The notes under the pieces: model-generated | Database searches by the model: none | Told to the model about the DNA's origin: nothing | What the model saw: the letters and a program-made list of their open reading frames with translations, nothing else | Part shown: positions 1-64,000 of the stretch, piece after piece | How the letters are laid out: each line of letters starts with the position of its first letter | How positions within the stretch are numbered: position 1 is the first letter of the stretch | Assembly: GCA_947494305.1 (NCBI GenBank) | Contig: CANLUL010000001.1 | Location: 186,001 to 250,000, forward strand | From: an uncultured Sphingomonadaceae bacterium | GTDB taxonomy: Bacteria; Pseudomonadota; Alphaproteobacteria; Sphingomonadales; Sphingomonadaceae | Direction of reading: 5' to 3' | Length of the DNA stretch: 64,000 bases | Position numbers and translations under genes: made by a program

Positions 1-203
1 GCATCAATATCGTTCGCGACGGCGGATCTGAAACCATGCGGGTCAACGATTTTTGGCTGGGAAATAGAGCAGGGTTGCGCGACCAAATTTTGGATGCGTC
101 GGGTCAGGCTACTTATTTTGTTGGCGGAAAATTACGTATTCTGGCCAACCAGGCACCGGGAACGTATCGCGGCACTTTCAATGTCACGATTGAATATCAA
201 TAA
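1..203 (+). CDS. DUF4402 domain protein, C-terminal fragment (cut by window start)
   Basis: The frame is open from the left edge; the first complete codon is at 3 and the stop TAA is at 201-203. About 66 residues remain. They carry the same C-terminal pattern as the next two genes: a GGSETMR segment, then LANQxPGTYRGTF, and a final VTIEYQ. In this family the region forms the last beta strands of a secreted, pilin- or fimbria-like beta-sandwich domain. The signal peptide and N-terminus lie outside the window. This is the first of three tandem paralogs. The family assignment is by pattern recognition; the function of the family is not known in detail. Confidence 0.8.
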   Translation, partial: INIVRDGGSETMRVNDFWLGNRAGLRDQILDASGQATYFVGGKLRILANQAPGTYRGTFNVTIEYQ

Positions 204-399
204 AATTATCGGGCTTTCAGTCCGTCACTTCAACAATTTTTAGAAAATCCTTTCGATGGCGTGGATTGACCATTTTTCGCTAGTGGCCGGTTTTCTGTGT
301 CGTTCTTGGTTAAAATTGGTTTTACCATCTAAATCCACCTTATTTTCTTGGATGGCTCCTAAATCCATTTGCGTGGGACATTAAAGGGGCCAGAAGCGG

Positions 400-912
400 A
401 TGAAAAAATCCAGATACAAGCGCGCAATCGTGAGCGTGCCTGCAGCATTTATAGCCATTCAAGGCGCGCATGCGGCCAATGGTGGTGGTGATTCGACTGC
501 CAATATTCGGCAACCGGTATCGGTAACGAAGACGGCCGATCTTGATTTCGGAACATTTGTACCAGGCACTGCAAATAGTGTTTTTCGTATCAATCCGCGT
601 AACGGCAATATGACCCAACGCAGCGGCGATGCAATTGCATTTGGCGGTACTCCGACGCCTGCCAGCTTTGATGTAACCGGAACAGCCGGTTTGCGCGTAC
701 AGATAACGCGTAATCAGAATCGCATTTTTATCACGCGCGATGGCGGTACCGAAACGATGCGGATCAATCGATTTACCTATGATCGCCGTCGCAAGCGGTT
801 AAATGCTGCGGGTGAAGCAAATTTTGCCGTTGGTGGTCAGATTCGTATTGGAGCCAATCAAGCCGCAGGGACTTATCGTGGTACATTTGGTGTAACGGTT
901 GAATATCAATAA
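400..912 (+). CDS. DUF4402 domain secreted protein
   Basis: A 170-residue protein with a basic, hydrophobic Sec signal peptide (about 1-26, cleavage after AHA) and one DUF4402-like beta-sandwich domain. Shared landmarks with its neighbours are DLDFGTFVPG near residue 48, GGTETMRI, ANQAAGTYRGTF and the terminal VTVEYQ. It is the second of three tandem copies in the same direction. The gaps of 196 and 97 nt mean each copy could have its own promoter. No usher or chaperone gene is visible, so a classical chaperone-usher pilus is not supported here. It is likely exported to the periplasm or surface; the exact role is unknown. Confidence 0.82.
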   Translation: MKKSRYKRAIVSVPAAFIAIQGAHAANGGGDSTANIRQPVSVTKTADLDFGTFVPGTANSVFRINPRNGNMTQRSGDAIAFGGTPTPASFDVTGTAGLRVQITRNQNRIFITRDGGTETMRINRFTYDRRRKRLNAAGEANFAVGGQIRIGANQAAGTYRGTFGVTVEYQ

Positions 913-1009
913 GCGCAACAAAATGTGGAGTGAACTGGAAAAAGTTAATATCGGTTAACCAGTCAGAATAGCATTTCTTTACCATTGGCCTCGTAAAACC
1001 GATATCACG

Positions 1010-1552
1010 ATGACCAGAGACCAGTTTTTTTCGCGTGCTATCGCATGCCTGTTGTTCGTTTTGGCCGCACTGACCAGTGCGCCGGCTGCCTATGCCCAAA
1101 CATCAAATGGCGATGCAACGGCGGTCACCATTGGACCTATGTCCGTGGTCAAAATTGAAGATTTGAATTTTGGCAATTTGGTTGCAGGAACTACCGCTGG
1201 AACGATGACTGTCAATACCGCCAATGGCAACGTCAACGTGACCGGCGGTGTTGTGCGCGCTGGTGGTGTAACAAGCCGTGCCAATTTTATCATCTATGGC
1301 CCGCAAAATCAGATTGTGCGGATTAGAATTCCTTCGACGATTTTGATAAGTCGCAATGGCGGCGGCGCTAATATGCGCATTGATCAAATGTCAGTCGGCA
1401 ACGCCAACCGAAGTCTGGGAACAAATGTTTTGGGCAGGTTGAGTAGGACCGGTGTTTTTAATCTTACGGTCGGGGGGCGTTTGCGGGTTAACGCGAACCA
1501 GCAAGAAGGCGGCTACACCGGAACATTTGATATGACGGTTGACTATTTTTAG
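1010..1552 (+). CDS. DUF4402 domain secreted protein
   Basis: A 180-residue protein with a clear Sec signal peptide (residues 1-30, cleavage near AYA). The mature part is a single DUF4402-like domain: DLNFGNLVAG, then GGGANMRI, then ANQQEGGYTGTF and the terminal VDYF. It is the most divergent of the three tandem copies, with an inserted segment (ILISRNGGG...VLGRLSRTG), but it keeps the C-terminal strand pattern. The tandem arrangement points to local duplication. Structural or surface-exposed roles are inferred from the family and the signal peptide; no catalytic residues are apparent. Confidence 0.82.
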   Translation: MTRDQFFSRAIACLLFVLAALTSAPAAYAQTSNGDATAVTIGPMSVVKIEDLNFGNLVAGTTAGTMTVNTANGNVNVTGGVVRAGGVTSRANFIIYGPQNQIVRIRIPSTILISRNGGGANMRIDQMSVGNANRSLGTNVLGRLSRTGVFNLTVGGRLRVNANQQEGGYTGTFDMTVDYF

Positions 1553-1619
1553 TCACAGTTTGCGCTTCCTACGCCTGAACAATATTGCGTCTTAGCCCAA
1601 CCATTGCTAATCGCGCGAT

Positions 1620-1832
1620 ATGACTGACACACCGGAAACCGTAAGAACATCCAAAAAACGCAATGCCTGTGATGGTGCGACCGATATCCCGGGCGGTGCA
1701 GCGCTGGGTCATCCGCGTGTCTGGTTGGAAATCGATGAAAAAGGCTATGTCGAATGCGGCTATTGCGATCGGCGCTTCGTTTTGATCGGCGGGCCAGCTG
1801 ATATTTCCGTGGAAGCGGACGAGGCTGAATAA
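1620..1832 (+). CDS. CHCC-type zinc-finger domain protein
   Basis: A 70-residue protein matching the CHCC zinc-finger family related to the mitochondrial complex I subunit NDUFS6. The likely zinc ligands are Cys17, His31 (GHPRVWL), Cys46 and Cys49 (CGYCDRRF). The length is typical for alphaproteobacterial members. It stands alone 40 nt upstream of tldD and may be co-transcribed with it. Bacterial homologs are associated with complex I in some alphaproteobacteria; a role here is inferred from the family only. Confidence 0.85.
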   Translation: MTDTPETVRTSKKRNACDGATDIPGGAALGHPRVWLEIDEKGYVECGYCDRRFVLIGGPADISVEADEAE

Positions 1833-1872
1833 ACTCATCTAAAGGGGTGCACGGCCCTCAATTCGTTTCTAT

Positions 1873-3309
1873 ATGGGGTGGATGATAGAAAATCTTGACC
1901 CTCGCTCCTTCCTTTACCGTCCTGACGGACTTGATCCTGAACGCGCCAAAGCGCTGGTTTCCCAGTCTTTGGATGCCTGTGATGATGGTGAGCTCTACCT
2001 ACAATATAGTGCCGTTGAGAGTTTCGGTTTTGACGATGGCCGGTTGAAGACGGCTGATTATAGCACCGATAGCGGCTTTGGCTTGCGCGGTGTGTCGGGT
2101 GAAATGACCGGTTTTTCCCATAGTAATGAAATTAGCGAAGCGGCGATCAAACGCGCTGCGCAAACGTTGCAACTGCTTGACCCTGCGAAAGGAGAGGCAG
2201 CGCCTCCACCGCGCGGCAACAATCAGCATCTATATGGCGAAGCAAACCCATTGGAAACGATCCCGTTCGCACAAAAAGTGGCGCTTTGTCAGCAGATAGA
2301 CGAGGCCGCCCGGGCTAGAGATCCACGTGTCGCGCAAGTATCTGTTGGTCTATCCGGCAGCTGGAGTGTTGTGGAAATTGTCCGCCCCGATGGTTTTGTC
2401 GCCACCGATGTCAGGCCGCTGGTGCGCCTCAACGTCTCCATCGTCGCGGAGCAAAATGGTCGCCGTGAAAGTGGCAGCTTCGGAATGGGTGGACGCTATC
2501 TGTATGACCGTCTGTTTGAAGAGCAACGCTGGAACCGCGCGATTGATGAAGCGCTTAATCAGGCAACGGTTAATCTTGAGAGTGTCGATGCGCCCGCGGG
2601 TGAACAAACCGTGCTGCTGGGTCCCGGATGGCCCGGTATCATCTTGCATGAAGCCATTGGCCACGGACTGGAAGGTGACTTTAACCGCAAGGGCACGAGC
2701 GCCTTTTCCGGACGGATTGGGGAGCGTGTTGCTTCTGCTGGTGTAACCGTTGTCGACGACGGTTCAATCGACGAACGCCGCGGATCGCTGAGCATTGATG
2801 ACGAAGGCACACCGACGCAGGAAAATGTGCTGATCGAGGATGGCATATTAAAATGCTACATGCAGGATCGCCTCAACGCGCGCCTGATGGGTGTTCCGGC
2901 CACCGGCAATGGCCGCCGGGAAAGCTATGCCCATGCCCCGATGCCCAGAATGACGAACACATTCATGCGCGGTGGCAAGGATGATCCCGATGAGCTGATG
3001 AGCCGCGTGAAGAGCGGTATTTATGCGAAGAGCTTTGGCGGCGGGCAAGTGGATATTGTCTCCGGGAAATTCGTCTTCTCCTGCACCGAGGCGTATAAAA
3101 TTGAAAACGGCAAGCTGGGCGCACCGATTAAGGGAGCGACCTTGATCGGTGACGGTCCGACAGCACTGACCAAAGTAACCGGTATTGGCAATGATATGGC
3201 GCTGGACGAAGGTATCGGCGTTTGCGGCAAAGGTGGACAGTCGGTTCCGGCCGGTGTTGGGCAGCCAACATTGCTGGTCGATGGATTGACAGTTGGGGGT
3301 ACAGCTTGA
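1873..3309 (+). CDS. tldD: Metalloprotease TldD
   Basis: A 478-residue cytosolic protease of the TldD/PmbA family. The zinc-binding motif HEAIGH is at residues 259-264, followed by GLEGD and the family-typical GRIGERVAS segment. Further on, FSCTEAYKIENGKLG and the GATLIGDGP motif supply the third-ligand region. TldD normally forms a heterodimer with PmbA (TldE) and takes part in peptide maturation and CcdA antitoxin turnover. No pmbA lies in this window. The second ATG at 1882 is an alternative start. The gene ends 8 nt before a palindromic repeat element. Confidence 0.95.
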   Translation: MGWMIENLDPRSFLYRPDGLDPERAKALVSQSLDACDDGELYLQYSAVESFGFDDGRLKTADYSTDSGFGLRGVSGEMTGFSHSNEISEAAIKRAAQTLQLLDPAKGEAAPPPRGNNQHLYGEANPLETIPFAQKVALCQQIDEAARARDPRVAQVSVGLSGSWSVVEIVRPDGFVATDVRPLVRLNVSIVAEQNGRRESGSFGMGGRYLYDRLFEEQRWNRAIDEALNQATVNLESVDAPAGEQTVLLGPGWPGIILHEAIGHGLEGDFNRKGTSAFSGRIGERVASAGVTVVDDGSIDERRGSLSIDDEGTPTQENVLIEDGILKCYMQDRLNARLMGVPATGNGRRESYAHAPMPRMTNTFMRGGKDDPDELMSRVKSGIYAKSFGGGQVDIVSGKFVFSCTEAYKIENGKLGAPIKGATLIGDGPTALTKVTGIGNDMALDEGIGVCGKGGQSVPAGVGQPTLLVDGLTVGGTA

Positions 3310-3317
3310 TCGATCCA

Positions 3318-3393
3318 GTCATTCTGAACTTGTTTCAGGATCTCCTATTTCAAAGCAAGCCGACTGAGATGCTGAAACAAGTTCAGCATGACG
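3318..3393. repeat. Interspersed palindromic repeat, copy 1 (complete)
   Basis: Two arms of about 27 nt face each other: GTCATTCTGAACTTGTTTC at 3318-3336 and GAAACAAGTTCAGCATGAC at 3374-3392. They are separated by about 37 nt that can form a weaker stem. The element sits between tldD and the DUF924 gene, and its right arm ends 10 nt before the next start codon. Related copies are at 11020-11093 and 30123-30148. It looks like a REP/BIME-class extragenic palindrome. Confidence 0.75.
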
Positions 3394-3403
3394 AGGTTTA
3401 GAA

Positions 3404-3937
3404 ATGAACTGGTCAACAGAAATCCTTAACTTCTGGTTCAATGAGCTGAAGCCCGCCGACTGGTGGAACAAAAACGAAGCTATCGACAATATCTGCAAAG
3501 AACGGTTTTTCGAACTGTGGGAAGAGCAGAAAGCCAATGCCGCCGATGTCTTTCTAGCGGATGCGGATACGGCGCTCGCTGCGATAATCCTGTTCGACCA
3601 ATTTCCGCGCAATATGTTTCGTGACCATGCGGATGCCTATTCCACCGATCACCTGGCGCAGCAGATTGCCGAGAAAGCCGTTGATATGGGACTCGACCAA
3701 CAACTTACCGAGCAGCAACGGTCTTTCCTCTATATGCCATTCATGCATGCGGAGGATATGCGTCTGCAAAACAGGTCGGTCGCCCTGTTTACAAAACTGG
3801 GCAGCAATGAAAAGTTCGCCAACAACCACCGCGATGCGATCGCACAATTTGGCCGTTTTCCACATCGGAACGATGTACTTGGACGTGCCACGCAACCCGC
3901 TGAACAAGAAGCCATAGATAACGGAATGAAGTGGTAG
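3404..3937 (+). CDS. DUF924 family protein
   Basis: A 177-residue soluble protein of the DUF924 family (TPR-like helical fold). Recognisable family segments are ILNFWFNELKPADWW at the N-terminus, ALAAIILFDQFPRNMFR near residues 60-75, LSFLYMPF-type sequence and a C-terminal HRNDVLGR. The function of the family is not established. It starts 10 nt after the palindromic repeat and ends one base before the next gene, so it probably heads a compact run reaching the patatin-like gene at 6077. Confidence 0.9.
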   Translation: MNWSTEILNFWFNELKPADWWNKNEAIDNICKERFFELWEEQKANAADVFLADADTALAAIILFDQFPRNMFRDHADAYSTDHLAQQIAEKAVDMGLDQQLTEQQRSFLYMPFMHAEDMRLQNRSVALFTKLGSNEKFANNHRDAIAQFGRFPHRNDVLGRATQPAEQEAIDNGMKW

Positions 3938-3938
3938 C

Positions 3939-4451
3939 ATGGTTAGCCTGACCCGAAGTTTGCGGGAAACATGGACCGCTCTTAAATCTTGGCCAGATGC
4001 AAAACAGTCTGTGGCTGCGATAAAAGTTGCTGTGCCGTCGCTCGCGATTATCGCGGGTATCGGCTTTCTGTCGGGATGGCTCCACTGGTATCCGCAGGAT
4101 CGCTGGCAAGAATATGTGAAGGCGGTCTTGATCGGCCTTTTCCTGGTCGCCTTGCCGTTTGAACTGGTGTTTCGAGGGGTGCTCTTATCGACGCTTGCTC
4201 AATTTATTGCGCGATGGGCCGCATGGATTTCAACACTGCTGTTTGTAATTTACTTCCCCATTTATGGAGTTTTGAACGAAACGAAATGGAATGGCGTTTT
4301 TCAAATGCCATCATTCTGGATCGCTATGCTGGTTTTCGGCATCATCCTTTCCCATATTCGTATCAGGTCCGGTTCATTGTGGACGGTTATCCTGATACAT
4401 GGATTTGCCGTTGCAACCTGGATGGCCTTTTTGGGAGGACGGTCCTATTAG
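3939..4451 (+). CDS. CPBP-like intramembrane protein, probably catalytically degenerate
   Basis: A 170-residue membrane protein with about four hydrophobic segments (roughly 31-50, 62-78, 94-111 and 124-140) plus a C-terminal hydrophobic stretch. FELVFRGVLL (residues 74-83) and ILIHGFAVATW (151-161) resemble motifs 1 and 3 of CPBP/CAAX intramembrane proteases. The first Glu of the expected EExxxR is Phe74, and the His expected to end motif 2 appears to be Asn113. A proteolytic role is therefore doubtful. It follows the DUF924 gene by one base. The family call is moderate. Confidence 0.6.
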   Translation: MVSLTRSLRETWTALKSWPDAKQSVAAIKVAVPSLAIIAGIGFLSGWLHWYPQDRWQEYVKAVLIGLFLVALPFELVFRGVLLSTLAQFIARWAAWISTLLFVIYFPIYGVLNETKWNGVFQMPSFWIAMLVFGIILSHIRIRSGSLWTVILIHGFAVATWMAFLGGRSY

Positions 4452-4477
4452 GGGGCTTCATAGAAGGAAGGTTTCTG

Positions 4478-5038
4478 ATGGCAGAGTTTTTTGATGCGCT
4501 AAATGATAATCACACGGCTTTTATAGCAAAACAGCCGATGTTCTTTGTAGCTACCGCAGCGACTGATGGCCGGATAAATCTCTCTCCCAAAGGATATGAC
4601 GCTTTTCGCGTGCTGGGCCCCAACCGGGTGGCCTATCTGGATCTGGGCGGTTCGGGTAATGAAACCCATGCACATCTGATCGCCGATGGGCGGATCACGA
4701 TTATGTTCAATAATTTCGAAAATCCGGCGCTGATCATGCGGCTATACGGCAAAGGAACGCCGGTGCTACCGCAAGATGATGGCTGGCAGGAACTTGCAGG
4801 GCATTTTGACATCTTGCCTGGCACACGGCAAATTTTCGATATTCATGTGGACAATGTACAGTCGAGTTGCGGTTGGGGCGTTCCGCAGATGGAGATGAAG
4901 GCCGAACGAGAAACATTGGTCAAATATCACCGGCAAGCTGATCCAGATGCGTGGATGGAGAAAACAGCGGGTCGTGTCACCAGCATTGATGGCCTGCCAA
5001 CCCGCGCCACGGACCGCTATTTTGGAGAGAATTCGTAA
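4478..5038 (+). CDS. Pyridoxamine 5'-phosphate oxidase family protein
   Basis: A 186-residue FMN-binding split-barrel protein. The N-terminal part (MAEFFDALNDNHTAFIAKQ, FVATAATDGRINLSPKG) matches the PNPOx-like family that includes general flavin-dependent oxidoreductases. A longer open frame reaches back to 4214, but it lies inside the previous gene. The ATG at 4478 has a strong ribosome-binding sequence (GAAGGAAGG) just upstream and begins the homologous region. The substrate is unknown. The stop codon abuts the ATG of the next gene. Confidence 0.88.
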   Translation: MAEFFDALNDNHTAFIAKQPMFFVATAATDGRINLSPKGYDAFRVLGPNRVAYLDLGGSGNETHAHLIADGRITIMFNNFENPALIMRLYGKGTPVLPQDDGWQELAGHFDILPGTRQIFDIHVDNVQSSCGWGVPQMEMKAERETLVKYHRQADPDAWMEKTAGRVTSIDGLPTRATDRYFGENS

Positions 5039-5254
5039 ATGAGCTTGGTTGAACTCTCCCGCCATATGCACGGTTATGAGGCAGAAATTATCAAAGGCCG
5101 TTTGGAATCGGCTGGCGTTGGTGCGGTTTGCTTCGACAGTGGTGTCAATATTGTCGAGGGGGCAGGGATTGCATTGCCCGCTCGTGTGATGGTTTTGAAA
5201 GAAGATTTGGCTGAAGCGAGAGCGATACTGGCCGAGGATGTGGCGCTTGACTGA
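5039..5254 (+). CDS. DUF2007 domain protein
   Basis: A 71-residue protein of the DUF2007 family, called putative signal transducing protein in domain databases. Typical features are the start LVELSRHMHGYEAEIIKGRLESAG, a central VMVLKEDLAEARAIL and a compact ferredoxin-like length. Its ATG directly follows the stop of the PNPOx-like gene, and its end overlaps the patatin-like gene by 17 nt, so translation of the three is probably coupled. No biochemical role is known. Confidence 0.85.
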   Translation: MSLVELSRHMHGYEAEIIKGRLESAGVGAVCFDSGVNIVEGAGIALPARVMVLKEDLAEARAILAEDVALD

Positions 5255-6077
5255 GAAACGGAAAGTATCGTTAGCGCTTGGCGGCGGTGCCGGTCTCGGC
5301 TGGACCCATATTGGTGTGCTGCGCGCGTTAGAGGCTTCGTCAATTGAGATTGCCGCTATTTCAGGAACCTCGATCGGTGCCATTGCGGGTGCTAGCTTTG
5401 CCGCCGGAAAGCTGGATTATCTGGAAGAGACAGCCCGCACCGCGAATTTCCGAAGCATGATCAAATTTATGGACCCCCATTTTAAACGTGGTGCCGTGAT
5501 GGGCGGGCGCACCATTGAAAAAGAGCTGGAAAAGGAACTGGGTCATCTGACCTTTGAAGATCTGCCATTTCCTGTTGCAGCCGTCGCCGCTGATCTCAAA
5601 ACCGGCGATACCATTGTTATGAAATCGGGAAAGCTGGTTCCGGCCATTCGCGCATCCATGTCGCTACCGGGTATTTTTAAGCCAGTGGAGTTCGAAGGCC
5701 GCATGCTGGTTGATGGCGGTGTGGCCTTACCGGTTCCAGTCTCTCCGGCTCGGGAACTATCCCCCGAAGCACTATGTATCTCTGTCAATTTGCAGGATGA
5801 TTTTGTCGCGCGGGCAAAAATGTCCGGGATTGATCGTATTGATCAGAAGGAACCGAATAGTATTGCCATCGTTCGTGCTTCGGTGGGTTTGTCGCTCCGC
5901 AATCTGGGACGCTATTCTCTAGCGCTCGATCCGCCCGATTTTGCGATGTCGCCGCCGGTCGGGCACATAGATATGCAGAATTTCACCAAGGCTGATGAGC
6001 TGATTGAAATCGGTCGCCGGGAAACCGAAGCGATCATTCCTGAGATACTGGAGCGATTGAAAAGCACTGCTGCCTAA
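5238..6077 (+). CDS. Patatin-like phospholipase family protein (RssA-type)
   Basis: A 279-residue Ser-Asp dyad lipase. The nucleophile motif GTSIG is at 43-47 (Ser45) and the DGG motif at 159-161 (Asp159). The glycine-rich oxyanion region is GGGAGLGWTHIG near the N-terminus. This matches RssA-like cytosolic patatins, which hydrolyse acyl esters of phospholipids. The start overlaps the DUF2007 gene by 17 nt; an in-frame TTG at 5247 is an alternative. It is the last gene of the run that begins near 3404. The substrate is unknown. Confidence 0.9.
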   Translation: MWRLTEKRKVSLALGGGAGLGWTHIGVLRALEASSIEIAAISGTSIGAIAGASFAAGKLDYLEETARTANFRSMIKFMDPHFKRGAVMGGRTIEKELEKELGHLTFEDLPFPVAAVAADLKTGDTIVMKSGKLVPAIRASMSLPGIFKPVEFEGRMLVDGGVALPVPVSPARELSPEALCISVNLQDDFVARAKMSGIDRIDQKEPNSIAIVRASVGLSLRNLGRYSLALDPPDFAMSPPVGHIDMQNFTKADELIEIGRRETEAIIPEILERLKSTAA

Positions 6078-6169
6078 ATTTTAGGCACTTACGTTGCGCT
6101 GCACAAATTTTAAACTCTGAACCCTTCCGCCGATTCAAAAAACCTTAACAATTCAATAATTTATGATTC

Positions 6170-6185
6170 TGGCACGAGCTTTGCT
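6170..6185 (+). promoter_or_regulatory. Sigma-54 promoter of glnK-amtB
   Basis: TGGCAC at 6170-6175 and TTGCT at 6181-6185, separated by 5 nt, match the -24/-12 consensus. The invariant GG (6171-6172) and GC (6183-6184) are separated by exactly 10 nt. The predicted start of transcription is near 6196, just ahead of the AAGGGGG ribosome-binding site and the ATG at 6219. This implies nitrogen control through NtrC and RpoN. Confidence 0.9.
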
Positions 6186-6218
6186 CTGTTGACCCTTGAA
6201 AACAATCAAGGGGGTATA

Positions 6219-6557
6219 ATGAAGTTTATCCAAGCCATAATTAAACCGTTCAAGCTGGACTCGGTTCGCGATGCGCTCACCGAAGCTGGTGTTGCTGGCA
6301 TGACGGTGACTGAGGTCAAAGGCTTCGGTCGTCAAAAGGGTCAGACCGAAGTCTATCGCGGTGCTGAATATACAACCAACATGGTGCCAAAGATCAAATT
6401 GGAAATCGCCTGTGCCGACGAAGTCGTAGCGCAGGCCGTTGAGGCGATTCAAAGTGCGGCTGGCACAGAGTCGATCGGCGACGGCAAGATTTTCGTGTTC
6501 GGGCTCGAAGAAGCCACGCGCATTCGCACCGGTGAAACCGGCGACACAGCACTTTAA
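6219..6557 (+). CDS. glnK: Nitrogen regulatory protein PII (GlnK type)
   Basis: A 112-residue PII signal protein, the standard family length. It has the IIKPFKL start, the T-loop [15 protein letters not shown] ending at the uridylylation site Tyr51, and the C-terminal signature [12 protein letters not shown] proteins sense 2-oxoglutarate, ATP and ADP and gate AmtB. The frame extends ten codons upstream to a TTG, but the ATG at 6219 gives the canonical length and has an AAGGGGG site just before it. It is 18 nt ahead of amtB behind a sigma-54 promoter, so GlnK is preferred over GlnB. Confidence 0.95.
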
Positions 6558-6575
6558 TCGGGGAAGCAAATAGAT

Positions 6576-7889
6576 ATGAAAAAACTCATCACAATTTCAG
6601 CAGGTTTGGCGGCCACAATGGCGCTGGCTTCTCCTGCTCTGGCCCAGGAGGCGGCAGAAGTAGCCGATCCTAGTGCCAACACAGCCTATATTTTTAATAC
6701 GCTTTTGTTCCTGCTTGGCGGATTTCTTGTCATGTGGATGGCTGCTGGTTTTGCCATGCTGGAGGCGGGTTTGGTGCGTTCCAAAAACGTATCTATGCAG
6801 TGCCTGAAGAATATTGGCCTCTATTCCATTGCCGGTATCATGTTTTGGGTTATCGGTTACTCTATCGCCTATCCGGGTTTTGAAGGCGGCTATTTCGGCA
6901 TTGCCGATTTCCCCTACTCGATGCAGGGCGTTGGCGAAGCGGATGTTGATACTGGTTACTCGGTAGCATCAGACTGGTTCTTCCAGATGGTTTTCTGTGC
7001 CACCACGGCATCGATTGTGTCGGGTACGGTTGCAGAACGGGTAAAAATCATTCCGTTCTTCATCTTCGTATTCGTTCTAACTGGTTTCATCTACCCAGTG
7101 ATCGTTAGCTGGGAGTGGGGCGCTGGCTGGCTTGATGCAATGGGTTTCAGTGACTTTGCTGGTTCGACACTGGTTCACTCAACTGGTGGCTGGGCGGCTC
7201 TCGCTGGTGCGCTGATTATTGGACCTCGTCTTGGTCGCTATGTCGATGGTAAACTCAACGTGATGCCTGGTTCAAGCATTCCATTGGCAACATTGGGTAC
7301 CTTTATCCTGTGGCTCGGCTGGTTCGGCTTCAACGGTGCTTCGCAGCTTGCGATGGGTACCATTGGCGATGTCAGCGACGTATCGAAAATTTTCGTGAAC
7401 ACCAATATGGCAGCTGCCGGTGGTGTGGTCGTAGCGATTGTGCTGACACAGATCCTGTACAAGAAAATTGATGTTACCATGGCTCTAAACGGCGCGTTGG
7501 CCGGCCTGGTATCCATCACGGCGGAACCATTGACCCCGTCTGTACCCTATGCGCTGCTTATCGGCGGAGTAGGTGGTGCGATTGTGGTCTTCGCGGTTCC
7601 ATTGCTCGACAAACTAAAAATTGATGACGTTGTTGGCGCCATACCGGTCCACCTGATGGCCGGTATCTGGGGCACCCTCATCGTTCCGCTTACCAACACG
7701 GAAGTACCGTTTATCGCACAATTGACTGGTGTGGTGGCAACGGGTGTCTTCGTGATGATCGCCAGTTCGATCATCTGGTTTGCACTGAAATTCACCCTTG
7801 GTGTCCGTCCAAGTGAAGAGCAAGAAATGCTCGGAATGGATATCTCCGAAGTAGGCGTCGAAGCTTACCCGGAATTTGCCAAGGGCTAA
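6576..7889 (+). CDS. amtB: Ammonium transporter AmtB
   Basis: A 437-residue inner-membrane ammonium channel. A cleavable signal peptide (about 1-23, ending ALA) precedes a short periplasmic segment and about 11 transmembrane helices. Landmarks are FQMVFCATTASIVSGTVAERVK, the first pore histidine in LVHSTGGWAALAGALI, and the second in HLMAGIWGTL. The trimer conducts ammonia and is blocked by deuridylylated GlnK, encoded directly upstream. The two genes are presumably co-transcribed from the sigma-54 promoter at 6170. A terminator hairpin follows. Confidence 0.97.
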   Translation: MKKLITISAGLAATMALASPALAQEAAEVADPSANTAYIFNTLLFLLGGFLVMWMAAGFAMLEAGLVRSKNVSMQCLKNIGLYSIAGIMFWVIGYSIAYPGFEGGYFGIADFPYSMQGVGEADVDTGYSVASDWFFQMVFCATTASIVSGTVAERVKIIPFFIFVFVLTGFIYPVIVSWEWGAGWLDAMGFSDFAGSTLVHSTGGWAALAGALIIGPRLGRYVDGKLNVMPGSSIPLATLGTFILWLGWFGFNGASQLAMGTIGDVSDVSKIFVNTNMAAAGGVVVAIVLTQILYKKIDVTMALNGALAGLVSITAEPLTPSVPYALLIGGVGGAIVVFAVPLLDKLKIDDVVGAIPVHLMAGIWGTLIVPLTNTEVPFIAQLTGVVATGVFVMIASSIIWFALKFTLGVRPSEEQEMLGMDISEVGVEAYPEFAKG

Positions 7890-7966
7890 CCTGATTGGCG
7901 CCGGCCTCTCCTCCCAAACTTGGGTCGGCGCCTAACCTTGTTCCTCCTGCGAACAAACAACTTTAT

Positions 7967-8001
7967 GGCCGGTGATGTGAAAGCATCCCGGCCCTTTTTT
8001 T
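7967..8001 (+). terminator. Rho-independent terminator downstream of amtB
   Basis: GGCCGG-T-GATG at 7967-7977 pairs with CATC-CCGGCC at 7984-7993 around a short loop and is followed by CTTTTTTTG. A second inverted repeat (GGCGCCG at 7897-7903 with CGGCGCC at 7926-7932) lies between amtB and this hairpin and has no T-run. Confidence 0.85.
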
Positions 8002-8128
8002 GTTTGGAATACCGTGCCTAACGAAAAGATAGGCATTGTTACGATCTAAAAAGCAGCAATCAATCGTTGCCGGAGCAACGAATTATCGACACAATGCGAT
8101 AAATCGAAACATCCCGGAGATTGAAATC

Positions 8129-9376
8129 ATGAAAATGCCAAGTCGAGGTCGTCAGTGGGATGACGTAAAAGCGGACTTGCTTGGTCGCGGAAGCGACGAT
8201 GTCAATTGGCGTGAAGGCAAAACCGCTGTCTATGTTTTCAATGCCGGCGAAGAAATCGCAAAAATCCAGAAGGAAGCCTACACGGCGTATATGTCGGAAA
8301 ACGGACTTGGGCCGGTTGCCTTTCCGTCATTGGCAAAAATGGAATCGGACGTCATATCCATGGCATTGGAGCTGTTGCACGGGCCAGAAGGCTCAACCGG
8401 CGCGATGACTTCGGGTGGAACCGATTCCATCACGATGGCAATGAAAACCGCTCGGGATTATGCGCGAGCCAACGGCCATGCGATCGATAGCGCGAACATT
8501 GTCCTGCCGCAGTCCGCTCATTTGGCATTCGACAAAGCAGGTCAGTTAATGGATATCGAGGTGCGCCGCATCGCGCTGAAAACTGATGGATCCTACGAAG
8601 CAGATGTTGATGCGATGGAAGCGGCCTGTGATCCCAATACCATCATGATGGTCGGTTCAGCACCCAATTTTCCGCACGGGATAATAGATCCGATTGAGGA
8701 TCTGGCTCTGGCCTCTGAACGCAAAAATATCTGGCTGCATGTTGACGCCTGTGTCGGTGGTTATTTTGCGCCATTTGCCCGGATGAACGGCGTGCCGGTT
8801 CCGCCATTTGATTTTGAAGTTCCAGCCGTGCGATCGATGAGCGCCGATCTGCATAAATATGGTTATGCCGCAAAAGGTGCCTCGACCATCCTGTTTCGCT
8901 CGCAAGAACTCTACGATCATATGCCATTTGACTTTGCCTGCTGGTCTGGCGCTCCGATGAAGACACCAACACTCGCCGGCACCAGACCCGGTGGCGCAAT
9001 CTCAGCCGCGTGGGCCATTATGAACTATCTGGGCGTTGATGGATATTGCCGGCTGCAAGGCGAAGTATGCGCAACGCGGGAGAGAGTGGAACAAGGCGTC
9101 AAAGCACTGGGTTTTGAAATTCTGGGCAATCCCGTCCTTGGCCTGATTGCCTTTCGGCATCCCGAGCATAATGCGTTTGCTATCTATGGCGAAATGTACC
9201 GAAAGGGCTGGATCACTTCGGCGACCAAAGAACCGCCGAGCCTTCATCTTATGCTATCGCCACAACATTCGAAGTTTATCGATGCCTATCTTGAGGACCT
9301 TGCCGAAAGCGTTCAGTCGATCGCAGAAGGCGAAACAGAGAAGGCCGCTCCCAAGGTTGATGTGCGGTATAGCTAA
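8129..9376 (+). CDS. Sphingosine-1-phosphate-lyase-like PLP-dependent enzyme
   Basis: A 415-residue fold-type I PLP enzyme of the pyridoxal-dependent decarboxylase group. The motifs match sphingosine-1-phosphate lyases closely: GAMTSGGTDSI, LPQSAHLAFDKAG, VGSAPNFPHGIIDPI, LHVDACVGGYFAPF and the lysine motif SADLHKYGYAAKGAS with Lys243 as the PLP Schiff base. The eukaryotic enzyme splits sphingoid base phosphate into an aldehyde and phosphoethanolamine. There is no obvious N-terminal membrane anchor, as expected for bacterial versions. A TTG-initiated extension to 8036 exists, but the ATG at 8129 has an upstream GGAG. An aspartate- or glutamate-decarboxylase-like activity cannot be excluded. 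Confidence 0.85.
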   Translation: MKMPSRGRQWDDVKADLLGRGSDDVNWREGKTAVYVFNAGEEIAKIQKEAYTAYMSENGLGPVAFPSLAKMESDVISMALELLHGPEGSTGAMTSGGTDSITMAMKTARDYARANGHAIDSANIVLPQSAHLAFDKAGQLMDIEVRRIALKTDGSYEADVDAMEAACDPNTIMMVGSAPNFPHGIIDPIEDLALASERKNIWLHVDACVGGYFAPFARMNGVPVPPFDFEVPAVRSMSADLHKYGYAAKGASTILFRSQELYDHMPFDFACWSGAPMKTPTLAGTRPGGAISAAWAIMNYLGVDGYCRLQGEVCATRERVEQGVKALGFEILGNPVLGLIAFRHPEHNAFAIYGEMYRKGWITSATKEPPSLHLMLSPQHSKFIDAYLEDLAESVQSIAEGETEKAAPKVDVRYS

Positions 9377-9415
9377 AGGTGTCTCCCTCGCAGCATGACA
9401 CAGCCGGGGATTGGC

Positions 9416-11002
9416 TTATCCCAGATCGGCAGCAATGAAATCTGCAGCCCGTTCACCGATCATGATGCTCGGCGCGTTGGTGTTGCCACTGACAATTTCC
9501 GGCATGATTGACGCGTCGGCGACATAAAGCCCGTCCAGTCCTTTGAATTTCAGGCGTGGATCAACCACGGCGTCATCATCGGGTCCCATGCGACAGGTGC
9601 CAACCGGGTGATAGACTGTATCGGCACGGTTCCGGATCAAATTGTCCAGCTCTTCATCGCTATCGATGTTGATCGGGTGGCGATCGGTTGGTTTGAATTC
9701 GGTCAGCGGCGGTGTTTCCAAGATGCGCTTCATATGGCGGATACCGGCACGCAATGTTGCGATATCTCTGTCATCATCGAGGAAATTGGGATCGAGGGCA
9801 GGGGGTGCCTTTGGATCGGTTGAATTTAATCGCACGGTGCCTTTGCTATGCGGCCGCAATACGCAGGCGTGGCAGCTAAAACCGTGGCCTTTTACCTTTT
9901 CGCGGCCATGATCTTCGAGCACGGCTGGTACGAAATGATATTGAATATCGGGCGCAGGCACATCCTTGTTGCTGCTCCAGAATCCTCCCGCTTCGGCATA
10001 AGGGGTGGTCATGATCCCGGTGCGTTTCAGGCGATGTTCGATAATCGCCTTGCCCATGCGGACGGTGCCGGCGAGTGAATCTCCAATCAGTTCGGTGGAT
10101 TCGGTCTGATACCCGGAAACAAAATCAATATGGTCTTTCAGGTTGGATCCGACTTCGGGTTTGTCGAGCACCACTTCGGCGCCTTTTTCTTTCAAATGCT
10201 CTGCGGGTCCGATGCCGGAAAGCTGCAAGATATGCGGCGAGCCAAAAGCACCAGCGGACAGTACGACCGCGCCGCGTGCCTTGATGGTTTCTCCGCCAAA
10301 ACCGCGTTTGATTTTGACACCGGTGACCCGGCCATCCTCAACGATCAGTTTTTCAACCAGTGATCTGGTTTTGATATCCAGATTCTGTCTGTTGCGGCCG
10401 GGTTCGACATAGGCACGCGCCGCAGACCAGCGTTCCCCGCCCTTCTGGGTCACCTGATAGATACCCATGCCTTCCTGTTTCTCGCCGTTAAAATCATCAA
10501 CTATAGGAAGCTGTAAGTTACGCGCGGCTTCCACAAAGGCCACACTGCCCGGATTAGGCCATTTCTGATCGGACACGGCAAGCGGTCCATCGCCGCCATG
10601 ATAGTCACCACCGCCGCGCTCATTGCCTTCGGATTTTTTAAAATAGGGCAGGACGTCATCATAGGACCAACCGGCGCAACCCATCTCGGCCCAATTGTCA
10701 TAGTCCCATTTATTGCCACGGATATAGACCATCGCATTAATCGCGCTCGACCCACCAAGTCCGCGTCCGCGCGGTTGATAACCTATCCGGCCATTCAGTC
10801 CTTTTTGCGGGACGGTGTCAAACTTCCAGTTCGCGTTTTTGAGCAAGAAAGGCATCATCCCGGGTGTCTTGACAAGGAAGTTATCATTGCGTCCACCCGC
10901 TTCGATTAGGCAGACCGAGCGCTTTCCGTCTTCGCTCAGGCGTCCAGCGACAGCGCTGCCCGCTGATCCGCCGCCGATTACGATAATGTCATATTCACTC
11001 AC
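9416..11002 (-). CDS. GMC family oxidoreductase (choline/alcohol dehydrogenase-like)
   Basis: A 528-residue flavoprotein. The N-terminus has the FAD-binding VIGGGSAGSAVAGRL and the acidic EAGG end of the second strand; the GMC signature PRGRGLGGSSAINAMVYIRG follows. The C-terminus has YHPVGTCRMG with the catalytic histidine and the closing NTNAPSIMIGERAA. It oxidises primary or secondary alcohols or polyols; the substrate is unknown. The start is a GTG at 11000-11002 with GGAG upstream. The frame continues upstream to 11080, but that stretch is palindromic repeat sequence and not part of the protein. It runs convergent to the S1P-lyase-like gene. Confidence 0.9.
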   Translation of the reverse strand: MSEYDIIVIGGGSAGSAVAGRLSEDGKRSVCLIEAGGRNDNFLVKTPGMMPFLLKNANWKFDTVPQKGLNGRIGYQPRGRGLGGSSAINAMVYIRGNKWDYDNWAEMGCAGWSYDDVLPYFKKSEGNERGGGDYHGGDGPLAVSDQKWPNPGSVAFVEAARNLQLPIVDDFNGEKQEGMGIYQVTQKGGERWSAARAYVEPGRNRQNLDIKTRSLVEKLIVEDGRVTGVKIKRGFGGETIKARGAVVLSAGAFGSPHILQLSGIGPAEHLKEKGAEVVLDKPEVGSNLKDHIDFVSGYQTESTELIGDSLAGTVRMGKAIIEHRLKRTGIMTTPYAEAGGFWSSNKDVPAPDIQYHFVPAVLEDHGREKVKGHGFSCHACVLRPHSKGTVRLNSTDPKAPPALDPNFLDDDRDIATLRAGIRHMKRILETPPLTEFKPTDRHPINIDSDEELDNLIRNRADTVYHPVGTCRMGPDDDAVVDPRLKFKGLDGLYVADASIMPEIVSGNTNAPSIMIGERAADFIAADLG

Positions 11003-11019
11003 GCATATTCTCCAAAGTT

Positions 11020-11093
11020 CGTCATGCTGAACGGGGTTCAGCTTCTCCATCGTTGTTCGCAGCACGAGACCCTGAAGCAAGTTCAGAATGACG
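11020..11093. repeat. Interspersed palindromic repeat, copy 2, overlapping a gene end
   Basis: The left arm CGTCATGCTGAAC starts at 11020; the right arm GAAGCAAGTTCAGAATGACG ends at 11093. The arms are diverged versions of copy 1 at 3318. Copy 2 lies between the GMC gene and the sterol-desaturase-like gene and supplies the last codons and the stop of the latter. The arms still pair despite divergence. Confidence 0.75.
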
Positions 11094-11984
11094 ATTGCGT
11101 TCTTTTTCTTCTAACCACTTCGCCCGTATAGATTCACTGCTATCGCGTGACCCGTCATGGCTCCACCCCGGTGGTTTGATCAGGTAATTGAGTTTGTACC
11201 GCCATGGCGCATTCCAAAGATCCTTGGCCATTCCGATCCATTCGTGAAAGACGGCCCAAAGGATATTGTAGCTCTTCAGGTTTTTGATGATGCCATATTG
11301 GATCGTCTCTTCCGATGTCTCGGGTTCAAACGTCCCAAACATGCGGTCCCATATGATGAAAATCCCGGCATAGTTTTTGTCGAGATAGCGCGGATTGGTT
11401 GCATGATGGACACGGTGATGCGACGGCGTGTTCATAACCGCTTCGAACCAGCGCGGCATTTTGTCGATAGCTTCGGTATGGATCCAATATTGGTAGAGCA
11501 GGTTTACGCCACCTGCAAAGGCCACCATTGCAGGGTGAAAACCCAGCCAGAACATCGGTAGGGAGAAAACCCATGTCAGTGCGAAAGTGCTGGTCCACGG
11601 CTGTCGCAGCGCGGTGCCCAGATTATAATATTCGCTGCTATGGTGATTGACATGCGCGGCCCAGACCCAGCGAATTCGATGCGCCCCGCGATGGAAGATA
11701 TAGTAAAAAAAATCGTCGACAAAAAACACCAGTATCCACGCCCACCAAGCGGTAAGCGGGACATCAAATACGCGATACTGGTAAACGAGAAAGGCCGCTG
11801 CAACCGCAATGCCTCCGGTTAGCAATCCAGCAAATACGCTACCCAATCCAAGCGTCAGCGACGTTGCCATATCTTTCACATCATAACGGATATGGTCGCG
11901 ATACCGGCTCGCAAAAAACTCGATGGCTACCGTGATCACAAAGAACGGAATTGCGTAGAGGGTTGGATCAGGAAGATCGGGCAT
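11022..11984 (-). CDS. Sterol desaturase / fatty acid hydroxylase family membrane protein
   Basis: A 320-residue di-iron integral membrane hydroxylase. Several hydrophobic segments surround the histidine clusters HRGAH (98-102), HVNHH (111-115) and HHRVHH (189-194), the standard motifs of the superfamily. Substrates of bacterial members include carotenoids, sterol-like lipids and long-chain bases; this one is not assigned. The last ~23 residues are encoded by the palindromic repeat at 11020-11093 and look unlike the rest of the protein. The gene lies 19 nt upstream of the GMC gene in the same direction, so co-transcription is likely. Confidence 0.9.
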   Translation of the reverse strand: MPDLPDPTLYAIPFFVITVAIEFFASRYRDHIRYDVKDMATSLTLGLGSVFAGLLTGGIAVAAAFLVYQYRVFDVPLTAWWAWILVFFVDDFFYYIFHRGAHRIRWVWAAHVNHHSSEYYNLGTALRQPWTSTFALTWVFSLPMFWLGFHPAMVAFAGGVNLLYQYWIHTEAIDKMPRWFEAVMNTPSHHRVHHATNPRYLDKNYAGIFIIWDRMFGTFEPETSEETIQYGIIKNLKSYNILWAVFHEWIGMAKDLWNAPWRYKLNYLIKPPGWSHDGSRDSSESIRAKWLEEKERNRHSELASGSRAANNDGEAEPRSA

Positions 11985-12018
11985 AGATGCAGCTATTTAC
12001 AGCAATGTTAGTGGGAGT

Positions 12019-12570
12019 CTAGTTCGCTGCTGCAAATGCCTCAACCATCGCGCGTACCGGGGTGATATCATAACCGGCATTGCCCGCCAGACGCGCAATC
12101 TCTTCGGCCGACATGCCGTTTTTTGCCTGTGCCAGTGACCAGAGCAATGTTGATCGTGTGCCTGACCGGCAATAGGCCAGCGTCTTGCCCTTTGTGCTAT
12201 TTAGAGAATCAATCATCGCATCGACTTGCGGTGCGGAAAAACCGCTGTGGGTGATCGGGATGGCGACATAGTCAATGCCCGCTGCCTTGGCGGCTGCTTC
12301 GATATCTGCGCTCTGCGGGGCTGACGGATCTTCCCCATCGGGGCGATTGTTGACGATCAGCGTCACTCCTTCTGCTTTTGCTGCATCCACATCTGCCAGT
12401 GTTATCTGGGGTGATACACTGACTTTTTCATTGAGCGTTCTGAACATGGATTGGGCTTTCTTTTCTGATGTTTCGGTCGTGCGCTCATCGATAACGGGCG
12501 CGTTGGTGCAACCCGCAAAGGTCAGCGCGCAAATGGCTATGGATGAGAGAGCGATCTTGTGAACGGGCAT
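12019..12570 (-). CDS. DUF442 / TIGR01244-type phosphatase-like lipoprotein
   Basis: A 183-residue protein with a lipoprotein signal peptide (LTFAGC lipobox) followed by a tyrosine-phosphatase-like domain. It has the N-terminal VSPQITLADVDAAKAEGV, the VNNRPDGEDP segment and the P-loop AYCRSGTRS near residue 134. This family (Blh-type) is linked to sulfur metabolism or phosphatase activity. The usual forms are cytosolic or fused to metallo-beta-lactamase domains; here the domain appears membrane-tethered. The frame extends to 12621, but the ATG at 12570 starts the lipoprotein signal and sits 4 nt after the upstream stop. Confidence 0.85.
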   Translation of the reverse strand: MPVHKIALSSIAICALTFAGCTNAPVIDERTTETSEKKAQSMFRTLNEKVSVSPQITLADVDAAKAEGVTLIVNNRPDGEDPSAPQSADIEAAAKAAGIDYVAIPITHSGFSAPQVDAMIDSLNSTKGKTLAYCRSGTRSTLLWSLAQAKNGMSAEEIARLAGNAGYDITPVRAMVEAFAAAN

Positions 12571-12574
12571 GACT

Positions 12575-12931
12575 TTATTTCTTCTCTGTGCAGACTGTAC
12601 CAAATTCAATGCAATCTTCAAATTCTAACAATGCCTCGATGGTATCGGGTTGATCAGAAAACTTCGCTCTCAGCCGGCGCAATTCAGCATCGCTACCGGT
12701 ACAAAGTTCTTTGATTTGTTGAGTCAGGAATTCTAACCGCTTTCCATCATAGGCCGGTTCTCCCCGAAAATGGTCACAGCCCTGTCGTTTAATGATGAAG
12801 GATCTTGCCTCTTCAGCAATCTGCGGATCGCGCGGTTGATTGAAGTTATCGGTCCATGCTGTGCCCATCTGCGCAGATGCACAAGCGGAGAGCATGACTG
12901 TCAGCAAGGTGATGATAGCCGTTATTTTCAT
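12575..12931 (-). CDS. Small putative lipoprotein of unknown function
   Basis: A 118-residue protein with a short signal peptide ending in the lipobox LSAC (Cys near residue 17), then a charged, mostly helical mature region with four further cysteines (Cys52, Cys77, Cys107 and Cys114). I do not recognise a family. It sits between recQ and the DUF442 lipoprotein in one reverse-strand run. Its ATG overlaps the recQ stop by 4 nt, and its stop is 4 nt from the next start. It is likely periplasmic and membrane-anchored. Confidence 0.7.
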   Translation of the reverse strand: MKITAIITLLTVMLSACASAQMGTAWTDNFNQPRDPQIAEEARSFIIKRQGCDHFRGEPAYDGKRLEFLTQQIKELCTGSDAELRRLRAKFSDQPDTIEALLEFEDCIEFGTVCTEKK

Positions 12932-14715
12932 ACGCTCTCCTGCTGTGCTTCGGTTACGGTCTGGATGACCTCGAGAAACGCCATACCATATTTATCCAGC
13001 TTTGCCGCACCGATACCGGGAAGTTCGGATAGGGCAGACAGAGAGCGCGGTTTGAACCCGGTCATGTCGCGCAGGACGCTGTCGTGGAAAATCACATAGG
13101 GCGGAACGCTTTGTTCCTTGGCGAGATCCATGCGTTTTTTGCGCAAGGCGTCGAACAGGGGATCGCCCACCGGATTGGGCGAAGCGCCGCCGCGCCGACG
13201 TTTGCGTTCACGTTTGGGCGGCTCGACAATATCGACTTCCAATTCGCCTTTGAGAATGGGCCGTGCTTCCGGACCAAACATCAGACCGCCATGTTCGGTG
13301 TTTCGTAGGGCATCCTTAAGCAGCAAGTGCCGGGATACCGGCTTTATCAATGCCGCTTCTTCATCATCTACAATATCGAAAACTGACAGCTTGTCATGTC
13401 CGCGGGAGAGGATCTTTTCTTCCTGCCGGCCGGTTAATACCGCTTCCAGATGTGTGACGCCGAAACTCTGACCCGTGCGGTACACAGCGGAAAGGAATTT
13501 CCGCGCCAGCTCGGTCACATTGCGGGTTACTGGACTATTCAGGCAGTTGTCGCAATTGCCACACTTCTCTGGCGGTTTCTCGCCAAAATGTTTGAGGAGA
13601 ATGGCGCGGCGACATTCTGCGGTCTCGACCAGTCCGCCCAGCGCCGACAAACGTTGCCGTTCGCTGTCCTGTCGCTCTTGATCCACTTCACCCAGCCTTT
13701 GACGTGCGCGGGCAAAGTCCTCCGCACCCCAGAACAAATAAGTCTCGGCGGGATCACCATCACGGCCAGCGCGACCGGTTTCCTGATAATAGGCCTCGAT
13801 GGATTTGGGTAGGCCGGCATGGGCAACAAAGCGGACATCGGGTTTGTCGATGCCCATCCCGAACGCGATAGTGGCAACCATGATCATGTCTTCAGAGGCG
13901 ACGAAATCTGCTTGATTTTGTTGGCGAATTTCCGGCGGTAGGCCAGCATGGTAAGCACGTGCGCTGCGTCCGGTCTTGGCAATTTGATCAGCCAGCTTCT
14001 CGGTTGCGTTGCGGGTTTGTGCGTAGACGATACCCGAGCCGGAATGGCGTTCCACCAAATCCTTAATCTGTCCCGTCAAACCTTTGCGCGGCGAGATCGA
14101 ATAACGGATGTTCGGACGATCAAACCCGGCGAGAATCAAACCATCCTGCTCGATGCCCAGCTGTATTAATATATCGCCGCGCGTGTGCCGATCCGCCGTC
14201 GCGGTCAACGCCAATCTTGGAACTGTATGAAAGTGATCAAGAAGCGGCTGTAACAATCTGTAATCAGGACGAAAGTCATGTCCCCATTCGGAAACACAAT
14301 GCGCTTCATCAATCGCAAAAAGCGATATATTGGTTTGTTCGAGCAATTCCCGGAAGTGGGGTTGGGAAGCCCGTTCCGGTGCAGCATATAGTAGGTCCAA
14401 CTCACCCGCCTTTAATCGCGCAATTGTTTCTGCCCGATTCTCATCAGCGGAGGTGAGGGTGGCCGCCCTGATCCCGACTGCTTCGGCACTGCGGAGTTGA
14501 TCATGCATCAACGCGATCAACGGTGATATCACAATGACCGTGCCTTCATTGGCAATCGCGGGCAGCTGATAGCAGAGCGATTTTCCGGACCCAGTTGGCA
14601 TGACCGCCAATGTATTGTGGCCGTTCATCACACGGGCTAAAACCTGATCCTGAACACCGCGAAAATTGTCGAAGCCGAATGTAGATTTCAGAAGTGGGCG
14701 TAACGCTTCGATCAT
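12928..14715 (-). CDS. recQ: ATP-dependent DNA helicase RecQ
   Basis: A 595-residue 3'-5' DNA helicase. It shows Walker A (MPTGSGKSLCYQLP), the DEAH box (IDEAHCVSEWGHDF), the helicase C motifs (GRAGRDG), the RQC zinc site (CRRAILLKHF ... CGNCDNC) and a C-terminal HRDC domain (about 510-595). This is the complete bacterial RecQ layout. The start ATG has AGGAG upstream. It overlaps the small lipoprotein gene by 4 nt. RecQ acts in recombination and stalled-fork repair. Confidence 0.96.
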   Translation of the reverse strand: MIEALRPLLKSTFGFDNFRGVQDQVLARVMNGHNTLAVMPTGSGKSLCYQLPAIANEGTVIVISPLIALMHDQLRSAEAVGIRAATLTSADENRAETIARLKAGELDLLYAAPERASQPHFRELLEQTNISLFAIDEAHCVSEWGHDFRPDYRLLQPLLDHFHTVPRLALTATADRHTRGDILIQLGIEQDGLILAGFDRPNIRYSISPRKGLTGQIKDLVERHSGSGIVYAQTRNATEKLADQIAKTGRSARAYHAGLPPEIRQQNQADFVASEDMIMVATIAFGMGIDKPDVRFVAHAGLPKSIEAYYQETGRAGRDGDPAETYLFWGAEDFARARQRLGEVDQERQDSERQRLSALGGLVETAECRRAILLKHFGEKPPEKCGNCDNCLNSPVTRNVTELARKFLSAVYRTGQSFGVTHLEAVLTGRQEEKILSRGHDKLSVFDIVDDEEAALIKPVSRHLLLKDALRNTEHGGLMFGPEARPILKGELEVDIVEPPKRERKRRRGGASPNPVGDPLFDALRKKRMDLAKEQSVPPYVIFHDSVLRDMTGFKPRSLSALSELPGIGAAKLDKYGMAFLEVIQTVTEAQQESV

Positions 14716-14784
14716 TTCTTGCTCCTAGCCAGAGCACGAGAAAAGCGAAACAGCAAATTACCCTGTGACCGCAATTGTTTGCTT

Positions 14785-16596
14785 CTAGAGTGCCGTTTCC
14801 AATTGCCGGTCCTCTGCTTGCCGTTTCCACATATCGGCATAGAGACCTTTTTTGGCCAATAGTTCGGTGTGACTGCCGCGCTCGGCAATGCGCCCCTCAT
14901 TGAGCACGATAATCTCGTCAGCATGGGTGATGGTCGAGAGCCGGTGGGCGATAATCAAGGTGGTACGTCGTTCGGAAATCTTTGCCAGGGTTGACTGAAT
15001 TTCGTCTTCGGTTCGGCTATCCAATGCCGACGTGGCCTCATCGAGAATTAGAATCGGCGGGTTTTTGAGCAATGTTCTGGCAATCGCCACCCGCTGTTTC
15101 TCACCGCCGGATAGTTTCAGTCCGCGTTCGCCCACTGTGGTTGCATAGCCGTCGGGCAGCTGTGCAATAAACCCATCCAGAGCCGCGCCGCGCGCTGCTT
15201 CTTCCACGTCTGTCTGCGAAGCGCCTTCGCGCCCATAGCCGATATTGTAACCGACCGTATCGTTGAACAGCACGCTATCCTGTGGCACGATCCCGATCGA
15301 ACCACGCAAGCTATCCTGGGTGACCCGCGAGATATCCTGACCGTCAATCAACACACGTCCGCCCTGTGGATCGTAAAAGCGAAACAATAATCGCGCTATG
15401 GTCGACTTGCCGGCACCGGACGGCCCAACAATAGCCAACGTTCCGTCATTGGGGACCTTGAAGCTCAAACCATGCAGGATTTTGCGATCTTCATCATAGG
15501 CAAATTCAACATCTTGAAATTCCACAGCCGCATCGGATACGGCCAGGGCAGGGGCGTTTGGCGCGTCTTCGATTTCCAATTTGGTATCGAGCAGCCGGAA
15601 CATCGCATCCATATCGACCAGGCCTTGCCGGATGGTGCGATAGACCGTGCCCAACATATCTAGCGGTCGAAAAAGCTGCATCAATAGCGCATTGACCAGT
15701 ACCAGATCACCTACGGTTAACTGGCCCTGGCTCCAGCCATAGACGCTATAGGCCATCGCCCCGATCATCGTCAGGTTGGTGATCAACGACTGACCGATAT
15801 TGAGTAGTCCCAGCGAGTTTTCCGATCTTACCGCGGCATTGGCCCAATCCTGCATCGCCGTGCCATAGCGTGCTGCTTCCCGGTCTTCTGCGGTGAAATA
15901 TTTGACGGTTTCATAATTGAGCAATGCATCGACCGAGCGGCCAATGGCTCTGGTATCCATATCATTCATCTCGGCGCGCAATTTGTTGCGCCAGTCGGTG
16001 ATCTTGCGGGTGAAGAAGATATAGATGGCCACCATGGTGACCGTGGCGGCCACCAGTCCGAAACCAAATTTGATCTGGAAGATCACCAATACCGCGATCA
16101 GTTCGATGGCTGTGGGGGCCAGATTGAACAACAGAAAATAGAGCATCACATCGATGCTTTTCGTTCCCCGTTCGACGACCTTGGTGATTTCCCCGGTATG
16201 GCGGTTTAAATGAAAGCGCAGGGATAATCGGTGCAAATGTTCAAAGACATTGGTGGCCAGTTCCCGGGCCGCTTCTTGTCCGACTTTTTCAAAGACAATA
16301 TTGCGAATCTGATCAAAAAGAACCTGCCCGAAGCGGGCTAAACCATAAGCCGCGACCAAAGCGAATAGAATAGTGAGTGCTGCCTCCGTACCTTCGGTCA
16401 TGCCATCAACAACAGCTTTATAGGCAAAGGGCATGGATAGAACTGCTGCTTTCGCACACAGCACAAGAACGGCAGAAATGACAATCCGTAAACGCAAGGA
16501 GGGAGCGTCTTTCGGCCACAGATAAGGCAGAAAACGCTTAAGCGTTGGAATCATCGGCGGATCGACTTGACCCTGGGTGCTGTAATCAGGTGGCAT
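14785..16596 (-). CDS. ABC exporter, Atm1/HMT1 type (fused permease and ATPase)
   Basis: A 603-residue half-transporter. The membrane domain covers about 30-330 with six predicted helices and the characteristic VEKVGQEAARELATNVFEHLHRLSLRFHLNRHTG motif region of Atm1-like exporters. The nucleotide-binding domain shows Walker A GPSGAGKST, signature LSGGEKQRVAIAR and Walker B ILILDEATSALD. Members export glutathione-linked species for iron-sulfur cluster biogenesis or heavy-metal detoxification. M15 (16554) is an alternative start. It is followed after 69 nt by recQ in the same direction. Confidence 0.92.
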   Translation of the reverse strand: MPPDYSTQGQVDPPMIPTLKRFLPYLWPKDAPSLRLRIVISAVLVLCAKAAVLSMPFAYKAVVDGMTEGTEAALTILFALVAAYGLARFGQVLFDQIRNIVFEKVGQEAARELATNVFEHLHRLSLRFHLNRHTGEITKVVERGTKSIDVMLYFLLFNLAPTAIELIAVLVIFQIKFGFGLVAATVTMVAIYIFFTRKITDWRNKLRAEMNDMDTRAIGRSVDALLNYETVKYFTAEDREAARYGTAMQDWANAAVRSENSLGLLNIGQSLITNLTMIGAMAYSVYGWSQGQLTVGDLVLVNALLMQLFRPLDMLGTVYRTIRQGLVDMDAMFRLLDTKLEIEDAPNAPALAVSDAAVEFQDVEFAYDEDRKILHGLSFKVPNDGTLAIVGPSGAGKSTIARLLFRFYDPQGGRVLIDGQDISRVTQDSLRGSIGIVPQDSVLFNDTVGYNIGYGREGASQTDVEEAARGAALDGFIAQLPDGYATTVGERGLKLSGGEKQRVAIARTLLKNPPILILDEATSALDSRTEDEIQSTLAKISERRTTLIIAHRLSTITHADEIIVLNEGRIAERGSHTELLAKKGLYADMWKRQAEDRQLETAL

Positions 16597-16659
16597 CGCC
16601 TGGATGTAGGGAGTGTGCCCCCGAAAGTCTATGCGGCGCGTTTTTGCAACTTACTGGCG

Positions 16660-18759
16660 CTAGAAACTGCCGCTAACTGTCAGCTGATAAATCAATCCAA
16701 ATCTGCGGCTACGATCCTCGACAAAGTCAATGGGACCATCACGACGATTGACGAAATTGGTGCGAACAAAAGTCTCGCTCCGATTGAAGAGGTTATTCAA
16801 CGCACCTCGAACAGTCAGTCCAAATACGTCCTTATGTTCGACAAAGACAGTTGCGAAAACGGAATCGAAGGTGAACGCATTGATTTGGTCCAGACGCAAA
16901 TTGTCTGCACTGTCTTCATCCTCGATAGAACCACCCCAGGCCCAATTGCTATTGGGTATGTCATGGCGAAAATTGATTTCGTAAGAGAATATCTCATCAT
17001 TGTTCGTGCGTCTGAAAATGCCCGTCACCGGATCCTCAATTGAGCTCTTGGCGAGATTTCCTTCAAAATCGAGTTTGGCGCCCTTCCACCCAATGGGATC
17101 AAACAAGATCGAGGATACCAATCCAACGCCAAATCGGGTGGCTTTGGGCAAATTCCCAGTTGCTTCACCCAAAATGACAACGGGCATTCCATTCACGATT
17201 GTCGTCGTGTCAACTGGAATGGCGTCAACAACATCTGTTATTTTTTCCCCAAATATTGTGACCGTACCAGAACCCCAGGGCCCTAACCTCTTTGTCATTT
17301 CAATTTCCGCTCTCCAGCTTTGCGTAGGGACTAGATTGGGGTTGCCGGCATCGCCGATATTCTGATCGACCTCGACAGATTCAACAAAATCAAAGAAATC
17401 GAGTTGCCCAACCTGACGTTCTATTTTCAGGCTCAAATCCATTGTTGCGGATGGTTTTAGTGCCAGTGTTACCGATCCCTTGGGGCGAATGAATGATCGG
17501 GTCAGGCCATTGGCACCAGTTTGGCTAATGCGGCTATATTCGCCGCCTAGCTGTGCCTGAATAGACAGTTTGTCGGAAAGCGTACGGCCAAAGCTGCCGA
17601 TAACCTCTCCCCGATATTCGGTGACTTTGCTGTTTCCGTTGGCCAGCGGCGTGCCGTTCCTGATGGCTTCGGCATCAAGGAAATTATAGGCGCCTTCCAG
17701 ATTGATTCCCCAATCCGTGCCACCACTCGTTGACCAGCTATATTCGCTGCGAAATACAGTTTCTCCTTCGTCGAGGATCCGCTCGAGCAAATCGTTAGCG
17801 GGGGGCGTAATGCCATCGGTGAAGGTTTGACCGAAAAAAGTGTCTACCGGACTATGTTCCAGCCTTTGCAGACCAATTAGTTTTAAACGTCCACCGCCGA
17901 GCGCAAAATCATAATCGATGTTGAATTCCGCGTTCCACTCATTTTCGCGTCGTGTGAACAATTCGAGTATATCGGGTTCATTGACGGTGACACGGGTAGA
18001 ATCAATCCGTGTGCGAGGCCGAGGAAAAGCAACTTCTGCGCTTAGGTTAAATATCGATCCGGCATCGCTGGTGCGGGTATAGGATCCGCTGACTATAGGC
18101 GCATTAAATGGAAACCTTGCGATCTCCGGATCGCGGCGAAAGAGGAGATCGCCAAAACCGTCAGTGACCATTTCTGGCCCCTGAACGCCATTGCGGAATT
18201 GTTCGTTGACAAAGGCAAGTGTGAAGTCACCTTTGCCCAATTTCCCGTTAATTGAAACCTCTCCGTTGAGCCAACTATCTCCGGATCTGCGAAACCGCGG
18301 TTCCCATTTGAAATTTCCTGAGATACCGCCACTCGCATCTGAACTGGTGACAAGATTCAGCACCTGTCCAGAAAGGCCGGTTATGCTGAGAGAGGCGCCG
18401 TCGACAATTTCAAGACGCACAACATTTGATGCAGAAATTCTTTGTAGCGCTGTTTCAGCATCCATATTCTTGCCCGCAATTCGGGCACCGTTGATCAGGA
18501 CATTCTCATCCGCCTGACCCAATCCGCGTTCTTCTTCGTTGCCGGAATCGATTACAAAGCCAGGGACCTGACGGACCATATCAAGCGCTGTACGCGGATT
18601 GAAACGTTCAAACTGGTTCGCATTGTATATTTCACGCCCGTTTTCATTGCGCGGCTGCAAACTTGCGGACTCCAAATCCTGAGCAAGCACAGCAGAATGT
18701 TGGGTGAGCGACCAAATCGCGAGTCCGAAACCGGCCAATAACCCTTTGTAATTGTGCAA
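16660..18759 (-). CDS. TonB-dependent receptor
   Basis: A 699-residue outer-membrane receptor. A signal peptide (about 1-26) precedes a plug domain (about 40-150: NPRTALDMVRQVPGF, LINGARIAGK, VRLEIVDGAS) and a beta-barrel ending in the aromatic residue of LTVSGSF. The initiator is a TTG at 18757-18759 with AAGGGG upstream; no ATG fits. No siderophore synthesis or permease gene lies nearby, so the ligand is unknown. A BlaI/CopY-like palindrome at 18854-18867 lies about 95 nt upstream and may regulate it. Confidence 0.9.
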   Translation of the reverse strand: MHNYKGLLAGFGLAIWSLTQHSAVLAQDLESASLQPRNENGREIYNANQFERFNPRTALDMVRQVPGFVIDSGNEEERGLGQADENVLINGARIAGKNMDAETALQRISASNVVRLEIVDGASLSITGLSGQVLNLVTSSDASGGISGNFKWEPRFRRSGDSWLNGEVSINGKLGKGDFTLAFVNEQFRNGVQGPEMVTDGFGDLLFRRDPEIARFPFNAPIVSGSYTRTSDAGSIFNLSAEVAFPRPRTRIDSTRVTVNEPDILELFTRRENEWNAEFNIDYDFALGGGRLKLIGLQRLEHSPVDTFFGQTFTDGITPPANDLLERILDEGETVFRSEYSWSTSGGTDWGINLEGAYNFLDAEAIRNGTPLANGNSKVTEYRGEVIGSFGRTLSDKLSIQAQLGGEYSRISQTGANGLTRSFIRPKGSVTLALKPSATMDLSLKIERQVGQLDFFDFVESVEVDQNIGDAGNPNLVPTQSWRAEIEMTKRLGPWGSGTVTIFGEKITDVVDAIPVDTTTIVNGMPVVILGEATGNLPKATRFGVGLVSSILFDPIGWKGAKLDFEGNLAKSSIEDPVTGIFRRTNNDEIFSYEINFRHDIPNSNWAWGGSIEDEDSADNLRLDQINAFTFDSVFATVFVEHKDVFGLTVRGALNNLFNRSETFVRTNFVNRRDGPIDFVEDRSRRFGLIYQLTVSGSF

Positions 18760-18853
18760 CTCATTCCCCTTAAACTTAAGCTGTCTACCACTTTGGTGAT
18801 TGTCAGCGCGTTGCTATTGGCCGTTGGTTTCCGTGGAAACTACCTTTCGATAA

Positions 18854-18867
18854 ACTACATCTGTAGT
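18854..18867. promoter_or_regulatory. BlaI/CopY-family-like operator upstream of the TonB receptor
   Basis: ACTACA-TC-TGTAGT is a perfect inverted repeat of two 6-nt arms with a 2-nt spacer. Its core TACAxxTGTA is the operator form recognised by BlaI/MecI/CopY regulators. It lies in the 149-nt gap in front of the TTG start of the TonB receptor. No such regulator gene is in the window. Confidence 0.55.
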
Positions 18868-18908
18868 CGGACGAACAGAATTCTCACTAACTGGGTATAC
18901 TCAATATC

Positions 18909-19178
18909 TTAATGCTTGTTTGAGAACAAAATAAAAGCAGCCGCACAATTGGCGACCGTATAAACGGCGTAAAAAATTACGGAACTGATCATCCCCATAT
19001 TGGCAAAAATCAGCGCGGCGGCCAGCATGAAAAATTCCAATATGTAGCTGCCATAGGGCCCCAGTGCTTTGCGAAAACTGCCCCGTGCTTCGGCAATGAG
19101 CGGGTGATCACTCTCCAGCATTGCCTTGTGCATCGCGAAATTGCCGACACCACAGAGGAAAATTATAATGAGATACAT
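18909..19178 (-). CDS. Small integral membrane protein of unknown function
   Basis: An 89-residue protein with three likely transmembrane stretches (residues 1-17, 47-66 and 68-83). An intervening soluble segment contains HPLIAEARGSFRKALGPYGSY. I do not recognise a named family. It lies between the TonB receptor and the divergently read SDR gene, with 105 nt to the latter. The compositional pattern and length make it a credible gene, but its role is unknown. Confidence 0.6.
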   Translation of the reverse strand: MYLIIIFLCGVGNFAMHKAMLESDHPLIAEARGSFRKALGPYGSYILEFFMLAAALIFANMGMISSVIFYAVYTVANCAAAFILFSNKH

Positions 19179-19286
19179 GGGCTATTTATAACTCTGTTTG
19201 ACGTTATTGTCAGTGTTTATAACGTGATTTGTTTGTTCAACTAGTCATAGAGTAGACATAATCGGACAAGATGAGGATAATCTGTG

Positions 19287-20099
19287 ATGGACTTTTCAGG
19301 AAAGACAACAGTGATCACGGGCGGTGCGACCGGCATTGGTTTCGCTCTCGCCAAAGAGCTGGGTAAGCGCGGTTCCAAAATCATTCTGTTCGAACCAAGA
19401 GAGACGCAATTGCAGGAAGCGAAGCAACTGCTTGCGAATGATGGCATAGAGTCAAAATATTTTGTGGGTGATGTTACCAAACGAGAAGACGTAGAAGCAG
19501 TGGCTGATTTTGCATGGTCGGAAAATGGCCGGGCAGATGCGATTATTAACAATGCCGGTATCGGTGGTCCGATGCAGAAGGTTATCGACTTTGATATGGC
19601 CGAGGCGCGGAAGCTGTTCGATGTAAACTATTGGGGAATGTGGAACGGTATTCAGGTGTTTGGAAAGCGCTTCCTAACCGATGGCAAGCCGTCAGCCATT
19701 TATAGTGTGGCCTCAGAAAACGCGCTATTCAATGTCTATCCTTCAGGTGGTGGCGCTTATGTATCGAGCAAACACGCAATATTTGGTTTGATGGATATGC
19801 TGCGCAAAGAAGTGCCAGATCATATCGAAACCGGCTGTATCATTCCGGGCTGGGTTGCGACCGAAATGACCCGCTTAAAAGGCATGGATGCGGATCAATA
19901 TGCCAAGACGATTGTGCCGCAGATGGAGGCCGGTGAATATTATCTGGTCAGCCACAGCTATAATGCTGTTCGTTTGGATGAGCGCTATGATGAAGTCAAA
20001 GCCGCCTTTGCTCAATATGCGCCGCGCTATGAAGGCGACGATGAATATGATGTGATCAGTGCCTTTGCCAAAGCCAGGGCTGCGAAACAGAAGACATGA
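19287..20099 (+). CDS. SDR family NAD(P)-dependent oxidoreductase
   Basis: A 270-residue short-chain dehydrogenase with a Rossmann fold. It has the cofactor motif [16 protein letters not shown] near residue 89, and the catalytic Ser (SVASEN) and YVSSK tetrad. The C-terminal part ([22 protein letters not shown]) is unlike the steroid and fatty-acid SDRs I know, so the substrate is unassigned. A GTG at 19284 is an equally possible start; GAGG at 19273-19276 can serve either. The stop overlaps the ATG of the DUF2256 gene. Confidence 0.88.
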
Positions 20100-20236
20100 C
20101 GCACCACAAGCCGCATCTCCCTGAAAAAATATGCCCCGTCTGTGAACGGCCTTTTAAGTGGCGGAAGAAATGGGCGCGGGATTGGGACAATGTAATCTAT
20201 TGCTCACAGCGTTGCCGACAGACTGGTAAAGCCTGA
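20096..20236 (+). CDS. DUF2256 domain protein
   Basis: A 46-residue protein absent from ordinary length cut-offs. It translates to a complete DUF2256 signature: [14 protein letters not shown] at 13-26, then [12 protein letters not shown] at 30-41. The four cysteines (13, 16, 36 and 40) suggest a small zinc ribbon. Its ATG overlaps the stop of the SDR gene (ATGA), indicating translational coupling. Homologs are often found next to cryptochrome/photolyase genes; none lies here. The function is unknown. Confidence 0.88.
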
Positions 20237-20239
20237 ACT

Positions 20240-20746
20240 CTAGCCCAATGATCGAACCTCGCGGGCTTTAACTTTGTCTTCTAAAAAGTTTAGGATGCGG
20301 CGTTCATCCTCCGGCCCGCGTTTTGCGCTGCGACCGAAAAGCCAACCACCAATGGCCATCATGAATAGTGGCATGATGATAAACATGGCACTGAACATCC
20401 AGGGTACGTCGCCAAGAAATGTGACGCCCAAGCCGATTGCAATGAAGATGGAAAGAAAGCCAAACCAAAATACGACAAAGAAGGTCGCTTTCTTACCCCG
20501 TCCGATCTTAGCTTCAATGGTTGTCCCACCACGTTCCTCAAACATTTTTCCTTCCAGGCTATAGGCGCTGTCATCGCGCTGCCCCCAATGTTCGATTTTG
20601 AGGAAAATCTTATTCTCGGTGCCTTGTCCAAAAACGCGGCCTTTGTTTTTTTCCTTCTGTGTCCAGCTACGATCCATCTCATCCTCCAAGATGCGCGCGA
20701 GCGGGATGGGTTTGTGCGGGGAGTGGAGTTTGATCTTACGGGCCAT
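20240..20746 (-). CDS. Two-TM membrane protein, tandem paralog A
   Basis: A 168-residue protein. The cytosolic N-terminus has a conserved IPLARILEDEMDRSWTQKEK-type segment. A beta-rich middle (IEHWGQRDDSAYSLEGKMFEERGGTTIEAKIG) and two transmembrane helices (about 93-113 and 118-140) follow, then a short tail (LNFLEDKV). It is clearly paralogous to the next gene upstream. It converges with the DUF2256 gene with only 3 nt between stops. The family is unrecognised. A role at the membrane is inferred from topology only. Confidence 0.7.
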   Translation of the reverse strand: MARKIKLHSPHKPIPLARILEDEMDRSWTQKEKNKGRVFGQGTENKIFLKIEHWGQRDDSAYSLEGKMFEERGGTTIEAKIGRGKKATFFVVFWFGFLSIFIAIGLGVTFLGDVPWMFSAMFIIMPLFMMAIGGWLFGRSAKRGPEDERRILNFLEDKVKAREVRSLG

Positions 20747-20766
20747 GGTCTATTCTACATCATTGA

Positions 20767-21267
20767 TCACAAGTTTCGCGATTTAGCTTCAACCGTTTCG
20801 GCCAGAAAATCGAGTATTTTTTGGGGCGTACCGCGGTCCACATCTTTGTCATTTCGTGTTTTAAATACCATCAACCCAAATATAATTAGCATGAGACCAG
20901 GAATGCCCGAAAAGACAATGTTGAATAGCAGCGGCGCATCGTCAAATTCCCACAATGCCAATGAAGCCATAAAGAAGATCGCAACAAAGCCGAACCAAAC
21001 GGCTAAAAATTGTTTCTTGCTACCCGCTTCATGCAATTCCCCACTAATTAATGTGCCGCCATCATATTCGCGCATGGTCGCTTGCAGCTTTGGTTCAACG
21101 CCAAAGCTGATTTTCCGCCTGCCATAGACCAAATTCATTTTCTTCTCGGTTCCGCCGCCATGAACCATGAAGCCAGATTGCTTTTTCCGCTTGGCCATTT
21201 CATCCTTTAGCTTTGTAGCAAGGGTGATTGGATCCAATGGAGAAAACAGCGTGACAGGCGTAGCCAT
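20767..21267 (-). CDS. Two-TM membrane protein, tandem paralog B
   Basis: A 166-residue paralog of the preceding entry, 20 nt upstream in the same direction. Shared landmarks are PITLATKLKDEM near residue 13, GTEKKMNL, a YDGGTLISGEL segment in place of RGGTTIEAKI, two transmembrane helices (about 92-112 and 115-135) and the C-terminal ILDFLAETVEA. The pair begins 11 nt after the stop of fumarase (21279), so all three may be one transcript. The function is unknown. Confidence 0.7.
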   Translation of the reverse strand: MATPVTLFSPLDPITLATKLKDEMAKRKKQSGFMVHGGGTEKKMNLVYGRRKISFGVEPKLQATMREYDGGTLISGELHEAGSKKQFLAVWFGFVAIFFMASLALWEFDDAPLLFNIVFSGIPGLMLIIFGLMVFKTRNDKDVDRGTPQKILDFLAETVEAKSRNL

Positions 21268-21278
21268 TGTGCTGCGTC

Positions 21279-22805
21279 TTACTCCGCTGGTTCCAATAGA
21301 CCTTCTTTTTTGATCTTCTCTTGCCAGACAAGCGGCGCAAGATGATGGACGCTTTGGCCTTCGGCATCGACGGCAACCGTGACCGGCATATCCTGCACCT
21401 CAAACTCGTAAATCGCTTCCATGCCCAGATCCTCAAAGCCGACCACTTTGGATCCCTTGATCGCACGAGCCACCAAATAGGCGCTGCCTCCGACCGCCAT
21501 CAGATAGGCGCTTTTGTGTTTTTTGATCGAACCAACCGTATCGAGGCCGCGTTCCGCCTTTCCGACCATGGCAAGCAGGCCTTGTTCGAGCATCATGTCG
21601 GTAAATTTGTCCATGCGTGTCGCTGTCGTTGGGCCAGCAGGTCCTACGACTTCTTCGCCCACTGGATCGACAGGGCCAACATAGTAGATCACACGCCCTT
21701 TGAATTCGACCGGGAGTTCTTCACCCGCCGCGAGCATGTCTTTGATCTTCTTATGTGCGGCGTCACGACCGGTTAGCATCTTGCCATTGAGCAACAACCG
21801 GTCGCCATGCTTCCAGGTCGCCACTTCGGCCGCATCTAGCGAATCAAGTTGAACGCGCTTTGCTTCCGAGGAGGGCTTCCAGTTGACATCGGGCCATTCA
21901 TCGAGCTTGGGCGCTTCCAGATAGGCTGGGCCGCTGCCATCCAATGTGAAATGGGCATGGCGGGTGGCGGCGCAATTCGGGATCATCGCCACAGGTTTGC
22001 CAGCAGCATGACATGGCCAGTCATTAATTTTTACGTCGAGAATAGTGGAGAGTCCGCCAAGCCCCTGTGCACCAATGCCCAGCGCATTGACCTTGTCAAA
22101 AATCTCGATGCGGAGTTCCTCGATATCGTTGCGCGGACCGCGTTGTTTGAGCTGTCCCATATCAATGGGATCCATCAGCGATTGCTTAGCCAATTGCACG
22201 CAGCGTTCCGCCGTCCCGCCAATCCCGATGCCCAGCATCCCCGGTGGACACCATCCCGCGCCCATCAGGGGAACCATTTCGAGTACCCAGTCAACGATAT
22301 TGTCGCTTGGGTTCATCATTTTGAATTTGGATTTGTTCTCGCTACCGCCGCCTTTGGCCGCAACATCCACCGAAACTTTGTCGCCGGGCACCATTTCTAC
22401 ATGTAGTACGGACGGAGTATTGTCCTTTGTGTTGCGCCGGGTGAAGGCAGGATCGGCAAGTATCGAAGCGCGGAGTTTGTTTTCAGGATGCAGATAAGCT
22501 TGCCGCACGCCTTCATCGACAATTTCCTGCATCGATTGTGACCTTTTGTCCAACTGGCAATCCATGCCCCATTTGACGAACACATTCACAATCCCGGTAT
22601 CCTGACAAATGGGACGGTGTCCCTCCGCACACATTTTTGAATTGGTGAGAATTTGCGCGATGGCATCTTTCGCTGCCGGAGATTTTTCTGCCTCATAGGC
22701 TTCACCCAATGCACGGATGTAATCCATGGGGTGATAATAGGATATAAATTGAAGCGCGTCGGCAACGCTTTCGATCAGGTCAGCAGTCTTGATGGTGACA
22801 GTCAT
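21279..22805 (-). CDS. fumA: Fumarate hydratase, class I
   Basis: A 508-residue iron-sulfur fumarase that interconverts fumarate and malate in the TCA cycle. The N-terminal alpha domain contains HRPICQDTGIVNVFVKWG, with the first cluster cysteine. Further cluster cysteines lie in GAGWCPPGMLGIGIGG and in PNCAATRH. The C-terminal beta domain contains LTGRDAAHKKI and GPTTATRMDKF. Full length matches the single-chain class I form. Likely co-transcribed with the two membrane paralogs downstream, though without an evident functional link. Confidence 0.95.
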   Translation of the reverse strand: MTVTIKTADLIESVADALQFISYYHPMDYIRALGEAYEAEKSPAAKDAIAQILTNSKMCAEGHRPICQDTGIVNVFVKWGMDCQLDKRSQSMQEIVDEGVRQAYLHPENKLRASILADPAFTRRNTKDNTPSVLHVEMVPGDKVSVDVAAKGGGSENKSKFKMMNPSDNIVDWVLEMVPLMGAGWCPPGMLGIGIGGTAERCVQLAKQSLMDPIDMGQLKQRGPRNDIEELRIEIFDKVNALGIGAQGLGGLSTILDVKINDWPCHAAGKPVAMIPNCAATRHAHFTLDGSGPAYLEAPKLDEWPDVNWKPSSEAKRVQLDSLDAAEVATWKHGDRLLLNGKMLTGRDAAHKKIKDMLAAGEELPVEFKGRVIYYVGPVDPVGEEVVGPAGPTTATRMDKFTDMMLEQGLLAMVGKAERGLDTVGSIKKHKSAYLMAVGGSAYLVARAIKGSKVVGFEDLGMEAIYEFEVQDMPVTVAVDAEGQSVHHLAPLVWQEKIKKEGLLEPAE

Positions 22806-23019
22806 AGGAACTCCGGATGGTCTAGTGGATGCGATCCATTGCCCTTTTGGCCGATATGCTCCGGACGGGCAAGTATTTGTAGGGGAACGAGAATTGCCAA
22901 CCTACTCTTCTGTCTCATCCAGACGTAGCTAAGCAGATTACCTACAAGGTAATTGTGAGCCTCATGTGCGGAGTGTAAAGATTTGGGCAATCGGATGAAA
23001 TAGAAAGTGGAGATCGGAT

Positions 23020-23364
23020 ATGTTGGCTTTTCGGATACTCATGGCAGTACTTTTTGTAGCGATTACTGGCTACACTATGGTGACAATAGCAAACCACGGT
23101 TGGAATCTTGTCCCCATCTTTTTCGGAGACATGGCAGCCATGGCTTGGCCGGGCCAGTTTAATTTTGACTTCATGTGCTTTCTTATTCTTTCGGCCCTAT
23201 GGGTGTCCTGGCGGCATCACTTTTCTGGCCTCGGTTTAATGCTGGGAGCGATTGCTTCGGTTGGCGGTATGCTATTCCTGTCGGCCTATCTGTTTATTGT
23301 CGCTGGACAGGCCAATGGAAATGTGCGCGAATTGCTTTTGGGGAAAGTGCGAGCGGCGGAATAA
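23020..23364 (+). CDS. Small membrane protein of unknown function
   Basis: A 114-residue protein with three or four transmembrane segments (about 4-24, 50-66, 70-95). GTGGAG lies upstream of the ATG. Conserved-looking residues include NFDFMCFLILSALWVSWRHHF. I do not recognise a named family. It stands alone between fumarase (opposite strand) and the ribonucleotide reductase leader, and its stop is one base from a NrdR-like box. Confidence 0.65.
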   Translation: MLAFRILMAVLFVAITGYTMVTIANHGWNLVPIFFGDMAAMAWPGQFNFDFMCFLILSALWVSWRHHFSGLGLMLGAIASVGGMLFLSAYLFIVAGQANGNVRELLLGKVRAAE

Positions 23365-23365
23365 G

Positions 23366-23381
23366 ACACCATATCTAGTGT
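23366..23381. promoter_or_regulatory. NrdR-like box upstream of nrdA
   Basis: ACACCATATCTAGTGT is a 16-nt near-palindrome close to the NrdR consensus (ACACwATATATwGTGT). It lies 505 nt upstream of the nrdA start. Only one clear box was found, whereas NrdR usually binds two spaced boxes, which lowers confidence. Confidence 0.6.
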
Positions 23382-23885
23382 CACAAATTGGTCATCCATA
23401 CCTGTGGGTGGATTGTGGATAAAAATTTGCAAAAATTTGACATAGGCTATTGCGCAAATGGCAACGCTTAGCAGGTCCACGCGTCGCTGCGCTGCAGCAT
23501 AAAATGACCGTCGATGAAGTGATTCATTTATACGACGAATGGAGTCGTTAAAATGTCATTTACCCCCTTGCATATAATTTCGTTTCAGCCACTATAGGTT
23601 GTGGTTCGGCCTTGGGGGCATACCAACAACTTGTGTTTACTGGATTTTGCGCCGACTCGGCGAATACCCCTTTTTGGCCTGAATTGAGAGAGATTTTAGG
23701 GGTTCCCGGGGTGAAAAAATAATCACCCCAAATGGTTGTAATAATGCTAGTCACGAGGCTTCGGCCCGAGTCGAACAAGGCGTGAACAAAAACCATTGCA
23801 AAAGAGCCCCGGAAATCGGTCGTTTTGACTGGTTGAAGAGACTGGTTTGTGTTTGTTGCTTTTTGAGTTTTAGGGGGCCGTTTTA
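23382..23885 (+). other. Long leader upstream of nrdA, no gene recognised
   Basis: This stretch contains no convincing gene apart from very short frames (for example a 15-codon frame near 23509). It holds the DnaA box, a 7-bp hairpin GGGGTGA/TCACCCC at 23709-23730 and other small inverted repeats. The length allows a structured 5' untranslated region, but I could not match it to a known riboswitch class. Confidence 0.4.
23414..23422 (-). promoter_or_regulatory. DnaA box in the nrdA leader
   Basis: TGTGGATAA here is the complement of the strong DnaA box TTATCCACA, a perfect match. It lies 33 nt after the NrdR-like box in the intergenic region that ends at nrdA. DnaA control of nrd genes is known in E. 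coli; the link here is inferred from position. Confidence 0.55.
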
Positions 23886-25955
23886 ATGGATTTTCGAGAT
23901 AACCGGAATGAAGCCGGAGATATGGGTGAGTTGGATATGGGCGCGGAAGTATTGGATACGCCAAAGAGTAAAGCAGCAGACGCATCAGGTGCATCAGACA
24001 AGGCTCCGGTAAAAGAACCGGAAGTGAGTAAAAAGGCAGAAGCGGAAGCGGCGGCCGAAAAAGCCAATGATGAAAAAGAACTGAAAGCGGAGCGCGACAG
24101 TCACAGTGTGGAAGATCGTCGTTTCAAAATCGAAACTGATGATGCCCGCGATGATTTGCTGACCGAGTTTGGCAAAGAGACATTGAAAGATCGTTATCTT
24201 CTTCCCGGTGAAAGCTTCCAGGATCTGTTCGCACGTGTGGCGGATGCCTATGCCGATGATCAGGATCATGCCCAGCGGCTTTATGACTATATTTCGAGAC
24301 TATGGTTCATGCCAGCAACGCCTGTACTCTCCAATGGTGGCACCGGTCGCGGGCTTCCTATCTCATGCTATCTGAATAGTGTGGATGATAGCCTGGGCGG
24401 GATCGTCAATACCTGGAACGAGAATGTCTGGCTGGCGTCGAAGGGCGGCGGCATCGGTACCTATTGGGGTAGCGTGCGCGGCATTGGTGAGCCGGTCGGC
24501 CTCAACGGCAAAACATCGGGTATTATTCCGTTCGTGCGGGTGATGGACAGTTTGACACTGGCGATTTCACAAGGGTCATTGCGACGCGGTTCGGCGGCTT
24601 GCTATCTTGATATAGATCATCCAGAAATCGAAGAATTCCTAGAGATTAGAAAGCCTTCTGGAGACTTTAACCGGAAAGCTCTGAACCTGCATCACGGCGT
24701 TCTTCTGACCGATGAGTTTATGGAAGCGGTGCGTGACGGTTCGGAATTTGATCTGAAATCACCCAAAGATGGTTCGGTACGCGGCACAGTTGATGCACGT
24801 AGCCTTTTCCAGAAGCTGGTTGAAACACGTCTTGCCACCGGTGAGCCCTACATCATCTTCAACGACACGGTGAACCGGACGATGCCAAAGCATCACCGCG
24901 ATCTGGGTTTGAAAGTCTCCACATCCAACCTCTGCTCAGAGATCACATTGCCTACGGGGCGCGATCACCTGGGTGAGGACAGAACCGCAGTATGTTGCCT
25001 GTCCTCGCTTAATCTCGAAAAATGGGATGAGTGGTCAGTAGACAATGACTTTGTCGAAGACGTGATGCGTTTCCTCGACAATGTGCTGCAGGATTATATT
25101 GACCGGGCGCCCGATGAAATGGCGCGGGCCAAATATAGCGCAAGCCGCGAACGCAGTGTTGGTTTGGGGGTCATGGGTTTCCATAGCTTCCTGCAAGCAC
25201 GCGGTCTTGGTTTTGAAAGTGCGCTGGCAAAATCGTGGAATATGAAGATCTTCAAGCATGTCTCTGCGAAAGCTTCGGAGGCCAGCATGATGCTCGCCAA
25301 GGAACGCGGACCATGTCCGGATGCGGCCGATCAGGGTGTGATGGAACGCTTCTCCTGCAAAATGGCGATCGCACCTACTGCGTCGATTTCGATCATCTGC
25401 GGCGGTGCTTCGGCCTGTATCGAACCGATCCCGGCGAATATCTATACGCATAAAACATTGTCGGGCAGCTTTGTGGTCAAGAACCCGCACCTGTTGAAAT
25501 TGCTGCAGGAGAAATCGAAAGACAGCAACAATGTCTGGAACAGCATCCTTGAAAAAGGCGGCAGCGTCCAGCATCTCGACTTCCTCAATGCCGAGGAAAA
25601 AGACGCCTATAAAACCAGCTTTGAGATTGATCAGCGCTGGCTGCTCGAACTCGCTGCCGACCGCACGCCGTATATCGATCAGGCGCAGTCACTGAATCTG
25701 TTCATTCCGGCCGATGTCGACAAATGGGATCTGTTGATGCTGCACTTCCGCGCATGGGAGCTGGGCATCAAGTCGCTCTATTATCTGCGCAGCAAATCTA
25801 TTCAGCGTGCTGGTTTTGCCGGCGGTGAAATTGCTGGATCGGAAACCGATGCTGCTGGCGGCGGTGTCGAAGCGGACAATACACTCGATCCGAAAACGGT
25901 CGAACTGATGACCGCGAACGGAACCGACTATGATGAGTGTCTCGCCTGCCAATAG
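23886..25955 (+). CDS. nrdA: Class Ia ribonucleoside-diphosphate reductase, alpha subunit
   Basis: A 689-residue catalytic subunit that reduces ribonucleoside diphosphates. It carries MPATPVLSNGGTGRGLPISCYL with the first redox cysteine, the active-site NLCSEI loop, and the CLSSLNLEKWDEW partner cysteine. PTASISIICGGASACIEP and a C-terminal CLACQ thiol pair follow. Residues 1-75 are charged and low-complexity. No ATP-cone allosteric domain is recognisable at the N-terminus, so overall-activity control may differ from the classical enzyme. nrdB follows after a small membrane protein gene. Confidence 0.95.
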   Translation: MDFRDNRNEAGDMGELDMGAEVLDTPKSKAADASGASDKAPVKEPEVSKKAEAEAAAEKANDEKELKAERDSHSVEDRRFKIETDDARDDLLTEFGKETLKDRYLLPGESFQDLFARVADAYADDQDHAQRLYDYISRLWFMPATPVLSNGGTGRGLPISCYLNSVDDSLGGIVNTWNENVWLASKGGGIGTYWGSVRGIGEPVGLNGKTSGIIPFVRVMDSLTLAISQGSLRRGSAACYLDIDHPEIEEFLEIRKPSGDFNRKALNLHHGVLLTDEFMEAVRDGSEFDLKSPKDGSVRGTVDARSLFQKLVETRLATGEPYIIFNDTVNRTMPKHHRDLGLKVSTSNLCSEITLPTGRDHLGEDRTAVCCLSSLNLEKWDEWSVDNDFVEDVMRFLDNVLQDYIDRAPDEMARAKYSASRERSVGLGVMGFHSFLQARGLGFESALAKSWNMKIFKHVSAKASEASMMLAKERGPCPDAADQGVMERFSCKMAIAPTASISIICGGASACIEPIPANIYTHKTLSGSFVVKNPHLLKLLQEKSKDSNNVWNSILEKGGSVQHLDFLNAEEKDAYKTSFEIDQRWLLELAADRTPYIDQAQSLNLFIPADVDKWDLLMLHFRAWELGIKSLYYLRSKSIQRAGFAGGEIAGSETDAAGGGVEADNTLDPKTVELMTANGTDYDECLACQ

Positions 25956-26165
25956 GCGCGGGACAAAGTTTGCCCACTGCCTCCTCCCTTTGCTCCTTTT
26001 GGGAGGGGGCTGTTTTCCCAACAGGGGGAATGCATGGTATAGATGAAGGAGCATGGCTGGCCGGGGCCGCAGGGGATTGCGGTGCTGGATTGAAAATGAA
26101 GGAGTTTAATAAATCGGGGGTTTGATCTGTGGGGGCACATAGTCCGCATGAAGGAGTATCAAACC

Positions 26166-26363
26166 ATGATAGTGCAATTACTTTTACTGGCCGTCGCCTT
26201 TTTCGGTGCCTGGCTAGTGCTTCAACCGACCGAGCATTTTACTTATGATCGCAAGGCTGATGAGGGGAATGCTGTCACTCCGACTATTTTACAGGCGCGA
26301 AGCACGATTGGATATATCCTGTGCATCGCCGCGCTCTCAGCCATTTTATTGATGCAAGTTTAG
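26166..26363 (+). CDS. Small two-TM membrane protein between nrdA and nrdB
   Basis: A 65-residue protein with two hydrophobic helices (about 2-20 and 46-63) and a short loop. The ATG at 26166 is preferred over the upstream in-frame ATG at 26148, because AAGGAG (26151-26156) lies 9 nt before it. It interrupts the nrdA-nrdB pair and may be co-transcribed with both. I do not recognise a family. Its codon pattern and ribosome-binding site support translation. Confidence 0.65.
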   Translation: MIVQLLLLAVAFFGAWLVLQPTEHFTYDRKADEGNAVTPTILQARSTIGYILCIAALSAILLMQV

Positions 26364-26425
26364 ACGTTTGAATTTTGGAAAGAAACGCCCTGAAGTTTAG
26401 GGCATGATGTAGAGGAACAGCGTAG

Positions 26426-27475
26426 ATGTCATTGTTAGAAGCCCGGAAAACCTACAAGCCTTTTGAATATCCCTGGGCCTATGACTTTTGGAAACGCCAG
26501 CAACAGATTCACTGGATGCCCGAAGAAGTTCCCTTGGGCGAAGATTGCCGCGACTGGTCACAGAACCTGACCGAGCATGAGCGCAACCTGCTCACGCAAA
26601 TCTTCCGCTTTTTCACACAGGCCGATGTCGAGGTGCAGGATTGCTATCACGACAAATATGGGCGTGTCTTTAAACCCACCGAAATCAAGATGATGCTCAC
26701 CGCCTTCTCCAATATGGAGACCGTCCACATCGCCGCTTACTCGCACCTGCTCGACACGATCGGCATGCCGGAAAGCGAATATTCGATGTTCCTCGAATAT
26801 GAAGCGATGAAGGACAAGCATGATTATATGGGCACATTCGGCGTCGACAATGACGAAGATATTGCCAAGACACTGGCGATGTTCGGCGGCTTTACCGAAG
26901 GGCTGCAACTGTTCGCATCCTTCGCCATGCTGATGAACTTCCCGCGTTTTAACAAGATGAAAGGCATGGGACAGATTGTGTCCTGGTCGGTGCGCGATGA
27001 AAGCCTGCACTGCGAAGGCATTGTCAAAATGTTCCACACCTTTGTGCAGGAACGCGATTGCCTGACCAAGTCGGTCAAGGAAGATATTATCGACTGCTGC
27101 CAGAAAACAGTGCGCCTCGAAGATGCTTTCATTGACCTGGCATTTAGCGACGGCCCCGTGCCCGGCATGACCGCGAAAGAAATCAAACGCTATATCCGCT
27201 ACATCGCGGATTGGCGTCTGGGCCAATTAGGTTTCCAACCGATCTACATGATCGAAGACCACCCGCTGCCATGGTTGGCGCCGCTGCTCAACGGTGTCGA
27301 GCACGCCAACTTCTTTGAGACGCGCGCAACGGAATATTCCAAAGGCGCAACCAAAGGCGACTGGAATGATGTGTGGAGTTCATTCGACCAACGCAAAGGC
27401 AAAGTCGCGAACGAAGACGAAGCCGTGGATGAAGGCCCGGATATGTTCGAAGATGCGGGCGTTGCTGCAGAGTAG
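26426..27475 (+). CDS. nrdB: Class Ia ribonucleoside-diphosphate reductase, beta subunit
   Basis: A 349-residue radical-generating subunit. The iron-ligand series is visible: the DVEVQDCYHDKYG region, EIKMMLTAFSNMETVHIAAYSH (Glu, His and the candidate radical Tyr), EYEAMKDKH and the SVRDESLHCEG pair. The C-terminal acidic tail, used to dock onto NrdA, ends with GPDMFEDAGVAAE. Complete family length. It is followed after 54 nt by the restriction-modification genes, an unrelated accessory pair. Confidence 0.96.
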   Translation: MSLLEARKTYKPFEYPWAYDFWKRQQQIHWMPEEVPLGEDCRDWSQNLTEHERNLLTQIFRFFTQADVEVQDCYHDKYGRVFKPTEIKMMLTAFSNMETVHIAAYSHLLDTIGMPESEYSMFLEYEAMKDKHDYMGTFGVDNDEDIAKTLAMFGGFTEGLQLFASFAMLMNFPRFNKMKGMGQIVSWSVRDESLHCEGIVKMFHTFVQERDCLTKSVKEDIIDCCQKTVRLEDAFIDLAFSDGPVPGMTAKEIKRYIRYIADWRLGQLGFQPIYMIEDHPLPWLAPLLNGVEHANFFETRATEYSKGATKGDWNDVWSSFDQRKGKVANEDEAVDEGPDMFEDAGVAAE

Positions 27476-27489
27476 TTGACTATCAGAAT

Positions 27490-27504
27490 GTTCCTGATAT
27501 GTTC
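27490..27504 (+). promoter_or_regulatory. LexA (SOS)-type box ahead of the restriction-modification operon
   Basis: GTTC at 27490-27493 and GTTC at 27501-27504 with 7 nt between them match the alphaproteobacterial LexA operator GTTC-N7-GTTC. The box lies in the 54-nt gap between nrdB and the methyltransferase ATG at 27530. It overlaps a 6-bp inverted repeat (TATCAG at 27481 with CTGATA at 27494). A match of this kind is expected about twice by chance in 64 kb over both strands, so the position is the main argument. Confidence 0.5.
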
Positions 27505-27529
27505 TCTCTTGAGTTAGGGAGTCGAGGCA

Positions 27530-28483
27530 ATGCAATCTATCGAATTTTGTGCAGGGGCAGGCGGACAGGCTTTGGGACTGGAGCAAGCGGGTTTCCGGCA
27601 TAATGCTCTGGTTGAGATTGACACAGATTGTGCTGCAACGCTGAAACTAAACCGTCCGCAGTGGGACGTCCGCTGTGAGGATATGAACACTTTTGATGGA
27701 CGGTCTTTTGCGGGGACGGAATTACTCACCGCTGGTCTACCGTGTCCGCCATTTTCTGTTGCAGGAAAGCAGCTGGGTGAAAAAGACGAACGCAACTTAT
27801 TTCCAGCAGCGTTACGTCTTATCGACGAAATTCGGCCCAAAGCTGTGATGATCGAAAATGTTCGTGGGTTTCTGTCTGCAGTATTTGAAGATTATCGGCT
27901 GCATTTGAAAAGTCAGCTCAAAAAACTCGGCTATCATGCAGATTGGCGATTGCTAAGTTCATCCGACTATGGCGTACCGCAGCTACGTCCTCGCGTTGTG
28001 ATCGTGGCAGTTCGTAAAGATTTGGTCGATGCGTTTGATTGGCCCGCACCCAACCCGCATAATCCGCCGTCTGTAGGAGAAACTCTCCACGATCTGATCG
28101 CTGCCAATGGTTGGCGGGGTGCGCGTAAATGGGCTGATGCTTGTGATGATATTGCACCCACAATTGTTGGTGGTTCCAAAAAGCACGGTGGACCCGATTT
28201 AGGTCCGACCCGTGCGCGGAAGGCTTGGGCCGCTTTGGGTGTTGAGGGGAAAAGTCTCGCGAATGATGCTCCAGAAAAGGATTTTGTTGGAACTCCACGC
28301 CTCACGGTGCGCATGGTCGCGCGAATTCAAGGCTTTCCTGATGAATGGAAGTTTCATGGCAAAAAAACTGCTAGCTATCGACAAGTTGGAAATGCTTTTC
28401 CTCCGCCAGTAGCAAAAGCTGTGGCCAAGAATTTGAAAATTGCTCTGTCAGTTCAAAAAATCTTTGCAGTCAAAGCAGCGTGA
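27530..28483 (+). CDS. DNA (cytosine-5-)-methyltransferase of a type II system
   Basis: A 317-residue C5-methyltransferase. Motif I is FCAGAGGQALGLEQAGF, motif IV is GLPCPPFSVAGKQ with the catalytic Cys, motif VI is ENVRGF, motif VIII is QLRPRVVIVAV, and motif X is YRQVGNAFPPPVAKAVAKNL. The target-recognition region is about 180-265. It modifies host DNA to protect it from the partner endonuclease, whose GTG start overlaps this stop by 4 nt. The G+C of the pair looks lower than the flanks, consistent with horizontal acquisition. Confidence 0.93.
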   Translation: MQSIEFCAGAGGQALGLEQAGFRHNALVEIDTDCAATLKLNRPQWDVRCEDMNTFDGRSFAGTELLTAGLPCPPFSVAGKQLGEKDERNLFPAALRLIDEIRPKAVMIENVRGFLSAVFEDYRLHLKSQLKKLGYHADWRLLSSSDYGVPQLRPRVVIVAVRKDLVDAFDWPAPNPHNPPSVGETLHDLIAANGWRGARKWADACDDIAPTIVGGSKKHGGPDLGPTRARKAWAALGVEGKSLANDAPEKDFVGTPRLTVRMVARIQGFPDEWKFHGKKTASYRQVGNAFPPPVAKAVAKNLKIALSVQKIFAVKAA

Positions 28484-29370
28484 ATTTGTTTTCGGACAGC
28501 GGCTATGCTCCGTTGCCGGAAGACCACATTGATCACAATGAACTTATTGCGTTGGAAAACGATCTCCTTTTGGCAGTTGGCGGTAAAGATGCGTTTGAAG
28601 AGAAGCTGAGGAGTTTTTTTCGATCAGCAATAGATGAAGTTATCGATACCGCTCGGACAGGGCGCTTTTTTCTATCTGATTTAGAAAAAACTGAGAAAAC
28701 GTATCTGGGAACCAAATTTGAAATTTTGCTGCGTGATTGGCTGCAAGTACCGAAAGGTGTTTATCTCGATCTTCTAATCGGTGGACGCGAGGTAGATGTA
28801 AAGTCGACCACCAAGGGTTACGGCTGGATGATCCCGCCTGAAGCAATTGATCAGTTTTGTATTCTACTCAGAGTTGATGAAGAAAAAGCACAATGCGGTG
28901 TGGGGCTGGTTAAGGCACGTCCAGAGTATTTGCGATCTGGTGAGAATAGAGACAAGAAAACATCTTTCTCAGCAGCAGGACGGGCAAATATTTGGTGGCT
29001 GGCATCCAATTTCGACTACACACCGAATTTCTGGACTGTCGTTTCAGACGAAGACCGGAATGCAATCATGGCTTTGGGAGGCGGAACGAAGAAAATTGCG
29101 ATGCTATTTGAAAGATATCAAGAGATGGCAATTTCTCGCGTTCAGATTGCTGCTGTTGCGGCGCAAGACGATTTCATGAAGCGAATTAGACGAAATGGTG
29201 GTGCTCGGGATATACTAGCACCCAAAGGAATTGCTATCTTATATTCGGAAACGGATAGAGAGTTACTGTTAAAGCTGGAATTGAAATTTGGTTCGAGGGA
29301 ATTTATTTCCTACAAACCCAAAAACGATAAAGAGTCTGCTTTGCTGAGGTTAGAAGAGCATGTCGATTAG
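28480..29370 (+). CDS. NaeI-family type II restriction endonuclease
   Basis: A 296-residue endonuclease with the NaeI domain. The catalytic set aligns with NaeI by spacing: Glu81, Asp97 (YLDLLIGG), Asp106 and Lys108 (REVDVKST). These are 16, 9 and 2 residues apart, the same distances as Glu70, Asp86, Asp95 and Lys97 of NaeI. GWMIPPEAIDQFCILLRV follows, as in the family. NaeI cuts GCCGGC and needs a second effector site; the specificity of this enzyme is inferred only. GTG start overlapping the methyltransferase stop. It clearly forms the R half of an R-M system. Confidence 0.88.
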   Translation: MNLFSDSGYAPLPEDHIDHNELIALENDLLLAVGGKDAFEEKLRSFFRSAIDEVIDTARTGRFFLSDLEKTEKTYLGTKFEILLRDWLQVPKGVYLDLLIGGREVDVKSTTKGYGWMIPPEAIDQFCILLRVDEEKAQCGVGLVKARPEYLRSGENRDKKTSFSAAGRANIWWLASNFDYTPNFWTVVSDEDRNAIMALGGGTKKIAMLFERYQEMAISRVQIAAVAAQDDFMKRIRRNGGARDILAPKGIAILYSETDRELLLKLELKFGSREFISYKPKNDKESALLRLEEHVD

Positions 29371-29470
29371 CATATTCGACTACCGATCACTCCCCCAACC
29401 ACACCCCTTCCATTCCGCAAACCCATCGGCTAAACCTCGTCGTGCAGTGAGCATATTCTTGCTGTGAGGC

Positions 29471-29587
29471 TTTAGAACCTCCAACCGTACACGCCGGTCG
29501 ACTTGACAATTTCGGCCGGGTGGCCGTTGTGTATGTCCAGGGTTCGCCTAAAGGCGGCGGCGCTCTGTGTGTACGCAGGGTTCTAAA
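29471..29587. ncRNA. Candidate structured RNA or long inverted-repeat element
   Basis: TTTAGAACC at 29471-29479 pairs perfectly with GGTTCTAAA at 29579-29587. CGTACAC at 29486-29492 pairs with GTGTACG at 29569-29575. Internal GCCG/CGGC arms and a CGCC-TAAA-GGCG hairpin can continue the fold. No reading frame fits. The element sits between the restriction gene and a small membrane peptide. The open internal bulges recall 6S-like RNAs, but no conserved 6S sequence was recognised and the direction is uncertain. Confidence 0.4.
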
Positions 29588-29654
29588 CACCCGGCTTTGA
29601 AGCTTCCAATAGTTCCAGTCCGGCACGCCTCTTTCGTAAAAAGGAGGCGGATTG

Positions 29655-29771
29655 GTGGAGCCCGAACAACCCAAAGAATATAGCAATCGATGGAGCCTGA
29701 TACTGCTCCATTGCGAAGCGGCATTTATCGGCGCGGCGATATTATGGGGCTGGGTTAGCTGGTTGTTTTAG
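29655..29771 (+). CDS. Small single-TM peptide (38 aa)
   Basis: Too short for normal gene calling. It starts with GTG at 29655 behind a very strong ribosome-binding site (AAGGAGG at 29641-29647). It encodes 38 residues: a charged N-terminus (EPEQPKEYSNR) and a hydrophobic helix (LILLHCEAAFIGAAILWGWVSWLF). The ribosome-binding site and topology argue for expression. Function unknown. It lies directly downstream of the inverted-repeat element. Confidence 0.55.
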   Translation: MEPEQPKEYSNRWSLILLHCEAAFIGAAILWGWVSWLF

Positions 29772-29795
29772 GCGCTTTGCCGACAGCCATCTTGG

Positions 29796-30101
29796 CTACT
29801 CCAACGCCTCAAACCCGAAATCCTCGGCCAGATCGCGCCAACTGCTATTGGCTTGCTCAATCAATCCATATCTCCACGCCCGGTGCCAATTTTGCAACTG
29901 CTTCGCGCGCGCGGTGGCCGCTTTCATCGTGGCAAATTGTTCAAGATAGACCAGTCGGTACAAGCTATAACATTTGGCATAGCCCTCCGCGATGTCTTCG
30001 CGATGTTCGTAGATGCGTTTCAACAAATTGGATGTGACCCCGATATAGGGCAGGTATCTTCTCCGATTGGTCATGATGTAGACGGTCGGCTGGAAATCCA
30101 T
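29796..30101 (-). CDS. GIY-YIG nuclease domain protein
   Basis: A 101-residue protein with a single GIY-YIG domain. It has PTVYIMTNRRRYLPYIGVTSNLLKRIYEHR with the two motif tyrosines and Arg, and a C-terminal LQNWHRAWRYGLI segment. Stand-alone members of this kind are common in alphaproteobacteria and have no assigned cellular role. The frame extends nine codons further to 30128 into a palindromic repeat arm; ATG at 30101 starts the homologous region. No good ribosome-binding site is seen. Confidence 0.85.
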   Translation of the reverse strand: MDFQPTVYIMTNRRRYLPYIGVTSNLLKRIYEHREDIAEGYAKCYSLYRLVYLEQFATMKAATARAKQLQNWHRAWRYGLIEQANSSWRDLAEDFGFEALE

Positions 30102-30122
30102 GCTTGTTGTATGACCGTTGCA

Positions 30123-30148
30123 GATCATGAAACAAGTTCAGGATGACC
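30123..30148. repeat. Interspersed palindromic repeat, copy 3 (single arm)
   Basis: GAAACAAGTTCAGGATGACC matches one arm of the repeats at 3318 and 11020. Only one arm is recognisable here, next to the start of the GIY-YIG gene, so it is a half element or a decayed copy. Confidence 0.6.
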
Positions 30149-30287
30149 GGTGGGCCGGTAATGTCAATATCGGTTGCTTTTTCTCAGCTGTCCGGCGGCC
30201 CGAGTGCATTGCGGCAATTAGGGTCACATGAGCCATGGTCCCATGTGCGAAAATTCCCAATTGCATAGGTCGTAATCTCACCATCAA

Positions 30288-31181
30288 TCACTGGCAATAA
30301 AACGGCTCGACATCGGCGAAATAGAAATAGTTTCTGGTATCGGGGTCCAGAATAACAATGCCCAGATCGGCTTCCTCGGGCGCATCGATCGTTTTAAAAT
30401 CTCCCGCAGCTATGGCCCCCATGTCCATACTGGTACCGGATTGTGCGAAACCCATCGTGATCATCACATCATGGTCGGACCGGTTCAATATATTGAACGG
30501 TTTGCCGGGACAAAGGCCGGGATATTCGGGCACTTCAAATTTCACCTGGTCAAAGGTCCGGGGGGTTTCGATCATGCTGTTTGTAATACTGAGCGTATTC
30601 AGCTTATGATCCATTTCCGGTTTTGGCGGCGCCTGCGGTGTCGGTGTTGCCAATTCGGCTGGGCTACTGGTGGAATTGGAACCATCGCCAGCAACCTGCA
30701 TACCGGCGAGATAGGCGAAGGCCGCAAATAGCGATGCCGCCACAATGATACCGCCCCAGACCAGCCGCTTCTTCCGCCGTCTTTGCCGCACAAGATCATT
30801 GGCCATCTGGGCAATTTCGGAAACGGGATCGCCCTTTTGCCGGTAGGCGCTCAGGCCCTTCAGATAAGAGGGCAAATCACCAAAGTCGGTGTCACCCAGC
30901 AAGATCGGCAGCACTCGCCCTTGCGGTGCTTTCCAGACGGCTTTGGCCATTTCCAGCTCGGTCAAGGTGTAGCGACCGGGGGACAGCGAATGTTCGCTGC
31001 ACAGAAACAGCATGATATCGCTCTTGGCAATCTCACTTTGAATGACCCGGTCATAGGCGTCGGATGGTTTTAAATTGCTTTCATCAAAGAAAACATCATG
31101 CCCCGACTGCCGCAGCCGCTCGTTGACATCATTGGCCAGCGTGCGGTCTTCGTTCGCATAAGATATAAAGATTTTGCCCAT
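30288..31181 (-). CDS. Membrane-anchored TIR-domain protein
   Basis: A 297-residue protein. Residues 1-120 form a TIR domain: KIFISYANEDRTLANDVNERL, GHDVFFDESNLKPSDAY, IMLFLCSEHSLSP and YTLTELEMA with the candidate catalytic Glu75. A basic patch (RRRKKR, about 133-138) is followed by one transmembrane helix (142-163) and a low-complexity Pro/Ser linker. An extracytoplasmic beta-rich domain (about 195-297; EVPEYPGLCPGKPFNILN, FADVEPFYCQ) follows. TIR enzymes cleave NAD or signal; a periplasmic sensor coupled to a cytoplasmic TIR is inferred. Confidence 0.8.
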   Translation of the reverse strand: MGKIFISYANEDRTLANDVNERLRQSGHDVFFDESNLKPSDAYDRVIQSEIAKSDIMLFLCSEHSLSPGRYTLTELEMAKAVWKAPQGRVLPILLGDTDFGDLPSYLKGLSAYRQKGDPVSEIAQMANDLVRQRRRKKRLVWGGIIVAASLFAAFAYLAGMQVAGDGSNSTSSPAELATPTPQAPPKPEMDHKLNTLSITNSMIETPRTFDQVKFEVPEYPGLCPGKPFNILNRSDHDVMITMGFAQSGTSMDMGAIAAGDFKTIDAPEEADLGIVILDPDTRNYFYFADVEPFYCQ

Positions 31182-31223
31182 CCAAGCCCCCGAGTAACAG
31201 GCTAGGGACAGCAGATTGCAAAT

Positions 31224-31643
31224 TCAACGGGATTCCGTTCCCGTGTCTGACTTTTCAGACTTTACCCAAAGCGGCATAACCACGATCAACAATTGACCGG
31301 CAAGTCCGATCAAACCTGCTCCTGTGACCAGTCGATCGAAAAACGTCATTGCGCTCTCTTCCAACAACATCACAACCATGACCCATTCGCACAACAGTAA
31401 TGTGGCAAAGGCAGTTGCACCGAAGATCAGCCGCACCGCTTTCCGATCCGTTACGGATTGGCGGCGGATGACATATTTGATGATCATCCAGCAGGCGAGA
31501 AGGATGACAGGCATTTCGATCAGAACCGCCAGCCACTCCGCCATATAGGGTAGCAGCAGGACTGTACGCGCAACGCCCAGAACAAATCCGGCAGCAAAGA
31601 TCGCCAAGCCGGTCAGAAATCCAAAGAGAAGAAACTTGCTCAT
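31224..31643 (-). CDS. Four-TM membrane protein of unknown function
   Basis: A 139-residue, mostly hydrophobic protein with four transmembrane segments and a short charged C-terminus (VKSEKSDTGTESR). The first helix shows GFLTGLAIFAAGFVLGVARTVLLLPYMAEW, a pattern seen in uncharacterised alphaproteobacterial membrane proteins. Lies 42 nt upstream of the TIR gene in the same direction, so the two may be co-transcribed. No specific function can be given. Confidence 0.6.
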   Translation of the reverse strand: MSKFLLFGFLTGLAIFAAGFVLGVARTVLLLPYMAEWLAVLIEMPVILLACWMIIKYVIRRQSVTDRKAVRLIFGATAFATLLLCEWVMVVMLLEESAMTFFDRLVTGAGLIGLAGQLLIVVMPLWVKSEKSDTGTESR

Positions 31644-31710
31644 GACTTCGAGAATAGCATTGGCTGCAATCGCCCGGAACTTAAAAGTTTTTGATCAGAA
31701 ATGTGATTAT

Positions 31711-31724
31711 TTGATGCAGATCAA
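31711..31724. promoter_or_regulatory. FNR/FixK-type box
   Basis: TTGAT-GCAG-ATCAA is a perfect match to the anaerobic regulator consensus TTGATnnnnATCAA. A -10-like TAGATA lies at 31747-31752. If transcription starts near 31759, the box centre is at -41.5, the class II activation position. It precedes the 35-aa membrane peptide at 31783. Confidence 0.8.
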
Positions 31725-31782
31725 AGTGCACGGATCAGGCGTTAGCTAGATAGCTCTCACAGGTTAGACGGGAGAACAAAAA

Positions 31783-31890
31783 ATGTCCGATTTTCCAACA
31801 CAGTGGCCGGTACTGGTCTTCCTTGGCATGATGATCAGCTTCATGGCGATATTGTTATTTTGTTCGGTCACAGACAAGCTACAGGACTGA
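31783..31890 (+). CDS. Small single-TM peptide (35 aa) behind an FNR box
   Basis: Too short for usual gene calling. ATG at 31783 is preceded by GGGAG. It encodes 35 residues: a short polar N-terminus (MSDFPTQW), one transmembrane helix (PVLVFLGMMISFMAILLFC) and a charged tail (SVTDKLQD). The perfect FNR box at 31711-31724 with a suitably placed -10-like element suggests oxygen-regulated expression. The size recalls small subunits of respiratory oxidases (CydX, CcoQ), but no sequence similarity to them is apparent. Confidence 0.7.
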   Translation: MSDFPTQWPVLVFLGMMISFMAILLFCSVTDKLQD

Positions 31891-31950
31891 TATTAAGTTA
31901 CACTGGCGATTGGCCGCCCTCCCTATAGGTCAATCGCCGGTGTATGCGGA

Positions 31951-32307
31951 TTAGCCCAACCGGTCGATCGTCTCCTTCGATTCTTTCAGGCCCATTCCAG
32001 TTGCTTCACGCACAATCTTAATCGCCTCGATCTTGTTGCCGCGTGCCATGGCGTCATTAATCGCGGCCTCTGTCTGTGGATCCAGATTGGCCCAGTCGGC
32101 CAGCGCATCGGGCAGCTTTGGCGGTGATTCATGGGACCGCCGCTGGTCAGAATATCTCCCCGATATATGTCTTTTACCAATATCGGGTGGTGGTCCGGTC
32201 AGATCATCGTCCCGTCGGAAACGCAATTTGCCGAGCATGTAGCCAGAGAGGAAGACCAGGGCGGTCCAGCCGATTTGGGCCGGGGGAAATTCGTCCAGAA
32301 AGTTCAT
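31951..32307 (-). CDS. Membrane protein with ribosomal L7/L12-like C-terminal domain
   Basis: A 118-residue protein. An N-terminal transmembrane helix (about 9-28) is followed by a polar linker and a C-terminal helix-strand segment (INDAMARGNKIEAIKIVREATGMGLKESKETIDRL). That segment closely resembles the C-terminal domain of ribosomal protein L7/L12. Such stand-alone membrane-tethered versions occur in proteobacteria with no known role. ATG at 32307 overlaps the preceding stop (ATGA); a longer frame starts at 32337. Confidence 0.75.
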   Translation of the reverse strand: MNFLDEFPPAQIGWTALVFLSGYMLGKLRFRRDDDLTGPPPDIGKRHISGRYSDQRRSHESPPKLPDALADWANLDPQTEAAINDAMARGNKIEAIKIVREATGMGLKESKETIDRLG

Positions 32308-32675
32308 AAGCGCCGCCTCCACCGTATTTTTCGCCAATCGTTCCAGAATATTACAACCAGACAGCCGACAATGACGATCAGGTCGGCCGCCGCGAATATG
32401 TAATTATATTTGAAGCTCGCTATGGCGGCGGGAATGGCGAACATGCTCCACACGCCGAACAGCTTCTTGCCGCCGTCCCAGCCCTTGACAATGCCAATGC
32501 CCGCCGCGAACAGCAGCATCGGATAGAGCATCAGTAAAATCTTGCCCAGTCCGGGCACCATCATCAGTGCACCGGCAGTCAGCATCGGCGGGAGTGAAGG
32601 CAAGGGGACGGGGAGAAAGTTGAGCGCCGCCAGGATGATTGCGCCCCAACCAACATATTCGCGATATTTGTTCAT
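32304..32675 (-). CDS. Membrane protein of unknown function
   Basis: A 123-residue protein with three or four transmembrane helices and a basic C-terminus (WRKIRWRRRL). I do not recognise a family. It is translationally coupled to the L7/L12-like membrane protein through a 4-nt overlap, so the two probably act together or at least share a transcript. Confidence 0.6.
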   Translation of the reverse strand: MNKYREYVGWGAIILAALNFLPVPLPSLPPMLTAGALMMVPGLGKILLMLYPMLLFAAGIGIVKGWDGGKKLFGVWSMFAIPAAIASFKYNYIFAAADLIVIVGCLVVIFWNDWRKIRWRRRL

Positions 32676-32881
32676 GGCGGTATATTATCATGCGCAGGTG
32701 GCAATGGCACGGCCGATTTGCAGTGTGGATTGATTATGTCCTACAGTCGGCAAATTCGCTATGCGTTGAAGGGGGCAGACCGCTTAGGCAAATGGCTGGC
32801 GATAAAAGGATACTACAATGTGTCATCCTGGTAAAAATTGAGCAAGCACAGGAAATAAAAGACATATTTCGCATTTTTATA

Positions 32882-32900
32882 AGGTGACAGGGTGTCACCT
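32882..32900. promoter_or_regulatory. Perfect 19-nt palindrome, candidate operator
   Basis: AGGTGACA-GGG-TGTCACCT is a perfect inverted repeat of two 8-nt arms. It lies 34 nt upstream of the ATG at 32934, where a promoter would be expected. The regulator is unknown; no transcription factor gene lies nearby. Confidence 0.55.
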
Positions 32901-32933
32901 GTGTAACCTACAAACGCGAGAGGATCGCACAAT

Positions 32934-33350
32934 ATGAAGATGGTTCGCATTATTTTTGCACTGGCGGCAGCCTGGGGCTTCTTGGCCCTGATCCCTGGAT
33001 TGTTTGGTGAAGCTGGCTTTAACGCCGCGATGCCACCGGCGATTACGCACCCGGAATTTTATTACGGCTTTTACGGTGTGGCCTTGGTGTTCCAGTTGAT
33101 CTTTGTGATGATCGCGATCGATCCGGTGCGCTATCGCCCGCTGATCGGGATCGCGATATTAGAAAAACTGGCCTTTTTTGTGCCGGGCATGTGGCTCCAC
33201 TCCGCAGGGCGTCTTGCCGAAGGCGGGATTTACTTTGGTGCCATGATCGACGGTGTCTTGGCGCTGTTATTCGCTGTGGCATGGTGGTTTGGACGGCGCG
33301 CTGGTTCAGGAAATTGGCCTGCAGATAACAGCAAGGGGACTGTTTCATGA
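32934..33350 (+). CDS. Four-TM membrane protein of unknown function
   Basis: A 138-residue membrane protein with helices at about 5-24, 46-65, 71-88 and 103-123. I do not recognise the family. It overlaps the next gene by 4 nt (ATGA), indicating coupling to a secreted protein. A perfect palindrome sits upstream and may control both. Confidence 0.65.
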   Translation: MKMVRIIFALAAAWGFLALIPGLFGEAGFNAAMPPAITHPEFYYGFYGVALVFQLIFVMIAIDPVRYRPLIGIAILEKLAFFVPGMWLHSAGRLAEGGIYFGAMIDGVLALLFAVAWWFGRRAGSGNWPADNSKGTVS

Positions 33351-33871
33351 TCAAAGTGGCATCTGCTTTCGCGCTTTTACTGGCGATCCCGGTGTTGCCG
33401 GTGATGGCATCTGCGCCAGTGAAAGAAACTTCCGATACTCCGGTTTTGGCCACCGATCCACTGACCGCAGTCGAAGCGATATATAGTGATGATATGAAGC
33501 CATCTGCCAATGGCCTGCCGATGACGCAGCGATTGGAGAGTTTGTTTCTATTGGAACGCGATCATCTGGAAGCCAGCGGGGAACCGATTGGGCGGATTGA
33601 TTTCGACTGGACTGTCAATGGTCAGGACGCGAGTATTTCTATGGTCGATGTGACAGCAATGGATGTGCCGTTGCGCGATTTTGGCGATGCGGCGGTCGAT
33701 CAGTTTGAGCGGCGCATTGTTACGGCGCGTTTCATGAATTTCGATAGCGAGCAAATTATTCGCTATTATTGGGTGAAACAGCGCAATGGCTGGCATCTGG
33801 ATGATGTGACGGGGCAGGGTGAGGACAGCATGACCTGGACTTTGTCGTTGCTATTGGCTTTTGGCGGTTAG
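33347..33871 (+). CDS. Secreted protein of unknown function
   Basis: A 174-residue protein with a Sec signal peptide (about 1-22, ending MASA) and a compact mature domain containing DPLTAVEAIYSDDM, IDFDWTVNGQDAS, FDSEQIIRYYWVKQRNGWHLDDV. No family is recognised, though the layout resembles small periplasmic alpha/beta proteins. It is coupled to the membrane protein upstream. The function is unknown. Confidence 0.7.
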   Translation: MIKVASAFALLLAIPVLPVMASAPVKETSDTPVLATDPLTAVEAIYSDDMKPSANGLPMTQRLESLFLLERDHLEASGEPIGRIDFDWTVNGQDASISMVDVTAMDVPLRDFGDAAVDQFERRIVTARFMNFDSEQIIRYYWVKQRNGWHLDDVTGQGEDSMTWTLSLLLAFGG

Positions 33872-33954
33872 GTTGATGATGTCGTTCACATTGAACCCCA
33901 AATTGAGTCTATCTGCGCTTAGATTGACGAGCCGGGCATGATAGGAGCTGTGAT

Positions 33955-34506
33955 ATGAAAAACATAATATATCCAATTGCCCTTGTGACCACGGCGGCTG
34001 CCATGCCGGCCACTGCGCAGGAAACTGATATCCCAGGTGCGAAAGCCACTATGCCGACCCTCTCAAACTATCCGGATCGCGGCCGGGAATATGACATGCA
34101 ATGGACATTGTGGGGGGACGAGGACGAACCGCGAATTGATTTTGGAACGCCGGAGACCGACAATCGGCTGTGGACAATCCGCTGCAATCGCATGGCCAAT
34201 GGCCGCGTCAGGATTGTGCACCAGTTAGAAGCCGATGCCCGAGATATGGGGGCCAGCGACAGATTTGGTTTCTCGATACGGGTCGACAAGGGATCGTCGC
34301 TGGGGCTGATCGCACGGATGGAACTGACCAATGGGGAGGGTGGCTCCTATTATGTGCCGCGTTTCTATACGGCCAACCGGCATGCGCTATACGTGGCTCT
34401 GGCCAAGGGAAATCGCGCCTATATCAACCCGAATGGTAATAAGTTCAGTGTGCATCTGAAAGGATCGGGAGATGCCATCAAAAGCTTCCTGAAGCGCTGT
34501 CAGTAG
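33955..34506 (+). CDS. Secreted protein of unknown function
   Basis: A 183-residue protein with a signal peptide (about 1-21, ending ATAQ) and a mature region that looks beta-rich (RIVHQLEADARDMGASDRFGF, SIRVDKGSSLGLIARMELTN). Two cysteines remain in the mature protein, one as the penultimate residue. No family recognised. It is a single gene between the palindrome-controlled pair and the glycine-zipper gene. Confidence 0.7.
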   Translation: MKNIIYPIALVTTAAAMPATAQETDIPGAKATMPTLSNYPDRGREYDMQWTLWGDEDEPRIDFGTPETDNRLWTIRCNRMANGRVRIVHQLEADARDMGASDRFGFSIRVDKGSSLGLIARMELTNGEGGSYYVPRFYTANRHALYVALAKGNRAYINPNGNKFSVHLKGSGDAIKSFLKRCQ

Positions 34507-34664
34507 AGAAAATGCGTTATTCAGGAAAATATCGCCAAACATGAACGGGAGATAAAATCCATATTCAGGCTTGGGTCAATCCGGCTCCTCTAAACCCATG
34601 ATTGTCGGGCATCACCGAGTCGGATCAATACTATGGGGTTGCGATCTTTTGTGGAGTTAAGAAG

Positions 34665-35078
34665 ATGATCAACAAGTTTCTGGGAACATTAGCAATCACC
34701 ACCGCCGCCATCTCAACCATGGCATTTGCGACGCCAGCCGAAGCACGAGGCGGTTATTATAATGGCGGTTATTATGAGCAAGTCGGCCATCGTGATGGCT
34801 ATCGCGAATATCGCCGCGGCGACAGATATCGCGGAGATCGTGGATATTATCGTGATCGCAGAGCCTATCGTAGCGATCGCCGCTATCGTGATCGCCGTTA
34901 TCGGGACAATCGTCGCTATCGCGGATGTGATCGCGGTACTGGTGGAACAATCATCGGTGCCATTGCAGGCGGTCTGTTAGGCAATGAAGTTGCTGGTCGT
35001 GGCAGTCGGACTGAAGGTACGATTATTGGCGGTGCTGTTGGAGCGCTGGCCGGTCGCGCAATCGACGGAAATTGTTGA
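34665..35078 (+). CDS. Glycine-zipper 2TM domain secreted protein with Arg/Tyr-rich region
   Basis: A 137-residue protein. A signal peptide (about 1-26, ending AEA) leads to an Arg/Tyr/Asp-rich stretch (about 50-90, with repeated YRDRR and RRYRD units) and a C-terminal glycine zipper (GGTIIGAIAGGLLGNEVAG, TIIGGAVGALAGRAI). This is the RcnB-like/glycine-zipper 2TM pattern of outer-membrane or periplasmic proteins. ATG at 34665 is preferred over the open frame to 34602 because it starts the signal peptide. Confidence 0.82.
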   Translation: MINKFLGTLAITTAAISTMAFATPAEARGGYYNGGYYEQVGHRDGYREYRRGDRYRGDRGYYRDRRAYRSDRRYRDRRYRDNRRYRGCDRGTGGTIIGAIAGGLLGNEVAGRGSRTEGTIIGGAVGALAGRAIDGNC

Positions 35079-35168
35079 GCATCGCACAAATCTAATTCGA
35101 GGTAATCCCCTTGCGTTCCACTTGGAACCAGGGGGCCTGTCTTCCCCGGGAGTTGTGTATCGGGGAAA

Positions 35169-35200
35169 GGGGGCCGGCTGCGCTTGAAGCTCCGGTCCCC
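35169..35200. terminator. Hairpin between convergent genes
   Basis: GGGGG-CCGG at 35169-35177 pairs with CCGG-T-CCCC at 35192-35200 and is followed by GTTTCGTTT. It lies between the glycine-zipper gene and the end of the decaheme gene on the other strand and can serve as a bidirectional terminator. A second hairpin (GTTCC/GGAAC within CCCC/GGGG) lies just upstream at about 35106-35134. Confidence 0.65.
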
Positions 35201-35207
35201 GTTTCGT

Positions 35208-38200
35208 TTAGTTTCGTCTGGCAAGCTTTGGCGGAACCGGCCCGATCCAGTCGGCAATATCCGGATTGTCATTGACGAAATAAGGCTGACCTTTGCTGTT
35301 CAGATAGAACCGTTCCATCTCGCTCCGGGTAAAGGGTCTGGAACCTATCCGGCCAAACACAGCCATTTGACCGCCGGTTTCATCTACAGCACGATCACGG
35401 TCCAAACCTTTGGAAAGTGCCAGTGCTGGTTTGGGTGTCTTGGCAAAAGCGATCAGTTCCGGTTTTGGAGCCGGTGAGAAACCATAGTAGGCTTTCTGAC
35501 TATCTGGAGATGTCAGCTGAATGACCTTCAGGCCATTGCGACCGTCGGCGACATAGGCGAACAATGTAGCATTGGTAGACCCGACAATGACATCTTCCGC
35601 ATCATTCATCTGCCCGCCAAAAGTCTCTTTCATATAGATTTTTGGTTCTTCGGGCTTAGTGATGTTGGCAATTACTAGACCTTCATTTTTTGCTGCGATG
35701 TAAGCATAGGTCCGCGCTAGATAAATGCGCTGCGCATTCACAAGCGGAATGGTCCCACTTTCAACAGCAATTGGGTTTTCCATGTCGGTCACATTGAACA
35801 GCTTCACACCATCGGCGTCCGACACCCAGAGATAGCGGAACTGCATCGCTGAAGCACGGGCATCGTTTAGCGGTACGGTAACGACATGGCGCGGTTCCGT
35901 CGGCGTATCTAGATCTATCACCGTCAGGCCAGCATCGGTCGTAATATAAGCGATATGGCCAGCCAAAGTAATATGCCTGGCACCGTTTAACACGCCGCCC
36001 TCGTTCCATGTTAGCGACCGCTTGAAGAAGTTATTGCGGAATTCGCCATCGGCCAAGGTGTTGACGTTTACCAGAATGAGGCCTTCTTCGCTGTCCGTAA
36101 CGACGGCATAATCATAGATCGGATGAAAAGCTTGCTCCTGATTTAGCTCCTGCATTTCTTTGGTATTGCGGGTCGGAGCGATTGGTTGATTGGTCGCCAA
36201 TGCCATGCATGTAGCGTTTTTGGTATCAACATGCGTATCATGACCAATGGATGAGAATGGCGCTTTGATAATCCGTTCGGAGAAGCCTTTGTTCCCAATT
36301 GAGGCCACATCATAAGCTCGGAAACCGCCTTTTCCTTCGGCAACGAAGATATACTCACCGCGCAATTGCAAGCAGCGAACGGCGTCTCCCGTTCCTTGTA
36401 CCACATTCGCAAATTCTTCGAGCGCTTTGGTTTCTCCTGAAAGATCTTTGTCAAATCGGTCACCGCGTACCCAGTTTATCAACTCGCGGTTGTTATCTTC
36501 GACATGCATCCGCCAATAGTCGGGATAAGCATATTTTTGCAGATAGGAACCGATCACCGCTTGGGGTTCATCCCACTCTGTTACGCGGACGGCCTCAAAG
36601 CCTTTTTCCAATCCAACCCAGGCATGCAAGCCTACGAAGTTCACGAAATTCGTTCCTTGCAACATGGTCTGTGCCATGATTGCGTTATTGTCATTGGCGT
36701 CACTGACATGACAATCAGAACATTGCTTGGTCTCATTTTTGCGCACAGTATGCGGGAAGTGCGGTGCAAATGCCTGCGATGAAAACCCTATCGAAGATAT
36801 CGGCGGTTGCTGAACGTAAATACGCTCTCGATTGATATTGGTGGATGAGAGGACCAGTGCTGACGTTGAACGAACCGGAGCAATAATATTGCCCTTGGTT
36901 GTTTGGTGCTTGCCAAGCTGGAACATCTGATCGCGCGCAACCTGCGGATTGTAGGTTGCGTAGTTTCGCGTCGTTCCGCCTTCATATTTGTGGCTTTCGG
37001 CCTGCCAGTTTGCTTCAATCGGTAGATGGCAACCACCGCAACTGGTCGTCCAACTTAGGTGGCAGGTGAAACAGACCATGTTTTCGTCTGTGTGCGCACG
37101 GTCATCTTTGGCGACACCGCTACCAAAACTATATTTGCCGGTGTCCGAACCAGTCTTGGACATGAGTTTTGCCCGTGCAGACTTGAGATTGAAATTGGGA
37201 TGCGAGCGGTCAACGCTGTCTTTGACCAGACTAACCCGCCAGCTCAGTTTTGGATCGGTGATCGAGCGTTGTACAAGCACGCGCTCGCCATTTGCATCCT
37301 GGAACCACTCGAAACGGCGTTGGCCATCAGCATTACGTAACAGGCTCAGATTTGTGCCTTTTGGACGGGCCGCCAGATTGGATGTCATCAGGGTTGGATA
37401 TTCATCGGCAGTGCCGTGGCAATCCTTGCAATTGATCTCAACCGCATTGGCAACTTCTCCGTAAATCAGTCCGTTACCGTGACTGTCTTGGCCAAAGTGG
37501 CAGTCTGCGCACTGCATACCGACCTCGGCATGGATGCTCATCATATGAACAGACTTACCGGGATTGGTGCCTATATCGACGAATTTCTCTTCGCCTTCCT
37601 TGCGGAATTTTTCGGGATCTTCGGGATCGACCATATTGTCAGTGTCAGTGCCATAGGTCGCCTGATTACCGTCAGCATCCAACAAATTGCCTTCGCGGTC
37701 GCGTTTCAGGATCGCGCGGAAATTCCAGCCATGACCATGATAATCGGCAAACTGTGTATCTTCTGCCACTTCATTGACGTCATAAACGTTGCGAAGAAAA
37801 TCAATGTCCGCCCAAAGTCCTTTGGGTGAAGCCCCTTCCGGATTACGATCCAGCACTTTGCGCACTTCTTCGGCGGTTGGGAATTTTTGGGTCTTATATT
37901 TCTTCTGATATTCTTCTTCGCTCATGCCTTCTGGCTTGGGAAGTTTGTTATCCGGACCCGGCCACATATAGGGAGCGTCGGATTCATAGTCCCACATCGT
38001 GTAACCGAGATAGCTGTTCAGGAAGATATTGGGTTGGTGCATATGGCAATTCATGCACTGCGCGGTCGGAATAGCCCTTGTGAAAGCGTGCTGAATAGGA
38101 TGACCTTTTTCGCGTTTGGCCGGATCAATATCCTTGGCATGCTCCTCGCCATGGCCATCGTCAGAATGGCTGTCATCAGCATGACTATCTGACTTTCCGT

Positions 38201-39416
38201 GCGCTTTATCTTCGCCATGACCTTTTCCATACGAAGCATCATAGGTACCAAATGCTCCCACGCGATGCTCGCCTTCAGCGATATTGCGGATTGTCGGATC
38301 TACCGTCTGTGTCTGCCCGTCGCGGCCATATTTGGCCCAGATTGAACTATGGCGTGGTTCACGATCATTGGCGTAAACGACATGGCAACCGGCACAACCG
38401 GACTGACGATAGTCGCCGGGTTGGTCATTGGTGCCCATGAACCACATAAACGGATCATTGAGGCGCGTTTTGTGAATATTGAGAACGGGAATTGCTACCC
38501 GAAGACCCGTCCCGGGGCCGCGATTGGATTGTTTCAGATCAGGGCGTCCCGGCTCTTCCAGACGTTGAATGATGCCACCAATATTGGGCAGGCCAATTTC
38601 GGGGAATTGCGTGTTGATATTGCGCCCGCCTCGCTCAAACACCCGGAAAACATCTCCCGGAGGAATGACATGCCAAGTGGGCAGGGGATAGAGAATGGGC
38701 AATGCGCCGCGCTTTTTTTGCGCTTCTGTTACAGTGCCGTGCGGACTGCCGGGAGACTTGATAGTCGCAGGTTCGCCCTTGCGTGTATAGGCTTCACCAA
38801 AGACATAGTTTTTGAATGGTACGATACCGTTGTTGTAGGCTGCACCACCCCACAGCATGGCGCCGGTAGCCATAAGGGAACGTTCGGATGCTTCGATAAT
38901 TTCTATGTGGCAAGCGCCGCATGCTTCACGTGCAACGCGATAGTCAGATGGGTTCACAAAGCGAACAAACTCGGGTGCTTCCTTGTTGAGGAGGGCATAG
39001 CTACGCTTTGGATTTGCAGAAGAAGGCCAGTGCCAGCTTTCTGGGTATTTTGGCAGAACATGGGCTTTTTTCAGCGCATCCATATAGGCAAGGCTGTTTT
39101 TACCCCAGTCGTTGTCTCCCATAACTGACGCATCGCCGCCATGACAATCCACACAGCCAAGCACTACGGCTGGTGTCTCGTGCATGGTTTTCTGATCACT
39201 ATCGGTATGACAGGACACACACCCCGCGCTCTTCGTTTCAGCAGCATCCCAAGTCTGATTTTGTGGCGCTGGCGGCGTAAAGCTATAATCGATTTTCTGC
39301 GGCTTCTCTTTGCCTGCGGCAAGCAATGTGGAAGCTGGCGCAACCGTAAGTACAAGTGCTCCAATTGCAGCAATAAGTGCCTTTTTGTGATAGTTTAGAG
39401 TTTCAAGTTTAAGCAT
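35208..39416 (-). CDS. Decaheme c-type cytochrome fused to an LVIVD-type beta-propeller
   Basis: A 1402-residue exported protein. A signal peptide (about 1-34) is followed by ten CxxCH heme motifs starting at residues 66, 88, 166, 341, 454, 636, 663, 782, 793 and 899. A His/Asp-rich stretch lies at 397-445 (repeats of HG, SH and DD). From about 1015 to 1340 come six beta-propeller-like repeats (YIFVAEGKGGFRAYDV, YAVVTDSEEGLILVNV, AYITTDAGLTVIDL, YLWVSDADGVKLFNV, YAYIAAKNEGLVIANI, FAYVADGRNGLKVIQL) of LVIVD type. It begins on the stop of the barrel gene (TGATG overlap) and is the last gene of the four-gene set. The combination is not one I know to be characterised. Confidence 0.88.
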   Translation of the reverse strand: MLKLETLNYHKKALIAAIGALVLTVAPASTLLAAGKEKPQKIDYSFTPPAPQNQTWDAAETKSAGCVSCHTDSDQKTMHETPAVVLGCVDCHGGDASVMGDNDWGKNSLAYMDALKKAHVLPKYPESWHWPSSANPKRSYALLNKEAPEFVRFVNPSDYRVAREACGACHIEIIEASERSLMATGAMLWGGAAYNNGIVPFKNYVFGEAYTRKGEPATIKSPGSPHGTVTEAQKKRGALPILYPLPTWHVIPPGDVFRVFERGGRNINTQFPEIGLPNIGGIIQRLEEPGRPDLKQSNRGPGTGLRVAIPVLNIHKTRLNDPFMWFMGTNDQPGDYRQSGCAGCHVVYANDREPRHSSIWAKYGRDGQTQTVDPTIRNIAEGEHRVGAFGTYDASYGKGHGEDKAHGKSDSHADDSHSDDGHGEEHAKDIDPAKREKGHPIQHAFTRAIPTAQCMNCHMHQPNIFLNSYLGYTMWDYESDAPYMWPGPDNKLPKPEGMSEEEYQKKYKTQKFPTAEEVRKVLDRNPEGASPKGLWADIDFLRNVYDVNEVAEDTQFADYHGHGWNFRAILKRDREGNLLDADGNQATYGTDTDNMVDPEDPEKFRKEGEEKFVDIGTNPGKSVHMMSIHAEVGMQCADCHFGQDSHGNGLIYGEVANAVEINCKDCHGTADEYPTLMTSNLAARPKGTNLSLLRNADGQRRFEWFQDANGERVLVQRSITDPKLSWRVSLVKDSVDRSHPNFNLKSARAKLMSKTGSDTGKYSFGSGVAKDDRAHTDENMVCFTCHLSWTTSCGGCHLPIEANWQAESHKYEGGTTRNYATYNPQVARDQMFQLGKHQTTKGNIIAPVRSTSALVLSSTNINRERIYVQQPPISSIGFSSQAFAPHFPHTVRKNETKQCSDCHVSDANDNNAIMAQTMLQGTNFVNFVGLHAWVGLEKGFEAVRVTEWDEPQAVIGSYLQKYAYPDYWRMHVEDNNRELINWVRGDRFDKDLSGETKALEEFANVVQGTGDAVRCLQLRGEYIFVAEGKGGFRAYDVASIGNKGFSERIIKAPFSSIGHDTHVDTKNATCMALATNQPIAPTRNTKEMQELNQEQAFHPIYDYAVVTDSEEGLILVNVNTLADGEFRNNFFKRSLTWNEGGVLNGARHITLAGHIAYITTDAGLTVIDLDTPTEPRHVVTVPLNDARASAMQFRYLWVSDADGVKLFNVTDMENPIAVESGTIPLVNAQRIYLARTYAYIAAKNEGLVIANITKPEEPKIYMKETFGGQMNDAEDVIVGSTNATLFAYVADGRNGLKVIQLTSPDSQKAYYGFSPAPKPELIAFAKTPKPALALSKGLDRDRAVDETGGQMAVFGRIGSRPFTRSEMERFYLNSKGQPYFVNDNPDIADWIGPVPPKLARRN

Positions 39417-41506
39417 CAGAAAGCAAATATCGCATTGAAGAGGATGGAATAATGAAAGTCTCGCGTGTCGGTTTGGTCAAATAGATCCTTGAAGCCATCT
39501 CCGGGTAACAGCGCTGCCCCTGAAAGACGGAAAACAACATTCTGTGTGGACTTTGGTCGATAAATGGCGGCCATTGAAAGATCCCAACCAATGTCTTTAG
39601 GAATCGATCCTTCAACACGCAGAGCTTCCAACGATTCCGTTTTGTGGAACCAAAGATGATTGGCGTTGGCTGAGAGGCGCAATTCCGGTGTAAGATCGGC
39701 ATCAACGCCTACACCAGCCAATATGGTGCCGGGGTTGTTGAAATTACTCTGGCCCTGTTCCTTGGAAGACCGAAGGGAGTTTAATATACCGTTTCTACCG
39801 TTGATGCTTATAACCCGGCCACCACCTGCGAACGGTATCGTCTGTCTGATCCAATAACTCGTATCGGCTCCAGCAAAAATCGGGTTTTCAAAGATTGCGT
39901 CAAAGCCCGCTTCGGTATTGTTGTATGGATTGCCATCACCGCTAGCGAACAAGCCGGAAGCACGAAAACGCCAGAAATCGACGTCATAACTCGCTTCGAC
40001 AGCGCCGAACCAAGCCGCAATATTGGCTGGCTCGCTGGTAAATATGCTGTTTCTATCTTCGCCAAATGCACCGTAAACTTGGCCAGACACATTGATCCGA
40101 CCAATCCGGCCATCAACAGCATAGCCAGGGTAAACTACATCATAGGCACGCCCTCGCAGATCCCCGATTAGGGCAGGGCGAACAGGAAAACCGTTGTCGT
40201 CAATCTCGATATCACTGCGCTCTCGGTTCATATTATAGGTAACGCTGAACTGACTGGTCAGGCCGACAAAGGGCAAATCTTGTCGGTAGAGATTGGCAAA
40301 GAAAATATAGCTTTCGCGCGGTGTCTGGAAAATGTCATTGAGACCACTGTTGGTGTCTTTTTCCAGCTGTACAAATGCACCCAGATTATACTGAATACGG
40401 TTATTGTCTCTCGTACCAAATAGACGGAAACCGAGTTGGTTGTCTTGAAAAAGGAATCCACGGAAATCAGCTTGCATCGGCTGGATTCCAATGCGGAAGC
40501 TGTCAAAGTCATAACGCGCCGATGTGTTGCGGATGTGATAATCGAAAAAGGCTTCCTGTACACCAACAAACCAGTCGGTTCGATTGGAAGTCTTGGACGG
40601 CTCAACGAACAAAACGCGGCGTTCTGGGACGTTTACATGATTGACCTGCGTGGCCAATGTAAGCCGATACTCGACGTCAGGTGGCTTGTAGGCTGTTGAG
40701 CCTTTTATGAGGGCGACGCCAGTAATGAAGGTTTGTGCATAAACCTCCGAACCGGAACGTCCAAATACATCAATATTGTTGGGGCGTTCCGTCGTTTGAA
40801 CGCCGACCGGAATCGGAAAACTGCGGGGTTCAATAATCGTGTCTGAAATGGCATTGACGACAAAAAACCAGTCATCGCCCTTTAAAAAGGATGGCTTTTT
40901 ATCCTCTGGAATAGGCTTGTCACCCTTCAATACATTCTGATTATAAGGGTTGAGCGTGCTGTGACAATTTTTCCGTAATGCAGGAAATACGCCATAGGCC
41001 GATAAATCATCGCGTTTGCTTTTTGGCGGACACAATGTCTGCAAAATTCGCCAACGATCTGGCACCGGAAACTCTTCTGTTGGAAAAGCTTCGGGTGGAG
41101 GAGCACGAACTGCACCTTCGTTAAACTGGGTAACGGCGTCAGGCAGTTCTTTTTGAACACCGGGACGACGGCGGCCATCCATCAATACTTCATCAGCTTC
41201 AATCCCGCCTAGTTCCGGCTGAGGATCGTCAAGCTGCGGTGGAGTCAATATTTCAGGTTGCTCGGGAGTTTGATCAATGATTTGATTTTTATCGAGTTCT
41301 TCCTGTTCATCTCGTTCCGGATTTTTGTCGGTTCCGGGCGGTTTTCGACCAACGCCCGATTGCAGCCAAGCAAACTCCTGCCCAGCAACTAGCGCAGCTA
41401 AAGAAGCTTCCATTTGGCCCAAAGAAGCATTTTGGCGTTCCATTTGTTCCGCTTCGCCGGACATCACCGCTAAGATCGGTACAAAGGATGCAGATAATCC
41501 TCCCAT
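39416..41506 (-). CDS. Outer-membrane beta-barrel-like protein of the cytochrome operon
   Basis: A 696-residue protein. The N-terminus (1-45) is only weakly signal-like and carries a helical MERQNASLGQMEASLAAL segment. A Pro/Glu/Asp-rich linker follows (about 55-135). The C-terminal two thirds have alternating strands (FFVVNAISDTIIEPR, DWFVGVQEAFFDYHIRN, YNLGAFVQLEKDTNS, WRFRASGLFASGDGN) and end in Phe (ILFNAIFAF), the pattern of an outer-membrane barrel. It does not match MtrB/PioB sequences I know. Coupling to the decaheme gene suggests the pore of a porin-cytochrome conduit. Confidence 0.7.
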   Translation of the reverse strand: MGGLSASFVPILAVMSGEAEQMERQNASLGQMEASLAALVAGQEFAWLQSGVGRKPPGTDKNPERDEQEELDKNQIIDQTPEQPEILTPPQLDDPQPELGGIEADEVLMDGRRRPGVQKELPDAVTQFNEGAVRAPPPEAFPTEEFPVPDRWRILQTLCPPKSKRDDLSAYGVFPALRKNCHSTLNPYNQNVLKGDKPIPEDKKPSFLKGDDWFFVVNAISDTIIEPRSFPIPVGVQTTERPNNIDVFGRSGSEVYAQTFITGVALIKGSTAYKPPDVEYRLTLATQVNHVNVPERRVLFVEPSKTSNRTDWFVGVQEAFFDYHIRNTSARYDFDSFRIGIQPMQADFRGFLFQDNQLGFRLFGTRDNNRIQYNLGAFVQLEKDTNSGLNDIFQTPRESYIFFANLYRQDLPFVGLTSQFSVTYNMNRERSDIEIDDNGFPVRPALIGDLRGRAYDVVYPGYAVDGRIGRINVSGQVYGAFGEDRNSIFTSEPANIAAWFGAVEASYDVDFWRFRASGLFASGDGNPYNNTEAGFDAIFENPIFAGADTSYWIRQTIPFAGGGRVISINGRNGILNSLRSSKEQGQSNFNNPGTILAGVGVDADLTPELRLSANANHLWFHKTESLEALRVEGSIPKDIGWDLSMAAIYRPKSTQNVVFRLSGAALLPGDGFKDLFDQTDTRDFHYSILFNAIFAF

Positions 41507-41510
41507 CTAG

Positions 41511-43547
41511 CTACAGCCCCTCACAAACATTTTGATCAGCGGTATCTAAGAACGGTGCGAAAGGGCAATTTACATAGCGCAAGCGAACATTGGCGTTACC
41601 GAGATCGATGACAACATTATCCGCGCGAACGGCTTTGGGGGCATTGCTTATAGTTCCTGTGCGAACGCCGGCGTTGTTCAAACCGAGAAAGCTGACCATA
41701 TCATCTTGATCGATACCATCTCCAGATACACCGATACCGCCGATCAATTGATCACCGCGATAAATCGGAACACTTCCCGGAAAAATCTGAATACCGTTTT
41801 GCAGGCGATTTTGCCCGCCTGTGCCAGCGATAGATGGAATCTGTGTGCAACGTTGTGGTGTGTCATTCGCTGACGCTCCAGCAACGAAGTTCAGATGCGC
41901 GCCGACATTGGGTGTCACCAAGTCGACCTGTAACCCTGTCGCAAAGGGGCTGAATTGTCCTGGCTGTTCAACTGAAAGCGGACCAGCGGGACGACCAACC
42001 TCACCGTCTGGGAAATAAGGACGAGAGAGGTTCCCGCCTGAACGATCGGCAAAAGCCACCGTCCCAGTGAGTGAGTTTTGATCTCCAAGAAATGTCCGAA
42101 CCCGTTGTACATAGTTAGGTACATTGGTTACGCCAGCAACAACGGGAGTGTTCAAGAGTTGATTGGCTGCCACACTGTTCGAGAAAAACGCAGCCGTTCG
42201 CGCTTTCTGGAGTGATACATCAGTGCCAAAAATTGGCCCATCAGGTGAACGGACGATACCCAATATCTGACCATGAGTGTCGACAACGCTAATTGTGGCC
42301 TGCATACGACTATCAAGCGGTTGGCGGATTTGCGCTCTGGACCTTGAAAGTACCAAAAATGCTTCTTCCAGAAGAGCTCTCACTTCTGTCGCAGTGAGCG
42401 GCGCGTTAATAGTAGCGGCATCAGTGCCAGCCCGAATGGGGAAGCGGTTTGCACCGGTCCCATCTGTCAACACAAATGCATCGCGATTTACGAACTCTCC
42501 GGCGGTACTGGCACGTATCCCTGATGCCTCTGTTCCATAGGCTGTTCCGGCTTGTATTGTGCCGTCGCTATATCCGATTACGGGAACCAGATTGCCAAGA
42601 CTGCCATTGATGGCCGCAAAGTTATTTTGCAGCGGAGACAGGTCACTAACCACCATGTCGCTAAAACGTAGTGATGTTCCATCAACCGATATACGGTTTG
42701 CTGCAATAGAAGCTGGTGGTGCGAAACTTTGGATGCCAGCCAAAGCAATGGCTTCTTCAGCATCGACATCCACGTCCAAAATATTTGCATCAAAACCATA
42801 GTCGCCATCGCCCATAACGCCGATTGCGCCAACCACGGTTCCGTTTTTGTAGAGAGGTAATCCTCCTGGATCAGCCGCGAGACCGAGAGGCGATCTTTTT
42901 GGTCCGATCAAAGCGCTCGCGCCACCCATCGGATTGAATCGTTGATTTAGATCGGAGCACGGCAACTGGCTAAATTGTACACCAAATAGAGGTCCGCTCT
43001 CCAAACCAACAGTGGTTGGTGCTGGAGGAAAATGTTCTTGCACGATTTGACTAGCCGTACGTGTCGAAAATGCGTTGCCGCCGCTGGAAAGATATGCACC
43101 CGTAATGGCTTTAGCGATGGCTGCGGTTGTGCTGGGGACCATCGCTCCCTGCAAGCCGACGGTCGCACCGGCAGCAGCATTACCGTCAATTGTCTGTGAA
43201 CTCAGGGCCGTCTGGGCTGGCGCACCATTCATATTGAAGACCGCAAGAACATTACCCACACGGTCCACAACCGCTATTGTGGAGGGTAGATTGCGAGCTT
43301 GCGCTTCGCCAACGGCTTGCGCGATGATTTGTTGAACCTCTGCAACAGTCAAAGACTCTTGGGCAGGTGGTGTGAAGCTTCCACCAGTATTGGGTGGTGG
43401 GGTTGGCGATGGAGGGGGGGTAGGCGATGGGCTTGGCGAGGGTGTTCCACCAAAGTCATTGCTTCCGCCGCCACCGCCTCCGCAAGAGGTTAGAACGAGG
43501 GCCGCCGCCGATATTGCTGCAGTGAGACGAAGACGCCGCATTAACAT
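41511..43547 (-). CDS. Lipoprotein with two HbpS/GlcG-like (DUF336) domains
   Basis: A 678-residue protein. A lipoprotein signal peptide ends in LTSC (Cys22) followed by a Gly run and a Pro/Ser linker. Two HbpS/GlcG-type domains are seen, about 60-330 (LTVAEVQQIIAQAVGEAQ, IAVVDRVGNVLAVFNM) and 385-660 (VRALLEEAFLVLSRSRAQI, ISVVDTHGQILGIVRS). Each is followed by a long insert. The family binds or degrades heme. The genes around it encode multiheme cytochromes, so a role in heme handling or electron transfer at the membrane surface is inferred. The stop lies 4 nt from the barrel gene start. Confidence 0.82.
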   Translation of the reverse strand: MLMRRLRLTAAISAAALVLTSCGGGGGGSNDFGGTPSPSPSPTPPPSPTPPPNTGGSFTPPAQESLTVAEVQQIIAQAVGEAQARNLPSTIAVVDRVGNVLAVFNMNGAPAQTALSSQTIDGNAAAGATVGLQGAMVPSTTAAIAKAITGAYLSSGGNAFSTRTASQIVQEHFPPAPTTVGLESGPLFGVQFSQLPCSDLNQRFNPMGGASALIGPKRSPLGLAADPGGLPLYKNGTVVGAIGVMGDGDYGFDANILDVDVDAEEAIALAGIQSFAPPASIAANRISVDGTSLRFSDMVVSDLSPLQNNFAAINGSLGNLVPVIGYSDGTIQAGTAYGTEASGIRASTAGEFVNRDAFVLTDGTGANRFPIRAGTDAATINAPLTATEVRALLEEAFLVLSRSRAQIRQPLDSRMQATISVVDTHGQILGIVRSPDGPIFGTDVSLQKARTAAFFSNSVAANQLLNTPVVAGVTNVPNYVQRVRTFLGDQNSLTGTVAFADRSGGNLSRPYFPDGEVGRPAGPLSVEQPGQFSPFATGLQVDLVTPNVGAHLNFVAGASANDTPQRCTQIPSIAGTGGQNRLQNGIQIFPGSVPIYRGDQLIGGIGVSGDGIDQDDMVSFLGLNNAGVRTGTISNAPKAVRADNVVIDLGNANVRLRYVNCPFAPFLDTADQNVCEGL

Positions 43548-43574
43548 TCACTCCAATTCATGCGTGGCCCCAAT

Positions 43575-44981
43575 TCATTTCAATGCTCTGATGGTGCGTA
43601 CGGCGCTGCCCAAAGCACGGCGGAATTTAATCGGTTGATAGCTATTCGGATTGTCAACAGCGGCGTAGGCTGTGTTTATCTGACCTCGTAGGCTGGAAGC
43701 AGAAGCTTCGCTAACTTGACCGCCATTGACCAAACCGTTCAGCAATGTGTCGATCGCCATGACTGACTGCACGCTGCCTTCGTAATCGGTAAAGCGAGGT
43801 GATATTGCCTGTCCCGCAATAGTTTCCATGATTTGGAATGTTTGCGCACGATTGAAATTGGCGCGGGAAAAGCGATCCGCCAATGTAACAGTCGTTTGCC
43901 TCAATCGAGCTGCAGCCTGAGTAGCTGGGCCGCGTCCTTGGCCCATGGCTGCATGGAATGCTTTTGACCGGCTATCAAATTGTGTCACCAAATCGGGTGC
44001 TGCGACACGCACAGCTGCGCTTAACATGATCATGTTTTCATCATTATAAGGCGGCATTCCTTCGGGAATAGGGCGGCCAGGGTTGTTGACTGATTTGGGT
44101 CGCGCAGAAGCCTCGTCATAAATTTGGCGGTGACAGCTGTGACAGTCATAGAAATAGAATTCCGGAAAAATACCTTCAGTTGCCAACGCAGGCTTCGCAA
44201 AGAGATTTAACGAGCGTTCGAGCGCCATGGCTTGTCCAACGGCCCAGAATTGCACACCGTTAGTTCGACCTTTACGCCTTACGTAGTCGGCATCTTCATC
44301 ATGATGTTGTTGGAGCGTCGAAAACAAGTCCATTTCAAAAGAGATACGTGGATGGCCAGCCGCCATGATGCGGTGATCAACAAATTGACCTGACTTGGCG
44401 CTACCAAAATGACAGTCGAGACAAACACTGGCACGGGCTTTCGGATTGTCGAGAGGGATCAGACCTTTTGAAACATTGCGAGAATGACTGGCGCCAACTG
44501 CATAGTGAGCAGACAGCCAACCTGATGCCGGACCATGACAAGCTTCACAACCGACACCATCATTTGTTTGAAAACGAGGACCCTTTTTTGCAGCCGGGGT
44601 GCTATGGCAACCTAGGCATTCGCTCGAAGTAGCAGCATTCCCAATTCCGAGCCGATTTGCAATAGCGATGCTGCGCGGCTCCCTTAGGACACGAAAAGCG
44701 CGACTATGTGCGCCGCCAGGGGTGGATTCCTCCTGCCAGCGCATAAGTTCGTCCTGACGGACAACTTCGCCATCGGCCTCTTGCCGGCCATGACAGGTTG
44801 TACCGCCACAGCTCGCGACCCCCATATGTGTCCCGCTAGCTAAATCCTGCGATGCCTGAACTGGTTCAGGTGCGGCAAAGGAAGACGCCAACAGAGCAGT
44901 GGCAGCCAATAATATACAGAAAAGGCCTGCAGCGAGTGCTGACCCATTACGTTTCCAAGAAACGAATATCCCCTTTTGCAT
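43575..44981 (-). CDS. Multiheme cytochrome c (five heme motifs)
   Basis: A 468-residue exported cytochrome, first gene of the four-gene set. Signal peptide about 1-43. Five heme-attachment motifs: an unusual CGGTTCH (CX4CH) at 58-64, then CLGCH near 122, CEACH near 145, CLDCH near 187 and CHSCH near 284. The second half has no heme motif and may be helical (SKAFHAAMGQGRGPATQAAARLRQ). The layout resembles cytochrome c554-like electron-transfer proteins. It lies 27 nt upstream of the HbpS-like gene in the same direction. Confidence 0.85.
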   Translation of the reverse strand: MQKGIFVSWKRNGSALAAGLFCILLAATALLASSFAAPEPVQASQDLASGTHMGVASCGGTTCHGRQEADGEVVRQDELMRWQEESTPGGAHSRAFRVLREPRSIAIANRLGIGNAATSSECLGCHSTPAAKKGPRFQTNDGVGCEACHGPASGWLSAHYAVGASHSRNVSKGLIPLDNPKARASVCLDCHFGSAKSGQFVDHRIMAAGHPRISFEMDLFSTLQQHHDEDADYVRRKGRTNGVQFWAVGQAMALERSLNLFAKPALATEGIFPEFYFYDCHSCHRQIYDEASARPKSVNNPGRPIPEGMPPYNDENMIMLSAAVRVAAPDLVTQFDSRSKAFHAAMGQGRGPATQAAARLRQTTVTLADRFSRANFNRAQTFQIMETIAGQAISPRFTDYEGSVQSVMAIDTLLNGLVNGGQVSEASASSLRGQINTAYAAVDNPNSYQPIKFRRALGSAVRTIRALK

Positions 44982-45224
44982 CGTTGCACTTACCAGTCCG
45001 AAAACTGGTTCCCTCTATCCGCACGACGCGACCCGACTGATATTTACGATTCCTACTTATCCACGTCCAAAGATTCAATGCAAACAAAATTCGATGAAAT
45101 TTCGTTGTTTTTTAATGCTTTGGTTGTTTCGACATCTAAACGACAATGTCTGTTGTGGCCAACACGCAACATTTCCCTTGCCCCGGTTGGTGTTCTTTTC
45201 CTCAAATTCTGAAAGGTAGCAGCT

Positions 45225-46664
45225 TTAATTCAGTTTGCGCCGGATTACGAGATTCCGAATCTCTGTCATATCCTCCATGGCGAATCTTATGCCTTCACGC
45301 CCAACACCACTGTCTTTAACGCCGCCATAGGGCATATTGTCTACACGGTAAGAGGAGACGTCATTGACGACTACACCACCAACATCCAATTTGTCCCATG
45401 CATCTAGAGTTTTGAAGAGGTCGCGGGTGAAAATACCGGCTTGCAGGCCGAATTTGCTGTCATTCACTTCATCAAGCGCTGCATTGAAATCGCTGAATTT
45501 TGACAGAATGGCCAATGGACCAAATGCTTCCTCGACAACCGCATCTGCAGACCGATCGACATTTTCGAGCAATGTTGCTTCAAGCATATTACCTGAGCGT
45601 TTGCCGCCACATAGCAATGTCGCACCGCCGTCAACCGCTGCCTGGATCCAGCCATCGAGGCGCTTGGCTTCACCTTCTGAGATCATGGGACCAATGAATG
45701 TTTTTGGATCTTTTGGATCGCCAGCAATCAGTGTTGCGGTTTTGGCGACGAGCATGTCCCTGAATTGATCGTAAATATCTTCGTGAATGATGATGCGCTG
45801 AACGCCGATGCAGCTTTGGCCGGATTGGTAAAAAGCGCCAAATATGATTCGATCCAGAGCGTCTTCCAAATCCGCATCATGGTCAACGATGACGGCTGCA
45901 TTCCCGCCTAGCTCAAGGACCACCGGTTTTTTGCCAGCTTTTGCTTTTAGATCCCAACCGACGCCCGGCGATCCTGTGAAGCTCAGTAATTTTAGTCGAT
46001 CATCGACCGTAAAGAGATCTGCACCATCGCGACTGGCGGGTAAAATCGAAAAGGCACCCTTCGGCAAATCAGTTTCTGCCAGCACTTCACCCATGATGAT
46101 CGCGCCGAGTGGTGTTTTGGAAGCAGGTTTCATGACAAAAGGGCATCCCACTGCAATAGCTGGCGCTATTTTATGTGCAGCGAGGTTCAGCGGAAAGTTA
46201 AAGGGTGATATAAAGCTGCAAGGGCCTATTGGAACACGTTTCCACATCCCTTGATAGCCCTTGGCGCGCTCAGAAATATCGAGCGGTTGAACTTCGCCAT
46301 AATTACGGACGGATTCTTCTGCAGCAATCCGAAATGTGTCTATGAGGCGTCCGGTTTCGCCTTCCGCATCCTTGATCGGTTTACCGGCTTCGACGCAGAG
46401 CGCATAGGCCAATTCATCAAAGCGTTCCTGAAAACGGTTTACACAATGCTGCAACACATTCTGACGCTCATAACTGGCCATTCGCGCCATTGGCTCGGTC
46501 GCAGTTACTGCTCCTGCAATAGCTTCCTCGATAACATCTGGTGTGGCGAGTGCAGTTCGAAAAGCTACCTCGTTGGTGAACTTGTCCGTAACTTCCAAAT
46601 CTTCATTTGGCTGCACTGCTACATTGTTGAGGTAGAGCGGATAGACATCTTTAAGTTTGGTCAT
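45225..46664 (-). CDS. Aldehyde dehydrogenase family protein
   Basis: A 479-residue NAD(P)-dependent aldehyde dehydrogenase. It shows VLELGGNAAVIV with the catalytic Glu, GQSCIGVQRIIIHE with the active-site Cys, and the end YGGVKDSGVGREGIRFAMEDMTE. The substrate is not apparent; sequence features resemble the lactaldehyde/glyceraldehyde-type group. ATG at 46664 is chosen because GGGAGG and GAAGAAA lie upstream; an earlier in-frame ATG exists at 46691. It follows the acetolactate-synthase-like gene and may share its transcript. Confidence 0.92.
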   Translation of the reverse strand: MTKLKDVYPLYLNNVAVQPNEDLEVTDKFTNEVAFRTALATPDVIEEAIAGAVTATEPMARMASYERQNVLQHCVNRFQERFDELAYALCVEAGKPIKDAEGETGRLIDTFRIAAEESVRNYGEVQPLDISERAKGYQGMWKRVPIGPCSFISPFNFPLNLAAHKIAPAIAVGCPFVMKPASKTPLGAIIMGEVLAETDLPKGAFSILPASRDGADLFTVDDRLKLLSFTGSPGVGWDLKAKAGKKPVVLELGGNAAVIVDHDADLEDALDRIIFGAFYQSGQSCIGVQRIIIHEDIYDQFRDMLVAKTATLIAGDPKDPKTFIGPMISEGEAKRLDGWIQAAVDGGATLLCGGKRSGNMLEATLLENVDRSADAVVEEAFGPLAILSKFSDFNAALDEVNDSKFGLQAGIFTRDLFKTLDAWDKLDVGGVVVNDVSSYRVDNMPYGGVKDSGVGREGIRFAMEDMTEIRNLVIRRKLN

Positions 46665-46739
46665 TTTCTTCTTTTCCTCCCTCCCAGTCATGGCAGGGGT
46701 CCGGGGTGATTTTGGGGTAACCTTTTATGGTCTACCTTG

Positions 46740-46763
46740 GCCCCTCCCGCAAGCGGGAGGGGC
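46740..46763. repeat. Perfect 11-bp inverted repeat between two genes
   Basis: GCCCCTCCCGC-AA-GCGGGAGGGGC with an 11-bp stem and 2-nt loop. It is followed by TTTAG on the plus strand; neither strand shows a long T-run. It lies in the 108-nt gap between the acetolactate-synthase-like gene and the aldehyde dehydrogenase gene, where a partial terminator or attenuator could act on the reverse-strand transcript. Confidence 0.6.
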
Positions 46764-46772
46764 TTTAGCGAT

Positions 46773-48419
46773 CTATACCTTAGAGCTTAGGTCTTGTATT
46801 TCGTGATTGAGAATCCGGTCGTTGTCCGAATAATCTACCGGACAATCGATCAAGTGCACACCTTCGCTGTTCAAGCATTTATCAATTGTTTCCGTAAGAT
46901 TTTGCGCACTGGTAATTCGATGTCCATTGGCGCCATAGCTTTCGGCGTATTTTACGAAATCGGGATTGCCATAGGTTAAGCCAAAATCTTCAAAGCCCAT
47001 ATTGGCCTGTTTCCAACGGATCATCCCATAGCTGCTGTCATTTAGGATCAACACGGTGATGTTGAGTTTCAACCGAACGGCGGTTTCCATTTCCTGACTG
47101 TTCATCATGAAGCCGCCATCGCCGCAAATCGCCATCACTTTGCGATCTGGATAAACCATCGCCGAAGCCATCGCGGAAGGAAGTCCTGCACCCATTGTGG
47201 CGAGTGCATTGTCCAGCAGCACGGTGTTTTGCTGACGAGCATTATAGTTGCGAGCAAACCAGATCTTGTAGACGCCATTGTCGAGACAGATAATTCCATC
47301 AGCAGGCATCGCATCACGAACGACTTTTACCAGATGTGGTGGATAGATTGGGTGACGCATATCGCCGTCCAAGGAAGCAGTATGCTCTTCCTCAGCTTTG
47401 CGCGCTTTGTACATGAAATCCCAATTCCAGCTGCCAGAAGGAACAATATCCTCTTTCATCTGCCAGATGGCGTTACCGATATCACCGATCACTTCGACGT
47501 GCGGGAAATAGACCGGATCTATCTCTGCTGTATTCATGGACACATGGATTACTTCTGTACCACCGTCTTTCATGAAGAAAGGTGGCTTTTCAATCACATC
47601 ATGGCCGACATTGATGATCATATCAGCGGATTCGATTGCTCGATGAACAAAGTCGCCCGCGGAAAGCGCTGCGCATCCCATAAATTCAGGCCGTGTTTCA
47701 TCGACAACGCCTTTGCCGAGTTGGGTCGTCACAAACGGTATACCGGTTTTTTCAATAAATTGGGTCAACATCCGACCGGTTACTGTTCGGTTGGCACCAC
47801 CGCCTATAACCAGAATCGGCGACTTGGCCGCTTCTATTTTCTTGGTAGCAGCCCTAACCGCTTTTTCTTCTGCGGTGGGACGACGGGATGTGCTTGGGAC
47901 AATAGGACGCGAATCAGTTTGTTCATCTGCAACATCTTCAGGGAATTCTATATGCGTGGCACCGGGCTTTTCCTCTTCAGCAAGACGAAATGCTTCTCGA
48001 ACGCGGCTTGGGATATTATCCCCACCGGCAAGTTGGTGCGTGAACTTAGTAATTGGGCCCATCATATCGACAACGTCAAGAATCTGGAATCGCCCTTGTT
48101 TTGATTTTTTGATCGGTTTTTGCCCAGTAACCATCAAAATTGGCATTCCGCCTAGTTGAGCATAGGCAGCGGCGGTTACTAAATTGGTTGCGCCGGGCCC
48201 CAATGTAGCCATACAAACGCCAGTCTTTCCGGTATGGCGGCCATAAGTCGCCGCCATGAAGCCGGCGCCTTGTTCATGCCGAGTCAAAATCAACTTTATT
48301 TGCTTAGACCGTGACAAGCTATCCAGCATGTCCAGATTTTCTTCACCGGGAACGCCGAAAAGATATTCGACGCCTTCATTTTCCAGACATTCTACAAATA
48401 GATCGGATGCTTTTGTCAT
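46773..48419 (-). CDS. Acetolactate synthase large subunit-like TPP enzyme
   Basis: A 548-residue thiamine pyrophosphate enzyme. GVPGEENLDML holds the activating Glu, GPGATNLVTAAAYAQL follows, and GDGGFMMNSQE ... LNDSSYGM carries the Mg/TPP-binding motif. The middle domain has the FAD-type fold of acetolactate synthases. No small regulatory subunit is adjacent, and the neighbour is an aldehyde dehydrogenase. A catabolic or 2-keto-acid ligase/decarboxylase role is therefore as likely as branched-chain amino-acid synthesis. Confidence 0.85.
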   Translation of the reverse strand: MTKASDLFVECLENEGVEYLFGVPGEENLDMLDSLSRSKQIKLILTRHEQGAGFMAATYGRHTGKTGVCMATLGPGATNLVTAAAYAQLGGMPILMVTGQKPIKKSKQGRFQILDVVDMMGPITKFTHQLAGGDNIPSRVREAFRLAEEEKPGATHIEFPEDVADEQTDSRPIVPSTSRRPTAEEKAVRAATKKIEAAKSPILVIGGGANRTVTGRMLTQFIEKTGIPFVTTQLGKGVVDETRPEFMGCAALSAGDFVHRAIESADMIINVGHDVIEKPPFFMKDGGTEVIHVSMNTAEIDPVYFPHVEVIGDIGNAIWQMKEDIVPSGSWNWDFMYKARKAEEEHTASLDGDMRHPIYPPHLVKVVRDAMPADGIICLDNGVYKIWFARNYNARQQNTVLLDNALATMGAGLPSAMASAMVYPDRKVMAICGDGGFMMNSQEMETAVRLKLNITVLILNDSSYGMIRWKQANMGFEDFGLTYGNPDFVKYAESYGANGHRITSAQNLTETIDKCLNSEGVHLIDCPVDYSDNDRILNHEIQDLSSKV

Positions 48420-48566
48420 GTGGGTCCTTTCCTGACCATTGTGATCAGCTATTGCTCAATATTCGGCAACGACCCTATGAAACTAGTCTCATTCCCCTCT
48501 CGAATAAGACTCGTTCCTGCCCCTATGCCGTTGGTTGATAAGCTAAAATTATAACAGAGTCACGCA

Positions 48567-49514
48567 TCAATATCCTCGATCGAAATCTGCCACTGCAATC
48601 ATCTCTTCATTGGCCTGATACCGTTTTAGATTTTCTACGAATCTGGCGGCAGCTCTTTCGAACATCCGCGTTTGCGCTTGCCCGGACAAATGCATGGTGA
48701 TCATGCAATTTGGCGCATCCCAGAGCGGATGATCTTTTGGCAAAGGTTCTGGATCAGCGACATCCAATGCTGCGCCACCAATGATTTTTTCGTTCAGTGC
48801 TTCGACCAGAGCATCTTGATCTACGAGCGTACCTCTTGCGATATTTATCAGCCAGGCCGAGTTTTTCATTTTGGCAAATTCTTCTGCGCCGAGCAAATGA
48901 TTGGTTTCGCTGGTTGCCGGAGCGGATACAAAAACCCAGTCAAATTCTCCTAAGCGATCCCGCCAATCATCAAGGCCGATAACATTGGAATCATTCGACT
49001 GTGATCTGCGAACTGCGGTGATCTCCACATTGAAGCCGGTCAATTGTTTGGCGATTTGTTGCCCAATCCCGCCATAGCCAATGATCAATGCCTTGCTGTC
49101 TGCGATTTCCGCTGTTCCCGGAGGGATTTCCAACCACTCATGTTTGCGCTGATGATCGATGATCGTATCTAGCCGTTTGGCGGCAGATAACATCATCATG
49201 ATAGCAAATTCGGCAATTGGTGCGCTATTCAATCCAGCGCCATTCGTCAGTTTCGTACCTTGAGATTTGAGCTGTTCCAATGGGAAATGTTCAACCCCGG
49301 CATAGATACTATTCAACCATTTCAAATTGGTGGCAGCGGCAATAGTCTTTGCCATTTGCTCTTTGTCATACATGTCGAACCAACCAATTTCGGCCTCCTG
49401 TGCGGCCTCCATAGCCTCCTCGGTGCTGTTGAACCAAATTACGTCGAGGTCACCGCAATGCGGTTCTACGAGAGGACGCACTAATGATGCCATGGCAGCT
49501 TTTGGTTTGCTCAT
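48567..49514 (-). CDS. D-2-hydroxyacid dehydrogenase family protein
   Basis: A 315-residue NAD-dependent oxidoreductase. The Rossmann motif GYGGIGQQIA is near 142-151. The catalytic elements are INIARGTLVD (Arg), DVADPEPLPKDHPLW (Glu) and MITMHLSGQAQTR (His). It has the length and ordering of GhrA/SerA-like enzymes acting on glyoxylate, hydroxypyruvate or similar 2-keto acids. The ATG at 49514 overlaps the cysS stop (ATGA). The frame continues to 49529. Confidence 0.9.
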   Translation of the reverse strand: MSKPKAAMASLVRPLVEPHCGDLDVIWFNSTEEAMEAAQEAEIGWFDMYDKEQMAKTIAAATNLKWLNSIYAGVEHFPLEQLKSQGTKLTNGAGLNSAPIAEFAIMMMLSAAKRLDTIIDHQRKHEWLEIPPGTAEIADSKALIIGYGGIGQQIAKQLTGFNVEITAVRRSQSNDSNVIGLDDWRDRLGEFDWVFVSAPATSETNHLLGAEEFAKMKNSAWLINIARGTLVDQDALVEALNEKIIGGAALDVADPEPLPKDHPLWDAPNCMITMHLSGQAQTRMFERAAARFVENLKRYQANEEMIAVADFDRGY

Positions 49515-50962
49515 ATTGTAATTTCCCATTCCCAGCGTAGCGGATCGCCATCCATCAATTCGACGCCTTTAGCAGATAGCTCGTCGCGAATGACATCAGC
49601 GGCAGCAAAGTTCTTTTCTACTTTGGCTTGATGTCGTTTGTTCAATTTGGCTTCGATTTCATCTGCGCTGATCGAAACTGAAGCGGGTGATATGCGCAAG
49701 TCTTTTCTCGACAAACTGAGTAAGTTTAATCCGAGCACGGCATCAAAATCTTCCAGCAGAGATAGTCTCTGATCGGCAGGTAGCTTCTTTTGGTTCAACA
49801 AGTCTTCGAGAATAGGTAGGCATTTTGGGCTGTTTAAATCGTCACAAATTGCCGAATCAAATTTCTGTCTGAACTCCAACAAGCGAGGGTGCTCGATGGA
49901 GGCCTTTTCGCCTTCGGTCTTGGTAAGCAGTTTTTCCACACCGATTAAAATTCGCTTTAAACGTGTGAGCGCGGCAAGCGCGTTCTCCCATGAAAATTCC
50001 AGTTCGCTGCGATAATGCGCCTGCAAACACATCAAACGATAGGCGAGGGGGTGTATCCCTTTGTCGACAAGTATTTGCAGTCGCAGAAAGTCGCCCGTCG
50101 ACTTCGACATTTTCCCTTGACGATCGATAAGGAAGTTATTGTGCATCCAAATGTTTGCACCGCTGTGGTCGCATGCATTATGGGCTTGGTTTTGGGCGAT
50201 CTCGTTTGGGTGATGAATCTCTCGATGGTCGATACCACCGGTGTGGATATCAAACCGCTCGCCCAGATATTTCATGCTCATTTGGGAGCATTCGAGATGC
50301 CAACCTGGCGCACCTTTACCCCAGGGAGAGTCCCATTCCATTTGACGCGTCTCACCCGCCGGCGTTTTTCGCCAGATTGCGAAATCGGTTTGATGGCGTT
50401 TTCCTGCAACAGCATCAATACGACCTTCGCCGTCATCAGTGGTCGCACGGGCCAGTCGTCCATAATCCGGAACTGTTGATGTATCGAAGTACAAACCGCT
50501 TTCCAGTTCGTAGCAATGTTTATCTGCTATACCTTTTGCAAACTCGATCATTTCATCGACGTGGTCTGTGGCAATCGACCATTTTGCAGGTTGGCGAATA
50601 TTCAATCGATCGATATCCGCCCAATAGGCATCGGTGTAATATTTCGCAATGTCCCATGCGGATTTCCCAGATGTCAGCGCGGCCTTTTCCATCTTATCAT
50701 CGCCATCGTCAGCATCGGAAGTCAGATGCCCAACATCGGTGATATTAATGATGTGCGTAAGTCTATAACTTTTCCAGCTTAGCGTCCGGCCAAGCAAATC
50801 AGCGAATATGTAGGCCCGCATGTTTCCGATATGTTGGTAGTTATAGACCGTTGGGCCACAAGTATAGACCCGTGCCTCTCCCGGATGGACTGGTTGATAT
50901 TCTTCAATCTCACGGGTCAGACTGTTAAATAGATTTAGCGGATGCGGATCATTGTCACTCAT
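49511..50962 (-). CDS. cysS: Cysteine--tRNA ligase
   Basis: A 483-residue class I aminoacyl-tRNA synthetase. It shows the HIGN variant of the HIGH motif (NYQHIGNMRAYIFADLLGR), the zinc-site residues around CGPTVYN and WHLECSQMS, the KMSKSTGDF signature and the C-terminal DALR-type region. The ATG at 50962 has AGGCG at a good distance; the ATG at 50968 is too close to it. It overlaps the 2-hydroxyacid dehydrogenase gene by 4 nt and is the last gene before the two-partner secretion locus. Confidence 0.95.
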   Translation of the reverse strand: MSDNDPHPLNLFNSLTREIEEYQPVHPGEARVYTCGPTVYNYQHIGNMRAYIFADLLGRTLSWKSYRLTHIINITDVGHLTSDADDGDDKMEKAALTSGKSAWDIAKYYTDAYWADIDRLNIRQPAKWSIATDHVDEMIEFAKGIADKHCYELESGLYFDTSTVPDYGRLARATTDDGEGRIDAVAGKRHQTDFAIWRKTPAGETRQMEWDSPWGKGAPGWHLECSQMSMKYLGERFDIHTGGIDHREIHHPNEIAQNQAHNACDHSGANIWMHNNFLIDRQGKMSKSTGDFLRLQILVDKGIHPLAYRLMCLQAHYRSELEFSWENALAALTRLKRILIGVEKLLTKTEGEKASIEHPRLLEFRQKFDSAICDDLNSPKCLPILEDLLNQKKLPADQRLSLLEDFDAVLGLNLLSLSRKDLRISPASVSISADEIEAKLNKRHQAKVEKNFAAADVIRDELSAKGVELMDGDPLRWEWEITI

Positions 50963-51029
50963 TCGCATCGCCTAAAAGTTTCTAGCCGCAAAGGTCAACC
51001 GGTCAATTGAAGTTGATTCAGGTGTTTCA

Positions 51030-54000
51030 CTATTCAGCTGGTTCAAGTTCCTCTTCTACAGGGCCGCCAACGCCGCAGCTTTCTCCGTCTTCCGCGCCTT
51101 CACAACTGGTTTCATCAATCCAAAGGTCGTCGTTGCCTGCACCGGTTACGGGTTCGTCGATCAACGGATCGTCTGCATATTCCTCAGTGTCCTTCAGTTC
51201 GATGAGATTGGTTTCGAAAGGATTGGAGATTAATGATCCGCTCTCTGGTGTGACCTCTTCTTCAATCACGTCTTGGACTGGATCATCCAGCATTGGCTCC
51301 TGCGGAGTAGGCGTAGGAGCCGGGCTAGGAGTAGGAGTGGGCGTTGGAGTTGGAGTCGGAGTGGGCGGAGCACAGCTAGCAGGGTTGGCGATCACGCAGC
51401 CATTTATTGTTGATTGCGCGTTAAATCCTGCTCCTGTTATTGTCGTTGCGGGAATCACGGGAATTCCGGTGACACCTCCGATAGTGCCATTGATAACGAT
51501 GGGCGTTACGCCGCTTGGGCCGGTATTAATCACAAGACCGCCAGCTCCAATTGTGAAGCCACGCCGTGCGTCAAAGCCAGTACCACTCGCTATATTTTGA
51601 ACATAAAACTGGCTGGCAAGTAGATTGACGCTGAGTGACCGAGCGAAAACGATCCCTGTATCACTCACTATGCCGTCATTGTTTGCCAAGCGCGCATCAA
51701 TTTCTGCGGGGCTCATACCATCAATGTCGGCAAATGCTTGATCGGTCATCACGTAAATATTGCGCGCTGTGAAGGATAGGTTGCCAGATAAGTCACCATC
51801 ATTGTTCACCCTGACACTGCCGCCATTCGCATTGATAAACAGATCATCACCAGCGGCAAGATCAAGACCTGAGTCGTTGCCTCCGCCTACAGATAAGTTT
51901 CCATCAACCCTGATTGATTGCTCTGCGGTAACATTGAAACTTGCGGCTAACCCAAAATTACCATCGTCAAATGCGCTCGCATTTAGATCCTGAATTGTCA
52001 GATCAAATCCACTTAGTCCGGTTCCAATAGCCGTAACGTTTAGATCGCCGCCGCTTTGAACACGACCGAATTCATCATTATCCAGATTAAAGACACCAGT
52101 CGCTGAACCATCTCCTCCAAGAACCATTTGCGTGGTTCCATTGGATTGAATTTCAATATTAGTGGTGAGTGCGCTTTGGCCAAGCGCTCCTGTAATATTC
52201 AAATCCGCGCTGCTTGTTAAGATATCTGCGCCGACGGCATTGGCGGATATGTCAATTAGATTGCCAGCGGTAATCTGTAGCGCGTTGAGCGCGCTCACCG
52301 CGTTTTCGAGCAGCGCATCAGTGCCGGCGTTGATGATAACATCTCCTCCAGTTGATGCGGTGCTTTGTGCTGTGGTAAAATTGCTTAGGGTGCCGGCGTC
52401 TCTGACAAAGATATCAGAGATTGTCGCAGAGCCGTTCGCGCTCAGTAGGATGTTACCACTTGCCTGGGTACCCTGAACGTCAAGGTCACCGCCTGCAGCG
52501 ATTGAAATATCACCAGCTCTGGCGATGGCGCTTACTGCTATATCATTTTGTGCAATAATTGAGACAAAGTCACCAAAGGCCGATGTGATATCGGTTATGT
52601 CAACGTCATTGGTAATGTTGATACCGCCTGCTGTGGTCAGCAAATTGCCATCATTGCCACTGATCGAACCAATGGTCATGGTGTCACCTGACCGAAGGAA
52701 TGCCTGCCCTTGACCAGTCTTATCGGCGGTTATCGAAGTGGCAGTCAAGCCGGTTCCGGCGGTTGCATTAACATTGGTTCCGCTAGAAATGCTTCCAGCC
52801 GACAAAGCGTTGTCAAAAGCCACAATCGTATTGTTTAGTGCGCTATCGGCGCTATCGAAGTTGACATCGCCTTTGGTGCGGAGGTCCAAAGCTCCTCCAG
52901 CTTGGATAGTTGTGCCAGTAAAGCCACCAGTTGTTACACTGGCAACATCAACATTCCCATTTACAATTTGTGATACAGTAATCCCGATATCGATATTTCC
53001 ATCGGCTTGTAAATCGTCGCCAGTAATGACTCCGGTGGTGATAAGGCTAAGTGCTCCATCAGCAGTTACATCACCGACCGTAATATCGGCCAGTGCTGTC
53101 ATGTTCAGGGTTCCTGCAGCGGTACTCGAACCTGTTATCGCAATATTGCCCTGATCAAAGCTGGCCGTAACGGTACTCGTTCCTGCTCCTGCGGACATAT
53201 CCACGCCTGTAATGTTACCGTTTCCGATAACTCCCGGTACCGAGAGCGGTGCCTGGGTCAACAGATCAATAGTTCCGCCAGAAACGAGGGTTACAAAGTT
53301 AATTTGCGACGCCCGAACATCGACCAATCCGCCTGCGTTGGAGTTACCCAAGTCGGCTATATCGTCTACATTGATGATGATATCACCACCGGTAACGATC
53401 GAGTTTAGACCGGTCCTTATGCTAAGGCCGTTAGCTGTAAAGTCACCATTGGCTTCGGCGTGATCGGCATCAATTGCACCTATAGCATCGAGCAAAATGT
53501 CGCCGCCTGTAGCCTCCATCGTGGGGATCGTTATATCACCACCGCTGGTGATTGAGATGTTGTTAATGGCATTGAGTGTTCCGGTAGAAGTTACAGCGCC
53601 AGCGCCGTTCAATTGGATGTTAGAGCCTGTTAAATTCTCGACTCCAAAGAAAATTGTTCCCGCATTTCCATTGTCAGTTGGATCGAAAACCGGCGAAAAT
53701 AGGTCAACCCCGGTTCCGCTGGTCGTTGCTGAGCCAAGCACAATCGTACCGTCCGACAGTACCGTAAAATCGTCACCTGCTGAGGCTGTTGCCAACACGA
53801 CATTGCCGACCGATTGGATCGCTAAATCTTCTCCGGCAGCTAGAACGCCGGTTGAAGAAAAGCCGCCACCGGCCAATACCCCTATGGTCCCCGCGGTCGG
53901 TGTACCAGCCCCGGTCGCAGCCGATCCAATGGCTATATTTTGACCTGCTGATATCAATATATCACCGCTATTGCTGACCAAACTTTCCGCGGAAATATTA

Positions 54001-57000
54001 CCTGTCGCACCACTAGCGGCCAATGATAGCTCCGCGCCTAAGCCAGAAGAAGTGACTGTTCGGGCCGCAATAATCCCAGCTGTGGCAGTCAGTGAAACCG
54101 CGCCATTTTGTGACGTCGCGTCTCCCACGGACACACTCAGCGCTGACAAGGTTAGCGCATTTCCAGATGTCAGATTGTTGAGATCGATATTGGCAGCTTC
54201 GTCAATGGTTATGCTGCCGTCTGCAATCCAGTCTCCAGACCCAGTTACATTTCCTCCCCCAGCAAAAACATCAATATTGCTTGCCGATGTGAGTGTGTTT
54301 GCTGTGACGCCACCAGCACTATCGATGGTTATATCATCGCCATCTGCATCATTGACGGAAACAAAATCTCCCATGATGTTTATGGATCCGCCAAGAGCGC
54401 TGCCAACACCAACACCGCCGCCTTGAATATCGATAGAGACTCCTGAAACGCCGCTAATATTGACGCCGGCTGTACCCGAAATAAATACATCGCTGCCATC
54501 GGCGCCACCGATATTGACATCGTCGCCATCGATGTTGATGTTTCCACCCGACACATTACTGATGTCAATTGTACTGCCGAAAATACCAATATCTGAGCCT
54601 CCAGCAAATCCACCGAACACATCATTCGCATCAATCTGAAGATTGTTGCCAGCGTCTACATCTCCAAAATCAGCTGCCCCATTGGCAAAAACAATAACAT
54701 CACCACCGGCAAAAATACTGCCCAAATCGATGTCTGAGCCATTGAGATCAATACTATCTGCGCTATCTGAGCTACCGATAGAAATATTGCCATTGGCAGA
54801 CAAATTTATGTTGGTTCCGGGAACAGTGATTGATCCAAAATCAAAATCTCCGCCCGCATCATAATTGATGTCACCAGAGCCAACTGATAGACTACCGACA
54901 ATCATGCTGCCTGGCACAAAATAGCTCCCCGGGGAGGTGCCGGCGGTTTCGGATAGTTCCATTCCGGTATCAATAGAGCCTGCAATCACGTCGGCTCCAA
55001 CAGATATTCCGATGCTTTCGGCGCTTGAAAGAGATCCAGTTCCCAGTAGACTTCCGGCTGCGGTTATTTGAACGGAATCGCTAGAAACATTTGCATCGCG
55101 AAGATTGACATCGCCTTCGATACTCTCTGCGAAGAATTCCGATGTTGCATCAAACACGCTTGCTATGCCATCCGTACCCATCACGATATCGGACCGAGTG
55201 GTTACGCGAATAATGTCCGCTGTTACCGTCCCGCTCTCAATTGTGCCCTGGATTATGTCATTGTTGCTATTTTGACCAAAAAAGAACTGGTTGTCGACAT
55301 TGACAATACCCAAGCAAGCATTGCCCTGAAGGCATTGCGCATTGAGCAGACCGTTGTCATTCGATAGGCCGAACATTGAAATTGCACTATTAGATGGAGC
55401 ATCATTGACATCCGCAAGGATGGACCCTGCGGAAATTGTGCCGCCGAGCCCATCAATGGCATTACCCGAAATCACGACAGCAAATTCATTGGCGTCAATT
55501 GTGCCCGCAGCAAAAACAGAAGAAATTGGGGTCAATAAGGTAGAGTTTAACCCTGTAATAAACCCGGCTTGAAGTCGCAGATTGTTGGTATCTGGGAACG
55601 GCGAACCAGAGTTTACCGATGTGGCTGGATTGGCACTAGAAATCACGCTGGCACCGGTTTCGATAATAATGTCATCCCCGGTTTGTACGGTCAGGCCATT
55701 ATCTGAAATGGTATTGCTGCCACCAACGAAATTGGCGCTTCCGCCTGCTTCAACGAGTATCGTTCCCGTAGATGTTACGGTGCCGTTTATAGTTGCATTG
55801 AAATTTGGATCAAAAGAATCAAAGGTTGATCCAAAACGATCAAACCCGCCTTGGACCCTCAGTTCCGGATCGGTAACGAACGAACCTAGGCCGGTCACAA
55901 TGACTGTTGGTGTGCCGCTAACAGAAGCATCAGTAACGACAGTATTCTGACGAGCAGAAATTTCCACTAAGCCTACACCGGAAAGACTAGCCACCGTTGC
56001 AGCCGCTTCGGCGCGAACGGACGCAAGGTTGCCCGCGGAAATAAAGGATCCGGCGGTGCTAATGAAGTTAGCCAGCGCATCGGCATCAAATAGACCGTCG
56101 ACGGATATGGAGGTTACAAATGTCGAATTATTACTGTGGTTAATCAGTATATTCCGACCGCTATTCAGCGTCGCATTACCACCCACGGTCATCTGCCCAT
56201 CGCCATCAAGATTATATTCAATGTCACCAGCGACGTTAACGTCAAGGTCGCCAGCGATGTCGATAGCGCCGCTATTGCCGGTTACGAAAAAACCGCTCGT
56301 GGGTGTAGATGCAGAACCGGTGCCTGTGCCAAACAAAGTATCAAACGCGTTAACCGTAAGATTGTTCAACGTAATCAGACCAGCCGGATCCGTTGATGTG
56401 TCGTTTACTTCAGCACGGCCTCCGGCCCCAGATCCACCTGTTCCACCAGTTCCATTGGACTCAATCAGAACGTCATTGAAGGATATGATTCCAGGACTAC
56501 CTTCTTGAATCTCTATGACCCCAGTGCCACCCACGCCATCCGCACCGGTTCCTGGTGTGCCGTTAAAACCACCAGGTGAGCCATAATATCCGTATCCCCC
56601 GCCACCTGCATTTCCGGCATTTCCAGTTGTGGTGATTGTCAGGTCGTTTCCAGAAATACTTGCACCTTGTGCTAGGATTCGAGCGGTGCCACCGGTTCCG
56701 GATCCCGCGTTACCACCATTGCCCGGGGGGTTGTAGGAGCCATAGCCACCGTTTCCACCATTTCCGCCAATGCCGGTGCTGGTCATAGAAAAGCTTGCAC
56801 TGGTGATGTCAATGGACGCCTCGGAACGAGCGATGATTTCAACTGTTCCACCTTCCGCCACGCCACCGTTACCTCCGTCTCCAGCATCAATCCCGGCAGA
56901 CGTTAAGTCGGAACGACCACCAACAGCGCCCGCTCCGCCGGTGCCGTTTGCCTCAAGTACGAGGAATCCAAGATCAATGTTGCTTCCGGCTCCTGTTACT

Positions 57001-60000
57001 TCAAGTCGAGCGGTTCCTCCGGTAGCGTCACCGCCATCGCCACTTGTTCCAATGGTGCTAAATGTTGTGTCCAAATTGCCAGTACCGCCGACACCGCCCG
57101 TGGCGTTGGCAACAATAGTGGGGTCGTCCAGCACAACGGTCGCATCAATGACGTTCAAAACAGCGTTTCCGCCAGTTCCTATTCCGCCATCTCCGCCATT
57201 GAAACCATTGGATCCAGCAGCGCCCACGCCATTTGCATTGACTGTGTAAATAACAGCGTTTGAATCATCTTGGCCAATGTTAATGGTCGCATTACCACCT
57301 GTGCCACTGCCGCCGTTTGCCCCATTTTCCCCTACGAAGCTGGGTGTAAAGACCTCTTCATCGAAACCTGTGATGGGATTAGTGACAATTGCAATTGTGC
57401 CGCCTTGGCCTGCCGCACCACCAGTTCCTATCGCCGAGACTGTAAGGTTATCATATGTTATTGTACCGCTTAGATTATTGAAGGTCGCGGTGCCCGCAAT
57501 AGCACTACCTCCATTGCCTGCATTCTGTGCAGGCGTTGGTGTGGGGGATGGAGAGTTGCCAACCAATGCATTGCCACCTGATCCACCAGTGGTGTTGGAG
57601 CTAACAGTTATACCTCCGGTTCTAACATCAACAAAGGCTGTACCATTCAGATTGAATATCGCTGTTCCGCCCGTTGAATCTCCTCCATTACCTGCATTGA
57701 CCCCTTCGCCATTACCGCCTTGGCCGCCAAAACCTCCGGAAGAAACAGTAAGCGCATTATTGACCAACAGACTACCTGAGCTGCCGTTGAAAGTCGCAGT
57801 ACCTCCGACCCCTAAACCGCCGTTACCTGCTGGCGTACTTTCTGTCTCTCTGGAGTTCCCTCCTCCTCCCCCTACACCGTCGGCAGAAACGGTCAGATTG
57901 TTGACAGTGACATCAGTGCCGGCAAGGTTAAAGGCGACATCTCCTCCCGTGCCGGTGCCGCCGTTGCCAACTACATTAGGAATTTCGCCCAGGAACGGAT
58001 CATCGATGATCGAATCGCCTCCATCGGAGGCGACGCCACTCGCAGATACGGTTAAATCCGTTGCAATAAATGTACTTCCATTAAGGTTGATCGACACCGT
58101 TCCGCCGACACCTGAGCCTCCTTCTCCACTTGGAACTACGCCCTGTCCATCAATGACACCGGCGATACGGCCGTCACCGGTAAAATCGGCGGACCCCATG
58201 GACATGGTTCCGCCGCCTTGCAGCGTGACATCAATATCACCGCCAATGCCGAGACCCGGCGTTGTGCTTCCGGTTGAACCGTCATTGTCTGATCCGACAC
58301 CGGTTGTGCTGATAACCAGCGAAGTGTCGGTTGATTCTGTTAGCGTGAGGATGCCTCCGTCGACCAACAGGTTAACATTACCAGCTGTACCCTGACCACC
58401 CGGAACAATATTTACCGCATCTGAAGACAAGAAAAGTCTTCCAGCCGTTACCGAACCACTATTTTGTACGGTAAAGTTTATATCTCCTGGCGTCCCATCT
58501 GTGAGACCGGCCGGTGCTCGGGTTACCCGGCCGTTATCGAGCCTGATAGTTGCAGCACTAAATGTAGCATTATCCACCAAAAAGTTCAGGTCTGCTGAAC
58601 TGGATGATCCATCGGCTGATGCGTTTCCAGATCCTGACATATTGAAGTCACCAGTCAGAGCCAATGTTGAACCATTGATAACACTTAAAGCAATTCTACC
58701 CTCATCTCCTGGCGCGACTTGACCAGATAGAACGTTACTTGGCCTAAACGCATCACCATTCAGCCCCAAAGACGCGCCCGTAAAGTTGGTGTTATCAAAT
58801 GTGACCGCCAAATCGCCGCCAGCTGCGTTTCCGGTAACCCTATTTCCTGCGGCATCGTAAGAAGTCGTTGCACTTGCTGGGGTTAGTAGTGTCAGCTCGG
58901 TGACGTTGAGTGTTGCATCAGTAAAGTTCGCAGTAACGTCGCCACTAAAGGCCGAATTTAAACTTTCACTGGTATTGCCACTTGCATTGGAGGAACCGCT
59001 CGCACCTGCATCCAATTCAAGTCGGGTAGCGTTTATGGTACCACCATCAACGGTTAGATTGACTGCGCCACCAGTTCCGCTACCGCCGGTTGATGAACCG
59101 TTGAAAGTCGATGTTGAATTCCCGCGAGCTTGCAGATCGAGGCCAGAAAAGCCGACCACATCCAACGTACTTCCGGTGCCTAGAACGTTGAAATTGACGG
59201 TTCCACCAAAACTATCCGCTCCCGTTATCAATCCGTGATTGGCAGAGGTGCTAGCGCTGAAGGTGGAGTCTCCAACTCCAAATGCTGCACTGGAATCAAT
59301 GCCAAGGAACCCACCTTGAGTGATGTCGATATTAATCGTTCCACCGAAGGTGTCTGTGCCATCATCGACAGTTGCAAATCTGCTTGTTGCACCGTCAACG
59401 CCAGCGAAAATATCGAAAGTTCCTGTAACAACAAGTTCACCTGAACCATCTATACGTGTGCCAGGCCCTGTTACATCGATGTCAACAATTCCGCCCCGCG
59501 TATCGCTGAAAGCATTTAGTTCGAGATTTCCATTTATTCTAAACTCTGCTCCTGGGTCTACCGTTACAGAAATGCCATTTTGGGCGCTAAATTGTGTCTC
59601 AGCACGCACCCCGGCGATGTCCAAGTTAATGTTTGAATCAGCACCGGCGGTAATGTTTATACTATCACCTGCGGTGAACGCAGCGCCGTCATCCCTGTTT
59701 TGTGTCAATGCGCTAATGTCATTGCCAAGCGATGAAGTTAGATTCAGATTGTTATTCGCGAATGCTCTGACGTGCCCGTTAAAATTAACGCCTCCGACAC
59801 TAGCATCGCCGATACTGATACTGGCATTTTTTGCCGGATCAATTGTCTCGTTGATCGAATTTCTGAAACTGGATGGAGTATCAATGTTTCCGCCAGCGCT
59901 AAGAATAATCTGTCCGTCGTCATCCCCGATTGACGCAGAAGCGGCCACACCGTGCCCGATTGTACCGCCCAAAAGCATAGTTATCGCTTGGGTTTTGGGT

Positions 60001-61016
60001 ACCGCCACGAGGTAAACATTGTGTCGGTCGCTGCCATCATTTGGTGCAGGGCCAGCAGTTGTACCAGAATGAACGATACCATTTCCATCGCTGGTACCGC
60101 CGCCAACCGGAATCTGGATGTCAAACAGGTTTCTGGAGTTTATCGTGAGGACAGCCTGTTCTGCGGCTACCAAGGCAACAGAACCATTCACATTTATTGA
60201 TCCAGCTTGCTCTATTCTTGGGGCAAGGACTGCCAGATAGCTGTTTTCATTGCTCAGTTCGATTTGCGGCGTGTTGTCAGTGATGATACCAGTACCGGGG
60301 TCATAACTGCGGATCAGAAATGGTTCTACTGTAACCCCGCCACCGCCAACTGTCCCGGTTGCGCTTATTGTGTCGGTGAGTCCTCCACCTATGTCAAAGT
60401 CGGTGGTTGATAGAACTAGGCTCCCAACGTCAAATCGCCCCTCTCCGCCAACAATTATTCCCCCAGGACTATAGAACCAGATATTACCACCAACAGTGGT
60501 ATTGGTAAGATCGGTGTAACTTTCAACTTGACCATCGAAACGAACGGCCCGTGATTGGTCCGTCGGCAAAATTCTGTTTAGTACGGTATAGTCGGTAAGT
60601 GCCGAATTGAATCGCAATGATGTGTCTTGCGCCAGGAAATTAATTGGGCCGCCGCCAATAGCCGTGTCATCAGGTGCCCAATCAATAACAACGTCGCTTG
60701 AAGTAACAGTTATAGTGTCTCTTATGTCAAAATTGGTGGGACTATCGACCGTTCGAACGCCATCAAAAGTTCCAGCAGTCGTAGTACCGGAAGCCACTGT
60801 TGGCGTTCCGTTTACTGCAGCAGGCACACCCAGTTGCGCTTTCGCGCTTTGCGGAATAGCGACAAGTAGAATTGCGGCAGCGGTTGCTGATCCGCTGGTC
60901 AACAGCCTCAGTTTTCTGGCCATTTGATTGCGAATTGGTTTGTTCAGGATCGAAGCCATCGTTCTGTTCCTACTCAGATTTCCACTTTTATTTGCCATCA
61001 TTTTATCTCTGTTCAC
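51030..61016 (-). CDS. Giant filamentous-haemagglutinin-like exoprotein (TpsA)
   Basis: A 3328-residue secreted protein. An extended signal peptide (about 1-62, hydrophobic core TAAAILLVAIPQSAKAQ) leads to a TPS secretion domain (about 63-300: NIWFYSPGGIIVGGEGRFDVG). Residues about 900-1505 contain degenerate repeats rich in GNGG and GGTA units. A long beta-helix-like region follows (many GGDI and AGGD motifs, about 1700-3000). The C-terminus has a Pro/Thr repeat (about 3215-3237) and an acidic tail. It may be a surface adhesin or a contact-dependent toxin; no toxin domain was recognised. GTG start overlaps the TpsB stop (GTGA). Confidence 0.9.
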   Translation of the reverse strand: MNRDKMMANKSGNLSRNRTMASILNKPIRNQMARKLRLLTSGSATAAAILLVAIPQSAKAQLGVPAAVNGTPTVASGTTTAGTFDGVRTVDSPTNFDIRDTITVTSSDVVIDWAPDDTAIGGGPINFLAQDTSLRFNSALTDYTVLNRILPTDQSRAVRFDGQVESYTDLTNTTVGGNIWFYSPGGIIVGGEGRFDVGSLVLSTTDFDIGGGLTDTISATGTVGGGGVTVEPFLIRSYDPGTGIITDNTPQIELSNENSYLAVLAPRIEQAGSINVNGSVALVAAEQAVLTINSRNLFDIQIPVGGGTSDGNGIVHSGTTAGPAPNDGSDRHNVYLVAVPKTQAITMLLGGTIGHGVAASASIGDDDGQIILSAGGNIDTPSSFRNSINETIDPAKNASISIGDASVGGVNFNGHVRAFANNNLNLTSSLGNDISALTQNRDDGAAFTAGDSINITAGADSNINLDIAGVRAETQFSAQNGISVTVDPGAEFRINGNLELNAFSDTRGGIVDIDVTGPGTRIDGSGELVVTGTFDIFAGVDGATSRFATVDDGTDTFGGTINIDITQGGFLGIDSSAAFGVGDSTFSASTSANHGLITGADSFGGTVNFNVLGTGSTLDVVGFSGLDLQARGNSTSTFNGSSTGGSGTGGAVNLTVDGGTINATRLELDAGASGSSNASGNTSESLNSAFSGDVTANFTDATLNVTELTLLTPASATTSYDAAGNRVTGNAAGGDLAVTFDNTNFTGASLGLNGDAFRPSNVLSGQVAPGDEGRIALSVINGSTLALTGDFNMSGSGNASADGSSSSADLNFLVDNATFSAATIRLDNGRVTRAPAGLTDGTPGDINFTVQNSGSVTAGRLFLSSDAVNIVPGGQGTAGNVNLLVDGGILTLTESTDTSLVISTTGVGSDNDGSTGSTTPGLGIGGDIDVTLQGGGTMSMGSADFTGDGRIAGVIDGQGVVPSGEGGSGVGGTVSINLNGSTFIATDLTVSASGVASDGGDSIIDDPFLGEIPNVVGNGGTGTGGDVAFNLAGTDVTVNNLTVSADGVGGGGGNSRETESTPAGNGGLGVGGTATFNGSSGSLLVNNALTVSSGGFGGQGGNGEGVNAGNGGDSTGGTAIFNLNGTAFVDVRTGGITVSSNTTGGSGGNALVGNSPSPTPTPAQNAGNGGSAIAGTATFNNLSGTITYDNLTVSAIGTGGAAGQGGTIAIVTNPITGFDEEVFTPSFVGENGANGGSGTGGNATINIGQDDSNAVIYTVNANGVGAAGSNGFNGGDGGIGTGGNAVLNVIDATVVLDDPTIVANATGGVGGTGNLDTTFSTIGTSGDGGDATGGTARLEVTGAGSNIDLGFLVLEANGTGGAGAVGGRSDLTSAGIDAGDGGNGGVAEGGTVEIIARSEASIDITSASFSMTSTGIGGNGGNGGYGSYNPPGNGGNAGSGTGGTARILAQGASISGNDLTITTTGNAGNAGGGGYGYYGSPGGFNGTPGTGADGVGGTGVIEIQEGSPGIISFNDVLIESNGTGGTGGSGAGGRAEVNDTSTDPAGLITLNNLTVNAFDTLFGTGTGSASTPTSGFFVTGNSGAIDIAGDLDVNVAGDIEYNLDGDGQMTVGGNATLNSGRNILINHSNNSTFVTSISVDGLFDADALANFISTAGSFISAGNLASVRAEAAATVASLSGVGLVEISARQNTVVTDASVSGTPTVIVTGLGSFVTDPELRVQGGFDRFGSTFDSFDPNFNATINGTVTSTGTILVEAGGSANFVGGSNTISDNGLTVQTGDDIIIETGASVISSANPATSVNSGSPFPDTNNLRLQAGFITGLNSTLLTPISSVFAAGTIDANEFAVVISGNAIDGLGGTISAGSILADVNDAPSNSAISMFGLSNDNGLLNAQCLQGNACLGIVNVDNQFFFGQNSNNDIIQGTIESGTVTADIIRVTTRSDIVMGTDGIASVFDATSEFFAESIEGDVNLRDANVSSDSVQITAAGSLLGTGSLSSAESIGISVGADVIAGSIDTGMELSETAGTSPGSYFVPGSMIVGSLSVGSGDINYDAGGDFDFGSITVPGTNINLSANGNISIGSSDSADSIDLNGSDIDLGSIFAGGDVIVFANGAADFGDVDAGNNLQIDANDVFGGFAGGSDIGIFGSTIDISNVSGGNINIDGDDVNIGGADGSDVFISGTAGVNISGVSGVSIDIQGGGVGVGSALGGSINIMGDFVSVNDADGDDITIDSAGGVTANTLTSASNIDVFAGGGNVTGSGDWIADGSITIDEAANIDLNNLTSGNALTLSALSVSVGDATSQNGAVSLTATAGIIAARTVTSSGLGAELSLAASGATGNISAESLVSNSGDILISAGQNIAIGSAATGAGTPTAGTIGVLAGGGFSSTGVLAAGEDLAIQSVGNVVLATASAGDDFTVLSDGTIVLGSATTSGTGVDLFSPVFDPTDNGNAGTIFFGVENLTGSNIQLNGAGAVTSTGTLNAINNISITSGGDITIPTMEATGGDILLDAIGAIDADHAEANGDFTANGLSIRTGLNSIVTGGDIIINVDDIADLGNSNAGGLVDVRASQINFVTLVSGGTIDLLTQAPLSVPGVIGNGNITGVDMSAGAGTSTVTASFDQGNIAITGSSTAAGTLNMTALADITVGDVTADGALSLITTGVITGDDLQADGNIDIGITVSQIVNGNVDVASVTTGGFTGTTIQAGGALDLRTKGDVNFDSADSALNNTIVAFDNALSAGSISSGTNVNATAGTGLTATSITADKTGQGQAFLRSGDTMTIGSISGNDGNLLTTAGGINITNDVDITDITSAFGDFVSIIAQNDIAVSAIARAGDISIAAGGDLDVQGTQASGNILLSANGSATISDIFVRDAGTLSNFTTAQSTASTGGDVIINAGTDALLENAVSALNALQITAGNLIDISANAVGADILTSSADLNITGALGQSALTTNIEIQSNGTTQMVLGGDGSATGVFNLDNDEFGRVQSGGDLNVTAIGTGLSGFDLTIQDLNASAFDDGNFGLAASFNVTAEQSIRVDGNLSVGGGNDSGLDLAAGDDLFINANGGSVRVNNDGDLSGNLSFTARNIYVMTDQAFADIDGMSPAEIDARLANNDGIVSDTGIVFARSLSVNLLASQFYVQNIASGTGFDARRGFTIGAGGLVINTGPSGVTPIVINGTIGGVTGIPVIPATTITGAGFNAQSTINGCVIANPASCAPPTPTPTPTPTPTPSPAPTPTPQEPMLDDPVQDVIEEEVTPESGSLISNPFETNLIELKDTEEYADDPLIDEPVTGAGNDDLWIDETSCEGAEDGESCGVGGPVEEELEPAE

Positions 61017-62809
61017 CGTCCGCGCCTCCAGGGAGCGATTTGCACGGTCAGGGTCAGCAGAGCCCGCGCGCTGTCTCGCCGTGTTTGGAAACCAGTTGTT
61101 TTGAGTGGAGCGACTGCCACTAAATCAAGGCTGGCTTGACGTCCGATTGTTGCGCGAATTCCGCCGCCTGCCGAGTATAGTCGTTGCGGATCGCTCGGGA
61201 TATTTTTGTTCCACACACCCATCATGTCAAAAAACAGATAGGGTTGCCATGCGATGCCATCTGGACTGTCGGGGATCAGCGATCCGTAACTAACCTCTGT
61301 TTGCACACCATAGCCGCTGTCACCAATAATTGTGCCGGGGTCATAGCCGCGCCCCGTAGTGTAGTTACCGCCCGATATTTCCTCATAAGAAAATAGCGCG
61401 TTGGATGCTAACTGGAACCTTGGTTTCAAGGTGAATGCCAATAGAGGTGTGGGCCGATAATCAAGCTTCGCTTGGCCGCGTACGACAAAGGATGTTGGAT
61501 CGCCATCGGCGCGAGTTGGGATAACGGTCTGACCGATGCACCGAACGAACGCGGGACCACAACCATCGCTCGCGCCCAATATCGAAAGACCTTGTCGAAC
61601 TTCGACTGACCCGGCCATAGCCCATTTGGGTTCATAAGCAGAATAGCCCCCACGACCAGAAACGCTGCCAGGTTCGATTTGATTGAAATCGACCCGGGCA
61701 TAGGCAACGCTCAACTTATCTTCATTGGCCCTAATACCAAGCGTATCGGTTTTTTGATCAACATATTCGAGACCAATGGTTCCGAACAGATTGTGCGTTT
61801 GTTTTCGTATGAAGGGGTAAGTCGCGTATACGTCTGCCACCAAGGTATTGGATTCGATCGGGAAATTATTTGGTAACTCTGGTTTTGTCCATGCATAGGT
61901 AAAATTACCGCCGAATTTCAGGCCTTCACTGCCGACACGAAATTCATGTCCCAACTGTAATACCTGCTGCTCTTTGAAATCTGCCGTGGAAAAGAAGCTA
62001 ACCGTTGTTTCATCACCCAGACCAGTCAATCCGTTCAACCGAACTCTAGCGAGCCCGCCGAATCGGCCAACCTCTTCCGACCCGAAATTCTGAATGTTAA
62101 CATCTGCGTAGATCGGTGTTCGAACAACGTTAAATTCGCCGACCACTTCACCAGGCTTACCGCCCGCTTGCGCTGAGACGGGGCGGAGAGCGAGCCGGAC
62201 ATCCAATCCTGGAATATCCCTGGCGAGTAGCAAATAGCGTTCGGCCACATCTATATTGAAAACCGGTTCTTCAGTCAGTTTTTCGATATATTGCTGCAAT
62301 AGTTTTTCAGACGGTCCGGCATCTCCGCGAACCTGAACCGATGTCATGCGCGCCATGAGTACATCAAATTTAACGTTCCCACCGTCAATTGTTTGTGGTG
62401 GAACTTGCACGGCGGCCAGATAACCGGAACGGCGCAATATAGTTGCTGCTCTATCGCGGATCTCGCATACCACAGCGACAGGAACCTCTTGCCCAACATA
62501 GCTGGAATAGGATGAATCCAAGAGTGCATCATCAACTGCCTCCAGGCCTGAAAATTCAACAGTATTTAGGGTAAAGCGAACATCTGCGAACTCGGGACTT
62601 GCTAACGGACAAGCTGATCGCTCAATATCCCCTTCAATCGCTAGCGGTTGTGCCTGGCTTTTAAGCGTTTCTTCAACGACGCCGCGCTGAATCTCTTCGC
62701 GTGTCGGTGCCGCCCCCACAATTTGGGCTGCGGCCGCTCCGCTGATAGCAAGAAAGGCCGCCATTGAAGCAATCTTCGTCAGTTTAATTGTTGCGCGCGC
62801 TCGCGACAT
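61013..62809 (-). CDS. Two-partner secretion transporter (ShlB/FhaC/HecB family, TpsB)
   Basis: A 598-residue outer-membrane protein. Signal peptide about 1-28, then a POTRA region (about 70-250: FTLNTVEFSGLEAVDDALL, RRSGYLAAVQVPPQTIDGGNVKFDVLMA) and a barrel ending LTVQIAPWRRGR. It exports the TpsA protein encoded immediately downstream with a 4-nt overlap. ATG start with GGGGA upstream. An inverted repeat (GTGATTTCG/CGAAATCAC) lies in the gap to the upstream gene. Confidence 0.92.
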   Translation of the reverse strand: MSRARATIKLTKIASMAAFLAISGAAAAQIVGAAPTREEIQRGVVEETLKSQAQPLAIEGDIERSACPLASPEFADVRFTLNTVEFSGLEAVDDALLDSSYSSYVGQEVPVAVVCEIRDRAATILRRSGYLAAVQVPPQTIDGGNVKFDVLMARMTSVQVRGDAGPSEKLLQQYIEKLTEEPVFNIDVAERYLLLARDIPGLDVRLALRPVSAQAGGKPGEVVGEFNVVRTPIYADVNIQNFGSEEVGRFGGLARVRLNGLTGLGDETTVSFFSTADFKEQQVLQLGHEFRVGSEGLKFGGNFTYAWTKPELPNNFPIESNTLVADVYATYPFIRKQTHNLFGTIGLEYVDQKTDTLGIRANEDKLSVAYARVDFNQIEPGSVSGRGGYSAYEPKWAMAGSVEVRQGLSILGASDGCGPAFVRCIGQTVIPTRADGDPTSFVVRGQAKLDYRPTPLLAFTLKPRFQLASNALFSYEEISGGNYTTGRGYDPGTIIGDSGYGVQTEVSYGSLIPDSPDGIAWQPYLFFDMMGVWNKNIPSDPQRLYSAGGGIRATIGRQASLDLVAVAPLKTTGFQTRRDSARALLTLTVQIAPWRRGR

Positions 62810-62865
62810 AATATTCCCCGTTATTCAATATTTCCTGCGCGACCCGATGGAAATATTGGTTAGTT

Positions 62866-62894
62866 GTGATTTCGAACCCTCCATCCGAAATCAC
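62866..62894. repeat. Inverted repeat upstream of TpsB
   Basis: GTGATTTCG at 62866-62874 pairs with CGAAATCAC at 62886-62894 (9 bp, 11-nt loop). It lies in the gap between the secreted FecR-like gene and tpsB. Neither side shows a T-run, so RNA processing, attenuation or a protein site is possible. Confidence 0.55.
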
Positions 62895-62901
62895 TTAACA
62901 A

Positions 62902-63684
62902 TTACCCTTGTTCGGTATCCGTGCTCAACGTGTCGACCAACAGATCTAATTGGCTTTCGCATCCATTTTCGATCAACACTGCTGCAGCCTCATCCAGATT
63001 TTCAGGAACAGAAGGAAGTAGAACAAAATTCACTTCAACTGCCTGGGGATTGCTGGAACTCAAAACGTTGTAGCTGGATCCGTTGGTAACCGGCGCTTGA
63101 GTTCGTGGCCATGCTTTAAGTGGGCCTCCCTTGCGCCATTCTACGTTGGTGACAACTCCCGATTTTGGGTCAACAATGCTTGCCGTTGCTGAGCCGGTAT
63201 AGTCTGGCCGCCACAGCACAAGTCGGGCTGGATTGCTTACACAGAATTTCCCACCCTTTGTAACGTCAAGATACCAGAGATTCGGGTTTTTGGGTTCACT
63301 GACAACTGGTGCAGGTCCAGTTCCGCGTACAGCTCCTGTTCGAACACGGGTAGCACCGCGATTGCCGATAAACCCGGCAATCCGCCGAGATGCCGTCGAT
63401 TGCGCGCCGCTTCGCTTTCCAATCGTGAATGAACCAGGTCCCTTCAATACTCGCGTACCAGATTTTTCGAGAATGGTAACCCGATCCAATTTCTTCAGTG
63501 AAATTCTACTATTGTTGACTAACTTCTTACCCGCTGGGAATGAACTAGCAGACGGTCCTGTTGATCGAACTACCATGTTTTGCGCCATTGCGGTGCCACC
63601 AATTCCTGTGAGCAATGCAACCGCGAATGCGGCTTTCCCAAAGCGTGCCAATTTTGTTCCTGATCCTGTTTTAGCCAAGTGCAT
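62902..63684 (-). CDS. Secreted FecR-like protein of the two-partner locus
   Basis: A 260-residue exported protein. The signal peptide spans about 1-35 (the hydrophobic FAVALLTGIGGTAMAQ precedes the cleavage). FPAGKKLVNNSRISLKKLDRVTILEKSGTRVLKGPGSFTIG resembles the FecR-type beta domain. A second beta-rich half (SNPARLVLWRPDYTGSATASIV) and an acidic helical tail follow. Such proteins often lie next to TPS genes. ATG at 63684 is preferred because GGAG precedes it; the frame reaches 63696. Confidence 0.7.
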   Translation of the reverse strand: MHLAKTGSGTKLARFGKAAFAVALLTGIGGTAMAQNMVVRSTGPSASSFPAGKKLVNNSRISLKKLDRVTILEKSGTRVLKGPGSFTIGKRSGAQSTASRRIAGFIGNRGATRVRTGAVRGTGPAPVVSEPKNPNLWYLDVTKGGKFCVSNPARLVLWRPDYTGSATASIVDPKSGVVTNVEWRKGGPLKAWPRTQAPVTNGSSYNVLSSSNPQAVEVNFVLLPSVPENLDEAAAVLIENGCESQLDLLVDTLSTDTEQG

Positions 63685-64000
63685 AGCTTTCTCCATTTTT
63701 TGTCTTTTCCAAACGTTTTCGCAAATTCGCGAGGCCTAAATCATCGCCAAACTGCTTCATCATAGCACCAAGTGCCTGAACAGAACCAATATCACCTTTC
63801 CGGTGGGCTTCTATGACGGCGATCACTGCTTCTCTGTCTTTTAAATTCCAGTCGGGAACAGGTTCAAATATCTCAACGGGTGTTGATCGTCCCCTCAAGG
63901 TGACCGTGCCCATAGGCCGATACCAGTCCAAACCTGTCCGCTCCATAGCCTCACGGCTTACTAGAACTTTTGTTTCTAGCACCTTATTTGCTGCTTCTAG
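63671..64000 (-). CDS. Adenylate/guanylate cyclase, C-terminal fragment (cut by window end)
   Basis: The frame is open to the right edge. About 109 residues remain. They begin LEAANKVLETKVLVSREAM and continue with RPMGTVTLRGRSTPVEIFEPV, the end of a class III nucleotide cyclase catalytic domain, followed by a C-terminal helical extension. The dimetal- and substrate-binding residues lie outside the window. The stop overlaps the FecR-like gene by 14 nt. It heads the reverse-strand two-partner locus in this window and may regulate it. Confidence 0.85.
   Translation of the reverse strand, partial: LEAANKVLETKVLVSREAMERTGLDWYRPMGTVTLRGRSTPVEIFEPVPDWNLKDREAVIAVIEAHRKGDIGSVQALGAMMKQFGDDLGLANLRKRLEKTKNGESYALG

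Follow-up and report, generated by a model that had tools for sequence, protein, structure and literature searches.

A four-gene set in Sphingomonadaceae with a decaheme-propeller cytochrome as a candidate porin-cytochrome conduit, and its co-inherited flavoprotein module

Introduction

Most of what is known about extracellular electron transfer comes from Shewanella, Geobacter and iron oxidisers. In a 64,000-nucleotide stretch of DNA from an uncultured Sphingomonadaceae bacterium (GenBank assembly GCA_947494305.1, contig CANLUL010000001.1, positions 186,001 to 250,000; hereafter, the window), a first-pass annotation proposed that four reverse-strand genes encode a porin-cytochrome electron conduit. 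The locus raises the question of whether these genes could carry electrons across the outer membrane and, if so, what would supply them.

Results

The ORF list places four reverse-strand ORFs at positions 35208-44981 (Table 1). The first and second are separated by 27 nt (43548-43574), the second and third by 4 nt (41507-41510), and the last two overlap in a TGATG stop/start at 39416, all as the first-pass annotation had described. Two neighbour clusters (15 and 30), found on the other strand relative to the genes for the barrel and PentaH, were discarded as artefacts of the longest-ORF rule. Based on a motif count, neither the 678-aa nor the 696-aa protein contains a heme motif.

Table 1. Features of the four-gene set, in window positions.
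Feature	Position	Strand	Basis or remark
PentaH, 468 aa, pentaheme c-type cytochrome	43575..44981	-	PF13435, 35.8 bits, cut-off 20.8
HbpS-type lipoprotein, 678 aa	41511..43547	-	PF03928, 84.6 bits, cut-off 25, 3 stretches
Predicted outer-membrane beta-barrel protein, 696 aa	39416..41506	-	AlphaFold2 model, fold search
Barrel domain, residues 213-696	39419..40870	-	AlphaFold2 model
DecaH, 1402 aa, exported decaheme cytochrome, C-terminal LVIVD-type propeller	35208..39416	-	Motifs, Pfam
DecaH ten-CXXCH region, residues 66-903	36708..39221	-	Motif count, alignment
DecaH His/Asp/Glu-rich loop, about residues 396-430	38127..38231	-	Length varies among relatives printed
DecaH LVIVD-type propeller, about residues 1015-1305	35502..36374	-	PF08309; limits read from sequence

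The description of PentaH as a pentaheme cytochrome is borne out by four CXXCH motifs (residues 122, 145, 187 and 280) and one CX4CH motif (residue 58), which, judging by its sequence, would bind heme; all five are invariant in 67/67 aligned sequences. Based on its N-terminus, PentaH is probably exported, and we propose it as a candidate periplasmic carrier. In the PDB, the sole sequence matches to PentaH were cytochrome c-554 (E 0.0041) and two chains of Hmc. A lipobox can be read from the sequence of the 678-aa protein (LTSC, Cys22), which also matches PF03928, in agreement with its assignment as a lipoprotein with HbpS-type domains; residues 580-626 resemble EfgA (6bws; E 1.9e-6). A strict lipobox pattern occurs in 59/68 homologues; among the eight misses printed, five have a Cys box, two do not (L066 and L068), and one is a fragment.

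The 696-aa protein has no match in Pfam or NCBIfam, and a profile search against PDB sequences identified no chain at E 0.1. The barrel alignment used 66 of the 71 relatives. AlphaFold2 predicted a barrel fold of 18 beta-strands with moderate confidence (mean pLDDT 65; the N-terminal ~150 residues are unreliable). The best PDB fold matches to this model are AlgE structures, with the OprD/Occ family also among the nearest listed, which fits the earlier label of a barrel-like protein. The C-terminal residue is F or Y in 70/71 homologues. As read from the sequences, a long proline-rich segment that varies among relatives precedes the barrel domain, and the N-terminus is an atypical signal peptide, without a basic n-region.

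The fusion of a decaheme cytochrome to a propeller was likewise recovered: DecaH contains ten CXXCH motifs and matches LVIVD (PF08309) above the cut-off (39.2 bits, cut-off 20.2; best stretch, residues 1228-1255). Six propeller repeats can be counted by reading the sequence, and the N-terminus is signal-like. The ten heme motifs are invariant in 79/79 aligned sequences. Conservation is far from chance, because 440 of the 1402 columns are invariant over these 79 sequences, and it is also high outside the heme motifs (e.g., about 0.9 at residues 251-350). One in-frame stop was counted, in the DecaH of G272. The lipobox pattern is absent from 77/78 DecaH homologues, and the sole match (L062) sits upstream of the likely start codon; DecaH is therefore not anchored like MtrC. 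The AlphaFold2 model of the heme region (residues 40-1012; 51 of the 78 relatives aligned) reached a pLDDT of 39.6 and was unusable, and DecaH matched no PDB chain at E 1 (single sequence) or at E 0.01 (profile from 21 of the 78 relatives). The best NCBIfam match was ExtM (NF040943; E 1.1e-18), with a best stretch of 50 residues that includes two heme motifs; we rejected this name because 66.9 bits falls far short of the 800-bit cut-off, and also the name HmcA, for which the score was far below the NCBIfam cut-off.

The four genes are conserved as a set, as the conservation search proposed in the first pass now shows: their order and strand are kept in 67/80 relative loci. Contig ends cut 12 of the remaining 13, and the locus L079 has upstream room, yet neither HbpS nor PentaH was matched there. 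Once filtered for length and stops, the 80 loci yielded 78 DecaH, 71 barrel, 68 HbpS and 66 PentaH sequences. DecaH was detected at full strength in 75/296 genomes of the order Sphingomonadales, with one additional weak match, and a class sample of 385 genomes includes 26 DecaH-positive genomes outside the family. The set is not rare; it is found in cultured genera and also on megaplasmids, and type II secretion genes adjoin some of the distant loci.

A second gene set is co-inherited with DecaH and is the probable inner half of the chain; the window's four genes are probably only half of the pathway. This inner module has three members: a b-type cytochrome, a decaheme cytochrome with an FHA domain, and a flavoprotein that is fused to two cyclic-nucleotide-binding domains and has four 4Fe-4S motifs; a CpdA/SpdA-like phosphoesterase is encoded in the flavoprotein's operon. 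The flavoprotein has FAD and NAD(P)-type Rossmann motifs, and its tandem cNMP region matches a PKA regulatory subunit (E 5.1e-21). Length filters left 36 sequences of the flavoprotein and 37 of cytochrome b for comparison. The 16 cluster cysteines and the Glu/Arg of both cNMP cassettes are kept in 36/36, with the nucleotide-binding signatures intact at the sequence level, and five histidines of the b-type cytochrome are kept in 37/37. The name of the b-type cytochrome rests on a sub-threshold Pfam match of one homologue (26.2 bits, cut-off 30.1), and the protein from the window's own genome had no Pfam hit at E 1e-4. The FHA protein of that genome scores 22.5 bits for FHA (cut-off 20.7) and has 10 CXXCH motifs. 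In-frame stops were counted in 4/75 flavoproteins.

Within the order, the genomes with the flavoprotein (E <= 1e-150) are exactly the 75/296 in which DecaH was detected at full strength. A Fisher p-value for this co-occurrence ignores shared ancestry and was set aside. In 31 of these 75 genomes, the two genes lie on separate contigs or >100 kb from each other, and in 4 more they are 15-100 kb apart, some of the assemblies being fragmented; in the window's genome, the inner and outer halves are unlinked, on different contigs. In the class sample, the flavoprotein is present in 29/29 DecaH-positive genomes. Of 29 positive genomes lying outside the family, we chose 20 distant regions (17 of the 26 in the class sample, together with 3 of 3 from another search), and in 17 of the 20 both halves form one same-strand, ordered six-gene run, which is presumably the ancestral arrangement; in the stretch examined, PentaH was found in only 7 of these 17 contiguous runs. 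DecaH is absent from 7 of the 36 flavoprotein-bearing genomes in the class sample: a contig end truncates one, the flavoprotein stands alone in the stretch of another, two have the inner module and PentaH only, and three have another pentaheme-plus-barrel-like pair. The inner half therefore does not always feed this conduit.

Discussion

With moderate confidence, we read the four genes as the outer half of a chain that spans the envelope, carries electrons from NAD(P)H to an extracellular acceptor and is gated by cyclic nucleotides. Electrons from cytoplasmic NAD(P)H would enter the FAD domain of the flavoprotein, cross its four 4Fe-4S clusters and reach the b-type membrane cytochrome, which would pass them to the membrane-anchored FHA-decaheme cytochrome and from there to the pentaheme carrier PentaH. 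PentaH would deliver them to DecaH, docked in or on the 18-strand barrel, with the HbpS-type lipoprotein as a putative outer-membrane partner, and DecaH would reduce the extracellular acceptor. Electron entry would be gated by cyclic nucleotide binding to the flavoprotein. Complex formation, the order of the carriers, the outward direction, the gating and the surface exposure of DecaH are what we infer. The porin-cytochrome reading of the first-pass annotation is strengthened by the gene order (67/80), the invariant hemes, the predicted 18-strand barrel and the co-inherited inner module. The type II secretion genes beside some distant loci also speak for the proposed chain; in Shewanella, this secretion system is implicated in transport of MtrC and OmcA to the surface (PMC1974784).

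Electrons might instead stay within the envelope, if DecaH were periplasmic and the barrel admitted a soluble substrate to be bound by the HbpS-type and propeller domains. Such a periplasmic or outer-membrane reductase, which we consider unlikely, would accord with the missing DecaH lipobox (77/78), with nearest listed barrel folds that are substrate channels (AlgE and the OprD/Occ family) and with the conservation of DecaH outside its heme motifs (about 0.9 at residues 251-350); however, ~25 hemes from the inner membrane to the barrel seem to us more than it would need, three genomes pair the inner module with another cytochrome-barrel-like pair, and some distant loci have type II secretion neighbours.

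The host family is largely aerobic, which would also suit inward flow of the MtoAB or PioAB type: Fe(II), Mn(II), a cathode-like surface or a similar donor outside the cell would supply electrons to the envelope, with the flavoprotein running in reverse. Related conduits have been assigned either direction; in FeGenie, for example, MtoAB is classed as possibly oxidising or reducing iron (PMC7005843). We nevertheless find inward flow quite unlikely, and no energy-coupling subunit was recognised by eye in the L100 ORF list. The chain has an NAD(P)-type flavoprotein at its cytoplasmic end, and electron flow from iron to such a protein would be strongly uphill. Least probable is that the chain reduces ferric or heme-bound iron at the surface for import rather than respiration, as the PF03928 domains ("haem degrading protein HbpS-like") and the aerobic habit of many hosts, where iron is scarce, might suggest; TonB receptor, siderophore and heme-oxygenase proteins account for 0/7 recurring neighbours scanned with Pfam, a weak counterpoint because neighbour clusters beyond those seven were read by eye at most.

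A broader proposal can be made tentatively: many aerobic alphaproteobacteria might possess a modular form of extracellular electron transfer that by-passes the quinone pool. NAD(P)H would feed a flavin/iron-sulfur protein made in one piece and gated by its two PKA-like cyclic-nucleotide-binding domains, and the inner chain of flavoprotein, cytochrome b, FHA-decaheme and pentaheme cytochromes would plug into different cytochrome-barrel conduits of the outer membrane. Within this scheme, which is possible although we would not presume it, the HbpS/barrel/decaheme-propeller set would be the commonest conduit seen here. An apparently complete, conserved chain with ~25 c-type heme motifs, from a cytoplasmic flavin to an outer-membrane barrel, is indicated in 75/296 genomes of the order and also in other alphaproteobacterial families, in hosts that are generally seen as ordinary aerobic heterotrophs. 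In the entry protein, flavin chemistry of the NAD(P) type is combined with four iron-sulfur motifs and two sites for cyclic nucleotides, and second-messenger gating of electron export is directly testable on this cytoplasmic protein. Among titles and abstract starts of open-licence PMC papers (no preprints), we found no description of this set; its absence from print is weakly supported. A survey of about 60,000 assemblies reports 76 further multiheme protein families (PMC11475568), and the genes described here may already be listed there, without function.

Several known systems resemble this set. In Desulfovibrio ferrophilus, the loci DFE_0448-0451 and DFE_0461-0465 also encode multiheme cytochromes together with beta-propeller proteins; the NHL propellers there are separate proteins, whereas the DecaH propeller is fused, and PMC9769857 finds no apparent porin-cytochrome conduit.

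MtrCAB, MtoAB and PioAB share with this set a periplasmic multiheme relay, a barrel and a large multiheme cytochrome, and also a decaheme terminal protein. Mtr structures are present in the PDB; DecaH and the barrel match no PDB chain, which upholds the first-pass statement that their sequences differ from those of Mtr-type proteins. The accompanying statement that the component roles mirror Mtr holds for the layout only. As described in PMC1974784, MtrC is a lipoprotein and electrons enter via the quinol dehydrogenase CymA; DecaH, in contrast, lacks a lipobox (77/78), and no CymA/NapC/NirT-type protein (PF03264) was matched in the window's genome (in a 14-genome control, PF03264 matched in E. 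coli only). MtrB-type barrels have 28 predicted strands according to the main text of PMC4245776, and the model here has 18, versus about 26-28 for Mtr-type barrels. Pointing the other way, towards Mtr, is a Pfam match to the MtrC/F domain within the set, although it was sub-threshold (22.8 bits, cut-off 30). We rejected membership in Mtr/Mto/Pio on the missing PDB sequence matches of DecaH and the barrel, the 18 strands, the missing lipobox and the lack of a CymA-type donor.

The porin-cytochrome (Pcc) conduits, such as OmbB-OmaB-OmcB of Geobacter (Shi et al. 2014), are described in the main text of PMC4245776 as having a heme-free barrel of 18-22 predicted strands, a co-encoded periplasmic c-type cytochrome with 5-14 hemes and, mostly, a larger multiheme cytochrome; identity among the Pcc porins ranges from 8 to 100%, and that main text mentions neither "Alphaproteobacteria" nor "Sphingo-". 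Here, the heme-free barrel has 18 predicted strands, within the Pcc range, and is co-encoded with a cytochrome with 5 heme motifs and a larger one with 10. Compared by description, only this set has the LVIVD propeller, the HbpS-type lipoprotein and the NAD(P)H/cNMP/FHA inner module. Our best reading is that the set works like Pcc conduits but is distinct from Mtr.

Four-gene set in the window and its relatives

Re-reading of the coordinates confirmed the first-pass annotation of four adjacent genes, spaced by 27 nt, 4 nt and one TGATG overlap, which encode a pentaheme cytochrome (PentaH), an HbpS-type lipoprotein, a barrel protein and a decaheme-propeller protein (DecaH). The window's genome (3.35 Mb, 11 contigs) contains a single DecaH match at E ≤ 10, and the nearest named relatives among the matches listed are Parasphingorhabdus and Sphingorhabdus (85–88% over the best segment), which probably places the host among them.

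Locations and properties of the putative conduit genes and neighboring features
Feature	Location	Strand	Length	Description
Four-gene set	window 35208-44981	reverse		transcription order PentaH, HbpS-type lipoprotein, barrel, DecaH
PentaH			468 aa	CX4CH at 58; CXXCH at 122, 145, 187, 280
HbpS-type lipoprotein			678 aa
Barrel protein			696 aa
DecaH			1402 aa	ten CXXCH; LVIVD-type C-terminal region
Aldehyde dehydrogenase and acetolactate-synthase-like genes	window 45225-48419			upstream of four-gene set; named by eye
TIR-domain-like ORF	window 30288-31181			one transmembrane segment; read by eye from sequence
Inner gene (i), flavoprotein			828 aa	pyridine-nucleotide/FAD domain, two cNMP-binding domains, C-terminal 4Fe-4S region
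Inner gene (ii), cytochrome b			~292 aa	b-cytochrome-like membrane protein
Inner gene (iii), FHA-decaheme			~600 aa	FHA domain, hydrophobic segment (by eye), 10 CXXCH
Inner gene (iv)				calcineurin-like phosphoesterase
Inner operon, window's genome	G000:C5, locus L100: 6843-9329, 9329-10210, 10226-12031, 12083-12931
Alternative outer module	L143 3793-7309; L144 3960-7461; L145 12747-16165			5-CXXCH cytochrome and barrel-like protein
Small, probably exported protein	e.g. L128 14915-15367		~150 aa	between FHA-decaheme and HbpS
Two-partner-secretion exoprotein (PF05860)	L141 4372-8061			near PentaH in genome G902
Weak DecaH-like stretches	G086:C13:3529-6482			open frames 803 and 925 aa

We searched genome contigs with DecaH and analyzed the best 80 loci of at least 591 encoding stretches. 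This conservation search, proposed in the first-pass annotation, identified the complete set in the same order and on the same strand in 67/80 loci. DecaH lies ≤4 kb from a contig end in 12 of the 13 incomplete loci; the remaining one (L079) has room upstream, yet has no HbpS or PentaH match. The cysteines and histidines of the heme motifs are all kept in 79/79 DecaH and 67/67 PentaH sequences (window included).

The aldehyde dehydrogenase and acetolactate-synthase-like genes both occur in 24/80 relatives, each at >400 bits, and also at a locus from another family (L130; 78–79% identity); the pair may be functionally tied to the conduit, e.g., by supplying NAD(P)H. Upstream of PentaH, 12/80 loci carry a CHASE2 adenylate/guanylate cyclase gene (L020, L024, L025, L032 and L036 among the loci named for upstream genes), and 9/80 carry one whose product is probably secreted and has no Pfam match. 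Given the cNMP sites of the chain, the nearby cyclase gene is suggestive.

A second operon inherited with the set

Clustering of neighboring genes over the 80 loci identified another operon, located downstream of DecaH and usually encoded on the opposite strand, with all four genes present in 39/80 loci. This inner module is the probable missing half of the conduit. In the window's genome, it lies beside a divergent CcmH-like TPR gene, on a contig other than that of the four-gene set.

Among 296 genomes of the order, DecaH was detected at E=0 in 75 and the flavoprotein past 1e-150 in 75, and the two genome sets are identical. A 76th genome (G086, from another family of the order) reaches 1.6e-11 only, over short stretches (36% identity; second stretch, 2.9e-6), perhaps a distant conduit. 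DecaH and the flavoprotein are ≤15 kb apart in 40 of the 75 genomes, and 15–100 kb apart in 4; in the other 31 they are separated by more than 100 kb or lie on different contigs, a count that fragmented assemblies may inflate; because of these 4 and 31 genomes, the co-occurrence goes beyond linkage alone. Six genera (g2, g3, g4, g6, g7 and g16) hold both positive and negative genomes, and within them both modules vary together. In a class sample of 385 genomes, DecaH occurs in 29 (26 outside the family), all 29 of which have the flavoprotein, and seven further genomes have the flavoprotein without DecaH. In the phylum sample, DecaH occurs in 11/398 genomes, one of them outside the class.

A conjugative Sphingobium megaplasmid of 959 kb (NZ_CP020539; L142) carries both modules, and its homologues are annotated as "multiheme c-type cytochrome" (DecaH), "cytochrome c family protein" (PentaH), "heme-binding protein" (HbpS) and "hypothetical protein" (barrel). 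DecaH is present on 13 of 72,556 PLSDB plasmid records.

Contiguous runs and possible alternative outer modules

From 29 DecaH-positive genomes outside the family (26 of the class sample and three of the phylum sample), we picked 20 distant regions. In 17/20, the genes for the flavoprotein, cytochrome b, FHA-decaheme, HbpS, barrel and DecaH follow in this order on one strand; because both halves are contiguous there, the window's four-gene set plausibly separated from what was a single chain, and the joined arrangement may be ancestral. PentaH is within the fetched stretch in 7 of these 17 runs and was not found there in the other 10. In the other three regions, the inner module lies outside the region (L130), the region stops within the FHA-decaheme gene (L131), or the contig is only 7.7 kb (L134). 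The small, probably exported protein occurs in 6/20 distant regions, and the one examined with Pfam gave no match.

Among regions with the flavoprotein and no DecaH, L146 and L148 carry the inner module and PentaH, L147 carries the flavoprotein alone, and the L149 contig ends while reading into HbpS. L143, L144 and L145 carry the inner module, PentaH and a different pair, a 5-CXXCH protein and a 533–538-aa protein; two of these 533–538-aa proteins were scanned and have no Pfam match and, by eye, a barrel-like ending. Based on these three genomes, a single inner chain may serve alternative outer modules.

Components and proposed electron route

In the flavoprotein, the FAD GSGPAG motif positions are kept in 34–35 of 36 sequences, the second Rossmann GxGDAG in 35–36, and the 16 cluster cysteines and the Glu/Arg of both cNMP cassettes in all 36. 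In the PDB, the tandem cNMP region best matches PKA RI (E 5.1e-21), the iron-sulfur part a formate hydrogenlyase subunit, and the flavin part thioredoxin-reductase and YpdA/Bdr-type reductases. A cysteine table of the 36 sequences, read by eye, has no conserved CXXC pair in the flavin domain. A preference for NADPH is only hinted at by sequence, and the flavoprotein of the window's genome has an incomplete NRR-type motif. Cytochrome b has five histidines in 37/37 sequences. A cyclic-nucleotide phosphodiesterase is a lead rather than a classification for the phosphoesterase because its top NCBIfam matches score below their cut-offs (SpdA, 141.9 bits against 400; CpdA, 92.9 against 225).

The barrel model has 18 strands (mean pLDDT 65) and AlgE as its top Foldseek match (E 1.7e-15; TM 0.66 by target length), and 70/71 homologues end in F or Y. 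Residues 580–626 of the HbpS protein are similar to EfgA. The C-terminal propeller of DecaH matches Pfam LVIVD, with six repeats by our count; structure prediction of its heme domain gave no usable model.

Electrons would pass from NAD(P)H to FAD and four [4Fe-4S] clusters in the cytoplasm, through cytochrome b to the FHA-decaheme protein at the membrane, and then via the pentaheme protein and the barrel/decaheme-propeller pair to an extracellular acceptor, with cyclic nucleotide control placed at electron entry. The system probably works by this whole route. A CymA-like quinol entry is unlikely because the window's genome has no NapC/NirT protein. Iron, humic substances or quinones can be listed only as candidate acceptors.

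Surface or periplasm

No lipobox was found in DecaH, which counts against surface anchoring; speculatively, the HbpS-type lipoprotein could hold it. A GspE-like cluster lies near 5/20 distant regions (families f36 and f94), and Pfam confirmed T2SS proteins E, F and K plus a secretin in one of these genomes (G493, L139) and GspH in another (G381, L138). Secretin matches number two in the window's genome; the first lies on a different contig, the second ~58 kb away on the same one. T2SS has been implicated in the outward movement of MtrC and OmcA in Shewanella (PMC1974784).

Comparison with known systems

An open-access literature search, judged mostly from titles and abstract openings, listed no paper describing this set, which may nevertheless already figure in the large multiheme survey PMC11475568. 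The set differs from Mtr in sequence and domain make-up, and likewise from the DFE clusters as described. The first-pass annotation had proposed a porin-cytochrome conduit that mirrors Mtr in component roles and differs from it in sequence; the difference in sequence is borne out, and the porin-cytochrome layout stands. Conduits of the Pcc kind have barrels of 18–22 strands and 5–14 periplasmic hemes (PMC4245776); with 18 predicted strands and a proposed pentaheme carrier, the present set belongs by layout with these porin-cytochrome conduits.
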